Part shown: positions 1 to 64,000 of the stretch, piece after piece
Layout: every line of letters starts with the position of its first letter
Numbering within the stretch: the first letter of the stretch is position 1
Assembly (NCBI GenBank): GCA_945865525.1
Contig: CAMBDY010000012.1
Span: 1-64,000, forward strand
Length of the DNA: 64,000 nucleotides
Source of the DNA: Nitrospira lenta
Lineage (GTDB): Bacteria; Nitrospirota; Nitrospiria; Nitrospirales; Nitrospiraceae
Direction: 5' to 3'
Position numbers and translations under genes: made by a program
The notes under the pieces: generated by a model
What the model saw: the letters and a program-made list of their open reading frames with translations, nothing else
What the model was told of the DNA's origin: nothing
The model's database searches: none

Positions 1-1543
1 ACAAGAGGGCGTCGCGGCCAGAGTTCCCTTCGATACCCCTGATCAAGTTCTTATCAGCATAAAGGCCTGATTCTTTTGGAGTCTGGGAGAGCGATCCGGT
101 CCATTTCCTGGGGTCTCGGCTACCCTCTTTGCGTTCCCAGGCTCTAAGACAGGCCTTGGCAATGAAGGTGTTGAGTGGGGCTGGATTATAAAGGAGCTTC
201 TTGATACTCGTCGGGGTCAGCATTAGAGGGTTGTAACCGGCCGAGAGGTAGCCTTCTTCTAATAGCCGTTGCTCAAGATCGGTGTTCGGCTGAATGCCTA
301 AAAAGAACATGAGGGGGAAGACTCGCTCCTCACCCAGGATGGCGGCGACCTTCTTGTAGGACTCCACACTTTGGAGCAGTGACTCCTCAGTTTCGTTGGG
401 ACTATTCAGCGAATAGTTGAGGATGACCTTCCCTTTGAATCCAGCCTCCGCTAGATAGCGGCAGCCATCGTAGAGCCGTTCCAGCTTGAACCCCATGTGG
501 AGGTCGTTCAGGACCTCTTGGGAGCCTGAGGTAATGGCGACTTCGAGATCCCCGACGCCAGACCGGACCATGAGCTTAGCTAGCTCCGGGGTGATGAGGG
601 ATGTTCGAATATAGCCGGACCACTCGATCTCGAGTTTTTCGGCGAGAAGTCGTTCCAGGATCTCGGTACATTGAGGATAGGCTTCTTTGCCGGTAATGAA
701 CTGGGCATCCGTAAACCAGAAGCGTCTGGCGCCCCATTGATGGTAGTGCTGGGAAATATCCTGAACGACCATGGCGGGGGGCCGATAGCGAACCCTCTTG
801 CCTTCGATGTAAGGATAGAGACAGAAGGCGCAGTCGTAGGGGCAGCCCCGTTTCGACTGGACTCCGATGGACTCACCTAGATATTCCGTATATTGAGGGA
901 AGATCGAGGTCAGATAGGGCAAGTCTACGGTGAGCGCATCAAGGAGAGCTGGCGCTCCTTGCTGGCCCTTCCGAACGGTCTTCCCTTCCCTGAGAATATA
1001 ACGTTCATTTTCCAGTGACTGGCCTTCAATTACTTTTAAAATTGCGTCTTCGCCTTCTCCAAGAATCCCGATGGTACCTTCTGGGAGTTTCTGGATCAGC
1101 TGGTCGGCAAAAGCGGTAAAGGCCCCGCCCCCGATCATAATCTGGGCCCGTGGGAACTCCTTGGCGATCAACCAGGGATAGGAGAGCGCCGCGCGGATAT
1201 GGCTGTAGTAGCGGTAGAGCTGTTGCAGCCCCGCAAAGGAGGCGGTGATCCGCTTGAGGGGGTTACTCGCAAAATAAAAGTTGAATGCATGCTCCAGTGA
1301 GGAATCTCCCTCATGCGGGGAAAAAATCTGGATATCGCGCCACGAGAAACAGACGAGGTCTGGCTTGAATTCGGTCGCCGCATCGCGGATCGCAGCACTC
1401 CGTTGGTCTTGGGGAAAGAGGGAGAGATCCAGAATACGCTGCCGCACCTCCGGTTTGCGTCGATGGATAAAGTCAGCGAGATAAGTCACCCCGATGGGGT
1501 AGATCTTTTTGCAAGGAAGAAAGATGTAGAGAATCGAATTCAT
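1..1543 (-). CDS. B12-binding radical SAM protein (3' end beyond the window)
   Basis: The reading frame opens with an ATG at 1543 and runs without a stop to the left edge, giving 514 visible residues. The N-terminal part resembles a cobalamin-binding Rossmann domain, beginning MNSILYIFLPCKKIYPIGVT. A cluster-binding motif CPYDCAFC (CxxxCxxC) identifies the radical SAM core, followed by the conserved ITSGSQEVLNDLHMGF stretch of this superfamily. Such proteins use a 4Fe-4S cluster, AdoMet and usually cobalamin for methylations, cyclizations or other radical chemistry. The substrate cannot be read from the sequence. It lies 56 bp downstream of ubiE on the same strand, so a quinone, tetrapyrrole or lipid substrate is possible but unproven. 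The C-terminus is not visible. Confidence 0.85.
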   Translation of the reverse strand, partial: MNSILYIFLPCKKIYPIGVTYLADFIHRRKPEVRQRILDLSLFPQDQRSAAIRDAATEFKPDLVCFSWRDIQIFSPHEGDSSLEHAFNFYFASNPLKRITASFAGLQQLYRYYSHIRAALSYPWLIAKEFPRAQIMIGGGAFTAFADQLIQKLPEGTIGILGEGEDAILKVIEGQSLENERYILREGKTVRKGQQGAPALLDALTVDLPYLTSIFPQYTEYLGESIGVQSKRGCPYDCAFCLYPYIEGKRVRYRPPAMVVQDISQHYHQWGARRFWFTDAQFITGKEAYPQCTEILERLLAEKLEIEWSGYIRTSLITPELAKLMVRSGVGDLEVAITSGSQEVLNDLHMGFKLERLYDGCRYLAEAGFKGKVILNYSLNSPNETEESLLQSVESYKKVAAILGEERVFPLMFFLGIQPNTDLEQRLLEEGYLSAGYNPLMLTPTSIKKLLYNPAPLNTFIAKACLRAWERKEGSRDPRKWTGSLSQTPKESGLYADKNLIRGIEGNSGRDALL

Positions 1544-1586
1544 AGCGCTATCAGCTATCAGCCCTCAGCGCTTGATGCTGAAAGCT
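1544..1586. repeat. Intergenic repeat of TCAGC/AGCTA words
   Basis: The gap between ubiE and the radical SAM gene is filled with overlapping words of the type AGCTATCAGC and CTGAAAGCT, flanked by two copies of AGCGCT. The same vocabulary recurs at 7501-7610 and about 16999-17030. It is probably a degenerate palindromic intergenic element rather than coding sequence. Confidence 0.45.
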
Positions 1587-1599
1587 AATGGTGTCCTAG

Positions 1600-2382
1600 C
1601 TATTTTACTGCCACATGAATCGCCACGATTCCGCCGGTCAAGTTGCGATAGGTGACCTGGCGGAAGCCTGCGTCGAGGAGTACCTGTTTCAGTTGCTCCT
1701 GCCCCGGGAAGTTTCTGATAGAGGCAGGGAGGTATTCGTAGACGCCGGTTGTGTCATGCGCGACTTTTGTCCCGATCCAGGGAAGTAGGCGAAACGAATA
1801 CCAATCGTACAGAGTTCGCAGCCATTTGAAGACCGGCCGGGAAAATTCCAGACACACAAACCGCCCACCTGGCTGTAGTATTCGATGAATCTCCGTGACC
1901 GCCTGTCGGAGATCCCCGACGTTTCTCATGCAAAACCCTGTGGTTACAGCATGGAAGGTCCCTTCAGGAAATCCTAAGTGCTCGACATTGGCTTCGAGGC
2001 AGGTGATTCGTTGTCCCAGGCCCCGGTTCGTGATTTTCTTCAGCCCTTCCACCAGCATAGCATGGTTCAGGTCCGAGGCGATGACACGGCCATTGGTCCC
2101 CATGCGAGGCTCAACCAAGAGGGCGAGATCTGCTGTGCCGGCGCCGACATCGAGGGCCTTGCCTCCCGTTGTGATTGGGACATAGGAGGCGGTGATTTTC
2201 TTCCAGCGGTGGTGGAGTCCGAAACTCAAGAGCGTGTTGTTGAGGTCGTAGACGCGGGCGATCGCGGTGAACATCTGCTGGACCGCCTGTTCGCGGGCTT
2301 GGCCAGACCACGTCGAGATAGCTTGCGGGGCAGCCGGAGCGTCCATCTCCTTCTGGACCGGTGATGTGGAGGCCTGTACCAT
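1600..2382 (-). CDS. ubiE: UbiE/MenG-type demethylmenaquinone methyltransferase
   Basis: This class I AdoMet methyltransferase of 260 residues should methylate demethylmenaquinone in the last step of menaquinone synthesis. AdoMet motif I is ALDVGAGTADLALL, and the family block MRNVGDLRQAVTEIHRILQPGGRF follows. The C-terminal LLPWIGTKV and YEYLPASIRNFPGQEQL segments are typical of UbiE/COQ5. The ATG at 2382 is chosen because a TTGACA box at 2413-2418 and a weak -10 lie just upstream, ending 6 nt before it. A longer frame opening at 2418 would start inside that promoter. It diverges from uvrA and is followed by the radical SAM gene. Confidence 0.88.
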   Translation of the reverse strand: MVQASTSPVQKEMDAPAAPQAISTWSGQAREQAVQQMFTAIARVYDLNNTLLSFGLHHRWKKITASYVPITTGGKALDVGAGTADLALLVEPRMGTNGRVIASDLNHAMLVEGLKKITNRGLGQRITCLEANVEHLGFPEGTFHAVTTGFCMRNVGDLRQAVTEIHRILQPGGRFVCLEFSRPVFKWLRTLYDWYSFRLLPWIGTKVAHDTTGVYEYLPASIRNFPGQEQLKQVLLDAGFRQVTYRNLTGGIVAIHVAVK

Positions 2383-2388
2383 GAGAGG

Positions 2389-2418
2389 TTGGTAGCATCG
2401 GCCTTCCAAGTTTGTCAA
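2389..2418 (-). promoter_or_regulatory. Candidate promoter of ubiE
   Basis: On the minus strand a consensus TTGACA (2413-2418) is followed after 18 nt by TACCAA (2389-2394), a weak -10. Only 6 nt separate it from the ATG at 2382 and no Shine-Dalgarno is present, so the mRNA may be leaderless. Confidence 0.4.
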
Positions 2419-2443
2419 GGCGAGCCAGTCTGCATGGTATAAT
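2412..2443 (+). promoter_or_regulatory. Candidate extended -10 promoter of uvrA
   Basis: A perfect TATAAT at 2438-2443 is preceded by TGG, making an extended -10 (TGnTATAAT). TTGTCA at 2412-2417 sits 20 nt upstream, too far for a standard -35 but tolerable with an extended -10. The uvrA ATG at 2454 is 10 nt after the box, leaving almost no leader and no Shine-Dalgarno. Confidence 0.55.
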
Positions 2444-2453
2444 TCAGTCTCTT

Positions 2454-4955
2454 ATGCCTAACTCAATCATCATTAAAGGGGCTCGCGAGCACAACCTCAA
2501 GAATATCGATGTGACGATTCCGCGCGACCAGCTTGTCGTCATTACGGGGCTGAGCGGCTCCGGTAAGTCGTCGCTGGCGTTCGACACGATCTATGCCGAG
2601 GGACAGAGGCGCTATGTCGAGTCTCTCTCGGCCTATGCCCGTCAGTTCCTTGAGCAGATGGGTAAGCCAGACGTCGATTCGATTGAAGGGCTTTCGCCCG
2701 CCATTTCCATCGAGCAAAAGAGCACCAGCCACAATCCCCGGTCCACGGTTGGAACGGTCACGGAAATTTATGACTATCTCAGGCTCCTCTTTGCCAGGGT
2801 CGGGCGGCCTTTCTGTTTTCAGTGTGGCGAGGAAATCACGGCACAGACGGTGCAGCAGATGGTGGATGCTATCGGCTTGCTCCCAGAGGGGAGCAAGTTT
2901 CAGCTCTTAGCCCCCATTGTCCGCGGCAGGAAGGGCGAGTATCGGAAAGAGCTCCTTGATATGCGACGAGCCGGTTACGTCAGGGCTAGGGTCGATGGGC
3001 AACTGATTGATTTGGATGAAGACATTACGCTCGACAAGCAGAAGAAACATACGATCGAAATCGTGGTGGACCGGCTGGTGATGAAGCAAGGGGAGGCCTT
3101 GACGAGGCGGTTGGCCGATTCAGTGGCGACCTGCCTGAAATTGGCCAGTGGGCTGGTCGGGGTGCTGAAGGAGAATGGGAAGGTCTCTCTTTATAGCGAG
3201 AAACTTGCGTGCATTGGCTGCGGGGTCAGTTATCCGGAAATCACGCCGCGCGTCTTTTCGTTCAATAGCCCTCATGGAGCCTGTCCCGCCTGCGACGGTA
3301 TTGGCTACGCCATGGCCCCGAACGCTCTAGAGGATGAAGATTTTACCTTCCTGGAGCGCTGTGGGGTCTGCAAGGGCGCGAGACTGCGGCCTGAAAGTCT
3401 CGCGGTTAAGGTGAACAAACAATCGATTGCCGAGGTCACGCATCTCTCCGTGCGGGCGGCCGCCGATTTCTTCGGGTCGTTGAAAATGAGCGAGCGAGAG
3501 CTGGTGATTGCCCGTCGGATCCTGAAAGAGATTCGCGAGCGGCTCGGATTTTTGGTTAACGTTGGATTGGATTATTTGACCTTGGATCGGGCTGCGGCGA
3601 CACTCTCAGGTGGAGAGGGTCAGCGTATCAGACTCGCCACGCAAATCGGGTCCGGTCTTGTCGGAGTCCTTTACATCCTCGATGAGCCTTCGATCGGCCT
3701 CCATCAGCGAGACAACCGGCGGTTGCTCCAGACCCTACTGCGCCTCCGCGACCTAGGTAATACGGTGGTGGTGGTTGAGCACGATGCGGAAACCATGATG
3801 GCGGCCGACCATCTGTTGGATATGGGGCCTGGGGCGGGAACGTTGGGCGGGCGAGTCATCGCTCAAGGCCCGCCCAAAGAAGTCATGAAGAACCCTGATT
3901 CGCTGACGGGCCGCTATCTTCGCGGCACGCAAATGGTCAGCCTCCCTCGACGACAACGGAAGGCCAAGGGACTGTTGTCCATCGTGGAAGCCACGAAACA
4001 TAATCTCAAAGGGATAACCGCCAAGATTCCGCTCGGTCTGTTCACCTGTGTGACTGGCGTGTCCGGATCTGGGAAGAGCACGCTGGTGCTCGAGGTCCTG
4101 TTCCATTCCCTCTCTCAGTTGCTTTATCACAAGAAACCAAAGATCGATGGCTGCAAGGAACTGCTCGGCGTGGAGGCCTTGGATAAAGTGATCGACATCG
4201 ACCAGTCGCCGATCGGCCGGACTCCTCGCTCGAATCCTGCGACCTATACAGGCCTGTTCGGGTTCATTCGCGATCTCTACTCTAATTTGCCCGAGTCGCG
4301 CATCCGTGGATACAAGCCTGGCCGCTACAGTTTTAATGTGAAGGGTGGTCGCTGCGAGGCCTGCCAGGGCGACGGGCTGATTAAGATCGAGATGCATTTT
4401 CTCCCAGACGTTTATGTGACCTGCGAGGTCTGCAAGGGCCAACGATACAACCGCGAGACAATGGAGATTCACCATAAGGGGAAGAGCATCGCCGATGTAT
4501 TGGATATGACAGTGGCCGAGGCGCTGCAGTTTTTCGAGCATATTCCTTTCATCAAGCGGAAGCTCGATACGCTCAACGATGTCGGATTGCATTATGTGAA
4601 GCTCGGCCAGTCTGCCACGACCCTATCCGGTGGCGAGGCGCAACGGGTCAAGCTGTCGCGTGAACTGTCGAAACGTCCAACGGGTCGCACTATGTACATT
4701 TTGGATGAACCGACGACCGGACTGCATTTCGCCGATGTGCAGAGGCTACTGGATGTACTGGATCGCCTCGTCGAGGCGGGGAATACCGTGCTGGTGATCG
4801 AGCACAATATCGATGTAATCAAGAACGCTGATTGGATTATCGATCTCGGTCCGGAGGGTGGCGATGGAGGCGGGGAGATCGTGGCGGAAGGACCGCCGAA
4901 AGAGATTACCAAGTCGAAGCGTTCGTATACGGGGCAGGTATTGAAGGATAGCTAA
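2454..4955 (+). CDS. uvrA: UvrA, excinuclease ABC ATPase, naturally shortened
   Basis: UvrA is the DNA damage sensor of nucleotide excision repair, acting as a dimer that loads UvrB. Seen in order: Walker [10 protein letters not shown] (residues 32-40), zinc ligands CFQCG, the UvrB-binding region with [12 protein letters not shown], the first zinc module CIGCG...CPACDG, ABC signature [12 protein letters not shown] with [10 protein letters not shown], second Walker [10 protein letters not shown], zinc module CEACQGDG...CEVCKG, and second signature [12 protein letters not shown] with [10 protein letters not shown]. The length is 833 residues against about 940-960 for most UvrA. About 100 residues are missing between CPACDG and CGVCKGARL, matching the insertion domain. 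The frame is unbroken, so this is not a frameshift. The start is the ATG just after an extended -10 promoter. Confidence 0.97.
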
Positions 4956-4964
4956 CGTGCTCTG

Positions 4965-5531
4965 TCAGTCCGTATGGTCTTTATGCATGACCTTTTCCGT
5001 CCAGGCGAGGAGGATGGTAGAACTGAGGAAGGTCAGGTGGATCAAGATCTTCCACTTAATCTGCTCGAGATCTTCATTCGCGATGTTGACGAACGATTTT
5101 AGCAAGTGAATGCTAGAAATCCCGATCAGTGAGGTGGCGAGCTTGATCTTGATGGTGCCGGCGCTGATGTGGGTTAGCCAATCAGGCCGGTCCGGATTGC
5201 CTTCGAGATCTAATTTGCTGACGAAGGTGGCATACCCGCCGATAATTACCACCGTCAGTAAATTTGCCACCATCGTGACGTCAATCAGCCCCAAGATGCC
5301 CAACATGAAGACGGTCTCTTCCAGTTGGTTGATGTGGAGGACCATCTCCCACAGTTCCACAAGAAACTTATAGGCATAGAGCAGCTCGGCCACGATCAAG
5401 CCCCCGTAGAGCGGAGCTTGAATCCATCGGCTGGCGAACACGGTGGTTTCGAACCCCTGCTCTATGCGGAGAGCGAGAGGAGATCGAGCGTGTTTCACGG
5501 TTGTGGCAGTTGAATGTTCGGATTGGCTCAT
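4965..5531 (-). CDS. UPF0114/YqhA-family membrane protein
   Basis: A 188-residue protein with about four hydrophobic segments: roughly residues 40-65 (APLYGGLIVAELLYAYKFLV), 75-100, 105-125 (VANLLTVVIIGGYATFVSKL), and a C-terminal helix near LIHLTFLSSTILLAWTEKVM. The stretch DLEGNPDRPDWLTHISAGTIKIKLATSLIGISSIHLLK is characteristic of the UPF0114 (YqhA) family of inner-membrane proteins. The molecular role of the family is not known. It converges with uvrA, the two stops being 9 nt apart. A good TTGACA-17-TACGAT promoter lies directly before the ATG. Confidence 0.85.
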   Translation of the reverse strand: MSQSEHSTATTVKHARSPLALRIEQGFETTVFASRWIQAPLYGGLIVAELLYAYKFLVELWEMVLHINQLEETVFMLGILGLIDVTMVANLLTVVIIGGYATFVSKLDLEGNPDRPDWLTHISAGTIKIKLATSLIGISSIHLLKSFVNIANEDLEQIKWKILIHLTFLSSTILLAWTEKVMHKDHTD

Positions 5532-5538
5532 GAAAAAT

Positions 5539-5567
5539 ATCGTAGCCTAGCGAGTCTGCTCTGTCAA
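5539..5567 (-). promoter_or_regulatory. Promoter of the UPF0114 gene
   Basis: Consensus TTGACA (5562-5567, minus strand), 17-nt spacer and TACGAT (5539-5544). Seven nucleotides separate the -10 box from the ATG at 5531 and no Shine-Dalgarno fits between, so transcription probably begins at or next to the start codon. Confidence 0.6.
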
Positions 5568-5619
5568 TTTGTTTGACCGCCTTGAGTCGGGAGCGTGACG
5601 CGACAGACCATGCCCATGT

Positions 5620-7500
5620 TCACTTGGGGGCCGCCAGTTTCAAATTGATGTGCTGAGGAGAGGGGTGGGTGTCTTTGTCGGCTTGTGGAAACTTGCTCTC
5701 AAGTACCTTTCTAATGGCCGCGATCGTGTTGGCATCGAGACCAGATGCCGCCAGCTCCTCATTCGTGGCGGCAGCAATGTTCGCCAAACTACCATATTGC
5801 TTGAGTAGACGAGTCCTGGTGACCTCGCCAATGCCGCTTACCTCATCCAATTGCGAGGCCATCAGCGCTTTGCTTCGCAGTTTACGGTGGAAGGTGATCG
5901 CAAATCGATGGGCCTCATCTCGAATGCGTTGCACGAGATGGGTGGCAGGTGAGTTTGCGCGAAGCATAATGGGGTTCTTTCGGCCCGGCAGAAAAATCCG
6001 CTCCTCTTTTTCACCGCGCGCTTTGGCCAATCCGATAATGGCCAGGTCCTGCTGCCCGACTTGTTTCAGCCCCTCCATGGCTGCGGCGAGCTGGCCTAAT
6101 CCTCCGTCAATAAGGATGAGATCCGGACGCGTGAGATCCTCGCACTCTCCATAGCGGCGTATAACGACTTCCTGCATGCTGGCAAAATCGTTGGCGCCAG
6201 TGACCGTTTTGATGGTGAACCGGCGGTAGTCGGCTTTCTTCATCTGGCCGTCTTCCCAGACCACCATGGAGGCGACGGACTGGCTGCCCATGGTGTTCGA
6301 TATGTCGAACCCCTCGATGCGTTTTGGCACAACGTCTAGACGGATGAGTCGCTTCAGCTCTTCCATCGCTTGTCGGCCGATTTCTTCGTTGCGCAGATGA
6401 TTGGCGACGGCGGCTGCGGCGTTTTCCTCCGCGAGGAGGACCAATTGGTGTTTCACCCCTCGCTCCGGCGTGACCACGAGGACGGTATTCCCCCGCTTCT
6501 CCGAGAGCCATTCTTCAATTACCTTGGCGCCATCCAGATCCGTGGGGATGAGCAGCTCTTTGGGCGGTTGCCCGTCTTTGTTGTAGAACTGCTCGATGGC
6601 GGATCGAACCAGTTCCTCATCGCTGGTGTCGGCTGATTGGGGCCAGAAGTAGTCCTTGCGTCCGATCAGTAGCCCACCGCGCACAAAGAGGATCTGGAGA
6701 TCTACCGCGGTGCCTTGTCGTGCCAGACCGATTACGTCCTGATCAGTCGTTGTTGTTTGAGTGATTCGTTGCTTTTCGAGTGTGCGTTCGATGTTGAAGA
6801 GTTGATCGCGTAGGCGCGCCGCTTCCTCGAATTCCTCGCGTTCCGACGCCCGCTCCATCTGGGCACGCAAGTTGTCCAATAATTCATGATCGCGCCCTTC
6901 GAGAAACTGGCGGACTTGCGCGACGATGCGGTGGTAGTCCTCTTTTGATTGGTTGCCGGTGCAGGGGGCCATGCACCGTTTGATTTCGAATTCGATACAG
7001 GCTCGGTCCGCTTTGCCATCAATCGCGATGGTACAGGTGGCCAGAGGGAACGTTTTCTTGATGACCTTCAATGTTTCCCTCAGGGCGCCGACCGGCGGGT
7101 AGGGGCCATAGTAGAGGGCTCCGTCTTTTTGTACACGACGGACGACCGTGAGGCGTGGGAAGTCTTCTTTGATCGGGAGACGCAAGTAAGGATATTGCTT
7201 GTCGTCCCGCAAGAGGATGTTGAAGCGGGGCCTGTGCCGTTTGATGAGGTTGTTTTCGAGGATGAGGGCTTCGAGCTCTGAGCGGGTCACGATTGTGTCC
7301 AGATCCGCAATCTTGCCTATCAGGAGAGTATTTTTAGGGGAATGACCGGTCCCTTTTTGGAAATAGGACCTCACTCGGTTGGAGAGGATTGATGCCTTCC
7401 CGACATAGAGGACTTCGTTCTGTCCGTCCTTGAAGAGATAGACTCCGGGCTGATCCGGCAGGTGGTCGAGTTTGGATTGAAGTTCTTGTGAGGTAGCCAT
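5620..7500 (-). CDS. uvrC: UvrC, excinuclease ABC nuclease subunit
   Basis: UvrC makes the two incisions around a UvrB-marked lesion. The 626 residues show the full layout: N-terminal GIY-YIG domain (LPDQPGVYLFKDGQNEVLYVGKAS), the UVR motif for UvrB contact around 200-235 (EREEFEEAARLRDQLFNIE), the RNase H-like 5' nuclease with IEGFDISNTMGSQSVASMVV and DLILIDGGLGQLAAAMEGL, and C-terminal helix-hairpin-helix motifs (LDEVSGIGEVTRTRLLKQYG). Length matches the family. It lies close to uvrA but on the other strand; uvrB is not in the window. Confidence 0.97.
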   Translation of the reverse strand: MATSQELQSKLDHLPDQPGVYLFKDGQNEVLYVGKASILSNRVRSYFQKGTGHSPKNTLLIGKIADLDTIVTRSELEALILENNLIKRHRPRFNILLRDDKQYPYLRLPIKEDFPRLTVVRRVQKDGALYYGPYPPVGALRETLKVIKKTFPLATCTIAIDGKADRACIEFEIKRCMAPCTGNQSKEDYHRIVAQVRQFLEGRDHELLDNLRAQMERASEREEFEEAARLRDQLFNIERTLEKQRITQTTTTDQDVIGLARQGTAVDLQILFVRGGLLIGRKDYFWPQSADTSDEELVRSAIEQFYNKDGQPPKELLIPTDLDGAKVIEEWLSEKRGNTVLVVTPERGVKHQLVLLAEENAAAAVANHLRNEEIGRQAMEELKRLIRLDVVPKRIEGFDISNTMGSQSVASMVVWEDGQMKKADYRRFTIKTVTGANDFASMQEVVIRRYGECEDLTRPDLILIDGGLGQLAAAMEGLKQVGQQDLAIIGLAKARGEKEERIFLPGRKNPIMLRANSPATHLVQRIRDEAHRFAITFHRKLRSKALMASQLDEVSGIGEVTRTRLLKQYGSLANIAAATNEELAASGLDANTIAAIRKVLESKFPQADKDTHPSPQHINLKLAAPK

Positions 7501-7610
7501 CAGCTTTCAGCGATCAGCAAGAGAAGAATGCCTTTATGCGGTATTCTACGGTCCGAGACTCGCTGGAGCAACTTGGCCAAGGTGTCGAGGCTGAAAGCTG
7601 GTTGCTGATG
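7501..7610. repeat. Intergenic repeat between dapF and uvrC
   Basis: CAGCTTTCAG at 7501-7510 is a perfect inverted copy of CTGAAAGCTG at 7591-7600. The words GATCAGCAA and TTGCTGATG also occur near each arm. The vocabulary matches the repeat at 1544-1586. The element occupies nearly the whole gap upstream of uvrC. Confidence 0.5.
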
Positions 7611-7616
7611 GCTTGT

Positions 7617-8486
7617 TCAGCGGAGCTCGCGCACGAACGAGCAACCGAGGCCCCCCCGCGCAACTTCCGCGACCGGTCCCTTCATCGTGAGGCTGAAGTC
7701 TTTGGCGACCTTGATGTTGAGCTGGCCTCCCGGCATTTTCACCGTGACAGGGCTCGTGACCAGTCCCAGCTTGACGGCCGCGCTTGCTGCGGCGCAGGAG
7801 GAGGACCCAGAGGCTTGGGTTTCACCGGCCCCGCGCTCCCAAATCAGGATAAAGAGTGCCTTCGGGCCGATCGGGACGGCGAGCTGTACGTTCGTGCGTT
7901 TTGGGAAGAGAACATGGTTTTCCAGCGCAGGTCCCAGCGTGAGGAGATCCTTGCGCGACCAAGATTGGCCGGCCGGCTTGAATACGACGCAATGGGGATT
8001 GCCGACGCTGACGCCAGTAAACATAAGTAGCTGACCTGCCGCTTCGATAGGCTGTGTGATCAGTTCATTGGCTGTGAGGGTGCAGGGAAGTGACGCAGGC
8101 CCGAATGACGCCTTGCCCATTTCAACTGTGACGGAACTTGCATCTCCATGCCGGTCCAAATGCAGCTCGATCGTGACTAGTCCACCTTTGGTTTCGACAG
8201 TAAAGTGGTGCTTCTTCGTTTTGCCGGTGGCGTGGAGATAGCGGGCGAAGATGCGCAGGCCGTTACCGGACTTTTCTGCTTCGCTGCCGTCAGGATTGTA
8301 GATCCTCAGGCCAAAGTCCGCTTTTTTCGTTTCCGCCAGCGCCAGAATTCCATCGCTACCCAATCCCCAGTTCCGATCGCAGATGGCTTTGATCCTCGAT
8401 GGACTAAGTGGGAACGACAGTTCCTTGGGGTCCATCACAATATAGTCATTGCCCAGCCCATGCCCGCGAAAGAATCCATTCTTCAT
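7617..8486 (-). CDS. dapF: Diaminopimelate epimerase-family protein with both catalytic cysteines replaced by serine
   Basis: DapF interconverts LL- and meso-diaminopimelate for lysine and peptidoglycan synthesis, using a two-cysteine acid/base pair. The 289 residues carry the family fold: FRGHGLGNDYIVMD at the N-terminus, NPDGSEAEKSGNGLRIFARY, VGNPHCVVF, and WERGAGETQASGSSSCAAA. In characterized DapF the catalytic cysteines are the first residue of CGNG (Cys73 in Haemophilus) and the C of ACGTG. Here these are Ser73 and Ser226. The start at 8486 is fixed by AAAGGAG 7 nt upstream; the frame is open further upstream but without a ribosome site. Either a Ser-based DapF variant or a protein of altered activity. 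Confidence 0.85.
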   Translation of the reverse strand: MKNGFFRGHGLGNDYIVMDPKELSFPLSPSRIKAICDRNWGLGSDGILALAETKKADFGLRIYNPDGSEAEKSGNGLRIFARYLHATGKTKKHHFTVETKGGLVTIELHLDRHGDASSVTVEMGKASFGPASLPCTLTANELITQPIEAAGQLLMFTGVSVGNPHCVVFKPAGQSWSRKDLLTLGPALENHVLFPKRTNVQLAVPIGPKALFILIWERGAGETQASGSSSCAAASAAVKLGLVTSPVTVKMPGGQLNIKVAKDFSLTMKGPVAEVARGGLGCSFVRELR

Positions 8487-8636
8487 GTCCGGCTCCTTTG
8501 GTATCTCGTCGTTCGTGAGTCGGGGGAACCATACTGTGGCTGAACCGGAGTCGTCAATGAGACGAGTTGGGACTAAAGCGTGAATCGGGGGCACATTCGT
8601 CACGAGCGATAAGCGATGAGCAACCTTTTGCGAGGC

Positions 8637-9035
8637 TCATACGATGTTGACGCCTGGTAGCCGTTCGATAAGTTCAACTTCATACCCGTCAGGAGCATCG
8701 ATGAAGATAAACCGGCTACCGGAGGAGGTAGACGTTGGTCCGTCGGTGATCGTGACGCCCTTTGCGGCGAGGGCTGCGATGGTGTCGTTCATATTCTCGA
8801 CTTCAAAGGCGAGATGAACCAGATCTTCCTGGACCTTCACTGGCCCGCTTGGTGGGAAGCTGCAAAGCTCGATCAGCTCCGCACTGTGGGGCACTTTAAG
8901 GAAAGCCAGATGAGAGCCACGAGGTGACACCTTTCGCTCCAGTACCTCGAGCCCGAGGATGTCGCGATAGAAGGCAATCGTTTGGTCCATGTCGCTGACC
9001 CGCATACGGGTATGGAGAAGTTTCGTAATTCGCAT
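8637..9035 (-). CDS. Glyoxalase I-like VOC-family metalloprotein
   Basis: A 132-residue single-chain vicinal-oxygen-chelate protein resembling GloA (lactoylglutathione lyase). All four metal ligands of bacterial glyoxalase I can be matched: His in LLHTRMRVSDMD, Glu in ELIELC, His in LVHLAFEV, and Glu in GYEVELIE. The family block DGYEVELIERLPG is well kept. It could detoxify methylglyoxal, but VOC proteins of this size include methylmalonyl-CoA epimerases and dioxygenases, so the substrate is tentative. The ATG at 9035 is preferred over a TTG four codons upstream. It lies in a minus-strand run with the GNAT and deacetylase genes. Confidence 0.75.
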   Translation of the reverse strand: MRITKLLHTRMRVSDMDQTIAFYRDILGLEVLERKVSPRGSHLAFLKVPHSAELIELCSFPPSGPVKVQEDLVHLAFEVENMNDTIAALAAKGVTITDGPTSTSSGSRFIFIDAPDGYEVELIERLPGVNIV

Positions 9036-9086
9036 AGCTCGTTTCAATAAAAAGCGTACACGTAAAAATAAAAAAATGATGTATTT

Positions 9087-9566
9087 TTAATTTTTATTTA
9101 TTCGTGCCGATCCACTGGTTTTACGCAGCAGAATTTCTGCGCTGCCCTGGATCAGAAGATTTGGCATGGGGCCGATTTCCTGATAGCCCTGCTTCTCGTA
9201 GAAGTGTCGGCCGTGTTCGTTGAAGTCTGATACGCAGGCGAACAGATTTTGTGTCCTCGCGAAGACCAGTGTCTCGATGTGGGCCAGCAATCCTCTCCCG
9301 AGTCCCTTGCCTCTAGCCCAGGCTGCCATCCCAAACAGTTCTAAATAGTCGCCGAGTAGGAATTTCTGACGAACGACCGCAATACCGGAGACCTTCCCAT
9401 TATCTTCCATGATGAAGCTGTCGCGCCCTTGGGAGAGCGGCAGGAAATAGCTGTTCCAGTCTTTGGCGCGATAGCCCAGCCTCTTCCAAGGATCGGAGTC
9501 GGCGAGTAGTTCTACCACGGTGACACGATCTTGTTCCGTCATAAGGCGAACAATTGGATCGGTCAT
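9087..9566 (-). CDS. GNAT-family N-acetyltransferase
   Basis: A 159-residue protein with the GCN5-related acetyltransferase fold. The acetyl-CoA motif A is recognizable as ELFGMAAWARGKGLGRGLLAHIE (the RGKGLGRGLL loop binds the pyrophosphate of CoA). Motif B is near FNEHGRHFYEKQGYQEIG. The acceptor substrate cannot be deduced. Its ATG overlaps the stop of the upstream polysaccharide deacetylase by 4 nt (ATGA), so the two are translationally coupled. The tail ends in the short AT-rich gap before the VOC gene. Confidence 0.82.
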   Translation of the reverse strand: MTDPIVRLMTEQDRVTVVELLADSDPWKRLGYRAKDWNSYFLPLSQGRDSFIMEDNGKVSGIAVVRQKFLLGDYLELFGMAAWARGKGLGRGLLAHIETLVFARTQNLFACVSDFNEHGRHFYEKQGYQEIGPMPNLLIQGSAEILLRKTSGSARINKN

Positions 9567-10276
9567 GGCGCGGCCGTACCCTTACAGGTGAGGAGATCGT
9601 TGATGGTCATAGGGGTGAGATTACGGTCGGGCAAGAGATGGTCGTGGAGATCCTGCACGACCTCACGGGTATGCTTGCCCTTGCCGTTGGCATGCATCAC
9701 GATGACACTGCCCTTGCGGACAGACCGTTTCATGTGGTCCTCGATTTGGCTCGCAGTAATCGTCTCGTCGGGATCTCCTGACACCACATTCCAGAGAATG
9801 AATTGGAGGCCGAGGGCACGGGCCACGTTCACCGTATCGTTGTTGAATTCTCCATAGGGAGGTCGGAACAGGGTCGCGCTGTGACTGTATTTGGCTTTGA
9901 GGAGCCGGACCGGGCCGAGGATTTCTTGTTTCTGCTCCTCTACGGAATGGAGCGGCAGATGCGCATGGACTTCCCCATGGGTACCGACTTCAAAGAAAGA
10001 AACGTGGAGGAGGAATTGGACTTGCTGCTCGTGCCGTGCCATCCATTTTCCTGACATGAAAAATGTCGCAGGGATTTTCTGTTCGATCAAATAGTCGATT
10101 AAGGCCTGATCGTAGCCTGTGCCTTTCCGTACTGGGCAGAGGTCGAAGGTCAGCGCCACGCCAGGACAGGAAAGCGGACCTGTCTTGATCACCTGGGCCT
10201 GCGTGATGGGAGGTATTACGCTGATAAGCAGCCCTGCGTGGATCAGGCACAGAATGTAGGGGAAATAGCGCAGCAT
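9563..10276 (-). CDS. Exported polysaccharide deacetylase-like protein (NodB fold)
   Basis: A 237-residue protein with an N-terminal signal peptide (MLRYFPYILCLIHAGLLISV, cut near TQA). Carbohydrate esterase 4 motifs are present: motif 1 ALTFDLCPV keeps the catalytic-base Asp but not the usual second Asp; motif 2 GTHGEVHAH supplies two metal-binding histidines; motif 3 FRPPYGEFN; motif 4 WNVVSGDPD; motif 5 VIVMHANGKGKHT. The TFDLC form of motif 1 defines a recognized subgroup, so loss of activity need not follow. Likely role is N-deacetylation of an envelope glycan or peptidoglycan. A TATACT box at 10283-10288 lies 6 nt before the ATG. Confidence 0.82.
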   Translation of the reverse strand: MLRYFPYILCLIHAGLLISVIPPITQAQVIKTGPLSCPGVALTFDLCPVRKGTGYDQALIDYLIEQKIPATFFMSGKWMARHEQQVQFLLHVSFFEVGTHGEVHAHLPLHSVEEQKQEILGPVRLLKAKYSHSATLFRPPYGEFNNDTVNVARALGLQFILWNVVSGDPDETITASQIEDHMKRSVRKGSVIVMHANGKGKHTREVVQDLHDHLLPDRNLTPMTINDLLTCKGTAAP

Positions 10277-10282
10277 GGAACT

Positions 10283-10288
10283 AGTATA
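10283..10288 (-). promoter_or_regulatory. Candidate -10 box of the deacetylase-GNAT pair
   Basis: TATACT on the minus strand, 6 nt upstream of the ATG at 10276. No convincing -35 at the usual distance. It matches the short-leader pattern of other genes in this window. Confidence 0.35.
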
Positions 10289-10423
10289 CCGGAAGAGATC
10301 TAACGCAGGCTGTAAAAAGCTATTGTGCGCACAGGGGGAATTTCTGCGAGACGGTCGGGATAGGCGAGAAAAGTGCGATCGGCAGTTTGGCGGCCCGACA
10401 ACCTCGAACCCTTGCCCCTCTGC

Positions 10424-11908
10424 CTATTTGAGCGTTAGGACCGATTGGAGCGCGAAGCTGACGAGAGGGTCGGGGAAAAGGCCTAATAGAATCACGCCGC
10501 CGGCGGCGCAGGCTAGCAGGAAGGAGAGGGCGGGCGACGTGACGAGTCGCGGCACGATAGACGAGGGATCAGGCTCGCGCATATACATCACCATCACAAC
10601 CCGCATGTAGTAGTAGGCGGATACGGCAGCAAAGATCAGAGCGATGGCAGCGAGCCAGGCCAATCCCACTTGAACTGCCGCCATGAACACATAGAACTTT
10701 CCGATGAAACCGGCGGTCGGAGGAATGCCGGCCAGTGAGGCCATGAAGAGCAGCATGAGAAACGCTGCAAGAGGCTGGCGTTTCGCAAGACCGGCAAAAT
10801 CCTCAATCTCCTCCCCCTCGATTCCGCCTTTCCTCAGCATGCCAATGACCGCGAAGGCCCCGAGCGTCATAAATGCATAGAGGGCGAGATAGATCATGAC
10901 GCTGGCGAGGCCCGGCGTACCACCGGACGTCCCGGTCGCGCGGCCCGCCGCGATAAAGCCGATCAAGGCATAGCCCGCATGAGCAATACTGGAATAGGCC
11001 AGCATTCGTTTAATATTTGTTTGCACGATGGCGACGAGATTACCGAGCACCAGGGTGACGAGGGCGATGAGCAGGAACAGGAGCGACCAATCCGCCTTGA
11101 GGCCGCCGAGTCCTTCGATGAAGACCCGCATGAAGGCGGCAAAGCTGGCCACTTTTGCTGCCACGGCCATAAAGGCTGTGACGGAGGTGGGGGCCCCCTC
11201 ATAGACGTCTGGCGTCCACATGTGAAATGGCACGGCGGCGAGTTTAAAGCTGAAGCCGACTGCCACGAGAATGACTGCAATTAGCAAGAGTGGATCGTTC
11301 GCTCCGTGCGTTCCAATAGCGGCGGCAATCGAGGCCAGCTTCGTGCTACCCGCCATACCGTAGAGCAGCGAGATGCCGTAGAGGAGAATCCCCGAAGAGA
11401 AGGCGCCGAGGACGAAGTATTTGGCTGCAGCCTCCAGTGAGCGGGGCTTCGACCGGTTCAGTCCGGTCATCACATAGAGCGAGAGGGACATGAGTTCTGT
11501 GCCGAGGTAAATCGTGAGCAGATCTGCGCCGGAGACCATGACTAGCATCCCAGCGAGAGACAGGAGGATGAAGCCATAGTATTCGCCCAGGTGGATGCGC
11601 TCCGCTTTTAGATAAGGCAGCGAGAGCACAATAGTTAGGGCAGTTACGCCATAGAGGAGAACTTTCCAGAATCTGGCATAGGCATCAACCACCACCAGGT
11701 CGCTGAAAGCAGAGACCCGGATATTCAGCACGCCGATCTGTCCCATCGTCAGACCAAGACAGAGCGCGAGGGAACCCAGACTCAGCCAGCCCAGGAGGTC
11801 CCGTCGCGAGGCCGGCGTGATCGGGTCCAGCACGATGACGAGACAGGCCGTGGCAACGATGATGAGTTCTGGAAGCAGGGCTAAGAGATCGGGGCCATAC
11901 AAACTCAT
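10424..11908 (-). CDS. nuoN: NADH:quinone oxidoreductase subunit N
   Basis: NuoN is one of three antiporter-like proton-pumping subunits of the complex I membrane arm. The 494 residues form about 14 hydrophobic helices. The conserved glutamate of the helix-5 region appears in YLGTELMSLSLYVMTGL, and a lysine-bearing broken-helix segment in FSFKLAAVPFHMWTPDVYEGAPT. This is the last gene of the operon. Its ATG overlaps the nuoM stop by 4 nt, indicating translational coupling. Length agrees with bacterial NuoN. Confidence 0.96.
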   Translation of the reverse strand: MSLYGPDLLALLPELIIVATACLVIVLDPITPASRRDLLGWLSLGSLALCLGLTMGQIGVLNIRVSAFSDLVVVDAYARFWKVLLYGVTALTIVLSLPYLKAERIHLGEYYGFILLSLAGMLVMVSGADLLTIYLGTELMSLSLYVMTGLNRSKPRSLEAAAKYFVLGAFSSGILLYGISLLYGMAGSTKLASIAAAIGTHGANDPLLLIAVILVAVGFSFKLAAVPFHMWTPDVYEGAPTSVTAFMAVAAKVASFAAFMRVFIEGLGGLKADWSLLFLLIALVTLVLGNLVAIVQTNIKRMLAYSSIAHAGYALIGFIAAGRATGTSGGTPGLASVMIYLALYAFMTLGAFAVIGMLRKGGIEGEEIEDFAGLAKRQPLAAFLMLLFMASLAGIPPTAGFIGKFYVFMAAVQVGLAWLAAIALIFAAVSAYYYMRVVMVMYMREPDPSSIVPRLVTSPALSFLLACAAGGVILLGLFPDPLVSFALQSVLTLK

Positions 11909-13467
11909 TGCGGCGTGTCCTCAGTCTTTAGTGGCTTGGCACTACCGGCCAGCAATGGCACCGCCTCTCCGGCAGAGGGCTGGGCCGTCGGCGCAACCTT
12001 CGTGCGGGCCATGGAGGCGATTACGTTGTTCACACTTTGGTGCATTTTGCTCACGAGCGGATTGGGGTAGAGCCCAATCCAGAATACCAGTAGGGCCAGC
12101 GGCACGAGGGTGGCGAACTCCCGTTTGGTGAGGTCCTTGAGTTTGGGGATTTGGTGCAGAAGTGGGACTCCGAAGACCACTCGCTGAACCATCCAGAGAA
12201 TATAGGCGGCGGCCAGGATGATCCCCAGTGAGGCAAAGGCAGTCGCAACTTTGCTCCAGAGGAACGTCCCAACGAGCACGAGGAACTCTCCGACAAAACT
12301 ATTGGTGCCGGGGAGGCCGAGCGAGGACAAGGCGAAAATGACCAACAGTGTGGCATATTGCGGCATTGGTGAGGCTAGCCCCACATTGTCGGCAATCAAG
12401 CGGCTGTGGGTACGCTCATAAATGATACCGACGCAGAGGAACAGGGCGCCGGTCGTAATGCCATGGTTGAGCATTTGGAGGACCGCTCCCTCGATGCCCT
12501 GCTGATTCAAGACAAAGATGCCTAGAGTTACGAAGCCCATGTGGCTCACACTCGAATAGGCGATCAGCTTTTTAAGATCGGCTTGGGCCAGCGCCATATA
12601 GGCCCCGTAGATGATGGCGACGATGGAGAGGCTGACTATTATGGGCGCGAAGGTATGGCTGGCGTCCGGCAGCATCGGCAAGCTGAATCGCAAAAAGCCG
12701 TAGGCGCCCATCTTCAAGAGGATGCTAGCAAGGATGACGCTACCAGCGGTCGGAGCCTCGACGTGGGCGTCCGGGAGCCAGGTATGAAAGGGAAACATGG
12801 GGACCTTCACGGCGAAGGCGGCGAAGAACGCCAGGAAGAGCCACATTTGTAGCGACGCCGGGTAGGTGCCCTGGCTCAAGGCGAGGATGTCGAACGTGTG
12901 GCCCCCATAAAAGTAAAGGGCGAAGATGGCGACGAGTAACAGCACGCTTCCTGCGAGGGTATAGAGAAAAAACTTGATTGCCGCATACAATCGATTGGGT
13001 CCCCCCCAGACGCCGATGAGGAGGTACATCGGAATCAACATGGCTTCCCAGAACACATAGAACAAAACGAAATCGAGGGCGATAAATACACCGATCATGG
13101 CGGTTTCCATGACCAAGAGCATGGCCATAAAGCCTTGGACTCTTGTGGTAATCGCCGTCCAGGAGGCTAGAACGCAGAGAGGCATGATCCCGGCGGTCAT
13201 CAAGACGAGTGGGAGGCTGATCCCGTCGAGGCCCAAGCTATAATAAATGGGTGGAGCCGTAATCCAAGCCACATGTTCCGTGAACTGCATCTGGCTGGTC
13301 TGCGGATCGAAGAGCCACCAGAGAGGGACCGCGACGAAGAGGTCCGCGAGGGTCGTGGCCAGGGCAATCCAGCGAGCGGTGGATTCCGTCACGAAATACA
13401 TCGCAACAGCTCCCGCAAGGGGAATCAGGAGAAGCAATGTGAGCCAGGGAACTCCGCCGCTATGCAT
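11905..13467 (-). CDS. nuoM: NADH:quinone oxidoreductase subunit M
   Basis: NuoM is an antiporter-like subunit of the complex I membrane arm. The 520 residues include the conserved glutamate helix FYVFWEAMLIPMYLLIGVWGG and the channel segment FAVKVPMFPFHTWLPDAHVEAPTAGSV. The helix VSHMGFVTLGIFVLN is also typical. A hydrophilic C-terminal tail of about 40 residues (ASMARTKVAPTAQPSAGEAV...) is longer than in many NuoM. It is 6 nt downstream of nuoL and overlaps nuoN. Confidence 0.96.
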   Translation of the reverse strand: MHSGGVPWLTLLLLIPLAGAVAMYFVTESTARWIALATTLADLFVAVPLWWLFDPQTSQMQFTEHVAWITAPPIYYSLGLDGISLPLVLMTAGIMPLCVLASWTAITTRVQGFMAMLLVMETAMIGVFIALDFVLFYVFWEAMLIPMYLLIGVWGGPNRLYAAIKFFLYTLAGSVLLLVAIFALYFYGGHTFDILALSQGTYPASLQMWLFLAFFAAFAVKVPMFPFHTWLPDAHVEAPTAGSVILASILLKMGAYGFLRFSLPMLPDASHTFAPIIVSLSIVAIIYGAYMALAQADLKKLIAYSSVSHMGFVTLGIFVLNQQGIEGAVLQMLNHGITTGALFLCVGIIYERTHSRLIADNVGLASPMPQYATLLVIFALSSLGLPGTNSFVGEFLVLVGTFLWSKVATAFASLGIILAAAYILWMVQRVVFGVPLLHQIPKLKDLTKREFATLVPLALLVFWIGLYPNPLVSKMHQSVNNVIASMARTKVAPTAQPSAGEAVPLLAGSAKPLKTEDTPQ

Positions 13468-13473
13468 AGATCC

Positions 13474-15372
13474 TCAGAACATCAAAAAGACGGTCAGAAT
13501 CAGGACGATCCCGAGTGCCATCCCGAGCGCATAATGTTGTGTCTGTCCGCTTTGCGTGAGCCGCAAGACCCAGCCGCCCCAGGCGATCGCACGCGCAGTA
13601 CCGTTCACTGCGCCGTCGATCACCGCCACGTCTACTCGTTTCCAGAGTTCGGAGGCGGTGGAAAAAGTGGGGCGGACGATTGCTCGATCGTAGGCCTCAT
13701 CGACATACCATTTATTCAGTGAGCCCTGGTAGAGCGTGTGACACTTGCGCGTGAACTGATCCGGGAGGGCCGGGTTGAGCACATAGGCGTAATAGGCGCC
13801 GGCGATTCCGATCAAGCCCGTGCTCGTGGCCAGCACCATGATGACGATCGCGGCGGCTCCCCCGTGAGTGGCGCTGGCTGTGCCTGTCTCGAACATTGGT
13901 CCAAGAAATTCAGGAATCCCCAGATAGCCTGTGGCAATGCTCAAGATACCTAGGACGATAAGCGGGATGGTCATGGTGTGCGACGGTTCATGGATATGGT
14001 CTGTATGGCGGGGATCGACATGCGAGGGCCCCCAGAACGTGACGAAAACCAATCGGAAACTATAAAAGGCCGTCATTAAGGCCGTCAGGAGACCGAGTAC
14101 GGTCAGAAACTGGCCGAGAGGACCCGCTGACCAGGCCGCCACGAGCAATGCGTCCTTACTGAAGAATCCTGACGTCAGGGGAAATCCTGCCAGCGCGAGC
14201 GAGCCCACCACGAAGGTCCAATAAGTGATCGGTAATTTGTCTTTCAGCCCGCCCATGCGCCGCATGTCCTGCTCGTGGTGCAGGGCGATGATGACGGACC
14301 CGCAACTAAGAAACAGGAGAGCCTTGAAGGCTCCGTGGGTCAGGAGATGGTACATGCCTGCTGTATAGGCGCCGAGACCACAGGCCATCACCATGTAGCC
14401 GAGTTGACTCACTGTCGAATAGGCTACGACTCGCTTGATGTCGGTCTGGGTCATGGCGATGGTGGCTCCGACGACCATTGTCAGTCCACCGATAAGCGCC
14501 ACAACCGTCATGGCGGTGGGAGATAGGTTGTAGATGGGTGCCAAGCGCGCGACCACGAATACGCCGGCCGTGACCATCGTCGCGGCATGGATGAGCGCCG
14601 AGATGGGGGTAGGGCCTTCCATCGCGTCCGGCAACCAGACGTGGAGCGGCACCTGAGCCGATTTGCCCATGGCTCCGGTGAAGAGAAGGAGGCAGATGAG
14701 CGTTAGCACGGAGAGGTCCCAGGTGCCGCCGAACGGCCCGAGGACATTTATCGTGTTGCCAGCTGACTCATGTGCTCGAGCAAAAATTTCCTCGTAGTCA
14801 AGCGATCCGAAGCTGTACCAGACCAGGAGCAGGCCGAGCATGAAGCCGAAATCGCCGACGCGATTGACGAGAAACGCTTTGGTAGCGGCGGAACAGGCGG
14901 CGGGACGATCGTACCAATGGCCGATGAGCAGATAGGAGCAGAGCCCCACCGCTTCCCAGAAAATGAAGAGCTGCAGCAGGTTGTCTGCCATGACCAGCAT
15001 TAGCATCGAGAAGGTGAAGAGCGCGATATAGCTGAAGAAGCGGGCATAGCCCGAGTCTTTATCCATGTACCCGATGGTATAGATGTGAACGAGTGAACTG
15101 ACGGTCGTGATGAGGAGCAGCATGACAGCGGTCAGCCGGTCGATGGAAAATCCGATGTGAATGTCGAGTGAGCCGGAGGTTACCCAGGTGTAGAGGGGGA
15201 AGCTCGCCGAGAGACCGTTGGCCACATCAAAAAAGACTAGGAGTGAAAGAAACCACGACACGACGACCGCCGGCACCGCAACGAGATGGGCCTGGTCCTT
15301 GATCCAACGGCCGAAGAGCCCGAGGATCAGGAACGACACCAAGGGAAGGAGTGGAATGAGTTCGTAGGTCAT
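13474..15372 (-). CDS. nuoL: NADH:quinone oxidoreductase subunit L
   Basis: NuoL is the distal proton-pumping subunit with the long lateral helix that braces the membrane arm. The 632 residues contain FWEAVGLCSYLLIGHWYDRP (helix-5 glutamate), AMGKSAQVPLHVWLPDAMEGPTPISALIHAATMV, and GYMVMACGLGAYTAGMYHLLTHGAFKALLFL. A C-terminal amphipathic region and final helix (LGMALGIVLILTVF) follow. The gap to nuoK (15373-15529) carries an intergenic repeat instead of the usual tight spacing. Confidence 0.96.
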   Translation of the reverse strand: MTYELIPLLPLVSFLILGLFGRWIKDQAHLVAVPAVVVSWFLSLLVFFDVANGLSASFPLYTWVTSGSLDIHIGFSIDRLTAVMLLLITTVSSLVHIYTIGYMDKDSGYARFFSYIALFTFSMLMLVMADNLLQLFIFWEAVGLCSYLLIGHWYDRPAACSAATKAFLVNRVGDFGFMLGLLLVWYSFGSLDYEEIFARAHESAGNTINVLGPFGGTWDLSVLTLICLLLFTGAMGKSAQVPLHVWLPDAMEGPTPISALIHAATMVTAGVFVVARLAPIYNLSPTAMTVVALIGGLTMVVGATIAMTQTDIKRVVAYSTVSQLGYMVMACGLGAYTAGMYHLLTHGAFKALLFLSCGSVIIALHHEQDMRRMGGLKDKLPITYWTFVVGSLALAGFPLTSGFFSKDALLVAAWSAGPLGQFLTVLGLLTALMTAFYSFRLVFVTFWGPSHVDPRHTDHIHEPSHTMTIPLIVLGILSIATGYLGIPEFLGPMFETGTASATHGGAAAIVIMVLATSTGLIGIAGAYYAYVLNPALPDQFTRKCHTLYQGSLNKWYVDEAYDRAIVRPTFSTASELWKRVDVAVIDGAVNGTARAIAWGGWVLRLTQSGQTQHYALGMALGIVLILTVFLMF

Positions 15373-15529
15373 AATAAAGCGCTAATAGCGTATGGTGGAT
15401 GACCGATAGCAAGGAGCTGCAGGCGGATGTAAGGCGTGTTAGGGCGGAGCTTCTGTCCACTCTGAATCCTTCGGGATTGTTCGCCTGCTATTAGCCATAC
15501 GCGATCTGCCATTAGTTCTGCGATCTGCT
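15373..15529. repeat. Repeat-bearing spacer between nuoK and nuoL
   Basis: The 157-bp gap holds an imperfect inverted repeat: GCTAATAGCGTATGG near its left end and GCTATTAGCCATACGCG near its right end, with CTAATGG/CCATTAG-type words between. No gene is visible. It interrupts the operon without an obvious terminator T-tract. Confidence 0.4.
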
Positions 15530-15835
15530 CTACCATTTCAGCAACTGAAACTCGTCGACATTAATTGTGGACTTGGCCCGATAGAGGGCAACGATGATGG
15601 CCAATCCGACGGCGACTTCTGCCGCGGCAACCGTCAGGGCGAAGAAGACGAAGACCTGCCCTGCCACATCATGGAAGTACTGCGAAAAGGCAACGAAGTT
15701 AATGTTCGTTGCATTCAACATCAATTCGACCGACAGGAGGATGATGATGATGTTCCGGCGCAGCAGGACACCGATGACACCAGTCAGGAATACGATACCG
15801 CTGAGTACGAGATAGTAGGATAAGGGGATCGTCAT
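15530..15835 (-). CDS. nuoK: NADH:quinone oxidoreductase subunit K
   Basis: A 101-residue protein with three transmembrane helices. Both conserved membrane glutamates of NuoK, part of the central proton channel, are present: in [16 protein letters not shown] (helix 2) and in [20 protein letters not shown] (helix 3). Length equals the family norm. It lies between nuoJ and nuoL in the nuo operon. Confidence 0.96.
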
Positions 15836-15912
15836 GCAGCCTTCGTGATGAGTGATGAGTGACGGGTGACGAGCATGTTATCTGGTCTGGTACGTGGTTC
15901 TCGTCTCACCGA
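15836..15912. repeat. Repeat-bearing spacer between nuoJ and nuoK
   Basis: The 77-bp gap begins with GTGATGAGTGATGAGT (15845-15860), which recurs exactly at 55315-55330. CGGGTGA close behind is matched by TCACCCG near the end of the gap, so the RNA could fold into a hairpin. Confidence 0.5.
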
Positions 15913-16437
15913 TCACCCGTTGCTGTGCACTTCTAAAAGGTCTTTTTTGGCTAGGATGATGGCGCCAATCATTGCGACCAGTAGAATCAAAGACGCCACC
16001 TCAAAGGGAAACAGATAGGTGGAGTAGAGGACGTCGCCGATGACCTCGGTATTACCTGCTTCTTCGACGGTGGTTTCGCTGCCGGTGGGGACGAGGGGGG
16101 CCGTCCAGCCCTTCATACCCGTGAGGATGATGGCCTCAACGAACAGCATCATTCCCACTCCAGCCGCCATGGGCCATTGGCGGTGGTAGCGGTCATCCTG
16201 CTTCAGATTTAGCAACATCACGACGAAGAGATAGAGGACTAGGATGGCCCCGGCATAGACGATGATTTGCACGGCTGCGAGGAACTCCGCATGGAGTGTG
16301 ACGTAGAGACCCGCTACGTGGAAGAACATAATCAGCAGCGCCAGCGCGCTGTAGACGGGGTTGCGCATTGCGATGACTAGTACCGAGGTCGCGGCGATGA
16401 CGAAGGCAAAATAAAAGAAAAATATCTGTTCCATCAA
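15913..16437 (-). CDS. nuoJ: NADH:quinone oxidoreductase subunit J
   Basis: NuoJ (174 residues, five predicted helices) belongs to the central membrane part of complex I. The conserved block is NPVYSALALLIMFFHVAGLYVTLHAEFLAAVQIIVYAGAILVLYLFVVMLLNL, including the pi-bulge helix that couples quinone chemistry to the channels. The last helix is followed by a short tail (AKKDLLEVHSNG). It lies 9 nt downstream of nuoI. Confidence 0.96.
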   Translation of the reverse strand: MMEQIFFFYFAFVIAATSVLVIAMRNPVYSALALLIMFFHVAGLYVTLHAEFLAAVQIIVYAGAILVLYLFVVMLLNLKQDDRYHRQWPMAAGVGMMLFVEAIILTGMKGWTAPLVPTGSETTVEEAGNTEVIGDVLYSTYLFPFEVASLILLVAMIGAIILAKKDLLEVHSNG

Positions 16438-16446
16438 TCTGGCCTG

Positions 16447-16995
16447 TTACGACGGTTTTTGTGGGAGGTGTGCGAAGGCCACGTTGAAGAACGCCACATT
16501 CTGGTGTTGGAGCTCGAGCGGCTTTTCGCACGCCGAGAACGATCGGTCGCCGATGGCGAGCAATTGGTCTTTATTGAGGTGCAGCTGCCGCTTGTCGTAC
16601 ACCGCCCATTCGAATTCGCGCGTCATGCCGAGGGCATCCACCGGGCAGGCATCGACGCACAGACCGCAAAACAGACAGCGGGTCATGTCCATGTAATATT
16701 CTTTGGCGTAGCGCTTCGTTGGTTGGTCGGGCACTTCCGCACTGACGACGCGAATTACCCGCGACGGACAGGCGGCTTCGCAGAGGTCGCAGCCAACACA
16801 TTTTTCCGTTCCGTCGTCATAGCGCAACAGGGCCAGCATCCCGCGATAATTGTCCGGTAGCGTCCGTTTCTCATGCGGGTACTGTAGGGTAATTGGCCGG
16901 TAATGCAGCAGGTGCGACATGGTCGCTTTCATGCCGACCAGAAGGTCGTAGAAGGTGATGGTTTTGATCCATGCTTTGAGTGTCATTCGTGTCAT
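16447..16995 (-). CDS. nuoI: NADH:quinone oxidoreductase subunit I (two 4Fe-4S clusters)
   Basis: NuoI carries clusters N6a and N6b that pass electrons to N2. The two ferredoxin motifs are CVGCDLCEAACPSRVI and CLFCGLCVDACPVDAL. The preceding YPHEKRTLPDNYRGMLALLRY is family-specific. The 182 residues are within the normal range. The N-terminal amphipathic part (WIKTITFYDLLVGMKATMSHLL) contacts the membrane arm. Confidence 0.96.
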   Translation of the reverse strand: MTRMTLKAWIKTITFYDLLVGMKATMSHLLHYRPITLQYPHEKRTLPDNYRGMLALLRYDDGTEKCVGCDLCEAACPSRVIRVVSAEVPDQPTKRYAKEYYMDMTRCLFCGLCVDACPVDALGMTREFEWAVYDKRQLHLNKDQLLAIGDRSFSACEKPLELQHQNVAFFNVAFAHLPQKPS

Positions 16996-17065
16996 GCTTT
17001 CAGCGAGCAGCAGTCAGCTTTATCGAAATGCAAATCTAGCACGGTTCGTGGACGGCGCTCGTACA
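16996..17065. repeat. Short repeat in the nuoH-nuoI gap
   Basis: The gap begins with words of the CTTTCAGCGAGCAGCAGTCAGC type, the same TCAGC vocabulary seen at 1544-1586 and 7501-7610. No gene is present. The part nearest nuoH shows nothing recognizable. Confidence 0.35.
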
Positions 17066-18157
17066 TCACCGCGGGAAAAAATACGCGGTGATAGCCGTGA
17101 CGACGATGTTGGCCAACGCGATCGGCAACATGACCTTCCAGCCGAACCGCATCAACTGGTCGTAACGCAGCCGAGGCAACGTGGCGCGCAACCAGAAAAA
17201 TAGGAAGAGGAACATATAGACTTTCAAGGTAAACCAAGCGACGTTTTCGACCCAGGCCAGCTGCTCGAGGCCGGCATAGCCGAGGATCGTGCCGGGATAG
17301 GGGGCGTTCCAGCCCCCCAGGAAGAGCGAGGCGGCCACGCAGGACACAAGCACCATGTTGGCGTATTCCGCGATGAAGAAGAACGCGAAGCGCATACCGC
17401 TATATTCCGTGAAGAATCCGGCCACGAGTTCGCTCTCCGCTTCCGGTAAGTCGAAGGGGACACGATTGGTCTCGGCCACGGCGGAAATGACAAAGACGAC
17501 GAAGGCGAAGATTTGGGTATGGATTGGGAAAAACCCATCCGGCCTGGCGCCCCAGATGAACCAATGCCAAAAGCCGCCGGCCTGGGCCTGCGTGATGGTG
17601 ACGAGGCTCAGAGAGCCGGACAGCAAGAGCACCCCGACGATGGCCAGCCCGACGTTCAGCTCGTAGCTAATAACCTGGGCCGCAGAACGCAGGCCTCCCA
17701 GGAGCGAGTATTTGCTGTTGGAGGACCAGCCACCCAGAATGATCCCGTAGGCGCCGATCGAGGCAAAGGCCAAGATGTACAGGACGCCAATGTTGATGTC
17801 ACTGATGACGAAGGGTTTGATCGTAATGCCAAAGATGTTCACGGTGACGTTCGGGCCGAAGGGGATGACGGCGAACCCGATCATGGCCGGCACCATGGCT
17901 AGGATCGGCGCTAGGGTGAACATGGCTTTGTTCGCCCCGGCCGGCACGATGTCTTCCTTAAAGAACAGCTTGAGTCCGTCGGCGATTGGCTGAAGGATGC
18001 CATAGGGACCGACTTCCATTGGGCCCATGCGATCCTGCATCCAACCGAGTACTTTTCGCTCGGCTAGGGTTAGGATCATGACCGTCAACATCACGATGCC
18101 CATTACTGCCACTATTTGGGCGAGCGATACTGCAAGTCGCAGGCTTAGTTCAGTCAC
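17066..18157 (-). CDS. nuoH: NADH:quinone oxidoreductase subunit H
   Basis: NuoH forms the quinone chamber at the joint of the two arms of complex I. Family blocks: LAERKVLGWMQDRMGPMEVGPYGILQPIADGLKLFFKED, GGWSSNSKYSLLGGLRSAAQVISYE, and the charged loop VPFDLPEAESELVAGFFTEYSGMRFAFFFIAEY. About eight helices in 363 residues. The GTG at 18157 is preferred because AGGAG stands 7 nt upstream; a longer frame begins at 18178 but has no ribosome site. Confidence 0.95.
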   Translation of the reverse strand: MTELSLRLAVSLAQIVAVMGIVMLTVMILTLAERKVLGWMQDRMGPMEVGPYGILQPIADGLKLFFKEDIVPAGANKAMFTLAPILAMVPAMIGFAVIPFGPNVTVNIFGITIKPFVISDINIGVLYILAFASIGAYGIILGGWSSNSKYSLLGGLRSAAQVISYELNVGLAIVGVLLLSGSLSLVTITQAQAGGFWHWFIWGARPDGFFPIHTQIFAFVVFVISAVAETNRVPFDLPEAESELVAGFFTEYSGMRFAFFFIAEYANMVLVSCVAASLFLGGWNAPYPGTILGYAGLEQLAWVENVAWFTLKVYMFLFLFFWLRATLPRLRYDQLMRFGWKVMLPIALANIVVTAITAYFFPR

Positions 18158-18205
18158 GACAGCACTCCTGGATGGCAAGTGGAAAAGTAATACATGTTTG
18201 TTAGC

Positions 18206-20872
18206 TCACGTCGTTTTCCTCACCGAGACGGAGGCTGTCCGATAGGATGGGACCTTCGTCTCCGGATCGATGGTACAGTCGAAAAGTTGCAGGGCCTCCT
18301 GCGCGAAGTGATCGGGGAACCAAGCCAATCCTTCCGGCACGCGATCGAGTACTTTCACCGTCGTCGTACATTCGCCACGGCTGTTCGAGAGGTTGACACG
18401 ATCCCCTGTGGCGATGCCGAATTTGGCTGCATCCAGAGGGCCCATCTGCAAGAACCCGCTCGATTCGATCTGGAGTAGGCCCTTCGAATGGGTCGACAGT
18501 TTTCCCGAATGGAATAGGCTCTGAGTGAGGCCCAGCTGAACTGTTCCCTCCGGCCGTCCGGTCCGGGCGGGCAGAGTATACCGAGTCGCAAGGTCTCGGC
18601 GATATCCCCCCGTGACGTATCGCTCGACAGTGGCTCGATCGACGGAGGGAGGGATCGGTGTTGGGCCAAGCGATCCGTATCCGGGAATGACTGATCGGAT
18701 CTCTTTCAAGATTTCTTTGGCATCGCCATATTCCAATGGCGCATTGAGGAACACCGAGAAGGCCGAAAGGATTTCCCAGTCTGGGCGACTATCACCCACT
18801 GGATTGATCGCCGGCCGCACGGATTGGACATGGCCTTCCGAGTTAGTGACGGTCCCGGCTTTCTCCATGGCGGAGGCGGCAGGGAGCACCACATGGGCGA
18901 GCAGGGCTGTTTCTGTGAGGAACAGTTCCTGGCAGACGAGGAACTCTAGTTTACTCAAGGCTTCTTTAGCTCTGGTCTGGGGCGGAAGGCTCCCGACGGG
19001 ATTCTCTCCGACAACAAAGAGGGCTTTAATGGTTCCAGTTTGCGCCTGGTCGATCATCTCGAGGAGTGTGGCTCCTGGCGTTAGAGGGACTTCTTCTTTC
19101 CAGGCCCGCGCCATCTGGGCCCGCGCATCCTGGTCGGTGAGGTCGAGCGCGTTCGGTAACAGTTCTGCGACCGCTCCCATTTCAACCGCTCCTTGATCGT
19201 TATTTTCTTCCGCCAAAGGAGCGAATCCGCAGCCGCTGTCGGTCAATTTTCCAGTCAAGAGTAGCAGGTCGAGAAGATTGAGGCAGATGCCATAGCCTCC
19301 TTGACTGCGGAGCAGGGTCTGGCCTGCCAGTACAACGACGCGGCGGCCTTTTGCCACGGAGGCTGCCATCTGCACGAAGGATTCGCGCGAGACCCCTGTG
19401 CTCAGAGCCAGTTCGCCCCAGGAAAGCTGCTGGACTGCTTTGGAGATGGAGAGTACATAGTCTGAGGCTCGCTGCTGGAGCGTCCCCTCGATAAGGGTTT
19501 CCTCAACTACCGCTTTGAGCAGGCCAAGGACGGCGGCACTGAACTGGGCTGGTGCGACAGAGAAATGTTGCTGCGACAAATTGGTGATGTTACTAATCGT
19601 ACCGATCGCAGGCTGGAGCGCTTCGATTGTCAGCAGGGTCGCGTCATGTTTTTTGACGGCTTCTTTCACTCGAAGGCCGGTGATCGGATTAGTTTCGGTG
19701 ATATTGGTGCCGACCAGGAGGAGCACATCCGCCTGTACGATATCTTCGAAGGTGACGGTCCAGCGATGGGTGCCTTGCACACGCTTCATGGCCTGTACTC
19801 CATTGACATGGCCGTAGCGGGCGCTGCTGTCGAGATTATTAGTCCCGATCGTAAGGCGCATGAATTTCTGGAACAGATAGAGCTCTTCGTTGGTACAACG
19901 GCCGGAAATGAGGCCGCCGAAGGCCTGAGGGCCATGGGCTAGCTTGAGCCGAGTGATTTGTTCCGCCACAAACAGCAAGGCGTCTTCCCAGGTGACCTCG
20001 ACCAGCGCACCGTGTCGTCTGATCAAGGGCTTAGTGATTCGACCAGAATGGCTAGTGGCGTGAAATCCGAAGAATCCACGGGCGCAGAGGTCGCCATTGT
20101 TTCGACCGGTCCCCTGGGCGCTGTTCACTTCGATCAACGTCTGGTCCTTGGTTTGGACCGTGAGTTGGCAGCCGTCACCACAAAACGTACAGACCGTGTC
20201 GGCTCGCTTGAGCATCCAGGGGCGGTATTCGTACATCGAAAGACGGCTAGTGATGGCGCCGACCGGGCAAATCTGCACGCAGCCGCCGCAGAACTCACAG
20301 TCCAGCGGATGGGCGGCGAACGATTTGATCTCGGTCATCGTGCCTCGCCCGACCGGGGCGAGGGCTTTCACGTCCATCACTTCGTCACAGTAGCGGACGC
20401 AGCGTAAACATTGCACGCAGCGGTTCATCTGCGTTTCGATGAGGGGGCTGAAATATTCTTTCTGGAAGATGCGCTTGGTCTCCGCGAACCGGCTGGTCGT
20501 CGCGGTGTATTCATGCGAGAAGTCCTGCAGGTCGCATTTGCCGCCCTGGTCGCAGACCGGACAATCCAGCGGGTGATTCGCCAGGATGAACTCGAGGACC
20601 GACTTGTGGGCGTCGTGGACGACGGTTGTAGCGGTGCGAATGGACATACCTTCGGTCGCGACCGTGCTGCAGGAGGTCTGGAGCTTCGGCATCTTTTCGA
20701 CTTCGACCAGGCACATGCGACAGTTCGCATTCGGCTTGAGCTTCGGGTGGTAGCAGAAGTGGGGAATCATCACGCCGACCCGGCGAGCAGCTTCGATCAC
20801 CAGGGTACCCTTGGGTACCGAGATGGGAATGCCGTCGATCGTCACGCGAACGGTGTCGGTTGTGGTTGCCAT
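18206..20872 (-). CDS. nuoG: NADH:quinone oxidoreductase subunit G
   Basis: NuoG (888 residues) carries the 2Fe-2S and 4Fe-4S relay in the peripheral arm. Visible ligands: N-terminal ferredoxin CYHPKLKPNANCRMCLVEV; the His-ligated HPLDCPVCDQGGKC; two bacterial-ferredoxin motifs CVQCLRCVRYC and CEFCGGCVQICPVGA; and CTFCGDGC with a later NGDLCARG, which should hold the extra cluster N7 of the molybdopterin-oxidoreductase-like part. The rest is a molybdopterin oxidoreductase-like domain that carries no cofactor in complex I. It starts 2 nt after the nuoF stop. Confidence 0.96.
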   Translation of the reverse strand: MATTTDTVRVTIDGIPISVPKGTLVIEAARRVGVMIPHFCYHPKLKPNANCRMCLVEVEKMPKLQTSCSTVATEGMSIRTATTVVHDAHKSVLEFILANHPLDCPVCDQGGKCDLQDFSHEYTATTSRFAETKRIFQKEYFSPLIETQMNRCVQCLRCVRYCDEVMDVKALAPVGRGTMTEIKSFAAHPLDCEFCGGCVQICPVGAITSRLSMYEYRPWMLKRADTVCTFCGDGCQLTVQTKDQTLIEVNSAQGTGRNNGDLCARGFFGFHATSHSGRITKPLIRRHGALVEVTWEDALLFVAEQITRLKLAHGPQAFGGLISGRCTNEELYLFQKFMRLTIGTNNLDSSARYGHVNGVQAMKRVQGTHRWTVTFEDIVQADVLLLVGTNITETNPITGLRVKEAVKKHDATLLTIEALQPAIGTISNITNLSQQHFSVAPAQFSAAVLGLLKAVVEETLIEGTLQQRASDYVLSISKAVQQLSWGELALSTGVSRESFVQMAASVAKGRRVVVLAGQTLLRSQGGYGICLNLLDLLLLTGKLTDSGCGFAPLAEENNDQGAVEMGAVAELLPNALDLTDQDARAQMARAWKEEVPLTPGATLLEMIDQAQTGTIKALFVVGENPVGSLPPQTRAKEALSKLEFLVCQELFLTETALLAHVVLPAASAMEKAGTVTNSEGHVQSVRPAINPVGDSRPDWEILSAFSVFLNAPLEYGDAKEILKEIRSVIPGYGSLGPTPIPPSVDRATVERYVTGGYRRDLATRYTLPARTGRPEGTVQLGLTQSLFHSGKLSTHSKGLLQIESSGFLQMGPLDAAKFGIATGDRVNLSNSRGECTTTVKVLDRVPEGLAWFPDHFAQEALQLFDCTIDPETKVPSYRTASVSVRKTT

Positions 20873-20874
20873 TA

Positions 20875-22182
20875 TTACGGTCTTCCCGCAGGTCGTTTCA
20901 GGGCGATGAGGTTAGCTGCTTCCGCTTCATGGATCAGCCTGACATACTCGGGACGCCAATGCTTGAGGGTGCTCATGATCGGCGAGATTTCGGCGTCGCC
21001 GAAGGAGCAGACCGTGCGACCCACGATGTTCTTGCATAGATCGACCAAGGTTTCAAGGTCTTCCATCTGCCCACGTTTTGCGACGATTCGGCGCATGGTT
21101 TGTACCAACCAAGAGCTGCCTTCGCGGCAGGGACTGCACTTCCCGCAGGACTCATGGTAGAAAAATTCCATGAGGCGAAGCGCGGCCCAGACCATGTCCG
21201 TGCCCTCTTCCATCACGGTGACTCCGCCGGAGCCGAGCATGGAGCCGGCGGCGGCGACGGATTCGAAATCCAATTTGACGTCGAGGCTGTCCGGGGTGAG
21301 AAATGGGGCTGACGCTCCACCGGGGATGAAGGCCTTGAGCGGCTTGTTAGAACGCATACCTCCGGCTTCTTCGTAGATCAATTCGCGGAAGGTGACCCCC
21401 ATCGGTACTTCATAGTTGCCCGGCCGCTTCACATGGCCGCTCACGCAGAAGATTCTCGTGCCGGTGCTCTTGGGCGGAGAGCCGATGGCCGAGAACCATT
21501 CGGAGCCCCGGCTGATGATGTGGGGCAGGTTTGCGAGGGTCTCGACGTTATTCACCACGGTCGGTTTGTTATAGAGACCGTGTGTTGCAGGGAAGGGCGG
21601 TTTCACGCGCGGCAGACCGCGCTTGCCTTCGAGTGACTCCAATAAGGCGGTTTCTTCCCCGCAGATATAGGCGCCGGCGCCTCGGTGGACCCACACATTA
21701 ACGGTGATCCCTGCGCCTAGGATGTTTGCGCCGATGTAGCCGGCGATCCGTGCTTCCGCGATGGCGGACTCTAGAATTTTGGCCCCGAGGACGAATTCGC
21801 CTCGAATGTAAATATATGCGGATTCTGCCCCGATGGCGTAGGCGGCGAGCAGGATGCCTTCCAGGATTTGATGGGGGTCTCGCTCGATGAGCTGGCGGTC
21901 CTTGAATGTGCCTGGTTCGCTCTCGTCTGCGTTGCAGCAGAGATAGCGAGGGCCTTGATAGTCTTTGGGGAGGAATCCCCATTTGACGCCGGTCGGAAAT
22001 CCTGCACCGCCGCGGCCCCGGAGTCCTGACTTCATAACCGTAGTGGTGACCTCAGCCGGCGGTACTTTCCCTATGACCTTGCGGAGGGCCTGATAGCCGC
22101 CTGTCTGCTCATAATCTTGCAGCGACCCGGTGTAGCCGGGACGCTGCATATTTTTCAACAGGACTGGTTCGTGTTTTGACAT
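20875..22182 (-). CDS. nuoF: NADH:quinone oxidoreductase subunit F (NADH/FMN site)
   Basis: NuoF oxidizes NADH with FMN and carries cluster N3. Residues 50-70 contain the NADH/FMN loop GLRGRGGAGFPTGVKWGF. GAGAYICGEETALLESLEGKRG is the second flavin-binding block. The cluster ligands are ESCGKCSPCREGS plus the later cysteine in GRTVCSFGDAE. The 435 residues match the family. It is followed at 2 nt by nuoG and preceded by a 73-bp repeat-bearing gap after nuoE. Confidence 0.97.
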   Translation of the reverse strand: MSKHEPVLLKNMQRPGYTGSLQDYEQTGGYQALRKVIGKVPPAEVTTTVMKSGLRGRGGAGFPTGVKWGFLPKDYQGPRYLCCNADESEPGTFKDRQLIERDPHQILEGILLAAYAIGAESAYIYIRGEFVLGAKILESAIAEARIAGYIGANILGAGITVNVWVHRGAGAYICGEETALLESLEGKRGLPRVKPPFPATHGLYNKPTVVNNVETLANLPHIISRGSEWFSAIGSPPKSTGTRIFCVSGHVKRPGNYEVPMGVTFRELIYEEAGGMRSNKPLKAFIPGGASAPFLTPDSLDVKLDFESVAAAGSMLGSGGVTVMEEGTDMVWAALRLMEFFYHESCGKCSPCREGSSWLVQTMRRIVAKRGQMEDLETLVDLCKNIVGRTVCSFGDAEISPIMSTLKHWRPEYVRLIHEAEAANLIALKRPAGRP

Positions 22183-22255
22183 AGTTTCAAGATCAAACGC
22201 AAAACGTAAAAGATGAAAGGCACGACTCTAACTTTAGCATATAACGTTTCACGTC
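22183..22255. repeat. Imperfect inverted repeat between nuoE and nuoF
   Basis: Words ACGCAAAACGTAAAAGATGAAAGG on one side face AACGTTTCACGTCTTACGCG on the other, giving an imperfect hairpin. The ACGTTTCACG word recurs at 45487-45496. Confidence 0.4.
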
Positions 22256-22798
22256 TTACGCGTCGTGGTTTACGGCATTCGCGGGTTCCGGCCACATGAA
22301 GGGACCGGTCTTCAGGGAACAGGTTCCATATTTTTTGAGATCGGCCAGGATGCGGTCGAATTTTTCTTCCGTGAGCCGTTCGTAATAGTCCTCGTTGACC
22401 TGCATCATCGGCGCGGTTCCGCAGGCGGCGAGGCATTCGACGGTGCTGAGGGTAAAGAGTCTGTCAGCCGTCGTCTCGCCAGGCCCGATTCCAAGTTTCG
22501 TTTTCACCCAGCCGATGACGGTGTCAGACCCGACTAACGCGCACATCAAGGACTTGCAGATTTGGAGATGGAACTTCCCTACAGGCTTGAGATTGAGCAT
22601 CGTGTAGAACGTGGCTGTCTCATAGACCTGGGGCGGCGTGAGTCTCAGCATCTGGGCGATCTCTTTCATGGCCGCTTCCGATACGTAGCCCTCATCTTGT
22701 TGAGCCAGGTAGAGTAACGGAATCAACGCCGAGCGTTTCACCGGATAGTGGCTTAGAATTTCGGTTATTTCGTCTTTGTATTTTTCAATCAACTTCAC
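22256..22798 (-). CDS. nuoE: NADH:quinone oxidoreductase subunit E (2Fe-2S)
   Basis: NuoE (180 residues) has a thioredoxin-like fold holding cluster N1a. The four cysteine ligands are seen as CKSLMC (Cx4C) and CLAAC (Cx3C) in VECLAACGTAPMMQVNEDYYE. The N-terminal helical part has VKRSALIPLLYLAQQDEGYVSEAAMKEIA. Its presence with NuoF and NuoG means this is an NADH-oxidizing complex I, not an 11-subunit ferredoxin-linked form. Confidence 0.96.
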   Translation of the reverse strand: MKLIEKYKDEITEILSHYPVKRSALIPLLYLAQQDEGYVSEAAMKEIAQMLRLTPPQVYETATFYTMLNLKPVGKFHLQICKSLMCALVGSDTVIGWVKTKLGIGPGETTADRLFTLSTVECLAACGTAPMMQVNEDYYERLTEEKFDRILADLKKYGTCSLKTGPFMWPEPANAVNHDA

Positions 22799-22899
22799 AT
22801 TTATATTCCATTCATAGCGATGAATAATGAATAGAGAACGATGCGTGGAATCGTAAGAGTACCATCTGCCCTTCCGCGTTCATTATTCAGCGTTCTGCG
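22799..22899. repeat. Inverted repeat between nuoCD and nuoE
   Basis: TGAATAATGAATAGAGAACG near the left and CGTTCATTATTCAGCG near the right of this 101-bp gap are complementary over the GAATAATGAA/TTCATTATTC core. A stem could form in the operon mRNA. No coding sequence is seen. Confidence 0.45.
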
Positions 22900-24651
22900 C
22901 TATCGATCACATTCTCCCATCACGATATCGTACGTGCCAAAGATCGTGATGATGTCCGAAATCAAATAGCCTCGCGCCATATGGTCGAAGGCGCCCATAT
23001 GCACAAACGACGGTGAACGAATCTTCATCCGGTAGGGACGGGGACTGCCGTCGCTGACGATGAAGAAGCCCAATTCGCCCTTCGGGGCTTCGGTCGCGCA
23101 GTAGGTTTCGGCCTTCGGTGGCTTGATGCCCTGGGTATAAATGATGAAATGATGGATCAAGCTCTCCATGTCTCGCATGACCAACTCTTTGGGCGGCGGG
23201 ATATATTGCGGCGCCTCGGCCATGATCGCTCCAGATGGTAGTTGATCGAGACATTGCGCAATGATCTTGGCGCTCTGCCGCATCTCTTCCATGCGGATCC
23301 AGTACCGGTCGTAGGTGTCCCCGTTTTTCCCGATCGGCACTTCCCAATCGACTTTGTCGTAGACGCCGTAGGGCTCGGCTTTGCGGATATCGTAGGCGAC
23401 ACCCGATCCGCGCAAGACCGGCCCGGTGCAACCAAAATTGATCGCGTCTTCGGCCGAGAGCACGGCGACGTTCTTCGTGCGGCCGAGCCAGATGCGGTTT
23501 GAGGCGATGAGCGAATCGTATTCCTTGACCTTTTCAGGGAAAGTGTCGAGGAAGGCGTTCATCCGTTGGACCAGTTCGGGGGTGAAGTCGCTGTCGACAC
23601 CGCCGATGCGATAGTAGTTCAGGGTCAGCCGGGCGCCGCAGAGCGTTTCGAACATGTCCAAGAGGGTCTCGCGTTCGCGGAAGGTCCAGAAGAATACGGT
23701 CATCGCGCCGATATCTAGGGCCTGCGTGCCGAGCCAGAAGAGGTGTCCGATGATGCGCTGCATCTCCGCGACGATGGTGCGGATGTATTCGGCTCGGATT
23801 GGCACGGTGATATCAAGCAGTTTTTCTACGGACCGCACGTAGGCATAGTTGTTGGACATGGCGCAGACATAGTCGAGCCGGTCCGTGTGGGGGATGATCT
23901 GCATGTAGGTCAAGCCCTCGGCTAATTTTTCGACGCCACGATGGAGGTAGCCGAGATCCGGGGTGGCCTTCACGATCCGTTCGCCGTCCAGTTCAAGCAC
24001 AACACGTAAGACGCCGTGGGTGCTGGGATGCTGCGGACCCATGTTCAAGAGTAATTCCTCTTGCCGTCGGGAGTTAGGGAGGCCAGGCTCGGCTCGAAAG
24101 GCATTCTTTTGCTCCTCGGGGATTTCGTTTTCCACGACATCGAGGAGGGCATCGTCCATTCTCGGGATGAAGTCGAACTCGCTGCGCCAGCCGCGTCCTT
24201 CGGTTGGGAAGTCTTTTCGCAAGGGATAGCCTTCGGCATAGTCCTCCGGCATCAAAATGCGTCGGAGATCGGGATGGCCGGTGAAGCGAATGCCCATCAT
24301 GTCGTAGACTTCGCGCTCGAGGAATTCGGCGCCCTTCCAGATGCCGGTGACTGACGCAATCCTCGGATCGTCCTCGGTGATACGGGCCTTGAGCCGTAGA
24401 CGGTGTCCAAAGGGGAGCGAATGGAGGTGGTAGACAACCTCGAATCGGAGTTGATCTTCTGGGTAGTCGACCGCGCAGATATCGGTGAGCTGGTCGAAAG
24501 CTGCTTCTGGTGTATCGTGTAAATAGCGCGCAAGGTCCAGTAGCCGCATGGCGGCCACGGAAATAGAGGTCTCGGCGCGTGCCGCGTCAACATGGACTGC
24601 GAGGATCGCGTCTGGGAATTTGGTCTTCAGGTTGTCGAGCAGAGTTTGCAT
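22900..24651 (-). CDS. nuoC/nuoD: NADH:quinone oxidoreductase fused subunits C/D
   Basis: One 583-residue chain joins NuoC (about residues 1-180, with LPFGHRLRLKARITEDDPRIASVTGIWKGAEFLEREVYDMMGIRFTGHPDLRRILMPEDYAEGYPLRKDFP) to NuoD (about 200-583). The NuoD part contains NMGPQHPSTHGVLR near the quinone site, the conserved Y and H of the Q-pocket, and PKAETYCATEAPKGELGFFIVSDG. The end is the expected DIVMGECDR. Fusion of C and D is known in enterobacteria and others. NuoD is the homologue of the mitochondrial subunit NDUFS2, whose arginine is methylated by NDUFAF7; the midA gene at the head of this operon fits that. Confidence 0.97.
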   Translation of the reverse strand: MQTLLDNLKTKFPDAILAVHVDAARAETSISVAAMRLLDLARYLHDTPEAAFDQLTDICAVDYPEDQLRFEVVYHLHSLPFGHRLRLKARITEDDPRIASVTGIWKGAEFLEREVYDMMGIRFTGHPDLRRILMPEDYAEGYPLRKDFPTEGRGWRSEFDFIPRMDDALLDVVENEIPEEQKNAFRAEPGLPNSRRQEELLLNMGPQHPSTHGVLRVVLELDGERIVKATPDLGYLHRGVEKLAEGLTYMQIIPHTDRLDYVCAMSNNYAYVRSVEKLLDITVPIRAEYIRTIVAEMQRIIGHLFWLGTQALDIGAMTVFFWTFRERETLLDMFETLCGARLTLNYYRIGGVDSDFTPELVQRMNAFLDTFPEKVKEYDSLIASNRIWLGRTKNVAVLSAEDAINFGCTGPVLRGSGVAYDIRKAEPYGVYDKVDWEVPIGKNGDTYDRYWIRMEEMRQSAKIIAQCLDQLPSGAIMAEAPQYIPPPKELVMRDMESLIHHFIIYTQGIKPPKAETYCATEAPKGELGFFIVSDGSPRPYRMKIRSPSFVHMGAFDHMARGYLISDIITIFGTYDIVMGECDR

Positions 24652-24739
24652 CGTTTTAACTGCGAGCGGTGCGCGATTTGCGTGAAGCGCGTGACTGGCC
24701 AGCCGCGCCGGTCCTTACCCTTCTCGCTCGCCTCGTGGA

Positions 24740-25219
24740 CTATTTCACAAACACCTTTTCCCGTTGAATCTTTTCCTGCAATTTCAAGAGGCCGTCGAGT
24801 AAGGCTTCCGGACGGGGCGGGCATCCCGGTACATAGACATCGACGGGAATAATCTGATCGACGCCCTGGACCACGGCGTAACTGTTGTAGTGGTTACCAG
24901 AGGTCGCGCAGGAGCCCATGGAAATGACGTAGCGCGGCTCCGGCATCTGGTCATAGATGCGGCGGATCACTGGGGCCATTTTGCGAGTTACGGTGCCGGC
25001 GATGATCATGAGGTCCGACTGCCGCGGCGAGGCTCGGAAGACCCCTGCGCCGAACCGGTCCAAGTCGTAGCGCGACGACACGCTCGCAATCATTTCGATG
25101 GCGCAGCAGGCAAGGCCGAAGGTCATCGGCCATAAAGCCGACTTCCGCGACCAATTCACGACCGCATCCAGATTGGTCGTCAGGATATTCGCCTCAAACT
25201 GTCGCTCGAGAAAGCTCAT
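24740..25219 (-). CDS. nuoB: NADH:quinone oxidoreductase subunit B (cluster N2)
   Basis: NuoB (159 residues) holds the terminal cluster N2 next to the quinone. The ligands are visible: tandem cysteines in [11 protein letters not shown], a third in [12 protein letters not shown], and the last in [18 protein letters not shown]. The basic stretch [21 protein letters not shown] is typical. Length is normal. It lies 137 nt behind nuoA and 88 nt before nuoCD. Confidence 0.97.
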
Positions 25220-25356
25220 CGTTTATTATTTCTCTCTCTCTCTACGCATCGCTTGGAACGGGTGGCCTGGGCGGCTCCTATTGCGCGCATCGAGGAAGCG
25301 CATTGCCACCGTGCGCGTGCAACGAGTACCGTAGTCGGCCAGATTTCCCATCCATT

Positions 25357-25728
25357 CTAGTCCCATTCGAGCGCCCCTTTCTTCCAGGCGTACCAGAATC
25401 CGACCAAGAGGATGCCAATAAACACGAGCATCTCGACGAGTCCCAGGAGGCCGAGGGACTGATATCGGACAGCCCAGGGGATTAGGAAAATAATCTCGAT
25501 ATCAAAAATGACGAACAGCATGGCGATGACGTAGTAGCGCATCGGAAACTGGATACGTGCGTCAGAAAACAGCGGGCTGCCGCTCTCATAGGGGGCCAGC
25601 TTGGCTCGATAGGGACGGCTCGGCCTGACGAACCAGCCGGCGCCAAGCGTCACCACACCGAAGACAATGGCAATACCGATAAAGAGGAGAATCGGTATGT
25701 AATTCCCTGGGATGGTGGTATTGCCCAT
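25357..25728 (-). CDS. nuoA: NADH:quinone oxidoreductase subunit A
   Basis: NuoA (123 residues) has three helices and helps form the quinone entry region. The conserved block is KLAPYESGSPLFSDARIQFPMRYYVIAMLFVIFDIEIIFLIPWAV. It starts 5 nt after the stop of midA, the tightest junction in the first half of the operon, so the two are certainly co-transcribed. Confidence 0.96.
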   Translation of the reverse strand: MGNTTIPGNYIPILLFIGIAIVFGVVTLGAGWFVRPSRPYRAKLAPYESGSPLFSDARIQFPMRYYVIAMLFVIFDIEIIFLIPWAVRYQSLGLLGLVEMLVFIGILLVGFWYAWKKGALEWD

Positions 25729-25733
25729 ATGCG

Positions 25734-26984
25734 TTACGCCTGCAGACTAGGGGTGAGGGGTGAGCGGCTAGCGGCAAGAGTCTGACCCATCCCTTCGTGC
25801 ATCTCATCTTGTTCTGGGCTCGTCGTCAACGCCACGCCGAAAAAGGGCTTAAACTTTAAGCCATTGAGATCCGGCCGTTCGACCCCTCGATGTTGCACGA
25901 GGATCTTAAAGGTCCGTCCCATCCCCTCCGGTTTAAGAAGATGGATGGCTGCGCCGAACTCCGGACTCTCTGGATCGAGTTCTCCAATCATCTCTTCTAC
26001 GCCAAGCCCCATGAGAAAACTCATCTGATTAGTAAAGCCGGTGACGGTTAAGCCGGCTGTTGCGCCGACGGTAGCCAGACCGGTGAAGTCTACATGCGCC
26101 GTCATGTCTTGCTGTCCAATCCGCTCATAGGGCACGTCGCCAGTTAGTTGCTGGTGGTAGCAGAGGAAGGTGCCGTTCGTCCGTTCTGGCCCGTATAGAT
26201 CTTGTGCGGTGTGGCCATAGTCAATGGTCAGCACGAATCCGCGATCAATCCGCTGGGCGACTTGTTCCATCCATTCCAGAGCGAGGAGGTTCAGTTCGGT
26301 TTTGTATCCCTCCGGCCAGGCTTGGTTGAGCCGCTGGAGATAGTGGCCGAGCGCAGGGGTGGAGAGGGGCCTCCGGCATTCTTCAAAGCGTCCATTTCGA
26401 TAGTCGACGAAGAGTTCTTGCGCCTGCCCGTCAGCTATTTGAATGCGATGAACGGGAAAGGCATCTATGAGTTCATTGCTGAAAAACAGACCGGTCACGC
26501 TCTGGGAGGCGAGGGCATCCAACCCTTCGACCCAAGTCACAAGCCCTGGCTGATTCAGCCAAGGAGCCAGGTTCTGTCTCTGGAGTGCCTGCATGGCGGG
26601 GCTCCGTTCGATCAGCACATAGCGCACTCGCGAGGCGAAGTCGTCCTGCCTGGCATGGATCGCCACGAGGCAATCTCTGGCGAGCAGACCCTTGCCCGCA
26701 CCCATTTCGATGATTGTGAAGGGGATGGGGTGGCCCAATAATTCGTCCATTTGCCTGGCCTGCATGGCAATGGCACGGCCGAGAATCGGATGCACATCGG
26801 AGCTGGTGTAGAAATCCCCGCTCCAGCCGATGCGTTCAGCCTTCACCTCGTCCGGTTGGCGCATGTAATAGCCATATTGGGGATGGTAGAGGGCCAGTTC
26901 CATGAAACGGACAAAGGGAATCGGTCCGTTTTGGGCGATCTCTGACGTAATGGCAGCGACGAGTTCAGGATGCCCTAACGACAC
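25734..26984 (-). CDS. midA: MidA/NDUFAF7-type AdoMet methyltransferase (complex I assembly factor homologue)
   Basis: A 416-residue protein of the COG1565 (DUF185) family. N-terminal family motif GPIPFVRFMELALYHPQYGYYMR; AdoMet motif I FTIIEMGAGKGLLARDCLVAI; FFSNELIDAFPVHRIQI; and ERGFVLTIDYGHTAQDLYGPERTNGTFLCYHQ-like block. Eukaryotic NDUFAF7/MidA dimethylates an arginine of NDUFS2 (= NuoD) early in complex I assembly. Here the gene is the first of the nuo operon, 5 nt before nuoA, direct context for the same role in bacteria. The GTG start at 26984 is supported by GAAGGAG 6 nt upstream. Confidence 0.88.
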   Translation of the reverse strand: MSLGHPELVAAITSEIAQNGPIPFVRFMELALYHPQYGYYMRQPDEVKAERIGWSGDFYTSSDVHPILGRAIAMQARQMDELLGHPIPFTIIEMGAGKGLLARDCLVAIHARQDDFASRVRYVLIERSPAMQALQRQNLAPWLNQPGLVTWVEGLDALASQSVTGLFFSNELIDAFPVHRIQIADGQAQELFVDYRNGRFEECRRPLSTPALGHYLQRLNQAWPEGYKTELNLLALEWMEQVAQRIDRGFVLTIDYGHTAQDLYGPERTNGTFLCYHQQLTGDVPYERIGQQDMTAHVDFTGLATVGATAGLTVTGFTNQMSFLMGLGVEEMIGELDPESPEFGAAIHLLKPEGMGRTFKILVQHRGVERPDLNGLKFKPFFGVALTTSPEQDEMHEGMGQTLAASRSPLTPSLQA

Positions 26985-27469
26985 AAACCACTCCTTCGTC
27001 TCTGTATAGATAGCTCAAACCAGCCCGAGAAAATGGGCAGCCTTTGCCTGAATCTCAGGGAGGGGGGAAGTGCTGTAGATTAACGTTCCAGCCGCCGCTA
27101 AGTCAAGGCGAAGCACATTGGAAACTCAGGCAAATCTGGTTGTTTCAGATGCAACAGAATGGAGGCTGATGCTCTGCGGTGCTCGCGCAACGGGCGGCCT
27201 CGGAAGGGTGGCGGAGGAGGACGTGGCCAGGTGCCCTTCTTGCTCCACGGGCCTAGGAGAAAATCCCTATTCCCTGGTGCGCTGAGGCGCCTCGCGGACT
27301 TTACTGGTAAAGCAGGGATCCACGGAGATTCTCCTGGGGCGGAAAGCTGGAACTGGCCGAGGTTTTGTGGCTCCTATCGCAGTCCATGGAGTCCCGGAAG
27401 GTTCCCACCCAGAAGAATCCGGAGGGGTCGCTTCGGAGGTAGGGGAGCGAGAGCGTCAGCGTCGCGTTC
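26985..27469. other. 485-bp intergenic region between secA and the nuo operon
   Basis: No credible gene is seen; open frames here lack a ribosome site and look like shadows. The side next to midA should hold the nuo promoter (candidate at 27078-27106). A short perfect palindrome GAGGCGCCTC lies near 27283-27292. I looked for signal-recognition-particle RNA, RNase P RNA and tmRNA hallmarks and found none. No clear terminator for secA was found. Confidence 0.5.
27078..27106 (-). promoter_or_regulatory. Weak candidate promoter of the midA-nuo operon
   Basis: On the minus strand TTGACT (27101-27106) is followed after 17 nt by TTAATC (27078-27083). The -35 is good and the -10 poor. The leader to the GTG at 26984 would be near 85-90 nt. 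Confidence 0.3.
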
Positions 27470-30187
27470 TCACACGCCGTGGCATTTCTTGTACTTCTTA
27501 CCGGATCCGCAATGGCAGGGATCGTTGCGGCCGACCTTATTATCACTCCGTTGAACCGGTTGCGAGGCGATTGGTTCGTCTCCGCGATTGAGGATGAGCG
27601 CTGGTTGGAGGCGTGAGATGATTGGCGGCGGCTGGGGGACTGGGTGCCCTTCGTTCCGGGCTGCCTGCACATGGAAGAGCCGGTCGAGCGCGTCGGCTTT
27701 GACCCGTTCCATCATACCGGCAAAGAGATCGTAGCCTTCGCGCTTGTACTCGATAAGCGGATCTTTCTGCCCGTAGCCGCGCAGGCCGATCCCATCGCGC
27801 AGGTGGTCCATCACGAGCAGGTGGTCTTTCCAGTGGTGGTCGATGACTTGGAGCATGAAATTCTTTTCCAGGAAGCGCATCAGGTCCGAGCCCAGCTCCT
27901 GTTCTCTCTTGTCGTAGGCGTCGCGCACCTGTGTTCGCAGGTCTTCGAGCAAGGCGTCGCGACCCATGGTGCGAAGTGATGCGGCCTCGTCGTCCTTGCC
28001 CTGGATAAGGTCGCGCGCGAACTGGCTATGCATGAGCTCCGCGAGCCCTTTGATGTCCCATTCTTCCGAGTATTGTTCCGCGGGGCAATAGATGTTGAGG
28101 GCGGAGTTTACCAGGCCGTCCATCATGTCACACAGGTCGTCTTTCAGATTCGTCCCGCCCAAGACGGCGCGTCGGTGCTGGTAAATCACTTCGCGCTGTT
28201 TGTTCATGACGTCGTCGTATTCCAGCAGTTGTTTCCGGATTTCGAAGTTGTGGGCCTCGACCTTTTTCTGCGCGTTGGCGATGGCTCTGGTGACCATGCC
28301 ATGCTCGATCGGGACCCCTTCGTCCATGCCGAGCTTGAGCATCAGTTGGGAGACCCGCTCGGAGGCGAAAATCCGCATGAGGTCGTCTTCTAGCGACAGG
28401 TAGAAGCGTGATGAGCCGGGGTCGCCTTGGCGGCCGGCGCGGCCACGAAGCTGGTTGTCGATGCGGCGGCTTTCGTGGCGCTCCGTTCCGAGGATATGGA
28501 GTCCACCGGCCTCTATGACCGCCCGTTTGTCCTGTTCGCAGTCGGATCGGATCTCTTTGAAGAGTTCCTGCCTGCGGGTATCGGGCATATTCTCTTCTCG
28601 GTACAGGATCTGTTTGAACATGAAGTCGGGGTTGCCGCCGAGGAGAATGTCGGTGCCGCGGCCCGCCATATTCGTGGCGATGGTGACGGCGCCCTTGCGA
28701 CCGGCCTGAGCGATGATTTCGGCTTCTCGCTCATGCTGCTTGGCGTTGAGGACGTTGTGTTTGACGCCGTTCCGACTCAAGAAGCCGGCGAGCCGCTCCG
28801 ATTTTTCGATGGAAATCGTGCCGACTAGGACGGGCTGGCCGCGCTGGTGGCAATCTTTGATGTCCTCGACGATTGCGGCAAACTTTTCTTTCTCGGTTCG
28901 ATAAACAACGTCGGCGTAATCCAGCCGGATCATATTGCGATTGGTCGGGACCACGTTGACGTCGAGGTTGTAGATCTTGGCGAACTCCGCCGCCTCCGTG
29001 TCCGCCGTGCCGGTCATGCCGCCGAGTTTTTTGTACATCCGGAAATAGTTTTGGAAGGTGACTGAAGCCAGCGTTTGATTCTCGTTGGCGATCTTCACGC
29101 CTTCTTTGGCTTCGACAGCCTGGTGCAGACCGTCACTCCAGCGGCGGCCCGGCATGAGCCGCCCCGTGAATTCGTCCACGATGATGACCTCGCCGTCCTT
29201 GACGACATAGTCTACATCCCGTCTGTAGAGGGCATAGGCCTGGAGCGCCTTGACGACGTGATGGACGAGATCCATATGGTCGGGGTCGTAGAGGTTGTCC
29301 ACGCCCAGCAGTTTCTCGACTCGGACGTTGCCCTCTTCGGTCAGTGAGGCGGTTTTTGTCTTTTCCTCGACCGTGTAGTCGTGTTCCGGCTTCAACTGCG
29401 GGATGATCGCATTGGTCCGGTAGTAAAGATCAGTCGTTTCGTCCGTCGGACCGGAGATGATCAAGGGTGTGCGGGCCTCGTCAATGAGGATGCTGTCGAC
29501 TTCATCCACGATGGCGAAATGCAGCTCGCGCTGGACGCATTGAGCCAAGTCGGTGACGATTAGGTTGTCGCGGAGGTAATCGAACCCGTACTCGTTGTTG
29601 GTCCCGTAGGTGATGTCAGCGCGATAGGCCTCGGGTCTTGTGCAGGGGCGGAGCGACTGGAGCCGCTTATCGGCGGCCTCATAGGTTGGATCATAGAGAA
29701 AGGACGCATCGTGCTGGATGATGCCTACTGAGAGTCCTAGCGCGTGGTAGAGTATGCTCATCCATTGGGCATCGCGCTTGGCGAGGTAGTCGTTCACAGT
29801 GATGAGGTGCACGCCCTTTCCTTCGAGGGCATTCAGGTAGACCGGCAGTGTGGCCACCAGGGTTTTCCCTTCGCCGGTTTTCATTTCGGAGATGCGGCCT
29901 CGGTGCAGGATGATGCCGCCGATCAACTGCACATCGAAATGGCGCATGCTCAGCTTGCGGTGGGACATCTCGCGACAGACGGCGAAGGCCTCCGGGAGGA
30001 TGTCGTCCAGCCTTTCGCCGGCTGCTAGGCGTTGCTTGAACTCCTGGGTCTTGCCCGCGAGGGCCTGATCGGAGAGCGGCGTGAGGCTGGACTCCAGGCC
30101 ATTGATCTGCGTGACAATCGGGCGGATCGCGTTGATTTCGCGATCATTTTTGCTACCGAAGATCAGATTCAGTAATTGCGTAACCAT
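27470..30187 (-). CDS. secA: SecA preprotein translocase ATPase
   Basis: SecA drives protein export through SecYEG. The 905 residues contain Walker A in [21 protein letters not shown], Walker B/DEVD in [25 protein letters not shown], the preprotein cross-linking domain, [17 protein letters not shown], and [27 protein letters not shown] of the second nucleotide-binding fold. The C-terminus ends with the zinc-binding SecB/lipid motif [19 protein letters not shown] (CxCx8CH). Length and motif order are normal. It is transcribed divergently from the tlpA block. Confidence 0.97.
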
Positions 30188-30534
30188 AGTACTCTTGTGT
30201 GAAACGGACGCCGATATCCTAAAAACGAATCAGGGGAGTATACAGTATCTTTTCCGTGAATCCTATAATAAGCGATCGGTATTGCGTCGGGTCTTCGGGT
30301 TGACAGGCCCAGAGGCAGTTTATTAGTATTCGGGCCGACAGTCAGTCGCAGGCTTACGAATTATCCATTTTTCCCACCACGCTCGTTCCCTGTGGTCCTC
30401 CGGTTTGCTAGCATCCATTTGATTTAATTCCCCCGTATGTCAGCCTGCTCGTACGAAGAGGGCGTAGCCGTGGTCAGCTCATAGGGGAGCGTTAAACGTC
30501 TTGGGATTTTTCTCATCGTGTGGAGCGACGGGTC
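30188..30534. other. 347-bp divergent intergenic region between secA and the TlpA-like gene
   Basis: No gene was found. TATACT on the minus strand (30237-30242) may be the -10 of secA, about 50 nt before its ATG, without a recognizable -35. The right half presumably holds the promoter of the plus-strand block, but no good match was seen. Confidence 0.45.
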
Positions 30535-31101
30535 ATGAATAGTTCCTACAGAAAATGGAGTGTTATCCGGCAGAGTCTGGTGCTCGCAGTGGCGGCAGTT
30601 GCGCTCGCGCTCGCGAGTGGGGCGGCTTGGAGCATGGGATCGCGCGTGCCTGTGGTGGGTACGCCGGTGGAAGACTTTGAACTGGTTGATTTGAGCGGAA
30701 CCACACAACGCCTTAGCCAGTATCGCGGCAAGATCGTATTGCTAAATTTCTGGGCAACCTGGTGCAAGCCCTGCACGATTGAAATGCCGGCCATGCAAGC
30801 CAGTTTCAACAAGCTCCAAGATATAGGCTTCGTGGTGCTGGCGATCAATGAGTTGGAAGATGAAGTGAAAGTGCGGGCGCACGTTACGCAGAACGGCCAT
30901 ACGTTTCCGGTCCTCATGGACCGCGACAACAAAGTCGCCAACCAGTTCGGGGTGTTCGGGCTACCCGTCAGTGTGTTTGTCGATCCGCAGGGCGTCATCC
31001 GGGAGTATATCAAGGGCGGATTGCTGACTGAACAGATGATCAGTGATGTCGTCGCACGAATCCAGAAGCAGGAGCCGGTGAAAGCCGCGTTACTCCGGTA
31101 A
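30535..31101 (+). CDS. TlpA-like thioredoxin-family thiol:disulfide protein
   Basis: A 188-residue exported or membrane-anchored redoxin. An N-terminal hydrophobic segment (SLVLAVAAVALALASGAAWSMG) is followed by the TlpA/AhpC-type domain: VEDFELVDLSGTTQRLSQYRGKIVLLNFWATWCKPCTIEMPAM. The CKPC active site and the cis-proline loop VFGLPVSVFVDPQG are both present. Such proteins reduce periplasmic disulfides, for instance for cytochrome c or copper-site maturation. The ATG at 30535 is preferred because GGAG lies 8 nt upstream; a GTG five codons earlier has no such site. First gene of a plus-strand envelope block. Confidence 0.87.
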   Translation: MNSSYRKWSVIRQSLVLAVAAVALALASGAAWSMGSRVPVVGTPVEDFELVDLSGTTQRLSQYRGKIVLLNFWATWCKPCTIEMPAMQASFNKLQDIGFVVLAINELEDEVKVRAHVTQNGHTFPVLMDRDNKVANQFGVFGLPVSVFVDPQGVIREYIKGGLLTEQMISDVVARIQKQEPVKAALLR

Positions 31102-31107
31102 GAATTG

Positions 31108-31362
31108 ATGAAGGCGACGGCGCAACGATGGGCCCTCAGGGTATTGGCTGCATGGGTGCTGCTGAGCGCCGCGACCCATGCAACCTCGCTCTGTTCGTCG
31201 CTCTGCGCGGCTGGACAGACGGCTGAAGGCACGGCTTCGCCGGTGCTGGTCGTCGTCGAATCCATTTCACGCACGGTCCCGCAGGCATATCGCGCCCTCG
31301 CGCTCGCTCCTGTGTTATCGAGTGTTTTTCGTGGTCCTTCGTCCCTCATCGTTTCTTGCTAA
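31108..31362 (+). CDS. Possible small exported cysteine-containing protein
   Basis: An open frame of 84 residues begins 6 nt after the TlpA-like gene. The N-terminus (KATAQRWALRVLAAWVLLSAATHATS) looks like a signal peptide, followed by CSSLCAAG and a mature part with little low-complexity sequence. I do not recognize it. Its position directly behind a thiol oxidoreductase and the two close cysteines are suggestive, but it could be a chance frame. Confidence 0.35.
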   Translation: MKATAQRWALRVLAAWVLLSAATHATSLCSSLCAAGQTAEGTASPVLVVVESISRTVPQAYRALALAPVLSSVFRGPSSLIVSC

Positions 31363-31470
31363 TCATTCAAGTCACAGGCCGCGCATGTCGCTGGTTCTGC
31401 CGGATGCGGTGGACCGGGACGATGCATCTCTGTTAATGTGGATATCGTAGGTATAGGTTTTACGGAAGGC

Positions 31471-32526
31471 ATGTTATTCAAGTTGCAGTCTTTCAACCAA
31501 GGCAGGTTGAGTCTATGGATTCTAATGCTGGGCCTAGCGCTGATCAGCCCAGCGCCATCGCTGGGTTCCTGTGGTTCGGTGAGCTGTTTTGTCACCATCG
31601 GGTCACAGCAGCAGGTGCCGCAGCAGGGGTTGTTGACTACGAACTTTATCTATAGCTATACGCCGATGACCCTGCCGAGCGGGAGCGGCGGCCACATCGC
31701 TGAAGTGAATCAAACGACTCGCCGGATTATTAACGCTCACCATCGAGAGCTTTCGACCATAACCAATAGCGCTACGTTTGACGCGAATTACGGGATTATA
31801 GACCGGCTGGGTCTTCAGCTCACGGTGCCCTACCTCCAGCGAAACCATGAGCATCACCATTGGGATAACAACGCCGATGGGGCCCTCAGTCAGTTTGCCG
31901 ACAAGGGGATCGGCGATGTGCGCGTGACGGCGAAGTACAATGTGTTGCCATCGCTCCGCAACATGCTGGTGCTGGGATTAGGGGTCGATCTCCCGACCGG
32001 AGATCATAATCAAATCGACCGGCAGGGTAATCTGCTCGAGCCGTCTGGGCAGCTCGGTCGCGGGCAGCCCGGGCTCATCGGGTCAGCCTATCAAGCGTAT
32101 GAGTTGATTCCCCATCGGCTGAATCAGTTTACCTACGTCAGCTATCGACGCACATTTCGGGACAACGAGGGCTACAAATTCGGTGACGAATATATTCTGA
32201 ACGCCGGGTTCAATGTGGTCCCTGCCGACGCGTTCTCGTGGCTCACGGTGACCGCGCAGCTGAACTATCGCTACCTCAGTCGTGACACCATGGAAGCACG
32301 CCTGACGTCAACAGGTCCCATCGGGCTTCAGTCCGTTCCCAATTCAGGGTCGTCTTGGTTGGGGGCTGCGCCGGGCGTACTCGTGAGCTTTGCCGATACC
32401 TGGCAGGCCTACTTCTTTGGGCAGATCCCGCTGGTGCGTGACGCCAATAACAATTTCGCGCAAGCGACGAGCTATACCTTTGGCGTCACCAAGTTCTTCC
32501 AGCTTGGCGGGCAGAGCGGAGGGTAG
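31471..32526 (+). CDS. Outer-membrane beta-barrel-like protein of unknown function
   Basis: A 351-residue exported protein. The signal peptide (RLSLWILMLGLALISPAPSLG) is followed by CGSVSCF and a run of alternating polar/aromatic strands (TNFIYSYTPM, FDANYGIIDRLGLQLTVPYLQRN, VLGLGVDLPTGDH, FTYVSYRRTF, LTVTAQLNYRYLS), and it closes with ATSYTFGVTKFFQL. That is the pattern of transporter-like or MetA-pathway-like outer-membrane barrels found beside redoxins and metal genes. A histidine patch NHEHHHW may bind metal. The ATG at 31471 gives a proper signal peptide; a GTG at 31438 is an alternative. Substrate unknown. Confidence 0.7.
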   Translation: MLFKLQSFNQGRLSLWILMLGLALISPAPSLGSCGSVSCFVTIGSQQQVPQQGLLTTNFIYSYTPMTLPSGSGGHIAEVNQTTRRIINAHHRELSTITNSATFDANYGIIDRLGLQLTVPYLQRNHEHHHWDNNADGALSQFADKGIGDVRVTAKYNVLPSLRNMLVLGLGVDLPTGDHNQIDRQGNLLEPSGQLGRGQPGLIGSAYQAYELIPHRLNQFTYVSYRRTFRDNEGYKFGDEYILNAGFNVVPADAFSWLTVTAQLNYRYLSRDTMEARLTSTGPIGLQSVPNSGSSWLGAAPGVLVSFADTWQAYFFGQIPLVRDANNNFAQATSYTFGVTKFFQLGGQSGG

Positions 32527-32683
32527 TCCCCAGTAGGTGCATTGATGTGAATGATCGTTCTGCAGGAGGGGGCGTGAGCCGTTTCGATCTCACGTTAGTA
32601 CGTGCGTCATTGATTTCACGGTCGCTGCCGTCTATAGTTTACTCGACTGTTGCGGGTGTCGAAAAGAAAGGCGCCGACTGACC

Positions 32684-33742
32684 GTGAATCGTCTCCTCCA
32701 GCAGATGGCTGCTTTGTTGGTTGCCTTATGCCAGGCCGTGGCGTTTCCTCTTGTTCGGGTGGCGGCTGAGAGCCCGGATGCGGCGCCGCGACTCCACGAG
32801 CGCGGTACCGCGCTCCTCCAAAAAGACAACTTGGCTGCGGCGTCCGAGGCTGCGAGAAAAGCCGTCGAGCTCAACCCCTCTTCCGCTGAAGCCTATCACC
32901 GGCTTGGCCTCATCTATTTTCAAGAGAAGAAATCGGCTCAGGCAGTCGAGGCCTTCACCCGTGCACTCAAGCTGAAGCCAGCCTACCCTGATGCCTTGAA
33001 CGATCTGGCTGAAGGGTATTTGGCGCAGGGGAAGTCTGCAGACGCGGAGCAGATGCTGAAGCGGGCCATCGAGGTAGACTCCAAGCACGATGATTCCTAC
33101 ATCGATTTGGCGAAGCTCTATGTAGGCCGGCATGATGTGGTGGCCGCGGTAAAAATCTATCAGAGTCTGCTGGCCTTTCGTTCTACCCATCCTGACGCGC
33201 TCTTTGGACTGGCGATACTGCGTGAGGGCCAGGGGGAGAGCAAGGCGGCTCACGATTTGTTGATGCGGCTGACGAAGGCGAATCCCAAACATGCTGATGC
33301 CTGGTATCACATTGGGCGCTTAGCGGAGCAGGGGAACGATTTGCTCACAGCAGCCTATGCCTATAAACAAGCCGTTGCAGCCAAGCCGGATCTGGTTGAT
33401 GCCCACTATAATTTGGGATTCATTCTGCGGAGCCAGGGTAAGCCGACCGATGGGGAGCGGGAATTTCTGGAGGTCTTGCGGTACCGTCCCGAGTATGCCG
33501 AGGCCCACATGAATTTAGGCGTGATCTATACGGGGCTGAATCGGCTTGAAGAGGCGGAGCAGTCCTATGAGCGAGCCGTCGAGTTGAAGCCTGACTATGC
33601 GGAGGCCCATTACAACTTGGGAGTTTTCTATGAGCTGCATCGGAAAGACTTAGCCAAAGCGTTGGCGCAGTATCACAAGTACCGGAGCCTCGGCGGGCGC
33701 GACGATCGTGTGGAGCGTATCATTGGGCAGGAAAGTCGATGA
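32684..33742 (+). CDS. Exported TPR-repeat protein
   Basis: A 352-residue protein with an N-terminal signal peptide (LLQQMAALLVALCQAVAFPL) and about eight tetratricopeptide repeats covering residues 35-345. Repeat examples are AEAYHRLGLIYFQEKKSAQAVEAFTRALKLKP and AEAHMNLGVIYTGLNRLEEAEQSYERAVELKP, with the usual W/G/Y/A/F/A/P pattern. It probably works as a periplasmic protein scaffold. Starts with GTG. It lies inside the plus-strand envelope block; a terminator follows it at 33799-33839. Confidence 0.82.
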   Translation: MNRLLQQMAALLVALCQAVAFPLVRVAAESPDAAPRLHERGTALLQKDNLAAASEAARKAVELNPSSAEAYHRLGLIYFQEKKSAQAVEAFTRALKLKPAYPDALNDLAEGYLAQGKSADAEQMLKRAIEVDSKHDDSYIDLAKLYVGRHDVVAAVKIYQSLLAFRSTHPDALFGLAILREGQGESKAAHDLLMRLTKANPKHADAWYHIGRLAEQGNDLLTAAYAYKQAVAAKPDLVDAHYNLGFILRSQGKPTDGEREFLEVLRYRPEYAEAHMNLGVIYTGLNRLEEAEQSYERAVELKPDYAEAHYNLGVFYELHRKDLAKALAQYHKYRSLGGRDDRVERIIGQESR

Positions 33743-33798
33743 TACGTTCAGTGTTGTAATGGGCTGATGGTCGCAGTGATCATGGACGACAGCGTGAT

Positions 33799-33839
33799 CG
33801 CCTCGGAGCCTGGCTGGTGCCCGAGGCGGTGCTGTTTTT
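33799..33839 (+). terminator. Rho-independent terminator after the TPR gene
   Basis: CGCCTCGG (33799-33806) and CCGAGGCG (33821-33828) form a perfect 8-bp stem with a 14-nt loop. After GTGCTG a run of five T follows (33835-33839). Confidence 0.6.
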
Positions 33840-33854
33840 AGCGGGTGCCCACGG

Positions 33855-33875
33855 GTCTCGCAGAGACTATTTTTT
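33855..33875 (+). terminator. Second small hairpin with T-tract
   Basis: GTCTC (33855-33859), loop GCA and GAGAC (33863-33867) are followed by TATTTTTT. It lies just behind the first terminator and could act as a back-up stop before the DsbA-like gene. Confidence 0.45.
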
Positions 33876-33927
33876 CGGCACATTGGCTAGCATGAGTGGA
33901 CATGTTCATCTAGGAAAGGAGCTGTGA

Positions 33928-34575
33928 ATGGTGACGAGAGAGGTGGCGCAATGGGCCTTGGCAGGATGGGCGGTGATAGGGATCGTGGCCTTGTGGGGCT
34001 CGCCAGCGACCGCGGCATCCCCCGAATTGAAGGGCAAGTTCGAGATTCTACAGGGCGAAGTGTCTACGCATACGCCAGGTAAGGTGAAGTTGATCGAGTT
34101 CGCCGACTTCTACTGTCCCCATTGTCACCGGTTCGACGGGGAAGGCTTAGCCCTGCTGGAAAAAGAGTTTGGGAACAAGCTTGAGTCGACGATGGTGGGA
34201 TTCCCGGTGATTTCCGGGAAATTACCGACCCCCTTTGATATGTATGAGCAGGCGAAGATGATGGGCAAGGGGAAGGCAATGAAAGCGGTCCTCTTTCGCA
34301 CCATCCATAAAGACAAGATCACTGGCGTGCTAGATCGCTCGTTGCGGGAAGTCTTAATCAAGGAAGTCGGGCTCGACCTGAAAGCCTTTGAAGCGGGGAT
34401 GGCCAGCGGGAAGCCGGCTCAGTTATTCGAAGACGGACGCAAGTGGGGCGAACGTATCAAGGTGCAGCAGACCCCGACCGTGCTTCTCGATGGCAATATT
34501 AAGACGGAAACGATCGATCCCGAGAATATCAGGCTGATCATCCAGAGCATTCTGGATGGCGATAAGAAAAAGTGA
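33928..34575 (+). CDS. DsbA-like periplasmic thiol oxidoreductase
   Basis: A 215-residue exported protein. The signal peptide ends near SPATAAS. The thioredoxin-fold active site is FADFYCPHCHRF (CPHC, as in E. coli DsbA), with the cis-proline loop VQQTPTVLLDG near residue 185. An all-helical insertion (PTPFDMYEQAKMMGKGKAMKAVLFRTIH) separates them as in DsbA. It should introduce or shuffle disulfides in exported proteins. The start has AGGAG 6 nt upstream. Confidence 0.87.
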   Translation: MVTREVAQWALAGWAVIGIVALWGSPATAASPELKGKFEILQGEVSTHTPGKVKLIEFADFYCPHCHRFDGEGLALLEKEFGNKLESTMVGFPVISGKLPTPFDMYEQAKMMGKGKAMKAVLFRTIHKDKITGVLDRSLREVLIKEVGLDLKAFEAGMASGKPAQLFEDGRKWGERIKVQQTPTVLLDGNIKTETIDPENIRLIIQSILDGDKKK

Positions 34576-34647
34576 TTGGTCATGAGTGAGCAGTGATGCG
34601 TAGGGCGTAGAACTACTCACCCCCTAGCACCCGTCACGCATCACAGG
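34576..34647. repeat. Inverted repeat between the DsbA-like gene and copA
   Basis: GTGATGCGT (34593-34601) and ACGCATCAC (34636-34644) are perfect inverted copies. They share the GTGATG/CATCAC vocabulary of the gaps at 15836-15912, 44282-44414 and 55305-55387. The right arm ends 3 nt before the copA start. Confidence 0.5.
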
Positions 34648-37188
34648 ATGGTTATGGCGCTTGATCCAATCTGCGGGATGACGGTTGATCCAGCCAGGGC
34701 AGCTGGCCATCACGACCATCAGGGCCAACGCTATTACTTTTGCGGCCTCTCCTGCTTGGAACGATTCAAGGCCGATCCGGAGTTGGCGTTGCGGCCACGG
34801 CCAGTCGGCGCTACGAACCCGATCCCCAGAACGCCTCTTCCGATGATGCCGCAAGCTCCGACCCTGGCAGGCGCTATTGATCCCGTCTGCGGGATGACGG
34901 TGCAGCCGGCCACGGCTGCTGGGGCCTCTGAGTATCAGGGGCAGACTTACTACTTCTGTGCCACGAGTTGCCTTACCAAGTTTCGGGCAGACCCGATCTA
35001 TTATCTAACACCTCCTGAACAGCGTGTGCCGCGTGCGACGCCGGTCCCAATCGGTGGAACGGTCGAGTACATCTGTCCGATGGACCCAGAGGTGCTTGAG
35101 ACCCAATCGGGGGCCTGTCGGATTTGCGGGATGGCGCTGGAGCCTAAAGTCGTCTTGCTCGAAGAAGAACGGAATACCGAGCTGGAGGAGATGAGTCGGC
35201 GGTTTTGGATCTGCCTTGGGCCTGCCTTCGTCGTTATGTTCTTAGCTATGGCCGAGATGATTCCCGGTCTGTCGCTGCCACAGGTTCTCACCAGTCCGGT
35301 GAAGCACGGGGTGCAATGGCTGTTGGCAACACCGGTCGTGCTTTGGGGTGGCTGGCCATTTTTCCAGCGAGGCTGGATCTCGGTAGTGAACCGGGCTCCC
35401 AACATGTTCACGCTCATTGCCATTGGAACGGGCGCTGCCTATGGCTACAGCTCGGTGGCCACTGTGGCGCCGACGTGGTTTCCCGCTTCCTTTCGGCTGC
35501 ATGACGGGTCGCTCGCGGTCTATTTTGAAGCGGCTGCCATGATTACGGTGCTCGTCTTGCTCGGGCAGGTGCTTGAGCTGCGAGCCAGGAGCCAGACGAG
35601 CTCTGCGATTCGCGCGTTGCTCCGGCTTGCGCCAAAGACTGCCAGGCTCATGAAGCCGGATGGGCAGGAAGAAGATGTCTTACTTGAACAGATTCAGGTG
35701 GGCCATCGACTGCGCGTCAGGCCGGGAGAACGCGTGCCGGTCGATGGGATGGTTCAGGAAGGGTTGACGTCTGTCGATGAATCCATGGTCACAGGTGAAT
35801 CGATCCCAGTCGAAAAAATGATTGGGGATCCGGTGACCGGCGGGACCATCAATGGGACTGGCGGAATAGTGATGGTGGCCGAACGGGTCGGGCGAGATAC
35901 GATGCTCGCCAGGATTGTGCAGATGGTTAGCGAGGCGCAGCGGAGCCGGGCGCCAATCCAGCGCATTGCGGATGTGACGGCAGCGTATTTTGTCCCGCTG
36001 GTTGTAGCGGCCTCGGTGATCACGGCAGTTGCCTGGGCGATTTGGGGGCCGGAGCCGAAGCTCGCCTATGCGTTGGTCAATGCCGTGGCGGTGCTGATTA
36101 TTGCCTGCCCTTGCGCGTTGGGGTTAGCAACGCCGATGTCAATTATGGTGGGAACTGGGCGTGGTGCCACGGCCGGTGTCTTGGTCAAGAAGGCGGAGGC
36201 GTTGGAGATTTTCGGTCAGGTGGATACCCTTGTAATCGATAAGACCGGGACCCTGACGGAGGGCAAACCGAAACTACTGTCGGTCCATGCCCTGGCGCCC
36301 TGGTCAGAAGCCGAGCTGCTGCGGCTCGCTGCAAGTCTCGAGCGGAGCAGTGAGCATCCGCTGGCAGCGGCCGTGGCCGCAGGAGCGGAAGGGCGAGGAA
36401 TTGCGATTGTACCGGTCGAGGGGTTTCGTTCGATGACGGGGAAGGGTGTAACTGGGACGGTGGACGGCCATCGCCTCGCCATTGGAACGGTGACATTTTT
36501 ACGGGATGACATCGGTCTGTCCGGCCAGAGCCTCACTCAGCTGGACGGGGATGCGGTTGCGCTGCGCCATGACGGGCAGACGGTTCTGTTTGTGGCGATC
36601 GATGAGCAGGCTGCCGGCATTCTTGGTGTGGCAGATCCGATCAAAGTGTCCACTCACGCCGCCGTGCAGGGACTGAAAGCCGAAGGGATTCGTATCGTGA
36701 TGCTGACAGGGGATCATCATGATACGGCACAGGCAGTGGCCCGGCAACTTGGTATTAACGAGGTCTTGGCGGATGTCCTGCCGAACCAAAAAGGTCAGAT
36801 CATTGCCCGCTTTAAGTCGCAGGGCCGTGTCGTGGCGATGGCAGGAGACGGCGTCAACGATGCGCCCGCCTTGGCCTTGGCGGATGTCGGAATTGCGATG
36901 GGAACCGGAGCGGACACGGCCATCGAGAGCGCGGGGATGACGCTGGTGAAGGGGGATCTGCGGGGACTGCTCCGTGCACGGAGACTGAGCCAGGCCACGA
37001 TGCGGAACATCCGGCAAAATCTCCTCTTTGCGTTTCTCTATAACGTGATTGGGATCCCGGTTGCGGCGGGCGTGCTTTATCCGGTCTGGGGCATCCTTTT
37101 GAGCCCCATGATCGCCAGTGCTGCTATGACGTTCAGTTCCGTGTCTGTCATCTCGAACGCCCTCCGGTTGCGCCATGTGGAGTTGTAA
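34648..37188 (+). CDS. copA: Copper-type P1B ATPase with two YHS domains and a CPM/CGM domain at the N-terminus
   Basis: An 846-residue heavy-metal exporting ATPase. The N-terminus has two YHS modules ([15 protein letters not shown]...[12 protein letters not shown] and [15 protein letters not shown]...[12 protein letters not shown]), then a heavy-metal-binding module [26 protein letters not shown]. The usual HMA (GMxCxxC) domains are absent. The catalytic core shows [10 protein letters not shown], the metal-site helix [15 protein letters not shown], the phosphorylated [21 protein letters not shown], and [15 protein letters not shown] plus this core indicates Cu(I) or Ag(I) transport. It follows thiol proteins and precedes an HtrA protease, a copper/envelope-stress context. 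Confidence 0.92.
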
Positions 37189-37253
37189 GGACGCCTTCGA
37201 CTGATGCATGCTAGGCTATCGTCGTTTGCTGCTGATCGAGTGAGACTACTTTA

Positions 37254-38681
37254 ATGAAGGATCATGGCATGGTTCGAGCAAGTTTTCTTTTGCGAATGAT
37301 GATCGGGCTCTGTGTGGGGAGTTTGGGCGTGACAGGGACTGCGCTGGCCGGTGCCCATGCCATCCCTGTGGCGAGCGGAGGCGAGTTTCAGGTGCAGGTC
37401 AAGGCGACTGCGATGAAAGTGACTCCCGCAGTCGTCAGCATCGGGTCAACGGTGATCGTACGGGAGCAAGCGTTCAGTGACGAAGGACTTCCATTCGGTC
37501 TGTTCAAGGACGCCCCGCTTCGCCGTCAATATGGCCAGGGCTCCGGCGTGATTGTGTCGCCAGATGGATACATTCTGACGAACAACCATGTCATTGCCGA
37601 TGCGGTCGATGTGGACGTGATTCTTGCCGACCGGCGACAATATAAAGGACGCGTGGTGGCCACCGATCCAAAGACGGACGTGGCCGTCGTGAAAATTCAG
37701 GCGACCAATCTCCCAACGGTGATCTGGGGGGATTCAAGCACGCTCGCCGTTGGTGAGTTTGTACTCGCGATCGGAAATCCATTGGGGTTGAGTCGCAGTG
37801 TGACGTTCGGTATTGTCAGTGCTGTTGGTCGCGCTGATGTCGGAGTCGCTGACTTCGAAGACTTCATTCAGACCGATGCGCCCATCAATCCGGGCAATTC
37901 GGGCGGAGCCTTGGTGACTCTCAACGGAGAGTTGGTAGGGATTAATACCGCCATTGCCAGTCCGACTGGCGGGAGCGTCGGCGTGGGCTTTGCCATCCCG
38001 AGCAATATGGCCAAGGCGGCCATGCAGAGCCTGCTGAAGACTGGGCGTGTGGTCCGCGGATTTCTTGGCGCCTCGACGCAGGATGTCACGCCGCTGCTCG
38101 GTAAGATTTTTCGCTTGCCGGGTGTGAAGGGTGCAATCGTGACTGATGTGCAGGCTAAGGGGTCGGCGGAGAAAGCTGGTCTCAAGCGCGGCGATGTGGT
38201 GGTGCAATTCGATGGGCATGACGTGATGGACAGCGGACATCTCCGGAACCTCGTGGCGGCTTCGACGATCGGGAGTAAGCATCGGCTGGATTTTCTGCGC
38301 GAGAGTAAGCCGTATCAGGCTGATCTGGCGGTGCAGGAGGCGCCGCGTGAACGGATTAAGAAGAGCCGGGCCCCATTGGCAGTAGTCGCCACGGTGCATC
38401 CTCTCGCCGGCGTTGTCTTCGACGATGTGACCGTGCCGCTGGCTCGGCAGATGGATCTTGCGGTCACCAGCGGGGTAGTGGTGACCGATATTGCGGAAGG
38501 CAGTCTGGCGGAATCGTCCGGCCTTCAGCCTGGCGATGTGGTGCTAGAGCTCAATCGTCAGCCTCTTTCTAGCTTCGCCGTGTTTCAGCGATTGGCCGAT
38601 CCAATGAAACCTTCCGATCTTGCGCTCCTGCTGGTTAATCGGCAGGGGAGCGTCCTTTACATTCCAATTCAATCAGAATAG
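37254..38681 (+). CDS. HtrA/DegP-type periplasmic serine protease with two PDZ domains
   Basis: A 475-residue exported protease and chaperone for damaged envelope proteins. A signal peptide (SFLLRMMIGLCVGSLGVTGTALAG) precedes the trypsin-like domain with the complete triad: His in YILTNNHVIADA, Asp in DPKTDVAVVKI, Ser in PINPGNSGGALV. PDZ 1 starts near VRGFLGAS and contains GSAEKAGLKRGDVVVQFDG; PDZ 2 contains GSLAESSGLQPGDVVLELN. Layout agrees with DegP/DegQ. It lies 65 nt behind copA, so copper stress could co-induce both, by inference only. Confidence 0.93.
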   Translation: MKDHGMVRASFLLRMMIGLCVGSLGVTGTALAGAHAIPVASGGEFQVQVKATAMKVTPAVVSIGSTVIVREQAFSDEGLPFGLFKDAPLRRQYGQGSGVIVSPDGYILTNNHVIADAVDVDVILADRRQYKGRVVATDPKTDVAVVKIQATNLPTVIWGDSSTLAVGEFVLAIGNPLGLSRSVTFGIVSAVGRADVGVADFEDFIQTDAPINPGNSGGALVTLNGELVGINTAIASPTGGSVGVGFAIPSNMAKAAMQSLLKTGRVVRGFLGASTQDVTPLLGKIFRLPGVKGAIVTDVQAKGSAEKAGLKRGDVVVQFDGHDVMDSGHLRNLVAASTIGSKHRLDFLRESKPYQADLAVQEAPRERIKKSRAPLAVVATVHPLAGVVFDDVTVPLARQMDLAVTSGVVVTDIAEGSLAESSGLQPGDVVLELNRQPLSSFAVFQRLADPMKPSDLALLLVNRQGSVLYIPIQSE

Positions 38682-38712
38682 CCGTGGGCTTGCGGCCAGG
38701 CCTGCAGTCTTG

Positions 38713-38741
38713 TTGGAAGATCGTTTTGAGCGGTCTATAGT
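38713..38741 (+). promoter_or_regulatory. Promoter of mpg
   Basis: TTGGAA (38713-38718), 17-nt spacer, TATAGT (38736-38741). The ATG at 38749 follows after 7 nt with no Shine-Dalgarno, the clearest leaderless layout on the plus strand. Confidence 0.55.
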
Positions 38742-38748
38742 GAGCCCT

Positions 38749-39339
38749 ATGGTGCCAGGGGGCAAAATTCTTCCACAGAGCTATTTCACTCGCCCAACGG
38801 TCACGGTGGCGCGCTCGCTCATCGGGAAGTATCTCGTGCGGGTCAGCCGAGGGCGTCGATTTGAGGGGAAGATCGTTGAAGTGGAGGCCTATGTTGGGCC
38901 GGAGGATAAGGCCTGCCATGCCTCGAAAGGGAGAACGCTGCGGACGGATGTGATGTTCGGTCCAGAAGGGATCGCTTACGTCTATCTTATCTACGGGATG
39001 TACCATTGCTTGAACGTTGTAACGGAGCGTGTGGGGTTTCCTTCAGCCGTTTTAATTAGGGCGATTGTACTCGATGGGGAGCTGATCGATGGACCGGGGA
39101 AGCTCTGCCGCGCCCTGCAGATCGATCGCCGCCTCAATCGTGCAGACCTCACGTCCGGAGAATCTCTCTGGTTTGAGGATCGAGGCGAGGCAGTGGGGCG
39201 TGGATCGGTCGAGGTCCACCCACGAGTGGGCGTCGATTATGCTGGTGAGTGGGCGAAGAAACCCTGGCGATTTCGGCTGCGGATGGTTCCGGTCTCTCCG
39301 CGGGCCCGGCGCCCAAAAAAACACGGGGGCGCCAGATAA
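38749..39339 (+). CDS. mpg: 3-methyladenine (alkyladenine) DNA glycosylase, AAG/MPG family
   Basis: A 196-residue base-excision repair enzyme that removes alkylated purines and hypoxanthine. Family blocks: VARSLIGKYLVR, the active-site segment GKIVEVEAYVGPEDKACHASKGRT with the catalytic Glu of VEAY, MFGPEGIAYVYLIYGMYHCLNVVT, and ALQIDRRLNRADL. The PF02245 fold is complete. The ATG at 38749 is chosen because an upstream in-frame opening would overlap the htrA end and a promoter lies directly before this ATG. The 3' end overlaps a strong hairpin that serves the opposite strand. Confidence 0.93.
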   Translation: MVPGGKILPQSYFTRPTVTVARSLIGKYLVRVSRGRRFEGKIVEVEAYVGPEDKACHASKGRTLRTDVMFGPEGIAYVYLIYGMYHCLNVVTERVGFPSAVLIRAIVLDGELIDGPGKLCRALQIDRRLNRADLTSGESLWFEDRGEAVGRGSVEVHPRVGVDYAGEWAKKPWRFRLRMVPVSPRARRPKKHGGAR

Positions 39340-39352
39340 ATCCGGCGCCCCC
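39314..39352 (-). terminator. Strong terminator of the small exported protein, nested in the end of mpg
   Basis: GGGGGCGCC (39325-39333) and GGCGCCCCC (39344-39352) form a perfect 9-bp GC stem with a 10-nt loop. Read on the minus strand it is followed by GTG and seven T (39315-39321). It spans the mpg stop codon. On the plus strand it could also stop mpg transcription, but only a weak TCTTTT follows. Confidence 0.75.
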
Positions 39353-39379
39353 CGATAGGTCTTTTGCGGAACGGCTCAA

Positions 39380-39745
39380 CTAATCGATTTTGCGATCGGG
39401 GCCAATCTTCGTGGCAGACGTGACCGGGGGCGCGATCTGGATCTGCGGACCCTGGACTTTCGGAAGACGGCCCGCGCCCTGTCCTTCGATGATCCGTGCA
39501 TTGTTAGAGTTGGTCAGGCTCTGCTTGCCGTGCTTGATAGAATTCGCGGACTTTTGCAACGTGGCTTCCCCACGTGCATCGCTCTGGCCTGGATCGTTGG
39601 CGGTTGGCTGTCCCGTCACAGGGCTCCCGCTGTTCTTCATTGGATAGCCTTCGTGCTTGGGGAGGAGCGAGGGATTTGCCGAGGCCATCGACAGGGCAAA
39701 TAGGACACCGGAGACAGTCGCGACAGTACCGATTACGATCTTCAT
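39380..39745 (-). CDS. Small exported protein of unknown function
   Basis: A 121-residue protein with a clear signal peptide (KIVIGTVATVSGVLFALSMASA) and a polar, proline- and glutamine-rich mature part (SGSPVTGQPTANDPGQSDARG, LPKVQGPQIQIAPPVTSATKIG). No cysteine is seen. I do not recognize the family. The ATG at 39745 is fixed by AAAGGAG 8 nt upstream, and it has its own promoter and a strong terminator, so it is a monocistronic and probably well-expressed gene. Confidence 0.75.
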   Translation of the reverse strand: MKIVIGTVATVSGVLFALSMASANPSLLPKHEGYPMKNSGSPVTGQPTANDPGQSDARGEATLQKSANSIKHGKQSLTNSNNARIIEGQGAGRLPKVQGPQIQIAPPVTSATKIGPDRKID

Positions 39746-39777
39746 ACGCCTACTCCTTTGAATAATGGTGGCTAGAG

Positions 39778-39805
39778 AAAATACAGTTTTTAGCGATAAG
39801 TTCAA
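39778..39805 (-). promoter_or_regulatory. Candidate promoter of the small exported protein
   Basis: TTGAAC (39800-39805, minus strand), 16-nt spacer and TATTTT (39778-39783), about 33 nt before the ATG at 39745. Confidence 0.42.
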
Positions 39806-40060
39806 GTCAGGTTGGCGGGATCATAGCGAGGGGGGGCGGGTCTGTCAAGGACGAAGCGATCGTCCCCATAAGCGGCACAGTAGGCGAGCATTCCCCCACA
39901 GGATGTGTAAAAAGCCATCTCTTTACCTTTGGCAGGCCAACCCCGGCGCGCTAAGACGCGCCGTTCCAGGGGTAAGGCTGTAGCGCTGAGCTGCCACGCG
40001 TTTGACCGTTTACGTTTAACTGGCTTGGAGAAGGATGCGAGCGGAAATGGGATGTTAGGC

Positions 40061-41872
40061 TCAGCGGCGTGATGGCGGCCGGCGGCCGCGCCCTCGATAG
40101 GACGGACCACGGCTGAGACCCGGGAGCCGGATGGTGACGGTGGTGCCTTCGCCTGGCGCGCTGCCGATGCCAATCGAGCCGCCATGCTCTTCGATGATTT
40201 TCTTGACCGTGGCGAGACCTAGGCCTGTACCGGCCCGCTTCGTGGTAAAGAATGGCTCAAACACGTTGTCGACGATTTCTGCCGGAATGGGTGCCCCGTC
40301 GTTTTTGATCAGAATCTGATCTTCCACGCCACGCCCCGCGCGATGCTGGGTGACCTGGATATGGAGATGTCCCCCTGGGCTCATCGCCTCGCCGGCATTC
40401 TTGAAAATACTCAAAAAAACCTGCTGGAGTTTGGATTCGTCGCCCCGGACTGGCGCGATCATCGTGGCATAGTCCTTGGTCACCTGGATCCTGGTGACTT
40501 CAAGGTCGGTCGCGATCACCGTGAGCGCGCTTTCGATCACTTCGGGGATACGGAGGAGTCGTCGGTTCAGTTCGAGCGGTTTGGCAAAGTCTAAAATCTC
40601 GTTCAGAATGGCTTCGACACGGATTAAATCGCGCATCGCGTTCTCGACGCGTGTCTGGGGGTCAAAGTCGAGGATGCTTTCACCCGTGATTTCTTGTAGT
40701 TGGGCGCGGATCGAGGCGAGGGGCTCCCTCACTTCCGTCGCAAGGAACATGCTGAACTCGCCGACGGCGGCTTGCCGCTCTTGCTTTCTGATGATGGGCT
40801 CGGAAGGGCCCGGAGCTGCGACCTCTCCCGGTGCGCCTTCGTGGCTAGTGGCCTGGAGTTGGCCGGTCGGTGCTGATACCGATGCCTGGATGACTTCTGT
40901 AATCTTGACGATGATCGGTTCAAGGGTTCGGGCATCCGTCTGTTGGTATCGACCGGCTTCTTTCGAGGACAGCGTAATGGTACCGCCTACTTGTCCCCGG
41001 ACGAAAAAGGGTACGACGAGCGCGGAGAGCAGCCGGTCCTTGAACAGATATTTGTGATCGAGAAACCGCCCCTGCGTAGAGGCAAGATCGTGATCGACGC
41101 GAGGTTTGCGATGGCGGACCACCCAGCCTGAGGCAGAGCTGTCGAGCGTGAGACGGTGGCCCGGCTTTAGATCTTTTTTTGTATCCTTCTGCTCACTCTT
41201 CAGATCGCCAGCCATGCCCAGAACTTCGACATTGCCTGCGATGGGATCGTAATGGCAGGCCCAAATGCGATCGTAGGCGACGTACTGGTTGGCATCCGTT
41301 AGCGCAGCGATAATTTTTTCTTGGAGCTCCGGTGTAACCTGCGACACCGGTGTCGCAAAGAGTTCTGCAGGCGAGCGTGGCGGAGGGACCGGCTCGTGTG
41401 CGACAAACGGACGGCTCAGCACAACATTCATATCGAACAGGCCGTCGCGTTCCAGTGCTTTCGTGACCTCCTCACTGGCCTGCTCCATCAAGCTCTTCTC
41501 TTTTTTCGCAAATGCAGCGCTTTCCTTACGTCCGATGACGAGGAAGCCGTACGTTTTATTCCGATACCGGAGGGACACAGCGAGCATCGATTTCGCGCTT
41601 GGCGTAATCAAACGAAGACGTAGGGTGCGCCCATCCTCCTGAGTGTTTGAGGCCAAGGTGGCCACGACGGCGGGAGCCGAGAGTGTCCGAAGGATCGCTT
41701 GTGTATCGCGCGGGGTGAAGCCCCGTGTGGCATGGCTGACCAACGGGCCATGGTCCCGGTAGAATACGGCGGCGAGGGCGGCATCGACCGGCAAATCGTT
41801 CAGTACGGACGTCAAGGTCCGCTGAAGATGCGTTGTGGGAATTGGGCTGCTGTGCGGATCTGTGGGTGTCAT
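40061..41872 (-). CDS. GAF-domain sensor histidine kinase lacking the phospho-acceptor histidine
   Basis: A 603-residue, apparently soluble sensor. Two GAF-like domains lie at about residues 15-150 and 185-340 (GHRLTLDSSASGWVVRHRKPRVDHDL). A dimerization region and a complete HATPase_c domain follow: N box FLSIFKNAGEAMS, G1 EIVDNVFEPFFTTKRAGTGLGLATVKKIIEEHGG. In the H box, where AHEIRNPL is expected, the sequence reads ATEVREPLASIR, so the phosphorylated His is Thr379. ATP binding should be intact but autophosphorylation at the normal site is impossible. The ATG at 41872 is downstream of a good promoter; no adjacent response regulator is visible. Confidence 0.85.
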   Translation of the reverse strand: MTPTDPHSSPIPTTHLQRTLTSVLNDLPVDAALAAVFYRDHGPLVSHATRGFTPRDTQAILRTLSAPAVVATLASNTQEDGRTLRLRLITPSAKSMLAVSLRYRNKTYGFLVIGRKESAAFAKKEKSLMEQASEEVTKALERDGLFDMNVVLSRPFVAHEPVPPPRSPAELFATPVSQVTPELQEKIIAALTDANQYVAYDRIWACHYDPIAGNVEVLGMAGDLKSEQKDTKKDLKPGHRLTLDSSASGWVVRHRKPRVDHDLASTQGRFLDHKYLFKDRLLSALVVPFFVRGQVGGTITLSSKEAGRYQQTDARTLEPIIVKITEVIQASVSAPTGQLQATSHEGAPGEVAAPGPSEPIIRKQERQAAVGEFSMFLATEVREPLASIRAQLQEITGESILDFDPQTRVENAMRDLIRVEAILNEILDFAKPLELNRRLLRIPEVIESALTVIATDLEVTRIQVTKDYATMIAPVRGDESKLQQVFLSIFKNAGEAMSPGGHLHIQVTQHRAGRGVEDQILIKNDGAPIPAEIVDNVFEPFFTTKRAGTGLGLATVKKIIEEHGGSIGIGSAPGEGTTVTIRLPGLSRGPSYRGRGRRPPSRR

Positions 41873-41898
41873 TCGTGCGTTTGGGTGACCACGCGCGG

Positions 41899-41927
41899 AT
41901 TGTAACAATGCGCGCGTGGCAATTCAA
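41899..41927 (-). promoter_or_regulatory. Promoter of the GAF kinase gene
   Basis: TTGAAT (41922-41927, minus strand), 17-nt spacer, TACAAT (41899-41904). The start codon follows about 26 nt later. It rules out the TTG opening at 41908. Confidence 0.55.
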
Positions 41928-41944
41928 TGAAAAGGATGGGCTTG

Positions 41945-42406
41945 TTATTCGTCTGGGTTGATGATTTTAGGTGGACGTTGTTGGGGGAGGGACTGCGGCT
42001 CCAATTGGCCTGGCCCACCGGTCCAAGCGTTGAGGATCATGGTAACCAGACTGATGACGACGGCGCCGCCGACGGCCGGCCAAAATCCTGTGACGGTGAA
42101 TCCCTTGACGAGATAGGCGGTGAATTCGAGGAGGAGGGCATTGACCACAATGAGAAAGAGTCCCAGCGAGAGGACGATCAAGGGCAGGGTTAGCACAAAG
42201 AGAATGGGTCGGACGAGAAGATTGAGGAACATGAGCACAACGATGGCGGCGATTCCGGCAGGGATCGAGTCGACCTCAATGCCTGGGACGGTCATGACGG
42301 CCAGGAAGACCGCGATCCCCGTGACCAGCACGCGGGTGGTCACGGCCTGAAACCCGCCCCCAAAGAGGTAGTTATGAATTTCTCGCGTTAGATGAATGGT
42401 TGGCAT
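41945..42406 (-). CDS. Phage-holin-4-like (YvlD-type) small membrane protein
   Basis: A 153-residue protein with four hydrophobic helices, for example VLVTGIAVFLAVMTVPGIEV, PAGIAAIVVLMFLNLLVRPILFVLTLPLIVLSLGLFLIVVNALLLEF and AVGGAVVISLVTMIL. The block NLLVRPILFVLTLPLIVLSLGLF with NALLL is diagnostic of PF04020 (mycobacterial phage holin-like, YvlD). Despite the name it is a common chromosomal membrane protein; no phage genes are near. Function unknown. It begins 3 nt downstream of the next gene's stop. Confidence 0.83.
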   Translation of the reverse strand: MPTIHLTREIHNYLFGGGFQAVTTRVLVTGIAVFLAVMTVPGIEVDSIPAGIAAIVVLMFLNLLVRPILFVLTLPLIVLSLGLFLIVVNALLLEFTAYLVKGFTVTGFWPAVGGAVVISLVTMILNAWTGGPGQLEPQSLPQQRPPKIINPDE

Positions 42407-42409
42407 AGA

Positions 42410-42772
42410 TCACTTTGCTTGAGTGGGCCCCGGTTGTGTCGAGCTTGGCATACTCTTGCCTGACGCGTAATGGACTTCGGTTGCGGTCAGGATCGTGTCG
42501 TCCTTGGTCACGTCGATGACGACGCGATCTCCCACCGAAGGCATCTTGGTGTTTCTCGGGTTGCTCTTTTCTTTGAACCGAGTCTGTTTGTTGACGCGCA
42601 CGTCCACGGTCTGGCCTTTGGGCATCTTGATGGTGAGGTGGACCGCGTCGACGGCTGTTACTGTGCCAAGCACATGTTGTTTAGTCCCATGGGCAAAGGC
42701 GGTGGCGGCCATCAGACACAGGGCGCAAGCGAGTAGGCTTGGGTACATCATGATCAATCCGTCTTTTTTCAT
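42410..42772 (-). CDS. Exported small protein with an OB-like domain (DUF5666-like)
   Basis: A 120-residue protein with a signal peptide (MMYPSLLACALCLMAATAFA) and a mature domain VLGTVTAVDAVHLTIKMPKGQTVDVRVNKQTRFKEKSNPRNTKMPSVGDRVVIDVTKDDTILTATEVHY. The pattern (G.V..VD...LTIK...G....V.V...T.F, then VGDRV.V) is that of periplasmic OB-fold proteins such as DUF5666. Ligand unknown. It sits between a cytochrome c gene and the holin-like gene on the same strand, so it may belong to an electron-transfer or metal context. Confidence 0.65.
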   Translation of the reverse strand: MKKDGLIMMYPSLLACALCLMAATAFAHGTKQHVLGTVTAVDAVHLTIKMPKGQTVDVRVNKQTRFKEKSNPRNTKMPSVGDRVVIDVTKDDTILTATEVHYASGKSMPSSTQPGPTQAK

Positions 42773-42784
42773 GCAAGCGATCGT

Positions 42785-43405
42785 TCAGTGATGATGGTTA
42801 TTTTCCGACTGGATTGCCGCAGAGTCGCTACCCTGGAGGAATTGGTCGAACGCGGCTTCCTCTTTTATCTCGTTCTTCGTTTTGGGATTGAGGGCCTTCA
42901 TCTGGTCGAGCTCTTCTGCTGTCAGTTGTGGAAGGTGGCGCAGGAAGTGGACTAGCTTCCAGCTGTCCAGGTCCTGTGCCGGATCGCCTTCGCCCCAGGC
43001 CGGCATGGCAGTGAAGCGAATGCCGTTGTGAATGACCCAGAAGAGCTCCCCGTCCGACATCGACTGCGTAGCAGCCAGCCGGAGGTCTGGCGGCTGGGGG
43101 AATACCTTCTTGCCGATGGTCGTCTGGCCACTCCCGTCGTTGGCATGGCAGCCCGCGCAATGGTCGGCGAAGTGGGCCAGCCCTTCCTGCAAGAGATCGG
43201 GGCTGAGCGGAATAGGGTTGGGGCTGTTTCGTTGCGTGATCGGGATGGCGAGATGCCGAACTTGGCGCGCCATAAATATCTCAATTGCGTGGGGTTCTGT
43301 TTTCGCGCTAAAGCCGGTGGTGAACAATTGATAGCCCAGCCAGCCGAACGTTGCGGTACCAGCCAGTACTACAAGAAAGATGACTATCAAGAGCTTGGTT
43401 TTCAT
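42785..43405 (-). CDS. Membrane-anchored class I cytochrome c
   Basis: A 206-residue protein with an N-terminal anchor (LLIVIFLVVLAGTATFGWLGYQLF) and one heme-binding motif CAGCH in LAHFADHCAGCHANDGSGQTTIG. A distal methionine ligand is plausible in FTAMPAWGEGDP. The KLVHFLRHLPQLTAEELDQM stretch closes the cytochrome domain and a histidine-rich tail (ENNHHH) ends the protein. It likely carries electrons in the periplasm, attached to the inner membrane; its partner is not evident. GAGGTG lies just before the ATG. Confidence 0.87.
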   Translation of the reverse strand: MKTKLLIVIFLVVLAGTATFGWLGYQLFTTGFSAKTEPHAIEIFMARQVRHLAIPITQRNSPNPIPLSPDLLQEGLAHFADHCAGCHANDGSGQTTIGKKVFPQPPDLRLAATQSMSDGELFWVIHNGIRFTAMPAWGEGDPAQDLDSWKLVHFLRHLPQLTAEELDQMKALNPKTKNEIKEEAAFDQFLQGSDSAAIQSENNHHH

Positions 43406-43418
43406 CGCATCACCTCAA

Positions 43419-43424
43419 ATTATA
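43419..43424 (-). promoter_or_regulatory. Candidate -10 box of the cytochrome c gene
   Basis: A perfect TATAAT on the minus strand, 13 nt before the ATG at 43405, with a further TATAGT just upstream. No good -35 is seen. The leader would be only a few nucleotides. Confidence 0.35.
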
Positions 43425-43468
43425 CTATACAAAACTATTCCGAGTGATTGCCACCAGCAGGCCCCTGA

Positions 43469-44281
43469 CTAGGGATTGCTGGGTTCGAGCGGTTTGAGAA
43501 GCCGAAGCAGGAGCAAGACTGTCACGGGGATGTACATCAGCAGGCCCGTCATGCCAAGTAGCGATTCGCCGATCCAGAAGGTCACGCTGAGGTTAAAGGC
43601 CAGTACTCCATAGTACAGACCGACGCCGAGGAGGAGCTTGGTAGTGATGGAGCCATTCGTGGAGAGGGTTGGTTCTGGGAGCCGTCGGTCGAATCGAAAG
43701 TAGAGGGCGAGGGAAATCAGTCCGACTACGACCCATCCGACATAGTTTGTGAGGGGCACGCCAAAATGGGTTCCGGGGTCTGGGTAGGAGTAGATCTTAC
43801 CCAGGAACCAGCGGTCGCCACGCAAGGCGACCGGATCGATGACCATATCGATGAATGCATAAAACAACGCGGTCATGAAGAGGGCGGCCCAGCTGGTACG
43901 GGCGGAACGATCGAAGCGGAGGGTGCGAAGCCAGTTGTTGGAACGCTCAGGGGTACGCAGGAATGGGAGCAGAAAGCAGAGCGTCAGACAGTAGGCCGCA
44001 TAGAGGAGAAAGCTGAACGAGATCGAGTCCATGAAAGGGATGTTGGAGACGTAGAGTTCCTGCCCCACGGTCGCTCCGTTGTAATGGTACCAGCCGAAGG
44101 GGATGCCGTTGCGCGTGGACGAAAATTCGCAGACGAAGGCTGTGGCCCAGCTAAGTAGCCAGAATCGCCAGGTCCGCGGCCAGCCGATCAGCTTGATCGC
44201 GGCGAAGAGGAAGGCCGCCAGAAAGACGAAGACGTAGGGGCGGAAAAGGATAGTTTTAAAGAAGAGAGTCAGGAGGTCCAT
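43469..44281 (-). CDS. Carotenoid biosynthesis membrane protein, CruF-like
   Basis: A 270-residue protein with about seven or eight helices of the PF04240 family (DUF422), which includes carotenoid 1',2'-hydratase CruF and the archaeal bisanhydrobacterioruberin hydratase. Family signatures are VCEFSSTRNGIPFGWYHYNGATVGQELY (with the conserved Y, H), FYAFIDMVIDPVALRGDRWFLGKIYSYPDPGTHFGVPLTNYVGW. It probably hydrates a lycopene- or carotene-type end group. It is followed in the upstream direction by hpnA and a prenyl diphosphate synthase, consistent with isoprenoid metabolism. Confidence 0.82.
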   Translation of the reverse strand: MDLLTLFFKTILFRPYVFVFLAAFLFAAIKLIGWPRTWRFWLLSWATAFVCEFSSTRNGIPFGWYHYNGATVGQELYVSNIPFMDSISFSFLLYAAYCLTLCFLLPFLRTPERSNNWLRTLRFDRSARTSWAALFMTALFYAFIDMVIDPVALRGDRWFLGKIYSYPDPGTHFGVPLTNYVGWVVVGLISLALYFRFDRRLPEPTLSTNGSITTKLLLGVGLYYGVLAFNLSVTFWIGESLLGMTGLLMYIPVTVLLLLRLLKPLEPSNP

Positions 44282-44414
44282 AAGTCTGACGAGCAGTGAT
44301 GGGTAATGAGTGATGAGAGGGAGATGCTGGTATACGATAGCCCCCGTGTTAACCAGTGATTTTCTTGGTTTTCTTCAGACGGATTCCCCATCACTCGTCA
44401 CGCATTACGTTTGG
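44282..44414. repeat. Inverted repeat between hpnA and the CruF-like gene
   Basis: GACGAGCAGTGATGGG (44288-44303) faces CCCATCACTCGTC (44387-44399); they are complementary apart from a CA bulge. The words GTAATGAGTGATGAG and CGTCACGCATTACG extend both arms. It belongs to the same vocabulary as 15836-15912, 34576-34647 and 55305-55387. Confidence 0.5.
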
Positions 44415-45398
44415 CTACACATACTTATGGTCCCGGAACCACCGCACAGCCTTTTCGAACGCGACTTCCGTCGGCGTCTGCGGAATGCCGAGCTCTCTGA
44501 TCGCCTTGCTGCAATCGTAGTGCATTTTGTACCTCGCCATCTTGACCCCTTCAAGCGGAATGCGGGGTGGCTGGCCTGTGAAGTTGGCAATCCATTGATT
44601 GAGGTAGGCTAGGGGAAGAATCGCGAGGCGCGGCAACTTGACCGTGGGAGTCTTGACACCGGTGAGGTGGCTCAAAATCTCGAATACCTCGCGTAGCATC
44701 AAGTTCTTGTTCCCCAGAATATAGCGCTCGCCGATACGGCCCTTTTCCATTGCCAGTAGATGGCCGGCTGCCACGTCATCGACGTCCACGATATTCATCC
44801 CCGTTTCAATATAGGCAGGCATGCGGCCCTTCATGAAATCGACGATCATCTGTCCCGTCGGGGTGGGCTTCACGTCGCCTGCGCCAACCGGGGCGCTGGG
44901 GTTTACGATGACGACTGGGAGCCCCGCCTTCGCGAGTTTCAAGACTTCTTGCTCCGCTAGGTATTTGGACCGTTTGTAGTGGCCTGTCATCTGATTGAGT
45001 GAGACGGGCGTCTCTTCCGTGCCGAGCCCTCCGCCTGGCGGAAGGCCGATGGCGCCGATGGTGCTGCAGTAGACGATCCGGGCGGTGCCGACTGCCTGAG
45101 CCGCCGCCATGAGATTTTTCGTGCCGGTGACGTTGACGTCGTAGAAGATCGAGGGATCTTTGGCCCAGAGGGCATAGTGCGCGGCTACATGGTAGAGCTG
45201 CTGGCAGCCGGTGAGGGCTTTGCGTAACGACGCCTCGTCGCGTAGATCACCCTCGACTCGCTCGACGGTCAATCCCACAAGGTTTTGGACGTCGGATTCT
45301 CCGCGGGTCAAAACTCGGATGTCGCTGCCTCGGTTCACCAACGCGCGCACGACCGCGCCGCCGATAAAACCGGTTGCCCCTGTGACGAGCGCTTTCAT
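44415..45398 (-). CDS. hpnA: Hopanoid-associated sugar epimerase HpnA
   Basis: A 327-residue extended short-chain dehydrogenase. The NAD(P)-binding loop is TGATGFIGGAVVRAL, with the later catalytic pair YKRSK (YxxxK) and CSTIGAIGLPPGGG. Segments HVAAHYALWAKDPSIFYDVNVTGTKNLMAAA and MNIVDVDDVAAGHLLAMEKGRIGERYILGN are characteristic of HpnA (TIGR03466). HpnA is encoded with hopanoid genes in many bacteria; its exact step in side-chain elaboration is not settled. No squalene-hopene cyclase is in the window. Confidence 0.88.
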   Translation of the reverse strand: MKALVTGATGFIGGAVVRALVNRGSDIRVLTRGESDVQNLVGLTVERVEGDLRDEASLRKALTGCQQLYHVAAHYALWAKDPSIFYDVNVTGTKNLMAAAQAVGTARIVYCSTIGAIGLPPGGGLGTEETPVSLNQMTGHYKRSKYLAEQEVLKLAKAGLPVVIVNPSAPVGAGDVKPTPTGQMIVDFMKGRMPAYIETGMNIVDVDDVAAGHLLAMEKGRIGERYILGNKNLMLREVFEILSHLTGVKTPTVKLPRLAILPLAYLNQWIANFTGQPPRIPLEGVKMARYKMHYDCSKAIRELGIPQTPTEVAFEKAVRWFRDHKYV

Positions 45399-45504
45399 CT
45401 TACAGGCGCAAAGCGTGAAACGTGAAGGGTCAAACGTTGGGACGGGGATCGATTGTCGAGTGGAATGCGCATGGGCTTCACGGGATACGTTTCACGAACG
45501 ACGA
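45399..45504. repeat. Inverted repeat between the prenyl synthase gene and hpnA
   Basis: CGTGAAACGT (45414-45423) and ACGTTTCACG (45487-45496) are perfect 10-bp inverted copies, joined by further TTCACG/CGTGAA words. Related words are seen at 22183-22255. Confidence 0.55.
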
Positions 45505-46395
45505 TTAGTTTTTTCGCGAAGTGATATAGCGCGCAATTTCGCTGAGCGGTTCGGCAGCTGGGCCGAATGAGGCGAGGCGCGTGATCGCGCGGGCCACACA
45601 GTCGTCCGCCAGCTTTTTGGCCCCCTCGGCCCCGTAGAACGTTGGGTAGGTTTTCTTGCCCCGTTCCGCGTCGGTGTTGGGATTTTTTCCCAGTTCCTCG
45701 CGTGTCCCCGTCACGTTGAGCACATCGTCCGCAATTTGAAAGGCCAGTCCGACATCCTCAGCATAACTCGTGAGGTCGTTCAGTTGACGGTCGGTCGCGC
45801 CGCCGGCAATGGCGCCCATCCGTACCGCGGCACGGATCAACATGCCGGTTTTATGTTTATGGATATTTTGGAGCGTGACGAGATCAATATCTATGTTTTC
45901 AGCTTGGATGTCGAAGACTTGCCCCCCTACCATCCCCAGGCTCCCCGATCCGTAGGCCAGCTCTTGAATCAGCCGTATTTGACGGGCTGGGTCGCAGCCT
46001 TTCATGAGATCAGGACGGCTGCAGAGATCAAAGGCCATCGTCAGCAGAGCATCCCCTGCGAGGATTGCCATGGCGTCGCCATAGACCTTGTGGTTCGTCG
46101 GTTTCCCTCGGCGGAAATCGTCATTGTCCATCGCGGGTAGGTCGTCGTGAATCAGGGAGTAGGTATGGATCAGCTCCAGCGAGCAGGCGATGGGCATGAG
46201 TCCCGGCGCTGGCTGCCCGATCGCCTCTGCCGCGGCTATGGCCAAGATCGGGCGGACGCGCTTTCCTCCCACCATGAGGCTGTATTTCATGCTGTCGTGG
46301 AGCGTGCTAGGCGGCGTGGTGGCGCTGGGTATGACGGAATCCAGGAACCGATCCACGTTGTTCCGCTTCTGTTCGAGGTAATCTTTGATGTTCAT
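45505..46395 (-). CDS. ispA: Polyprenyl (farnesyl/geranylgeranyl) diphosphate synthase
   Basis: A 296-residue all-trans prenyltransferase. The first aspartate-rich motif is LIHTYSLIHDDLPAMDNDDFRRGKPT (DDxxxxD), and the second is FQIADDVLNVTG (DDxxD-like), with GGKRVRP upstream and KTYPTFYG near the end. The tyrosine-serine pair just before the first motif resembles IspA-type short-chain enzymes, giving FPP or GGPP for hopanoids, carotenoids and quinones. The ATG at 46395 is preferred over an upstream opening; a TTGACA promoter lies at 46463-46468. First gene of the isoprenoid group. Confidence 0.9.
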   Translation of the reverse strand: MNIKDYLEQKRNNVDRFLDSVIPSATTPPSTLHDSMKYSLMVGGKRVRPILAIAAAEAIGQPAPGLMPIACSLELIHTYSLIHDDLPAMDNDDFRRGKPTNHKVYGDAMAILAGDALLTMAFDLCSRPDLMKGCDPARQIRLIQELAYGSGSLGMVGGQVFDIQAENIDIDLVTLQNIHKHKTGMLIRAAVRMGAIAGGATDRQLNDLTSYAEDVGLAFQIADDVLNVTGTREELGKNPNTDAERGKKTYPTFYGAEGAKKLADDCVARAITRLASFGPAAEPLSEIARYITSRKN

Positions 46396-46439
46396 GGGGG
46401 TGAAGCGCGAGTTGTGTGACGGGCTGTGGGTCGGCGCGG

Positions 46440-46468
46440 AGCGTAACAAAAGGTCTGGAGGCTGTCAA
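46440..46468 (-). promoter_or_regulatory. Candidate promoter of the prenyl synthase gene
   Basis: Perfect TTGACA (46463-46468, minus strand), 17-nt spacer and TACGCT (46440-46445, weak). The leader to the ATG at 46395 would be about 38 nt. Confidence 0.42.
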
Positions 46469-46513
46469 ACGAAACAGACAGTGTGCGCCGAGGGAGCTGC
46501 CTGTACGCACCTC

Positions 46514-46543
46514 TTGCCTCTCGTCGTTTGCCTTCGCTATACT
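46514..46543 (+). promoter_or_regulatory. Promoter of the PHD-like zinc-finger gene
   Basis: TTGCCT (46514-46519), 18-nt spacer, TATACT (46538-46543). The ATG at 46551 follows after 7 nt and there is no ribosome site, so the transcript is probably leaderless. Confidence 0.5.
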
Positions 46544-46550
46544 CCCTTCC

Positions 46551-46838
46551 ATGAGTATTAGAAAAGCGGGTGGAGATTGGGAGCCGATGTTGTTGGGGAT
46601 TGAGCCTCGCAACTGCAAGGTCTGCAAGGGGGGGCTCTATCGCAATAAAACGTTTTTCTCTGGCGGGTGGTCTCGCTGCACCCTGTGCGATGAGTTCGTC
46701 CATTACAGCTGCCTAGCCAGCGGCAAAGTGGCCTTTCTTAAAGTCCGCCCCCGCGTGTGCAAGGCTTGCCGCAGCGCCCACGAGGGCAGTTCCTCTCTTT
46801 CTCCGAAGGAAGAGACTTCCGTGGCTGTTGGATCGTGA
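46551..46838 (+). CDS. Small protein with a C4HC3 (PHD/RING-like) zinc-finger pattern
   Basis: A 95-residue protein whose middle shows Cys22-x2-Cys25-x17-Cys43-x2-Cys46-x4-His51-x2-Cys54-x15-Cys70-x2-Cys73. This order and spacing fits the PHD finger consensus (C4HC3) and could bind two zinc ions in a cross-brace. The protein continues with a short polar tail. No other domain is visible. Bacterial proteins of this type are mostly uncharacterized; whether this is a true PHD homologue or a convergent treble-clef pair needs structure comparison. Its stop overlaps the GTG start of the next gene (GTGA). Confidence 0.72.
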   Translation: MSIRKAGGDWEPMLLGIEPRNCKVCKGGLYRNKTFFSGGWSRCTLCDEFVHYSCLASGKVAFLKVRPRVCKACRSAHEGSSSLSPKEETSVAVGS

Positions 46839-47170
46839 CTCCTAGTTCACAGCCCAGTCCGGTGAAAACACGTCCGGGCTGGCATGCCTTTTTTTCTAAT
46901 TCAGTCCGCGTTGTTTTGGCGCCGACGATTCTCCTCTTTAGTGGATATTTCACGGCAAACTTCATCGCCAGCGGTGCCTACACTTGGCCGCGCACAAGCA
47001 GGACGTTGGCGCTGACCCTCACCGTGCTGATTCTCTCCCGTGAATTCGTTTACAAGGAGCACCTGTCGCGCAACGGGTCGCCGGACCGCGCCAGGTCGGC
47101 AGTGCTCTATTTCTGTGTGCTCCCGTATATCGTCGGCCTCTTGGTCATGCTGGCCCTCTGGGCTTTGTAG
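46835..47170 (+). CDS. Small membrane protein of unknown function
   Basis: A 111-residue protein starting at a GTG that overlaps the previous stop. Hydrophobic segments lie at about residues 25-45 (VVLAPTILLFSGYFTANFIA), 52-70 (LALTLTVLILSREFVY) and 85-110 (AVLYFCVLPYIVGLLVMLALWAL). A basic loop (KEHLSRNGSPDRARS) separates the second and third. I do not recognize the family. Coupling to the zinc-finger gene by overlapping stop and start suggests a joint role. Confidence 0.6.
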   Translation: MTPSSQPSPVKTRPGWHAFFSNSVRVVLAPTILLFSGYFTANFIASGAYTWPRTSRTLALTLTVLILSREFVYKEHLSRNGSPDRARSAVLYFCVLPYIVGLLVMLALWAL

Positions 47171-47200
47171 CAAGTCCATCGTTTCGGCGTGAGGAATCTG

Positions 47201-47569
47201 ATGGCAGAGATAATTCGCGGCGGAGCCTTTCTTCAGCAATGTTGGTCCGTGCATCCGCTCTGTCTCACGGTCAAACGCGTCGAGCCGGAGCGCATCGTGG
47301 TGGTGACGTGCAGTTCGTGCCGCATGGTTCATCGGGTAACCACCGACGCGATCACCAGGCAGGTACCGGCAGCTGGGCCTGCCTCACCTGATCCGGGGTC
47401 TGCGGTGCACGATGGGCTCGCGGGACTCAAGGCCTGTATGGGCACTCATATGTCGGCCTTGTCGGTCTGTGCAATGGACGTGTTTCAAGACGCGCTGTGG
47501 GTCCGGTGTGCGGACTGTCGGGTGCAGTACGACTTGACGGTCTCCCAGTTCGAAACGCAGCAGAAGTAG
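47201..47569 (+). CDS. Small protein with two CxxC knuckles
   Basis: A 122-residue protein with CSSC near residue 38 (RIVVVTCSSCRMVHRV) and CADC near residue 106 (ALWVRCADCRVQYDL), which together could form one zinc ribbon. Two further single cysteines and a Pro/Ala-rich linker lie between. The ATG is supported by GAGGAA 4-5 nt upstream. Function unknown. It follows the zinc-finger and membrane protein genes by 30 nt. Confidence 0.62.
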   Translation: MAEIIRGGAFLQQCWSVHPLCLTVKRVEPERIVVVTCSSCRMVHRVTTDAITRQVPAAGPASPDPGSAVHDGLAGLKACMGTHMSALSVCAMDVFQDALWVRCADCRVQYDLTVSQFETQQK

Positions 47570-47610
47570 CGCCGCACACGTCGCCCTGTTCATCCAGCCT
47601 ATTGATAGCC

Positions 47611-48225
47611 ATGTCGTTACCTTTTACAGATAAAGAAGCGGCCTTGCTCGCCGATCAGCAGTTCTTTTATGCGAAGGCGAAGATCATGGCCAAGGTGCGG
47701 CATGATCTCGTCCTCACTCATGCGGCATTGAAAGAGGCGGTCACGTCGGTTTCGCTCGTGACTCCACCGAATTTCAATCCTGCCAATTGCCAATTCGTGA
47801 AGGGGGAGCATCTCGAGCTCTTCCCCTATCAATATCTAGACTTCCCAAAACATTTTCATGACTCGAACGTCTTTGCCTTCCGGACGCTCTTTTGGTGGGG
47901 GCACCATGTTGTCTGTGCCTTGATGTTGGAGGGGGAGGGGATCAAGCGGCACAAGGCTCGGATCGTAGACCGGTTTCATCAGCTTGCCGGGCAGGGGCTG
48001 GAACTGTCGCTGGCGCCGACTCTATGGGAATGGAAGCGCGGCGAGGGGTATACCCTACCGATCACTCATGATCGCAAGGCGCAGATTGCCGCGGTGCTGG
48101 CCGAACGGTCATTTTTGAAGATCGTCCGTTTCCTGCCTTTCACCGATCCAAGGATTCAAGCCGGTCAGGCGCCGGAGTTCAGCCGCGAGACCTTTCGTGC
48201 CATTCTCCCTATTGTGACTCGCTAG
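47611..48225 (+). CDS. Conserved-looking protein of unknown function
   Basis: A 204-residue soluble protein beginning MSLPFTDKEAALLADQQFFY. It contains an aromatic-rich middle (EHLELFPYQYLDFPKHFHDSNVFAFRTLFWWGHHVVC) and no obvious catalytic motif or membrane helix. Codon use and length argue for a real gene. I do not recognize it. It is 41 nt behind the two-knuckle gene on the same strand. Confidence 0.6.
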   Translation: MSLPFTDKEAALLADQQFFYAKAKIMAKVRHDLVLTHAALKEAVTSVSLVTPPNFNPANCQFVKGEHLELFPYQYLDFPKHFHDSNVFAFRTLFWWGHHVVCALMLEGEGIKRHKARIVDRFHQLAGQGLELSLAPTLWEWKRGEGYTLPITHDRKAQIAAVLAERSFLKIVRFLPFTDPRIQAGQAPEFSRETFRAILPIVTR

Positions 48226-48406
48226 GCAGGTAAGACGTTAAAGGTGAATGCTGAAAGGTGGGACGGGCATGGGCTCTTTTGCCAAAACCTTTCAGATCTG
48301 ACGTTCTCGGTTCGGTATCCTCGTTGTGCTGTGTTTGTCTCTCGTGTAGTACTTGGGTAAACTAGGCTGCTTGAAGGGTGAGGCGTTGAATTGCAAGGAG
48401 ACGAAT

Positions 48407-49063
48407 GTGGAAAAAATAAAAATGAGACGACCGAGTGTGGGTATTTTATTCGTGGCAAGTCTGTTGATTGGTGCTGGGTGCGCCGGGACTGGACAGACGG
48501 TGCATTTGGATGTGCCGCAGAAACAGGCGGCAGCTCTGTCCCTGGATCCGGCGGTCCGCATCGTCATAGAGCCGTTTGACGACCGGAGGGCCGAGAAAAC
48601 CCGCCTTGGTCTGCGCACCCACTTATGGGGTGGGGTTACCTACTTCGATTTGGCAGGGGAGCGGCCGGGGGTGGTGCTCGCCCAGGCCCTTGCAGATCGC
48701 TTGAGCACGCGTGGGTGGAAGGATCGGGCCTGGACGGTGCGGGTGGCCTCCAGCGTGGGGGCGACTACGTCGCAGGATGCCGATATCGTCATCAGCGGGC
48801 AGCTGCTCGATTTTTCAGCCAACGCCAAGAGCCGGGTCTTTTCGACGGTGGTGAACACTAGCAGCAAGCTGGTGATCACGGCGAGGAACCTCAGTGATCA
48901 GAGCACAACGACCAGGAATGTCGAGGGCTCACAGCGCGGCACCCTGTTCTGGTTTTGCGACGAGGACGTTCAGCTCTTATTGGCGGCCACCCTGAAAGAC
49001 GACTTCGACCGCTATCTCGCTGACACCAAGATTGAACAGAAGGCTGTGCGGACGGCCCGGTAA
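48407..49063 (+). CDS. Lipoprotein, YajG-like
   Basis: A 218-residue protein with an N-terminal signal ending in a lipobox LLIGAGC, so it should be lipidated at that Cys. The mature part (VRIVIEPFDDRRAEK..., LAQALADRLSTRGWKD, ADIVISGQLLDFSANAKS, KLVITARNLSDQST) resembles YajG-type lipoproteins, which have no settled function. The GTG at 48407 has AAGGAG 6 nt upstream and is preferred to the internal ATG at 48422. Confidence 0.72.
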   Translation: MEKIKMRRPSVGILFVASLLIGAGCAGTGQTVHLDVPQKQAAALSLDPAVRIVIEPFDDRRAEKTRLGLRTHLWGGVTYFDLAGERPGVVLAQALADRLSTRGWKDRAWTVRVASSVGATTSQDADIVISGQLLDFSANAKSRVFSTVVNTSSKLVITARNLSDQSTTTRNVEGSQRGTLFWFCDEDVQLLLAATLKDDFDRYLADTKIEQKAVRTAR

Positions 49064-49089
49064 TGGGCTAAGGGGAGAGATGATCCACC

Positions 49090-50151
49090 GTGCGTGAACG
49101 TCGTTGGGAAACGACGATTCCACTGACTTTCGGGCAGGTACTCGCCATCGGCGAACGGCTGGCTACGTTAGGACTCAAGCCCGCGGTCCCCTCGAAGGAC
49201 GTCATCTGTTACATCGAAGAATGGACGGTTGAGGCGCCGGAGGATTTCGACCAGCTGGACGCCTGGTCGACGGAAGATGCGACGCTGATCCATGTCCGGG
49301 AAGGGTGGCGCAGCGACTTCTTCCTTCTGGCGGGGGCCTACCACACTATCTATCAGCGTTATCAGGACGTCGGGACCTACTGTTCAATCAGCCATCCTTG
49401 GCGTATTCGCGATTCGTTGCGGCTGCACAGTCCCCGCAGTATGTTCTGGCTGGGGTTTCGTCATGCCCATTCGTTTATCCGCGTGCGGCTTCAGACGCAC
49501 GAGGTGATCACCCCTGGTGAGACGCGCGGCGATATCGAGCGGGGTCAATGGCTGGAAGAGCGGCGGGCAGCGTTTCTTGAAGCGATCACCGTGCTGGAGC
49601 TTCCCGTTGAGACCTCGGTGGAGAAGCAGCAGCTGATCTTGCGTCCGGTCGATCTCTCTGCGCCTTTCTTCTGCTCCTGGCCCGATGCCTTCGGGCCCTG
49701 TCAGTTCGAGTACAACACGGCAGATGCCTATGAGTTCCTGGTGCCGGCCAGTAAGCTCGCTGCAACGTGTACCGCTGAACCAGCCAGCGTCCGGGCCTAT
49801 CTGACGGGCTTTTCCGAGGATGCGTTGGTGGACTTCCAATCGATTGATCCCACGGCCCGCTTCGTCTACCGCTGTTCGGTGCATTGTGTGCTCGATGATC
49901 TGCCGGAGCTCCGATCCGTGATTGAACCAGACGGCCGCCTCTACAGCACCCTCTGCGAGTTCCAAACGCACGAACTGCTTCCTAGTGAAGAGGATGCATC
50001 CGCCATTATCGGGATCGTCGGCAATGAGGCGGGATTTCATATTGAGATCCGCCTGAATCGGGCGCCGCTGAGTGAGGAGCGGATGACCGTTTGGTTAGAG
50101 CAGTTGATTGGGTATCCGGTGGCGTACGCCCCGTTACCCCCCTTCATCTAG
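49090..50151 (+). CDS. Protein of unknown function, 353 residues
   Basis: A soluble protein with GTG start and AGGGGAGAG about 9 nt upstream. Acidic and aromatic throughout, e.g. DATLIHVREGWRSDFFLLAGAYHTIYQRY and FYSTLCEF-like stretches, with several single cysteines (SAPFFCSWPDAFGPCQFEY). No signal peptide, membrane helix or known catalytic motif was found. The last part (NEAGFHIEIRLNRAPLSEERMTVWLEQLIGYPVAY) has a regular alpha/beta feel. I cannot assign a family. Confidence 0.6.
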   Translation: MRERRWETTIPLTFGQVLAIGERLATLGLKPAVPSKDVICYIEEWTVEAPEDFDQLDAWSTEDATLIHVREGWRSDFFLLAGAYHTIYQRYQDVGTYCSISHPWRIRDSLRLHSPRSMFWLGFRHAHSFIRVRLQTHEVITPGETRGDIERGQWLEERRAAFLEAITVLELPVETSVEKQQLILRPVDLSAPFFCSWPDAFGPCQFEYNTADAYEFLVPASKLAATCTAEPASVRAYLTGFSEDALVDFQSIDPTARFVYRCSVHCVLDDLPELRSVIEPDGRLYSTLCEFQTHELLPSEEDASAIIGIVGNEAGFHIEIRLNRAPLSEERMTVWLEQLIGYPVAYAPLPPFI

Positions 50152-50386
50152 CAGAAGGCTAAACCCGTTCGCCAGCCTAGAAACGATGAACGATGAACAA
50201 AGAAACCACTTCCATCTTGGCATTTTGCATTCCCCATTGACCGCTCGAAGTTCGCTTGTAGCAGCTTCATTGGATGATTGTTTTGAGCGGTCCGTGTGAA
50301 GGACGGGACGATGCAGTACTTTTTGGGACGGTAGGTCGTGGCGTGGTAGTCGTGACAGGTTTACTTTTAGAGGAAGGATTGCCCCT

Positions 50387-50743
50387 ATGAGACAATTAGC
50401 TCCTTGTCCCGCAAGTCCTAACTGTGTGTCGACGCAGGCCCATGACGAGGGCCATACCATTGTGCCTTTTCGCTACAGAAAGGCCAGGGTTGACGCGAAA
50501 GAGGCGCTGAAGGGGATTGTCCAATCCCTTCCCCGCACTAAGCTGGTGGAGGAAGACGAGAGCTACCTCCATTATGAATTTACCAGCCTGTGGCTGGGAT
50601 TCGTGGACGATGTGGAGTTTGTGTTCGACGACGAGGCGACGACGGTTCATTTCCGGTCTGCGTCCCGGATCGGGTATCGTGATTTCGGGGTCAACCGCCA
50701 GAGGATGGAAGGGATTCGGACGTTCGTCGAGGGAAAACTGTAA
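50387..50743 (+). CDS. DUF1499-family protein
   Basis: A 118-residue protein with the DUF1499 hallmarks: CPASPNCVSTQAHDEGHTIVPF at the N-terminus (the CP.SPNCVS motif), then HYEFTSLWLGFVDDVEFVFDDEATTVHFRSASRIGYRDFGVNRQRMEGIR. The family is widespread in bacteria and algae but its function is unknown. AGAGGAAGGA lies shortly before the ATG. The upstream 235-bp gap shows only short ATGAAC repeats. Confidence 0.87.
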   Translation: MRQLAPCPASPNCVSTQAHDEGHTIVPFRYRKARVDAKEALKGIVQSLPRTKLVEEDESYLHYEFTSLWLGFVDDVEFVFDDEATTVHFRSASRIGYRDFGVNRQRMEGIRTFVEGKL

Positions 50744-50758
50744 CGTTTAGCCGGAAGG

Positions 50759-50956
50759 TCAATGGGCCGGGGCCGCCGGCTTGGGGCCTCGCCTGATCGT
50801 ATGTTGAAACACGCAGGTGGGGCAGGTGTAATGCACGAATTGCCCGCTGGCGACCAGCCGTTTCCGCATGGCGACCTTGCACCAGGTGCAGAGGCGGTCT
50901 GGGAGGTCAGCTGGCGACTGGGTCGAGATTAGATCTGAGGGAATGCGTGTAGCCAT
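50759..50956 (-). CDS. Small zinc-ribbon protein
   Basis: A 65-residue protein with CTWC (LPDRLCTWCKVAMRKRLVAS) and CPTC (FVHYTCPTCVFQHTIRRG), a classic one-zinc ribbon. The basic C-terminal tail suggests nucleic acid or protein contact. The ATG at 50956 sits 6 nt after a -10 box with a perfect TTGACA further upstream, supporting this start over a longer frame. Function unknown. Confidence 0.65.
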   Translation of the reverse strand: MATRIPSDLISTQSPADLPDRLCTWCKVAMRKRLVASGQFVHYTCPTCVFQHTIRRGPKPAAPAH

Positions 50957-50962
50957 GGCGGC

Positions 50963-50992
50963 ATTCTCTCCGACCGTCGAGAACCTTGTCAA
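50963..50992 (-). promoter_or_regulatory. Promoter of the zinc-ribbon gene
   Basis: Perfect TTGACA (50987-50992, minus strand), 18-nt spacer, GAGAAT (50963-50968). The ATG at 50956 follows after 6 nt, another leaderless-type layout. Confidence 0.5.
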
Positions 50993-51043
50993 TCGACCGA
51001 GGGACCCTGGAGCGTCTCGTGTAAAAAAAGTTTCGTCATCCTC

Positions 51044-51071
51044 TTGTGAGGCGGAAAAATCGTGGTATAGT
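51044..51071 (+). promoter_or_regulatory. Candidate promoter of the SpeD-like gene
   Basis: TTGTGA (51044-51049), 16-nt spacer, TATAGT (51066-51071). The leader to the ATG at 51131 would be about 53 nt. Confidence 0.5.
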
Positions 51072-51130
51072 TCGGCCGAGTAATTTACCGTCACAGTTTT
51101 CACCCTCCTAATAGAAAGGTGTCACCCTTT

Positions 51131-51571
51131 ATGAATAGCTCGGCCGGTTCCGAGTCCGCGATCTTTCCATCTGAGTCCCCAGCCGCTGCCTCGATTGCCC
51201 CCCAAGAGATGGTGGGAGAGGGGAAAGCGTGGGGACTGTGCACCTCCGTCGACCTTCAAGATTGCAATCCCGATCTTATTCGTAACGCCGACCATATTCG
51301 CCGCTATGTCGTAGAGCTCTGTGCCCTGATCGGCATGAAGCGTTTTGGCGAGTGCCAGGTCGTCGATTTTGGTTCAGGTCGGGTCGCCGGCTATTCCATG
51401 GTACAGCTGATCTCGACGTCGTTGATCAGCGGCCATTTTGCGAATGATACGAATAACGCGTATCTCGATATTTTTAGTTGTAAGGGCTATGACCCTGCCG
51501 TTGTCGAGACGTTCTCTAAAGACTTTTTTGGCGCGCGTCGCAGCACCGCAACGGTGACGCTCCGATACTAG
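51131..51571 (+). CDS. SpeD-family (AdoMet decarboxylase-like) pyruvoyl enzyme homologue
   Basis: A 146-residue protein. The first 35 residues are a polar extension; the rest aligns with bacterial AdoMet decarboxylase. The self-cleaving serine (Ser63 in Thermotoga) corresponds to Ser97 in LISTSLISGH, the catalytic His68 to His102, and Cys83 to Cys117 in YLDIFSCKGYDP; the spacings 5 and 15 are the same as in SpeD. The substrate motif HTWPE after the histidine is replaced by HFAND, so AdoMet may not be the substrate. Some SpeD homologues are known to decarboxylate arginine or ornithine. No spermidine synthase is next to it. Start ATG at 51131 with AAAGG upstream. Confidence 0.75.
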   Translation: MNSSAGSESAIFPSESPAAASIAPQEMVGEGKAWGLCTSVDLQDCNPDLIRNADHIRRYVVELCALIGMKRFGECQVVDFGSGRVAGYSMVQLISTSLISGHFANDTNNAYLDIFSCKGYDPAVVETFSKDFFGARRSTATVTLRY

Positions 51572-51636
51572 GGTTGGATCGGGGGCCGCGGCAACTCGGC
51601 CCCCGTGTCAATCCGCGTTTCCCATCTCCTCTACCG

Positions 51637-51969
51637 ATGAACCCAAACACCGTCAAAGAATTTTTTGCGCTTCTGCCGGGCACGCTGGACGCAGAGGCTG
51701 CTGAAGATCTTGATGTGGTCTATCAATTCGATTTGAGTGGCGCACAGGGCGGGCAGTACATTCTGACGATTCGTGAGGGAGCCTGTCAGGTCACAGCGGG
51801 GCTGCATGAGGATCCGCACGTGTCACTTTCGATGGCCGGAGAGGATTGCATCAAGATTTTGAAGGGACAGTTGAGTGGGCCAGCCGTTGCTATGTCTGGG
51901 CGGCTCAAGATCAGCGGGGACATCGGTCTCGCGATGCAATTAAAGGCACTGTTTCCTACTCTCGGCTAA
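51637..51969 (+). CDS. SCP2 sterol-binding-like domain protein
   Basis: A 110-residue single-domain protein with the SCP2 pattern: LDVVYQFDLSGAQGGQYILTIREGACQVTAG, then EDPHVSLSMAGEDCIKILKGQLSGPAVAMSGRLKISGDIGLAMQLKALF. SCP2 folds bind lipids or fatty acyl groups; in a hopanoid producer a lipid ligand is a reasonable guess. It follows the SpeD-like gene by 65 nt. Confidence 0.82.
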   Translation: MNPNTVKEFFALLPGTLDAEAAEDLDVVYQFDLSGAQGGQYILTIREGACQVTAGLHEDPHVSLSMAGEDCIKILKGQLSGPAVAMSGRLKISGDIGLAMQLKALFPTLG

Positions 51970-52112
51970 CCAGCCAGCCTCTCCGGTAGGGTGCTGAAAA
52001 ACTCTTCCACCGTCGTTTTCAGTTTGTCAAAATCCTCAATGTGCCTGCGGCCTAACTGGAGGAATTTTTAAGCATCCTGCAGGAGCAAGGATCTGTCGCG
52101 CGCATATCGTGG
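51970..52112. other. Convergent intergenic region with an imperfect hairpin
   Basis: GCTGAAAAAC followed by GTTTTCAG makes an 8-bp imperfect stem near 51992-52022. Further on AGCATCCTGCAGG appears. These words recall the GGATGCTGAAAAA intergenic repeats found in many environmental genomes. No strong terminator is seen. Confidence 0.35.
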
Positions 52113-55100
52113 CTATTGATTGGGTGGTGCTAGCCCCGCTTCTGCTGGGATCCAATCAGCTTCTGGCGGAACCTCGTCCTTCTGGCGAGGGAACCGTTCT
52201 TCCAAGATCACATAGATCGTGGGCACGAGAAAGAGCGTGAGAATCGTCGAGACACTGAGTCCTCCGACGACGGTGCGTGCCAAGGGGGCATTCGTTTCGC
52301 CGCCCGTGCCCCAGCCGATCGCCATGGGCAGCAGTCCCGCAACGGTCGCGAGGGAGGTCATCAGGATGGGACGGAGTCGGGTCCGCGCCGCCGTGATGGC
52401 CGCATCGTGTAACTCCCGCCCTTTCCGCCGCAGCACGTTCGTGTAATCCACCAATAGGACGCCGTTTGAGACCACGATGCCCAGCATCATGATGATACCC
52501 ATCATTGAAGTAGTGGAGAGGGTCGTGTTGGTCAGGAAGAGGATCAGGATGACGCCAGGAAAGCCCATGGGGACCGCAAACATGATGACGAAGGGATCGA
52601 TCAGTGATTTGAACTGGGCTGCCATTACCATGTAAACGAGGATGAGCGCCAAGACTGTGGCAAATATCAGGCCCTCGAAGGTCTCGCGCTGCTGTTGGAT
52701 TTGGCCGGCCAACTTGATGCTGAAGCCGGCGGGGAGCTGGATCTTGGCAAAGCCTGCTTCCAGATCGGCCCCGATGGTGCCGAGATCCCGATTTACCGGG
52801 TTAGCGGTTAGATGGACCACCCGCTGAAAGTATTTGCGCTCGATCTTCACAGGACCGGCATTGAGCTTGAGCGAAGCCACGTTTTTGAGGAGGACCGGGT
52901 CGCCGGTTTTGGTGGTCAACACGATATTTTCGATGTCCGTGAGGTTCTGCCGGTGCTCTTCCGCCAACCAGGCACTGATGTAGTACTCGTTCCCGTTTTG
53001 CGGGTCTGTATAGATAATGGGGTCAGTTTGACCGTTGCCGTTCAGTGAGAAGAGCACCGCATTCGCCACGTCCGTTTCGCTAATGCCCAGGAGCGCGGCC
53101 TTTTCGCGATCGACTACGACATTAACCTCGGGATAGTTCTCCTCGCGGCTGACTTCGATGTCGGCTAAGCCAGGGATCTGGTGCATCATGGTTTCGACTT
53201 CGCGGATGACCCCACGGGCTTTCTCAAAGTCGTAGCCGTAGATCTCGACATCGACGGACTTTTGTGACCCGAAGCTGGTGACTCGTTTCACGAGCCCGCC
53301 TGGATCGAAGAACATCGCGACGCCCGGAAAGAGCTTAAGCACTTTGGGCCGCACGTCGTTCATGATCTGCACTTGGTTTCTGGTCCGTTTCTCTGGCGAG
53401 ACGAGATACACGGAAATGATCGACGTATGGGGGCCGGTGTTTGGATTAAACAGGGAGGAGCGGCCCTGGGCCAAGACGCCGGTGCTGGAAATAATGGTTC
53501 CCAGTTCCTCGGTCGGGATCTGGGCGCGCAGTACCCGTTCAACTTCGGCTACTTGCTGCTCGGTTTTTTCCACGCGCTGACCGACCGGTCCTCGCAGGAC
53601 GATGCGGAACTGGCTTTCGTCTGACACCGGTAGAAATTCCGTACCGATCTTGGGCACCAGCGTGAGCGAGGTGACGAAGAGAAGGAGGATGCCGCTGATG
53701 AAGAGCTTGCGATGGCCTAGGACCCAGCGGAGCGACTCCTCATAGCCTCTATCCAGCGACTCATACCGCTCGCGGCTCCAATTCATCATCCGGACAAACC
53801 AGCGTGGCATGGACTGGTGGGCTTCCTGTTCCGGTTTGAGGAATTTGTAACAGAGTGCGGGGGTTACCGTGCGGGAGACGAAGAAGGAGGTGAAGAGCGA
53901 GATCGCGATCGTGATCGTCAGAGGAATCAGAAGCAGACGGGCAATTCCTGCGACGAAGAAAATCGGGAGGAACACGACGACCGTGGTGATGGTCGAGGCC
54001 AGAATAGGCATCGCCACTTCGCGCGCCGCTTCCAAGATCGCATTCCAGCGGCGGGGTGTGTCGTTGAGGTGCCGCTGAATGTTTTCAAGCTCCACGATAG
54101 AGTCGTCAACCAGTCGGCCGATCCCGAGGGCTAAGCCTCCCAGCGTGAACACGTTTAGCGTTTGCCCAGAGAAATAGAGCACGATGAAGGTCACCATGAT
54201 CGAGAGGGGAATGGAGACGGAAATGATCAGGGTACTCGTGAAATTACGGAGGAAGATCAAGATGACGGCCGCCGCCAGCAGTGATCCGTGCAGCGCCTGT
54301 TCCACGAGGTTATTGATCGACTGGCGGATGTAGACCGATTGGTCGAAGGAAATGCCGAGCTTCACACTGGAGGGGAGGCCGACCATCTTCGGTAGGGCCT
54401 TGCGCAGCGCATCCACCACTGCCACGGTGTTGGCGATCGGCTGTTTATTGACACGGAGATAGACGGCTCTGGTCCCGTCCGTTCGGACGATGTTGGTTTG
54501 AATATCCGATGAATCGGTGACGGTCCCGACGTCCCGCACCCGCACGGGGCTGCCCTGCTGGTTGACCTTCACGATCACGTCCTGGATTGGGTCGACCGTG
54601 CGGAACTGATTGTTGGTGAAGACATTGTAGTCCAAATTACCGGCCTTGATGTCGCCGGAGGGCAGGATCAGATTGGCCGCCTTCACGGATTTGACGACGT
54701 CGAGGATCGAGAGGCTCCTAGCGTTCAAGAGGGCCGGATCTAGGTTGATGTTGATCTGGCGAATCTTTCCGCCTTCCACGGTGGCGGCGGCGACGTCGGC
54801 AATCTGCTCGATTTGCGGCGCAACCGTGTTGTAGGCCAGGTCGTAGAGGGCCCGTTCGTCCAGATCGTTGCTGGAGACCGTCACGTAGGAGACTGGGATA
54901 TTAGAGACGTCGAATTTGACGATGAAGGGCTGCAAGATACCGGGCGGCAGGCTGTTCAGGATCTGCGTGACCCGCTGCATCACCTCCATCTGGCCCACGT
55001 TGATGTCCGCGCCCCAGTTGAACCAGATCTGTACTGCGCCGATGCCTTGCTTGGCGAAGGACTCGACATGCTCGACGTTCGAGGCAGAGCTGACGGCCTT

Positions 55101-55304
55101 TTCGATGGGATAGACGACGCTTTGTTCGATGTCGAGGGGCGGCGCACCTTTATAGATGACGCCGACGAAGGCTACCGGCACTTGAATCTGGGGGAAGAGA
55201 TCCACTGGCAGCCGCTGCACCGAGGTGGCGCCCAGCAGCACCATGGCCAGAGACAGCATCAAGATGCCGATGCGATTGCGAAGTGCGAGAAGGGTTAACC
55301 ACAT
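52113..55304 (-). CDS. RND-family efflux pump, inner-membrane transporter (HAE1 type)
   Basis: A 1063-residue proton-driven exporter with 12 helices and two large periplasmic loops. The N-terminus is LALRNRIGILMLSLAMVLLGATSVQRLPVDLFPQIQVPVAFVGVIYKGAPP. The proton-relay aspartates are in GLALGIGRLVDDSIVELENIQRHL; the second half has GFPGVILILFLTNTTLSTTSMMGIIMMLGIVVSNGVLLVDYTN and RPILMTSLATVAGLLPMAIGWGTGGE. This matches the multidrug HAE1 (AcrB/MdtB-like) branch. It forms an operon with the adaptor and tetR; no outer-membrane channel gene is present. Confidence 0.95.
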   Translation of the reverse strand: MWLTLLALRNRIGILMLSLAMVLLGATSVQRLPVDLFPQIQVPVAFVGVIYKGAPPLDIEQSVVYPIEKAVSSASNVEHVESFAKQGIGAVQIWFNWGADINVGQMEVMQRVTQILNSLPPGILQPFIVKFDVSNIPVSYVTVSSNDLDERALYDLAYNTVAPQIEQIADVAAATVEGGKIRQININLDPALLNARSLSILDVVKSVKAANLILPSGDIKAGNLDYNVFTNNQFRTVDPIQDVIVKVNQQGSPVRVRDVGTVTDSSDIQTNIVRTDGTRAVYLRVNKQPIANTVAVVDALRKALPKMVGLPSSVKLGISFDQSVYIRQSINNLVEQALHGSLLAAAVILIFLRNFTSTLIISVSIPLSIMVTFIVLYFSGQTLNVFTLGGLALGIGRLVDDSIVELENIQRHLNDTPRRWNAILEAAREVAMPILASTITTVVVFLPIFFVAGIARLLLIPLTITIAISLFTSFFVSRTVTPALCYKFLKPEQEAHQSMPRWFVRMMNWSRERYESLDRGYEESLRWVLGHRKLFISGILLLFVTSLTLVPKIGTEFLPVSDESQFRIVLRGPVGQRVEKTEQQVAEVERVLRAQIPTEELGTIISSTGVLAQGRSSLFNPNTGPHTSIISVYLVSPEKRTRNQVQIMNDVRPKVLKLFPGVAMFFDPGGLVKRVTSFGSQKSVDVEIYGYDFEKARGVIREVETMMHQIPGLADIEVSREENYPEVNVVVDREKAALLGISETDVANAVLFSLNGNGQTDPIIYTDPQNGNEYYISAWLAEEHRQNLTDIENIVLTTKTGDPVLLKNVASLKLNAGPVKIERKYFQRVVHLTANPVNRDLGTIGADLEAGFAKIQLPAGFSIKLAGQIQQQRETFEGLIFATVLALILVYMVMAAQFKSLIDPFVIMFAVPMGFPGVILILFLTNTTLSTTSMMGIIMMLGIVVSNGVLLVDYTNVLRRKGRELHDAAITAARTRLRPILMTSLATVAGLLPMAIGWGTGGETNAPLARTVVGGLSVSTILTLFLVPTIYVILEERFPRQKDEVPPEADWIPAEAGLAPPNQ

Positions 55305-55387
55305 AATGGAAAGTGTGATGAGTGATGAGTCATGGGTGAGGCGCTCGGGATTGGTAGCACGTGAGTTGTCAGGGCACTATTCACGTC
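55305..55387. repeat. Repeat between the RND adaptor and pump genes
   Basis: GTGATGAGTGATGAGT at 55315-55330 is identical to 15845-15860. TTCACGTCTTACCCATCACG at the far end is an imperfect complement. It lies within the adaptor-pump transcript. Confidence 0.5.
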
Positions 55388-56578
55388 TTACCCATCACGT
55401 TTCGCTGGAGTTATGGGTTGTGCCTGCACGGCTGTTCCGTCGTGCACAAGATCTTTTCCTGAGACGATCACTTGCTCGGACCCGTCTAGGCCCTTGGTGA
55501 TCTCGACCCGGTTGTCCTCACGGACGCCGATTTCGACCGGCACGCGCTGGGCCTTGCCCTCGCGGACAATATAGACATATTGGGCCTCTTCCAAGCGGCT
55601 GACCGCGTCGATGGGAATCTGAATCGCGTTGCGATGGCTGCCGACGAGGACTTCGACGCGGGCGAACATGCCGCCCTTCAAGACATGGCTCTTATTCGGG
55701 AGGTCCACCTCGACCGTCATGGTGCGGGTGGCCCGGTTCAGAGCCTGGACGATTCTGGTGACCCTCCCCTCGAAGACGCGTTCGGGATAGGCTTCGGCTC
55801 GCACGTCCGCCTTTTGACCCATCTGGATGAGCGGGACGTCTTTCTCCACCACCTCGATCAGAATGCGGACTGTCTGAATTTCATGGAGGGTGAGGATACC
55901 GTGCGAGGTCGTGGAGGTACCGGCGGTGGTACCGCTGACATAGGCGCCGAGATCGAGGTTGCGCTCGGCTACATAGCCGGCGAAGGGCGCACGAATATAG
56001 GAATAGGCCAAGTTTGTTTCAGCTTGGGCCTGGGCGACCGCCATTTGCTGGACCTGTGCGCGCAGCGAGTCGAGGGCCGCCACCGCTGCATCGTATGAGA
56101 CCTGGGCGGTATCGAGGTCTTGCTGCGCGACGAATTGGTCTTTGATCAACGCCTGCATTCGCTGGAGCGTGAGGGTGGCATTGCGGACGCTCGCATCCTG
56201 CTGGGCGACCCGTGCGCTGGCTGCGGCGAGGTTGGCCTTGGCCTGGTTGACGGCATGTTGGTAATCCGTATGGTCGATTTCGACCAGGAGTTGGTTGGCT
56301 TTGACGAGGTCGCCCTTGTCGACGTAGATCTTGCCGATGTAGCCGTCCACTCGCGAGAATAGATTGACCACCTGGTTGGGGGTGATGTCGGCGGTATAGG
56401 TGAGCCGAATGGCCAGGTCCTGCTTCAGCGGGGTTGCGGTGGCGACGGTGATGACGCGGGTTTTGCGGACATCGTTTTTAGCTCCGCTGCTGAGGCGGAA
56501 CACGACGAGGGCGGTGATCGCAAAGAAAATGATCACGCCAAGTATGACAATCGGATGTCGTTTCAAAGACTTCATCAC
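55388..56578 (-). CDS. RND efflux periplasmic adaptor (membrane fusion protein)
   Basis: A 396-residue HlyD/AcrA-type adaptor anchored by one N-terminal helix (HPIVILGVIIFFAITALVVF). The lipoyl-like part is NLFSRVDGYIGKIYVDKGDLVKANQLLVEID, the coiled-coil hairpin covers about residues 100-170 (ALIKDQFVAQQDLDTAQVSYDAAVAALDSLRAQV), and the beta-barrel follows with SYIRAPFAGYVAERNLDLGAYV. There is no lipobox. It links the RND pump to an outer-membrane channel encoded elsewhere. Its ATG overlaps the tetR stop by 4 nt. Confidence 0.93.
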   Translation of the reverse strand: MMKSLKRHPIVILGVIIFFAITALVVFRLSSGAKNDVRKTRVITVATATPLKQDLAIRLTYTADITPNQVVNLFSRVDGYIGKIYVDKGDLVKANQLLVEIDHTDYQHAVNQAKANLAAASARVAQQDASVRNATLTLQRMQALIKDQFVAQQDLDTAQVSYDAAVAALDSLRAQVQQMAVAQAQAETNLAYSYIRAPFAGYVAERNLDLGAYVSGTTAGTSTTSHGILTLHEIQTVRILIEVVEKDVPLIQMGQKADVRAEAYPERVFEGRVTRIVQALNRATRTMTVEVDLPNKSHVLKGGMFARVEVLVGSHRNAIQIPIDAVSRLEEAQYVYIVREGKAQRVPVEIGVREDNRVEITKGLDGSEQVIVSGKDLVHDGTAVQAQPITPAKRDG

Positions 56579-57252
56579 GCACGCCTCCTCGGCGTCGTAC
56601 GACTGGCTGGTTGCTGGATTAGACCGGTGAGGAACAGATCGACGTAGGTCGAGACCGTGTCTTCGTGCGATTGATGCATTGGGACTTCGAAGATTTCATG
56701 GAGTAACCGGTGATGGACGACCATGCCGATGAAGGCGCGGGCCGCCAGGAGGGGATCGACTGGGCGAAAGGCTCCGTCGTCGATCCGGGTCCGAATGTAG
56801 GTGGCGAGATAGTCGTAGAAGATTTTATGGTGTTTGCCGAAGAACATTTCGGAGAGTTCATGTCCCTCGAGGGCGCTGAACAGCAAGAGCCGCAAGAGGG
56901 TCGAATCCACGTTTGGGCGGATGCGAGAGCTCGCAATCATGGTAAAGACGCGGTGGTCGTCCCGTTTCTTGGAGACCTTCTCCACCGCTTCGAGCAGTTC
57001 GTTGACGGTGACTTTCTCCTCTAGGATCGCGGCATAGAGCGCCCGCTTTGTGGGGAAATATTTAAAGACCAGAGCTTCGCTCACACCTGCGGCCTTGGCA
57101 ATTTCTTTGGTCGTGGTGCCGTTGAACCCCTTGGCGGCAAAGAGCGAGGCGGCCGCAGCAATCAAACCGGCCTGTCGTTCTTTGCTGGAGGGACGTATGG
57201 TTCGAGCAATTTGTTGCACCGAGTCCTCGTGAGTGAGTGAGTATTTACTCAC
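56575..57252 (-). CDS. TetR-family repressor of the RND efflux operon
   Basis: A 225-residue regulator. The DNA-binding domain is near residues 25-70: AGLIAAAASLFAAKGFNGTTTKEIAKAAGVSEALVFKYFPTKRALYAAI, a textbook TetR helix-turn-helix. The C-terminal ligand-binding domain is helical (FRPVDPLLAARAFIGMVVHHRLLHEIFEV). As first gene of the operon, overlapping the adaptor gene, it probably represses its own transcription until a pump substrate binds. The GTG at 57252 follows a weak -10 by 6 nt; a GTG at 57219 with GAGGA upstream is a serious alternative. A 16-bp palindrome covers the start. Confidence 0.88.
   Translation of the reverse strand: MSKYSLTHEDSVQQIARTIRPSSKERQAGLIAAAASLFAAKGFNGTTTKEIAKAAGVSEALVFKYFPTKRALYAAILEEKVTVNELLEAVEKVSKKRDDHRVFTMIASSRIRPNVDSTLLRLLLFSALEGHELSEMFFGKHHKIFYDYLATYIRTRIDDGAFRPVDPLLAARAFIGMVVHHRLLHEIFEVPMHQSHEDTVSTYVDLFLTGLIQQPASRTTPRRRA
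57237..57252. promoter_or_regulatory. Palindromic operator candidate at the tetR start
   Basis: GTGAGTATTTACTCAC has perfect 7-bp arms (GTGAGTA and TACTCAC) around TT. It overlaps the presumed transcription start of tetR and is preceded by two more GTGA units. Size, symmetry and place fit a TetR operator for autoregulation. Confidence 0.55.
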
Positions 57253-57258
57253 TTTCAA

Positions 57259-57288
57259 ACAGTACCATGTGGAGAGGTTTCTTGGCAA
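57259..57288 (-). promoter_or_regulatory. Weak candidate promoter of the tetR-RND operon
   Basis: TTGCCA (57283-57288, minus strand), 18-nt spacer and TACTGT (57259-57264), directly upstream of the palindrome. The -10 is weak. Confidence 0.3.
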
Positions 57289-57334
57289 GCAACGAGCGAG
57301 TTTGTTATCAGACCAATCAGGAGAGCGGGGGTGG

Positions 57335-57970
57335 CTAAAACACGGTGGCGGAATTGCCTTCGAGCATTTTGAGGCGGAGCTCCTGGCTCTCGAAGAAGAT
57401 GATGCCCCGGTCCGTAGCCATTTCGTAGCGGAGGTTGATGTCGCTCGCGAACCCAGTCCAACTGTAAAACTTGACGGCCCCTCCGGTAAATTGCCCCGGT
57501 GTGCGGTCGAGTGAACCATAGCGAGATTGGAGGTAGGTCAGGATCTGTTCATGGGCGGCCTTGCCTTGATAGCGGACGGTCACGCGCGTGAGTTTTCCGT
57601 CGAAGGTTAGGAGCATCATGGAATCGACTTTCGCAGGGCCGAGCGTGGGCGCGCCCGTTTTTAGTTCGTAGGTTTGCGCGCGGTCTGCATCCTCGACTTT
57701 GACGAAGGTGTCGGTATCTGAGAAGGCTGTTCCCCAGAGAATGCCTTCAAAGCCGTTGGGGTCGTTCTGCATCGGCACGGCAAAGGCCAGGCTGGCCGAG
57801 AGGGTTAACGCGTAGAAGGCTTGGATCAGGATGTGGGGAAAAGCCAGATGGCTTACCCGCCCCACCGTGGCACGCCGCGCTCCGATGAACGCTGAATGAT
57901 GCACACGGACGAGTGAGCGGATTGTCAGTTGCGTGTTCATCGTTTTCTCATGGGCGCTCTGTTTGAGCAT
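57335..57970 (-). CDS. Exported protein, tandem paralogue 2
   Basis: A 211-residue protein with a hydrophobic segment (LIQAFYALTLSASLAFAVP) likely serving as a signal peptide after a long N-region. The mature part shares clear motifs with its upstream neighbour: NDPNGFEGILWG, RVTVRYQGKAAHEQILTYLQSRYGSLDRTPGQ, and a closing segment on a tryptophan-bearing strand (FYSWTGFASDINLRYEMATDRGIIFF). Function unknown. The ATG at 57970 is 4 nt behind the paralogue stop and has GGAG 7 nt upstream, so the pair is co-translated; ATG 57940 is an alternative. Confidence 0.7.
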   Translation of the reverse strand: MLKQSAHEKTMNTQLTIRSLVRVHHSAFIGARRATVGRVSHLAFPHILIQAFYALTLSASLAFAVPMQNDPNGFEGILWGTAFSDTDTFVKVEDADRAQTYELKTGAPTLGPAKVDSMMLLTFDGKLTRVTVRYQGKAAHEQILTYLQSRYGSLDRTPGQFTGGAVKFYSWTGFASDINLRYEMATDRGIIFFESQELRLKMLEGNSATVF

Positions 57971-57974
57971 CCTG

Positions 57975-58508
57975 CTACTCCGCTGAATCGTTGACACGGT
58001 CGTTGAATCGCGGAGCTAGGGTGCGGCTGTCGATAAAGATAAAGCCCCGCGCCGTGTTGGCATGATAGGTCAGGCTGATCTCCGTCTCCCGCCCGCGCCA
58101 GGTATATTGCTGATTGAGACCCCGTAGCATCTGGCCTGGAATACGATCGAGTGAGCCGAACTGTTGCTCAAGATAGGACAGGATTTGGGTGTGGCGGTCG
58201 TCGCCCTGGTAGCGGATGGTGACACGGGCAAATTGACCATCGACCGTCAAGAAGTGGACGCTCTCGACCGGAGTCCCGGCATAGGAGGGCGTGGCGCTCC
58301 GCAATTGGAATTCGTTCACATGGGGGCCTGCTCTGGTGACTTCCAGCTCTGGTCTCTCCGTGAGGGTGGCGCCCCAGGTCAGGTTCTGGAACCCGTTTGG
58401 ATCGTTGATCATCCCGACTGCCTGGGCGGACAGGGGATGGCCTCCTGAGAGGAGGAGCCCCAAGAAGAGTAGGTACAGGCCTGTGCGATTCCGTTGCTGT
58501 CCGATCAT
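57975..58508 (-). CDS. Exported protein, tandem paralogue 1
   Basis: A 177-residue protein with a signal peptide (GLYLLFLGLLLSGGHPLSAQA). Motifs NDPNGFQNLTWGATL, RVTIRYQGDDRHTQILSYLEQQFGSLDRIPGQ and QYTWRGRETEISLTYHANTARGFIFIDSR match the downstream gene in order and spacing, showing a tandem duplication. No catalytic motif is evident. It diverges from the phosphonate-type operon. Confidence 0.7.
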   Translation of the reverse strand: MIGQQRNRTGLYLLFLGLLLSGGHPLSAQAVGMINDPNGFQNLTWGATLTERPELEVTRAGPHVNEFQLRSATPSYAGTPVESVHFLTVDGQFARVTIRYQGDDRHTQILSYLEQQFGSLDRIPGQMLRGLNQQYTWRGRETEISLTYHANTARGFIFIDSRTLAPRFNDRVNDSAE

Positions 58509-58558
58509 GGGAGAAAGCTATCACGGTCGATTTGATGGTGCAACTCTCTCAGCTTTGT

Positions 58559-58588
58559 TGAGAATGTCGCGAGGCCTAGCTTATAATG
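58559..58588 (+). promoter_or_regulatory. Promoter of the phosphonate/phosphonolipid operon
   Basis: TTGAGA (58559-58564), 18-nt spacer, perfect TATAAT (58583-58588). The leader to the ATG at 58630 is about 35 nt and contains GAGGAA 10 nt before the start. Confidence 0.6.
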
Positions 58589-58629
58589 GCGCGGTTTTCC
58601 ATGTGCTTAGCGGCGAGGAACCGGTACTA

Positions 58630-59127
58630 ATGATTGAAAGCGACGCATTCGTTCAAGCCTTGCAAGATATCGGGGTGGATTTCTTTACTGGGGTCCCTGA
58701 CTCGATCCTAGGTGGCATCATTGCCGAGTTGATGGGGCGGCGACTCTATGTCCCGGCCGTACGAGAAGATGAAGCCGTGGCTATGGCGGCGGGGGCCTAT
58801 ATGGCGGGCAAGGTTCCGGCCGTGCTCATGCAGAACTCCGGGCTCGGTACGTCACTCAACACGATTATTTCGTTGAACGTGATTTACCGCCAGCCCTGTA
58901 TCCTGATCGTGTCCTGGCGTGGCCAGCATGGCAAGGATGCGCCGGAGCATCTGGTGATGGGCGAGGTAATGGAGCCTTTTCTCGATATCATGAAGATCCC
59001 CCACCGCACCCTGACGGAAAAGACGGCGGTTGAGGATTTGAAATGGTTGGCGGAGACCTTTATGAAGCAGCGGGTCCCCGTGGTGCTCTTGATTACCAAA
59101 GGTGTCGTGAAGGGGTTGCACCCATGA
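58630..59127 (+). CDS. Phosphonopyruvate/sulfopyruvate decarboxylase, alpha (N-terminal) subunit
   Basis: A 165-residue thiamine-diphosphate enzyme half of the ComD/Ppd-N type. GVDFFTGVPDSILGGIIAEL is the family start; VREDEAVAMAAGAYMAGK carries the catalytic glutamate (Glu46) that activates the cofactor; VLMQNSGLGTSLNTIISLNVIYRQPCILIVSWRGQ follows. Phosphonopyruvate decarboxylase converts phosphonopyruvate to phosphonoacetaldehyde; it is normally one chain of about 375 residues, whereas sulfopyruvate decarboxylase ComDE is split as here. The gene context (PhnW-like, PntC-like) argues for the phosphonate substrate. Its stop overlaps the beta gene (ATGA). Confidence 0.85.
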   Translation: MIESDAFVQALQDIGVDFFTGVPDSILGGIIAELMGRRLYVPAVREDEAVAMAAGAYMAGKVPAVLMQNSGLGTSLNTIISLNVIYRQPCILIVSWRGQHGKDAPEHLVMGEVMEPFLDIMKIPHRTLTEKTAVEDLKWLAETFMKQRVPVVLLITKGVVKGLHP

Positions 59128-59702
59128 GGCCGGAGCAAGGCACCATGCAGAGTCGGGCGATGGCCATGGCCGCCTTGATGGAACTGCTAACCGACCAGCC
59201 GGTGATCATTTGCAATGGGTTTCCGTCGCGGGAGGCTCAGAAAATTGCCGATCGTCCCACCCATTTCTACATGATCGGGTCCATGGGATCGGCGGCGGCG
59301 ATTGGGCTGGGTGTGGCGTTGGCCAAGCCGAACAAGCAAGTAGTGATCTTCGATGGAGACGGCAATGTGTTGATGGGGCTGGGCACGCTGGCCACGGTTG
59401 GCGCCCTCAAGCCCAAGAATTTCATTCAGGTGGTCTTCGACAACGAAGTCTACGGGACGACCGGTAACCAGCCGACGATTTCCAATGTGGTGCCGCTGGA
59501 GAAGGTGGCGAAGGCGGCCGGCTATGTAAACGTCGAGCGGGTCCGGGAACGAGAAGACCTCGTGTACGAATTCAAAGACATGCTGAAGAAGGACGGGCCG
59601 AGTCTGTTACTGGTGAAAGTCAATGAGATGGTGGAAGATGCCGGACGCGTCATGCTGGATCCGCCGGACATCACAAAGCGGTTCATGAAAGCGATCGAAT
59701 AA
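59124..59702 (+). CDS. Phosphonopyruvate/sulfopyruvate decarboxylase, beta (C-terminal) subunit
   Basis: A 192-residue partner with the thiamine-diphosphate/Mg motif GDG (78-80) followed after 26 residues by Asn107: IFDGDGNVLMGLGTLATVGAL...QVVFDNEVYGTTGNQPTIS. FYMIGSMGSAAAIGLGVALAKPNKQVV is also typical. The YGTTGNQ form is closer to ComE than to the HDSTGGQ of one-chain Ppd. It starts inside the alpha stop codon, so the two subunits are made in fixed ratio. The start codon choice is settled by that overlap. Confidence 0.85.
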   Translation: MRPEQGTMQSRAMAMAALMELLTDQPVIICNGFPSREAQKIADRPTHFYMIGSMGSAAAIGLGVALAKPNKQVVIFDGDGNVLMGLGTLATVGALKPKNFIQVVFDNEVYGTTGNQPTISNVVPLEKVAKAAGYVNVERVREREDLVYEFKDMLKKDGPSLLLVKVNEMVEDAGRVMLDPPDITKRFMKAIE

Positions 59703-59792
59703 ACCTGCGCTGCACGGTGCATACAGAACGATGAGTCGCAGCGGGTTGCCTGCGCACTCCTCGGCGTATCGCGCATCGCTGATAGGGAGCCT

Positions 59793-60875
59793 ATGATTCT
59801 TCTAAATCCAGGACCAGTCAATGTGTCGGAGCGAGTGCGGCAGGCGTTGGTGCGTCCGGATATCTGCCATCGGGAGTCGGAGTTCACGGAGCTCCTCCAC
59901 GGGATTCAGACGAAGCTGCTGAAGCTCTTTGTGCCTGGTGCGGAATCGGAGTACGCGGCTGTGGTGTTGACCGGGTCCGGAACTGCAGCGGTCGAATCGG
60001 CCGTCATGTCATCGCTGCCGCAAGGCAAGCGGATGCTCGTGCTGAACAACGGCGTCTATGGCGAGCGCATCTCCCAGATGATTGGCCTCTATCGGCTGGG
60101 TGTGTCCGAACTCAAATATGACTGGACGGCAAGGCCCGACCCGGAACGGCTCAGATTGGCGCTCCGGCAACATCCGGAAGTGCAAGCGGTGGCGATGGTC
60201 CATCATGAGACGACCACTGGCCTGATCAATCCGGTCAAGGAAGTCGCGGACGTGGTTGATAGCCAGAACCGAGTCTTCATTCTGGACGCGGTCAGCGCCC
60301 TAGCGGGCGAGTCGTTGGATATCGCAGGTCCCCACATCTATATGGTGGCCGGCACCTCCGGCAAATGTATCCAAGGGTTCCCCGGTCTGGGATTCGTGCT
60401 CATCCGTAAGGGATTTCTGGAGAGGATGCGCAGCTATCCCCGACGGTCGATCTATCTCAGTCTCACGCAATATGTGGATAATCACGGCGCCGGGACGACT
60501 CCCTTCACACCGGCCGTGCAAATCTATTATGCCTTCGACGAAGCCTTGAACGAACTGATGGAGGAGGGGGTCGCCCAGCGGATTCAGCGTTACAAGAAGT
60601 GTGCGATGCTGATCCGGGATCGTATGGCGAAGTTGGGTGTGCGGCCAGTCCTGACGCCCGACAAACAGTCCAACACGATTACGGCCTATCATCTGCCAGA
60701 AGGCATCACCTATCAGGTGTTGCACGATCAGCTCAAAGCACAGGGCTATGTGATCTACGCCGGCCAAGGCCAATTCGAGCACCAGATCTTTCGCGTGGCC
60801 AATATGGGCGTCCTGACGGAGCCGCAGATCGCCGGATTCCTCGACGCGTTTGAACGGATCTGTCTCAAGGCATGA
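59793..60875 (+). CDS. PhnW-like 2-aminoethylphosphonate transaminase (class V)
   Basis: A 360-residue PLP aminotransferase. Family blocks shared with PhnW: LLNPGPVNVSERVRQAL, VLTGSGTAAVESAVMSSL, LVLNNGVYGERISQM, MVHHETTTGLINPVKEV, FILDAVSALAGESLDI (Asp165 for the PLP ring) and GTSGKCIQGFPGLGFVLIRK with the Schiff-base Lys191. In a biosynthetic setting it would aminate phosphonoacetaldehyde to 2-aminoethylphosphonate. The preceding decarboxylase and following cytidylyltransferase favour that direction over AEP breakdown. Its stop overlaps the next ATG (ATGA). Confidence 0.87.
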   Translation: MILLNPGPVNVSERVRQALVRPDICHRESEFTELLHGIQTKLLKLFVPGAESEYAAVVLTGSGTAAVESAVMSSLPQGKRMLVLNNGVYGERISQMIGLYRLGVSELKYDWTARPDPERLRLALRQHPEVQAVAMVHHETTTGLINPVKEVADVVDSQNRVFILDAVSALAGESLDIAGPHIYMVAGTSGKCIQGFPGLGFVLIRKGFLERMRSYPRRSIYLSLTQYVDNHGAGTTPFTPAVQIYYAFDEALNELMEEGVAQRIQRYKKCAMLIRDRMAKLGVRPVLTPDKQSNTITAYHLPEGITYQVLHDQLKAQGYVIYAGQGQFEHQIFRVANMGVLTEPQIAGFLDAFERICLKA

Positions 60876-61591
60876 AAGCGATCATCCTTGCGGCTGGTGT
60901 CGGGAAGCGGTTGTGGCAGGTCACGCAGCACCGGCCTAAATGTCTCATCGAGATTGGCGGGAAGACCCTCCTGCATCGCTACCTCACGTCGCTCCGGAAC
61001 GTTGGGATCCAGCGCGCTGATATTGTCGTGGGCTACAAGCAGGAGATGATTCGCGCGGCGGTGGCGGCGAACGCCTGTGAGGTGCGCGTGAACTTCCTCG
61101 TCAACGAGGAGTTCCATCGCGGGAGTATCTCCTCGCTCTGGATCGCGCGGGCCGCCCTAGACGACGATGTGATCGTCATGGATGCGGATGTATTGTTCCA
61201 TCAAGAAATTCTGCGCCGTCTGGTGCAGTCCCCCTGTGCGAATGCGCTGCTCATGGACGAAACGGTCAAGCAGACCGGAGAAGAATGTATGGTCGTGGTC
61301 GAGGGAGGGCGCGTGATCGCCCTGACCAAGCACGTGCCCGCGCGCTATGATTACGCCGGAGAAGGCGTGGGGTTCCTCAAGGTCCGGCATGCCGATACGC
61401 CTCAGGTGGTGGCCTCGCTCAAGACTCATGTGGACCGTGGCGCGTGGCAGATGGAATATGAGGATGCGCTCGTCGGGTTCTTCTCCGACGTCAAAGTCGG
61501 GCATGAAAAAATCGGCGGGCTCCCCTGGACAGAAATTGATTTCCTGGAAGACATAGAAAAAGCAGCACGGGAGGTGTTGCCCGCACTGTAG
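60872..61591 (+). CDS. CTP:aminoethylphosphonate (phosphocholine-type) cytidylyltransferase, PntC/LicC-like
   Basis: A 239-residue nucleotidyltransferase. The nucleotide loop is KAIILAAGVGKRLWQVTQHRPKCLIEIGGKTLL; VNEEFHRGSISSLWIARAAL matches the LicC-type choline-phosphate pocket region, VIVMDADVLF contains the metal-binding Asp, and LPWTEIDFLEDIEKA the C-terminal metal site. LicC makes CDP-choline; the relative PntC makes CMP-2-aminoethylphosphonate in bacterial phosphonate pathways. Being translationally coupled to a PhnW-like gene, it most likely activates AEP, by inference. Confidence 0.82.
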   Translation: MKAIILAAGVGKRLWQVTQHRPKCLIEIGGKTLLHRYLTSLRNVGIQRADIVVGYKQEMIRAAVAANACEVRVNFLVNEEFHRGSISSLWIARAALDDDVIVMDADVLFHQEILRRLVQSPCANALLMDETVKQTGEECMVVVEGGRVIALTKHVPARYDYAGEGVGFLKVRHADTPQVVASLKTHVDRGAWQMEYEDALVGFFSDVKVGHEKIGGLPWTEIDFLEDIEKAAREVLPAL

Positions 61592-61652
61592 AAACAGGGG
61601 GAACGCGGTCGCGGGGCCCCGGCCCTTCGGATGTCCGGATGCGTGGCAGACC

Positions 61653-63080
61653 ATGAATGTGAGTGCAACTCAGAAACAGACGGACGTGCAGGGGGGGAGC
61701 ACAGCGATTCTCTTGCCGTCAGTCAGTCTGTTCGGCGAGCCGGTAGACCTGTATGCCGCGGACGCTGGTCCCTTCATTCGCGTGGCCGGCATCGGGCTCT
61801 TTCATCGGACAGTCCTCACGCTGCAGCGTGCCGGCATCCGGCAGCTCATCGTCCTCGCCGGTCCGGAAGAGGGTCAGCTCAAACAGGCTTTAGATAAAGG
61901 GCCTCGCGTGACAATCCCCGTACGCTGGATGCCGATTCGTGAGTTTCCTCTGGACGATTCTCGGACTTGGGAAGCCCTCGCGGTGCAGGTGCGCGGCTAT
62001 TGTCTCCTGTCCGGAGTGCAAGGCGTCTTTTCCTGCTCCTTGATCGAGAGTTTGTGCCAGGAGGGCCAGGAGGGCCAGGCGATCGTGGTTGCCCAGGCCC
62101 CTCATGCGCGTAATCGCCAACCCCGCCGGTCGAGCCTGCGCGTGACGGTGCAGGAGGGACGGCTCCTCTCGATGACCGCCAGACAGGATGCACCGTCGCT
62201 GATCGCGACGGATCTCGTCGTGCTGCCGAGTAGCGTCATGACGATGGCCGGGCAGACCGCTCTGGAGACAGGCATCGTGCCGGTCCGCCGGTGGCTTGAA
62301 TTGGCCGCGGTGGAGGGGCAGGTGCGGGTGCTGTCCACGGAGAGGAATCGGGCTCATTGGTATCAGTCCGTGCGTGAGGCAGCCGATGTGAAGGCTGCCG
62401 AGAAGCAACTCTTCGCGGCCCTCAAGGGCGACTGCGACGGGTTTGTCGACCGGTTTTTCAATCGGAAGGTCTCCTGCTGGTTCACTCGTACCTTTCTCCT
62501 CGCCGGCCTCTCGCCCAATGCCATTACGATGATCGCGACGGTGATCGGACTGGTCTCAGCCGCTGGCTTCGGCCTCGGAACTTATAGTGCCGGTATCGTG
62601 GCCGCGCTCCTCTTCCAGCTCGCGGCGGTCATCGACTGTTGCGATGGCGAAGTGGCGCGGCTGACGTTCACCGAGTCGCCCTTCGGGGCCTGGCTCGATA
62701 TCACGATGGACAACGTGGTGCATATGGCGATCTTCGGGGGGGTCGCAGCGGGTTCCTACCTGCGGCTGGCCGGGAGCGAGGGGGCGTGGGTTCCTGTGGC
62801 CTTGGGTGCGGCCGCGATTCTGGGGAATGGACTGTCGTTCTGGTTGGTCACCCGCGCGCACAAGATTCAATCTGGGAATGGCTGGACGACGCCTGCGCAA
62901 GCGGCCTGGACTGACGTCATGCTCAAGAACGTCGCGAGCCGCGATTTTTCCGTTGTCGTTCTGCTTTTTGCGATTCTGGGTAAGATGGACTGGTTCCTCT
63001 GGCTGGCCGCAATCGGCTCCGTGGTATTTTCCTGCTTGATGCTCGGGGTCGTCAGGCCGTTTGCGAGCCGCCGTGGGTAA
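61653..63080 (+). CDS. CDP-alcohol phosphatidyltransferase fused to an N-terminal nucleotidyltransferase-like domain
   Basis: A 475-residue two-domain protein. Residues about 10-230 resemble a nucleotidyltransferase (LPSVSLFGEPVDLY..., HRTVLTLQRAGIRQLIVLAGPEE) but lack the GxGxR loop, so this half is probably inactive. Residues about 250-475 are a membrane domain with the complete signature DCCDGEVAR-x8-GAWLDITMD (DxxDGxxAR-x8-GxxxDxxxD). It should transfer a phospho- or phosphonoalcohol head group from a CMP-donor to a lipid acceptor. The layout resembles bifunctional IPCT-DIPPS enzymes of inositol metabolism. With CMP-AEP as donor the product would be a phosphonolipid. Confidence 0.82.
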   Translation: MNVSATQKQTDVQGGSTAILLPSVSLFGEPVDLYAADAGPFIRVAGIGLFHRTVLTLQRAGIRQLIVLAGPEEGQLKQALDKGPRVTIPVRWMPIREFPLDDSRTWEALAVQVRGYCLLSGVQGVFSCSLIESLCQEGQEGQAIVVAQAPHARNRQPRRSSLRVTVQEGRLLSMTARQDAPSLIATDLVVLPSSVMTMAGQTALETGIVPVRRWLELAAVEGQVRVLSTERNRAHWYQSVREAADVKAAEKQLFAALKGDCDGFVDRFFNRKVSCWFTRTFLLAGLSPNAITMIATVIGLVSAAGFGLGTYSAGIVAALLFQLAAVIDCCDGEVARLTFTESPFGAWLDITMDNVVHMAIFGGVAAGSYLRLAGSEGAWVPVALGAAAILGNGLSFWLVTRAHKIQSGNGWTTPAQAAWTDVMLKNVASRDFSVVVLLFAILGKMDWFLWLAAIGSVVFSCLMLGVVRPFASRRG

Positions 63081-64000
63081 GCGCATCCTCCTCATTCTCG
63101 GTCTCCTCACGCTCGTGCTCATCGTCTGGTATATCGGGTCTGGGTCGATCTATGCCGCGGTGGCGCAACTCCCCCCGGCTGCGCTCTTCGTGATGCTGAT
63201 CCCTTCCGTCATGATGTACGTAATCGACGCTTATGGCTGGAAAGTCACGCTGGGCCCCTCGGCTAAGGCGATGCCCTTCTGGCGCATCCTTGCGATCAGA
63301 ACGGCAGGGGAAGTGGTGAATATGACCACGCCGACCGCCTATGTTGGCGGCGAGCCGCTCAAGGCCTATCTGCTTACGAAGCATGGCGTCCCAATGGTGG
63401 AGGGGCTGGCTTCGGTCATCATTGCGAAAACGACGATGACGATTGCCGAAGTCCTCTTCATTCTGCTCGGGATCGCCGGGGGCGTGTGGCTGGTGGGCGG
63501 GAACGATTCCTCCGGCCAGACCGTGGCCGCGGCGCTCGTGAGCGTGGGACTCCTAGCTGCCGGGATTGCGACTTTCGTGTTCGTCCAGCGGCAAGGACTC
63601 TTTAGCTGGCTCTTGGACGTTCTGCGGAGAATCGGACTCAAGATTGCGTATCTCGATGCGCGCGAGGAACAGTTACGGTCGCTGGATCACACGATCCGAG
63701 AGTTCTACCGCCATCACCGCCCGGCCTTCTATGCGTCCACCGGGTTCTTTTTTCTCGGCTGGATGGCGGAAGCGTTGGAAGTGTACGTTATCATCTCGTA
63801 TCTCGGCGGTCCGGTGCTGGCCCTCTCCGCTCTCTCCATCGGCGCGCTCTCTGTTTTTATTAAAGGCGGCACCTTCTTCATTCCCGGTAGCCTCGGTGCC
63901 CAAGATGGAGGTAATGTCTTGCTCCTGAAAGCCTTCGGGTACAGCGACGTCACGGGGATCACCTTCGCGTTGCTCCGGCGATGCCGTGAACTCGTCTGGA
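63073..64000 (+). CDS. LPG-synthase transmembrane-domain (HpnL/flippase-like) protein, cut by the right edge
   Basis: At least 309 residues of a polytopic membrane protein of the PF03706 family. The frame opens with a GTG overlapping the previous stop. Family motifs: RTAGEVVNMTTPTAYVGGEPLKAYLL and IKGGTFFIPGSLGAQDGGNVLLL (with the conserved G-S-x-G-x-x-D-G). Relatives include the flippase domain of MprF and hopanoid-associated HpnL. Next to a phosphatidyltransferase it could move the new lipid or use it as acceptor. The C-terminus lies beyond the window. Confidence 0.78.
   Translation, partial: MGKRILLILGLLTLVLIVWYIGSGSIYAAVAQLPPAALFVMLIPSVMMYVIDAYGWKVTLGPSAKAMPFWRILAIRTAGEVVNMTTPTAYVGGEPLKAYLLTKHGVPMVEGLASVIIAKTTMTIAEVLFILLGIAGGVWLVGGNDSSGQTVAAALVSVGLLAAGIATFVFVQRQGLFSWLLDVLRRIGLKIAYLDAREEQLRSLDHTIREFYRHHRPAFYASTGFFFLGWMAEALEVYVIISYLGGPVLALSALSIGALSVFIKGGTFFIPGSLGAQDGGNVLLLKAFGYSDVTGITFALLRRCRELVW

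Follow-up and report, generated by a model that had tools for sequence, protein, structure and literature searches.

A conserved DapF variant with serine in place of both catalytic cysteines is most likely the working diaminopimelate epimerase of Nitrospira

Here, we describe a member of the diaminopimelate (DAP) epimerase family, DapF, in which Ser73 and Ser226 replace the Cys/Cys pair. We propose that it is a working DAP epimerase (EC 5.1.1.7), which converts LL-DAP to meso-DAP, a precursor of the cell wall and of lysine, and rate this reading at roughly three in four. As judged from sequence comparison, the Ser/Ser DapF is a natural, conserved variant, neither an error nor a product of decay, and most likely the DAP epimerase at work in Nitrospira. 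The gene was found in a window of 64,000 nucleotides (contig CAMBDY010000012.1, positions 1 to 64,000) from an assembly of Nitrospira lenta (GCA_945865525.1).

Results

The dapF gene and its product

The dapF gene is located at 7617..8486 on the minus strand and encodes 289 amino acids plus stop (MKNGFFRGHGLGND...EAEKSGNGLR...ERGAGETQASGSSSCAAA). Ser73 (codon TCC, 8268..8270, minus) occupies the position of the first catalytic cysteine, and Ser226 (codon TCT, 7809..7811, minus) that of the second, which is Cys217 by E. coli numbering. Both assignments come from alignment with solved DapFs and bear out the double replacement noticed in the preliminary description. The strong ribosome-binding site reported there is confirmed as well: AAAGGAG (8493..8499, minus) lies 6 nt upstream of the ATG. 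The further claim that all surrounding motifs are kept has to be withdrawn, as positions 15, 72, 79, 214, 228 and 229 are also unlike those of most Cys/Cys DapFs. A mechanical ORF list starts the frame at an upstream GTG, but the proteins of nearly all relatives start at, or close to, the position of the ATG. The neighbouring genes give no functional clue. Downstream lies uvrC (5620..7500, minus), upstream a glyoxalase/VOC-family gene (8637..9047, minus), with GNAT and deacetylase genes nearby, and no DAP gene adjoins.

Family membership and fold

The window protein scores 227 bits against the TIGR00652 DapF equivalog (cut-off 114.65) and shows two PF01678 half-domain matches. An AF2 model built on 22 sequences (pLDDT 82.3, pTM 0.79) has the DapF fold. 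A Foldseek search with this model returned DapF entries at ranks 1-19, including the C73S and C217S mutants (2q9h, 2q9j), which we take to be from H. influenzae. With VIA, DapFs made up 16 of the first 17 matches (Z 23.6-28.3), rank 5 being an O-ureidoserine racemase; the C73S mutant was matched with Z 26.2 (rmsd 3.8, 263 aligned) and the C217S mutant with Z 25.7 (rmsd 4.0, 265 aligned). The substrate-binding residues of DapF, presumably N11, N64, N190, E208 and R209 in E. coli, are conserved as N13, N64, N199, E217 and R218 in both Ser/Ser and Cys/Cys types throughout the 171-row alignment described below. The modelled helices 74-86 and 227-239 place Ser73 and Ser226 each directly ahead of a helix; cysteines at helix starts are reported for DapF (PMC12039745) and for HisR (PMC11602996). 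By sequence and predicted fold, the protein thus belongs to the DapF family. The PROSITE signature PDOC01029, as quoted in PMC8225329, has a cysteine before [GI]-N-[GA], and here SGNG is found instead of CGNG. With Ser73/Ser226 at the two catalytic positions, the protein also falls, on its sequence, outside the thiol/thiolate class of Cys-Cys cofactor-independent epimerases.

Co-varying active-site residues

An alignment of 171 non-identical rows comprised 109 Ser/Ser, 61 Cys/Cys (mostly Nitrospirota, three PDB chains included) and one Ser/Cys sequence. Column counts across the two types single out Lys72 (AAG, 8271..8273, minus), Ser229 (TCC, 7800..7802, minus) and Tyr15 (TAT, 8442..8444, minus). 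Position 72 is Lys in 107 and Arg in 2 of the 109 Ser/Ser rows, and Met, Phe or Gln in all 61 Cys/Cys rows; position 229 is Ser in 109/109 and Gly in 61/61, respectively. Furthermore, Ser/Ser rows carry Ile79 versus Cys79, Tyr15 versus Phe15 (61/61 Cys/Cys rows) and Leu214 (103/109) versus Arg214. In a wider, redundant set, position 72 is Lys in 149, Arg in 5 and Met in 1 of 155 Ser/Ser sequences, versus Met in 104, Phe in 7 and Asn and Ala in 1 each of 113 Cys/Cys sequences. Position 229 is Ser in 153 and Gly in 2 of the former, and Gly in 110 and Ala in 3 of the latter. Lys/Arg72 and Ser229 are therefore not quite fixed marks (Met72 in 1/155, Gly229 in 2/155), the Ser/Ser exceptions being L271 and a plasmid copy of Agrobacterium vitis. 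Positions 15, 79 and 214 are weaker marks of the Ser/Ser type in this set, and Tyr15 is ruled out as an exclusive one, since it occurs in some further Cys/Cys DapFs. The change at position 72 deserves attention because, in a cyanobacterial Cys/Cys DapF as described in PMC12039745, basic residues are absent from a radius of 4 A around the thiols.

Selection on the gene

Pairwise comparison of the window dapF with 10 relatives gave dN/dS of 0.059-0.115 (pS 0.33-0.68, the higher pS values being near saturation), which indicates that the gene is under purifying selection. Of the 155 Ser/Ser ORFs in the redundant set, 129 encode Ser73 by TCN and 26 by AGY, e.g., AGC in N. moscoviensis versus TCC in the window; Ser226 is TCN in 155/155. 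A switch between TCN and AGY takes two base changes via Cys or Thr, and residue 73 is still Ser.

Distribution of Ser/Ser DapF

The window genome (1.80 Mb, 39 contigs, 99.74% complete) has Nitrospira and Nitrospirae MAGs as its nearest named relatives. Its 1.8 Mb at this completeness compare with 2-4.4 Mb for most genomes listed under the same genus. DapF is present in 57 of 61 relatives searched, the window genome counted in, and 56 of these 57 show two half matches, i.e., one gene. The exception, G026 of the same genus, has four half matches from two nearby Ser/Ser dapF genes on the same strand (L032:3920-4786 and 5268-6134; pS 0.33, pN 0.036 apart). We read the DapF of 49 of the 57 genomes and found 41 Ser/Ser, seven Cys/Cys and one Ser/Cys. 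The Ser/Ser proteins come from families f1 (33 of 34 read) and f3 (8/8), the Cys/Cys proteins from f2 (six) and f4 (one). The Ser/Cys protein (L040:2601-3425, G035, an odd genus of f1) is a DapF of the f2/f4 type with Ser at the first position, Cys at the second and Phe72, and hence a natural one-thiol DapF.

In the whole phylum Nitrospirota, DapF was detected in 188 of 197 genomes. Fifty of these proteins were read, a non-random sample of best-scoring listed and hand-picked matches: all 49 from outside f1 and f3 were Cys/Cys, and the one from f1 was Ser/Ser. Four Nitrospirota genomes listed as 96-100% complete (G134, G209, G221, G226) gave no DapF match at E 0.001. The serines are thus a clade trait within Nitrospirota, one of the possibilities raised in the preliminary description, and they recur across f1, f3 and beyond. 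Since the same residues are found in many other genomes, an assembly error at the Ser codons is ruled out.

A contig scan with an alignment of 22 Ser/Ser proteins yielded Ser/Ser at 79 of the best 80 loci of 577 relatives, which gives no frequency because both scan patterns contained the Ser motif itself; the remaining sequence, L121, ends before the second catalytic position. Labels among these best 80 include Nitrospira moscoviensis, N. defluvii and other Nitrospirota, as well as Latescibacterota, Gemmatimonadota, Deltaproteobacteria, Dadabacteria, Armatimonadetes and one Planctomycetales, with the reservation that MAGs may carry mistaken taxon labels. In the phylum of a Latescibacteria genome, DapF occurs in 56 of 64 genomes, and 29 further DapFs read in this set split into 17 Ser/Ser and 12 Cys/Cys. 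None of these 56 genomes was seen to have both kinds; each shows one full gene, with an extra partial match in G369. A search of viral contigs for relatives of the Ser/Ser DapF found none. We also found no description of a natural Ser/Ser DapF, or of such a clade, in the open PMC literature.

The DAP pathway in Ser/Ser genomes

The window genome has one dapF only, with its two PF01678 halves side by side, and no second, canonical dapF was found in it. DapL, LysA, DapA and DapB were searched in this genome alone: lysA scores 544 bits, dapL 616 bits (over cut-off), and dapA and dapB lie beside lysA. A second LysA-like protein (L053, G000:C22:22292-23524) scores 217 bits, under the lysA cut-off of 297.9. 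MurE is over cut-off and carries DNPR, which we take to be the mark of the DAP-adding enzyme. Among 16 Ser/Ser genomes, MurE exceeds the cut-off in 15, and DNPR was seen at 12 of 16 loci, while L168, L180, L181 and L182 gave no match under the pattern used. No DAP dehydrogenase was over cut-off in any of the 16, and only G061 and G067 showed partial matches, both weak; we therefore reject a bypass by this enzyme in these genomes. LysA needs meso-DAP. Given DapA, DapB, DapL, LysA and a DNPR-type MurE, and with no DAP dehydrogenase found, the window genome needs a DAP epimerase. The Ser/Ser gene is the sole DapF found in 13 of 15 Ser/Ser genomes, including the N. moscoviensis chromosome; the other two, G066 and G067, possess an additional Cys/Cys DapF.

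Genomes with both kinds of DapF

Within the phylum to which G066 belongs, DapF was detected in 109 of 112 genomes, seven of them with four half matches (two genes). Six of these two-gene genomes were read, G307 being the seventh. Five of them (G066, G354, G274, G298 and G341) hold one Cys/Cys and one Ser/Ser-clade DapF each, and G253 combines a Cys/Cys DapF with the divergent L271 (G253:C700; motifs MSGNG and SSGTG), a Ser/Ser protein lacking Lys72 and Ser229 whose tree placement is unsure. G296 has a lone Ser/Ser gene. Together with G067, a Ser/Ser-clade DapF thus stands beside a Cys/Cys DapF in six sampled genomes. In G066 the Cys/Cys gene is clustered with dapA-dapB; its counterpart in G067 is found with argH-lysA-dapA-dapB (lysA-argH by model). 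The gene annotated as dapF on the A. vitis plasmid pRvVAT039a (L296:8935-9831) is Ser/Ser with Arg72 and Gly229. Its neighbours encode an iron-containing redox enzyme, a 2OG-Fe dioxygenase, a desaturase and IrrA, so that this locus may be a biosynthetic or iron-linked cluster.

Gene order and origin

Gene order (DISPLACEMENT) shows that the lysA cluster holds an older-type dapF in f4, in the odd f1 genus and in f2. The arrangement is lysA-dapF-dapA in f4 (L049), argH-lysA-dapF-dapA-dapB in the odd f1 genus (L040) and lysA-dapF with dapB further on in f2 (L044; L014 likewise, by letters only). In the window genome, argH-lysA-dapA-dapB form one cluster in which lysA and dapA leave no space for a dapF between them, and the Ser/Ser dapF sits elsewhere, beside uvrC. 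The surroundings are equally uninformative in G068 (DsbD/TolQ-like genes), G063 (TolB-like) and G341 (nitrilase and GNAT). Pointers to the cell wall come from only two of the scanned neighbourhoods: in an Armatimonadetes MAG, the Ser/Ser dapF directly follows a D-Ala-D-Ala ligase gene, and in a Dadabacteria MAG it adjoins rlpA.

Trees were computed without eight signature columns; they are quick trees with many weak forks. Nitrospirales Ser/Ser proteins group with those labelled Latescibacterota, far from the f2/f4 type (branch length 1.12). When five very long Cys/Cys rows were dropped, 36 of 37 Ser/Ser rows fell on one side with support 97.9; the 37th, L271, stood apart in the free tree, although a tree constrained to include it could not be rejected (p-AU 0.718). 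With the five long rows kept, the Ser/Ser label takes two changes, the main branch containing 35 rows (support 81) with L282 and L271 outside. The Ser/Ser type may therefore have had one or more origins, and the clade was probably passed between lineages. We infer that the Ser/Ser gene arrived by horizontal transfer and displaced the operonic dapF.

Discussion

The preliminary description had left the choice between a natural Ser/Ser epimerase and a changed reaction, and had named as refuting signs a second, canonical dapF together with loss of purifying selection, or an assembly error at both codons. The sole dapF, the clade-wide serines and dN/dS of 0.06-0.12 in all 10 pairs support its proposal. 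We favour an epimerase over a changed reaction because of the pathway context and the loss of the operonic dapF. In such a route, LL-DAP from DapL would be converted to meso-DAP by the Ser/Ser DapF and passed on to MurE and LysA. On opposite faces of the alpha carbon, the two serines would take the roles of base and acid, one each, and Lys72 beside Ser73, perhaps with Tyr15 and Ser228/Ser229, could lower the serine pKa or relay protons. A fuller picture would comprise a thiol-free clade of DAP epimerases with Lys72-set Ser/Ser proton transfer and a rebuilt active-site edge, which spread horizontally between phyla, replaced the Cys/Cys enzyme and escapes disulfide shut-off. This combination we put forward tentatively, and we would not quite back it as a whole.

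The behaviour of engineered mutants speaks against a working epimerase. As the preliminary description had stated, Cys-to-Ser changes severely cut activity: PddB mutants are reported to retain <0.1%, the like is said of M. tuberculosis DapF (PMC8225329), and HisR mutants show greatly reduced activity (PMC11602996). Taken at face value, these nearly dead mutants would make the window protein a weak or dead relic in a cell that uses LL-DAP or very little DAP. Such an outcome is highly improbable in view of the low dN/dS, the serine kept through a switch of codon family and the occurrence of Ser/Ser DapF under several phylum labels. The presence of LysA, with its need for meso-DAP, also argues against it. 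The protein might instead be a DapF-fold racemase for another substrate, i.e., a paralogue whose replacement of DapF is only apparent, with meso-DAP supplied by an unrecognised enzyme. The six genomes in which a Cys/Cys DapF coexists, and G253 with its divergent Ser/Ser protein, make a second function of the Ser/Ser copy possible. The iron/redox setting of the A. vitis plasmid copy, and the scarcity of cell-wall pointers among the scanned neighbourhoods, also count against the epimerase reading. DapF relatives are reported to act on Dab (PMC8225329) and His (PMC11602996), and within the proline racemase superfamily, dehydratase activity accompanies both a Cys-to-Thr change (PMC8142540) and a Ser/Thr dyad (PMC4113996). 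We nevertheless consider another substrate unlikely. Among the Nitrospirales that were read, and likewise for the Latescibacterota set, the Ser/Ser gene is the sole DapF, and LysA, MurE, DapL, DapA and DapB remain in the window genome with no DAP dehydrogenase. Moreover, DAP offers no beta-leaving group to a dehydratase, and the residues N13, N64, N199, E217 and R218 are common to both types.

A last alternative is a variant of the working epimerase, and its odds overlap with those given above: Lys72 rather than Ser73 would be the base on one face, in a Lys/Ser two-base mechanism with Ser73 as a helper. The pairing of Lys/Arg72 with Ser73 in 109/109 Ser/Ser and 0/61 Cys/Cys rows fits this arrangement, as do the absence of a nearby basic residue from the description of the Cys/Cys enzyme (PMC12039745) and the report that PLP-dependent serine racemase has Lys and Ser for its two bases (PMC8142540). 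Arg at position 72 in some members, and Met72 in the Ser/Ser protein L271 of uncertain placement, weigh against it, and we regard it as a minority reading to be kept in mind. Our preferred account remains the working epimerase in which Ser73 and Ser226 take over from the Cys/Cys pair.

The closest known systems are the Cys/Cys DapFs of H. influenzae, E. coli, C. glutamicum and Anabaena. These share the two PF01678 halves, TIGR00652, the fold, the Asn/Glu/Arg set and the place in the DAP route; the window protein differs by Ser/Ser together with Tyr15, Lys72, Ile79 and Ser229, where Phe, Met/Phe/Gln, Cys and Gly are usual. The C73S and C217S mutants have the same fold and one cysteine changed to serine, but they are man-made single changes without the surrounding substitutions of the Ser/Ser clade. 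Natural serines for a catalytic cysteine in a related fold are reported for a Ser-Cys 4-hydroxyproline epimerase, which has epimerase activity, and for a Ser-Thr trans-3-hydroxyproline dehydratase, which has no thiol at all (PMC4113996); both belong to another family with other substrates, and at the second position they carry Cys or Thr instead of Ser. The cofactor-independent Cys/Thr aspartate/glutamate racemases Ecl-DER and MMP0739 are likewise reported to have lost one thiol naturally; they differ by the one thiol left, by family and by an irreversible or predicted one-way reaction (PMC8142540).

A thiol/thiolate pair is the accepted account of cofactor-independent racemases, whose Ser mutants are used as controls with almost no activity. 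A clade that is Ser/Ser by nature, often supplying the sole DapF of its genome and occurring under several phylum labels, would mean that the fold can be rebuilt for thiol-free work and makes the accepted chemistry directly testable, with the co-varying residues 15, 72, 79 and 228-229 marking where to look. C. glutamicum DapF is reported to lose activity with H2O2 and to form an active-site disulfide (PMC5296763), which would be impossible in the Ser/Ser enzyme. A natural Ser/Ser enzyme would also be expected to resist oxidation and DapF inhibitors directed at thiols. For genome interpretation, missing DapF cysteines would be no ground for calling a DAP pathway broken.
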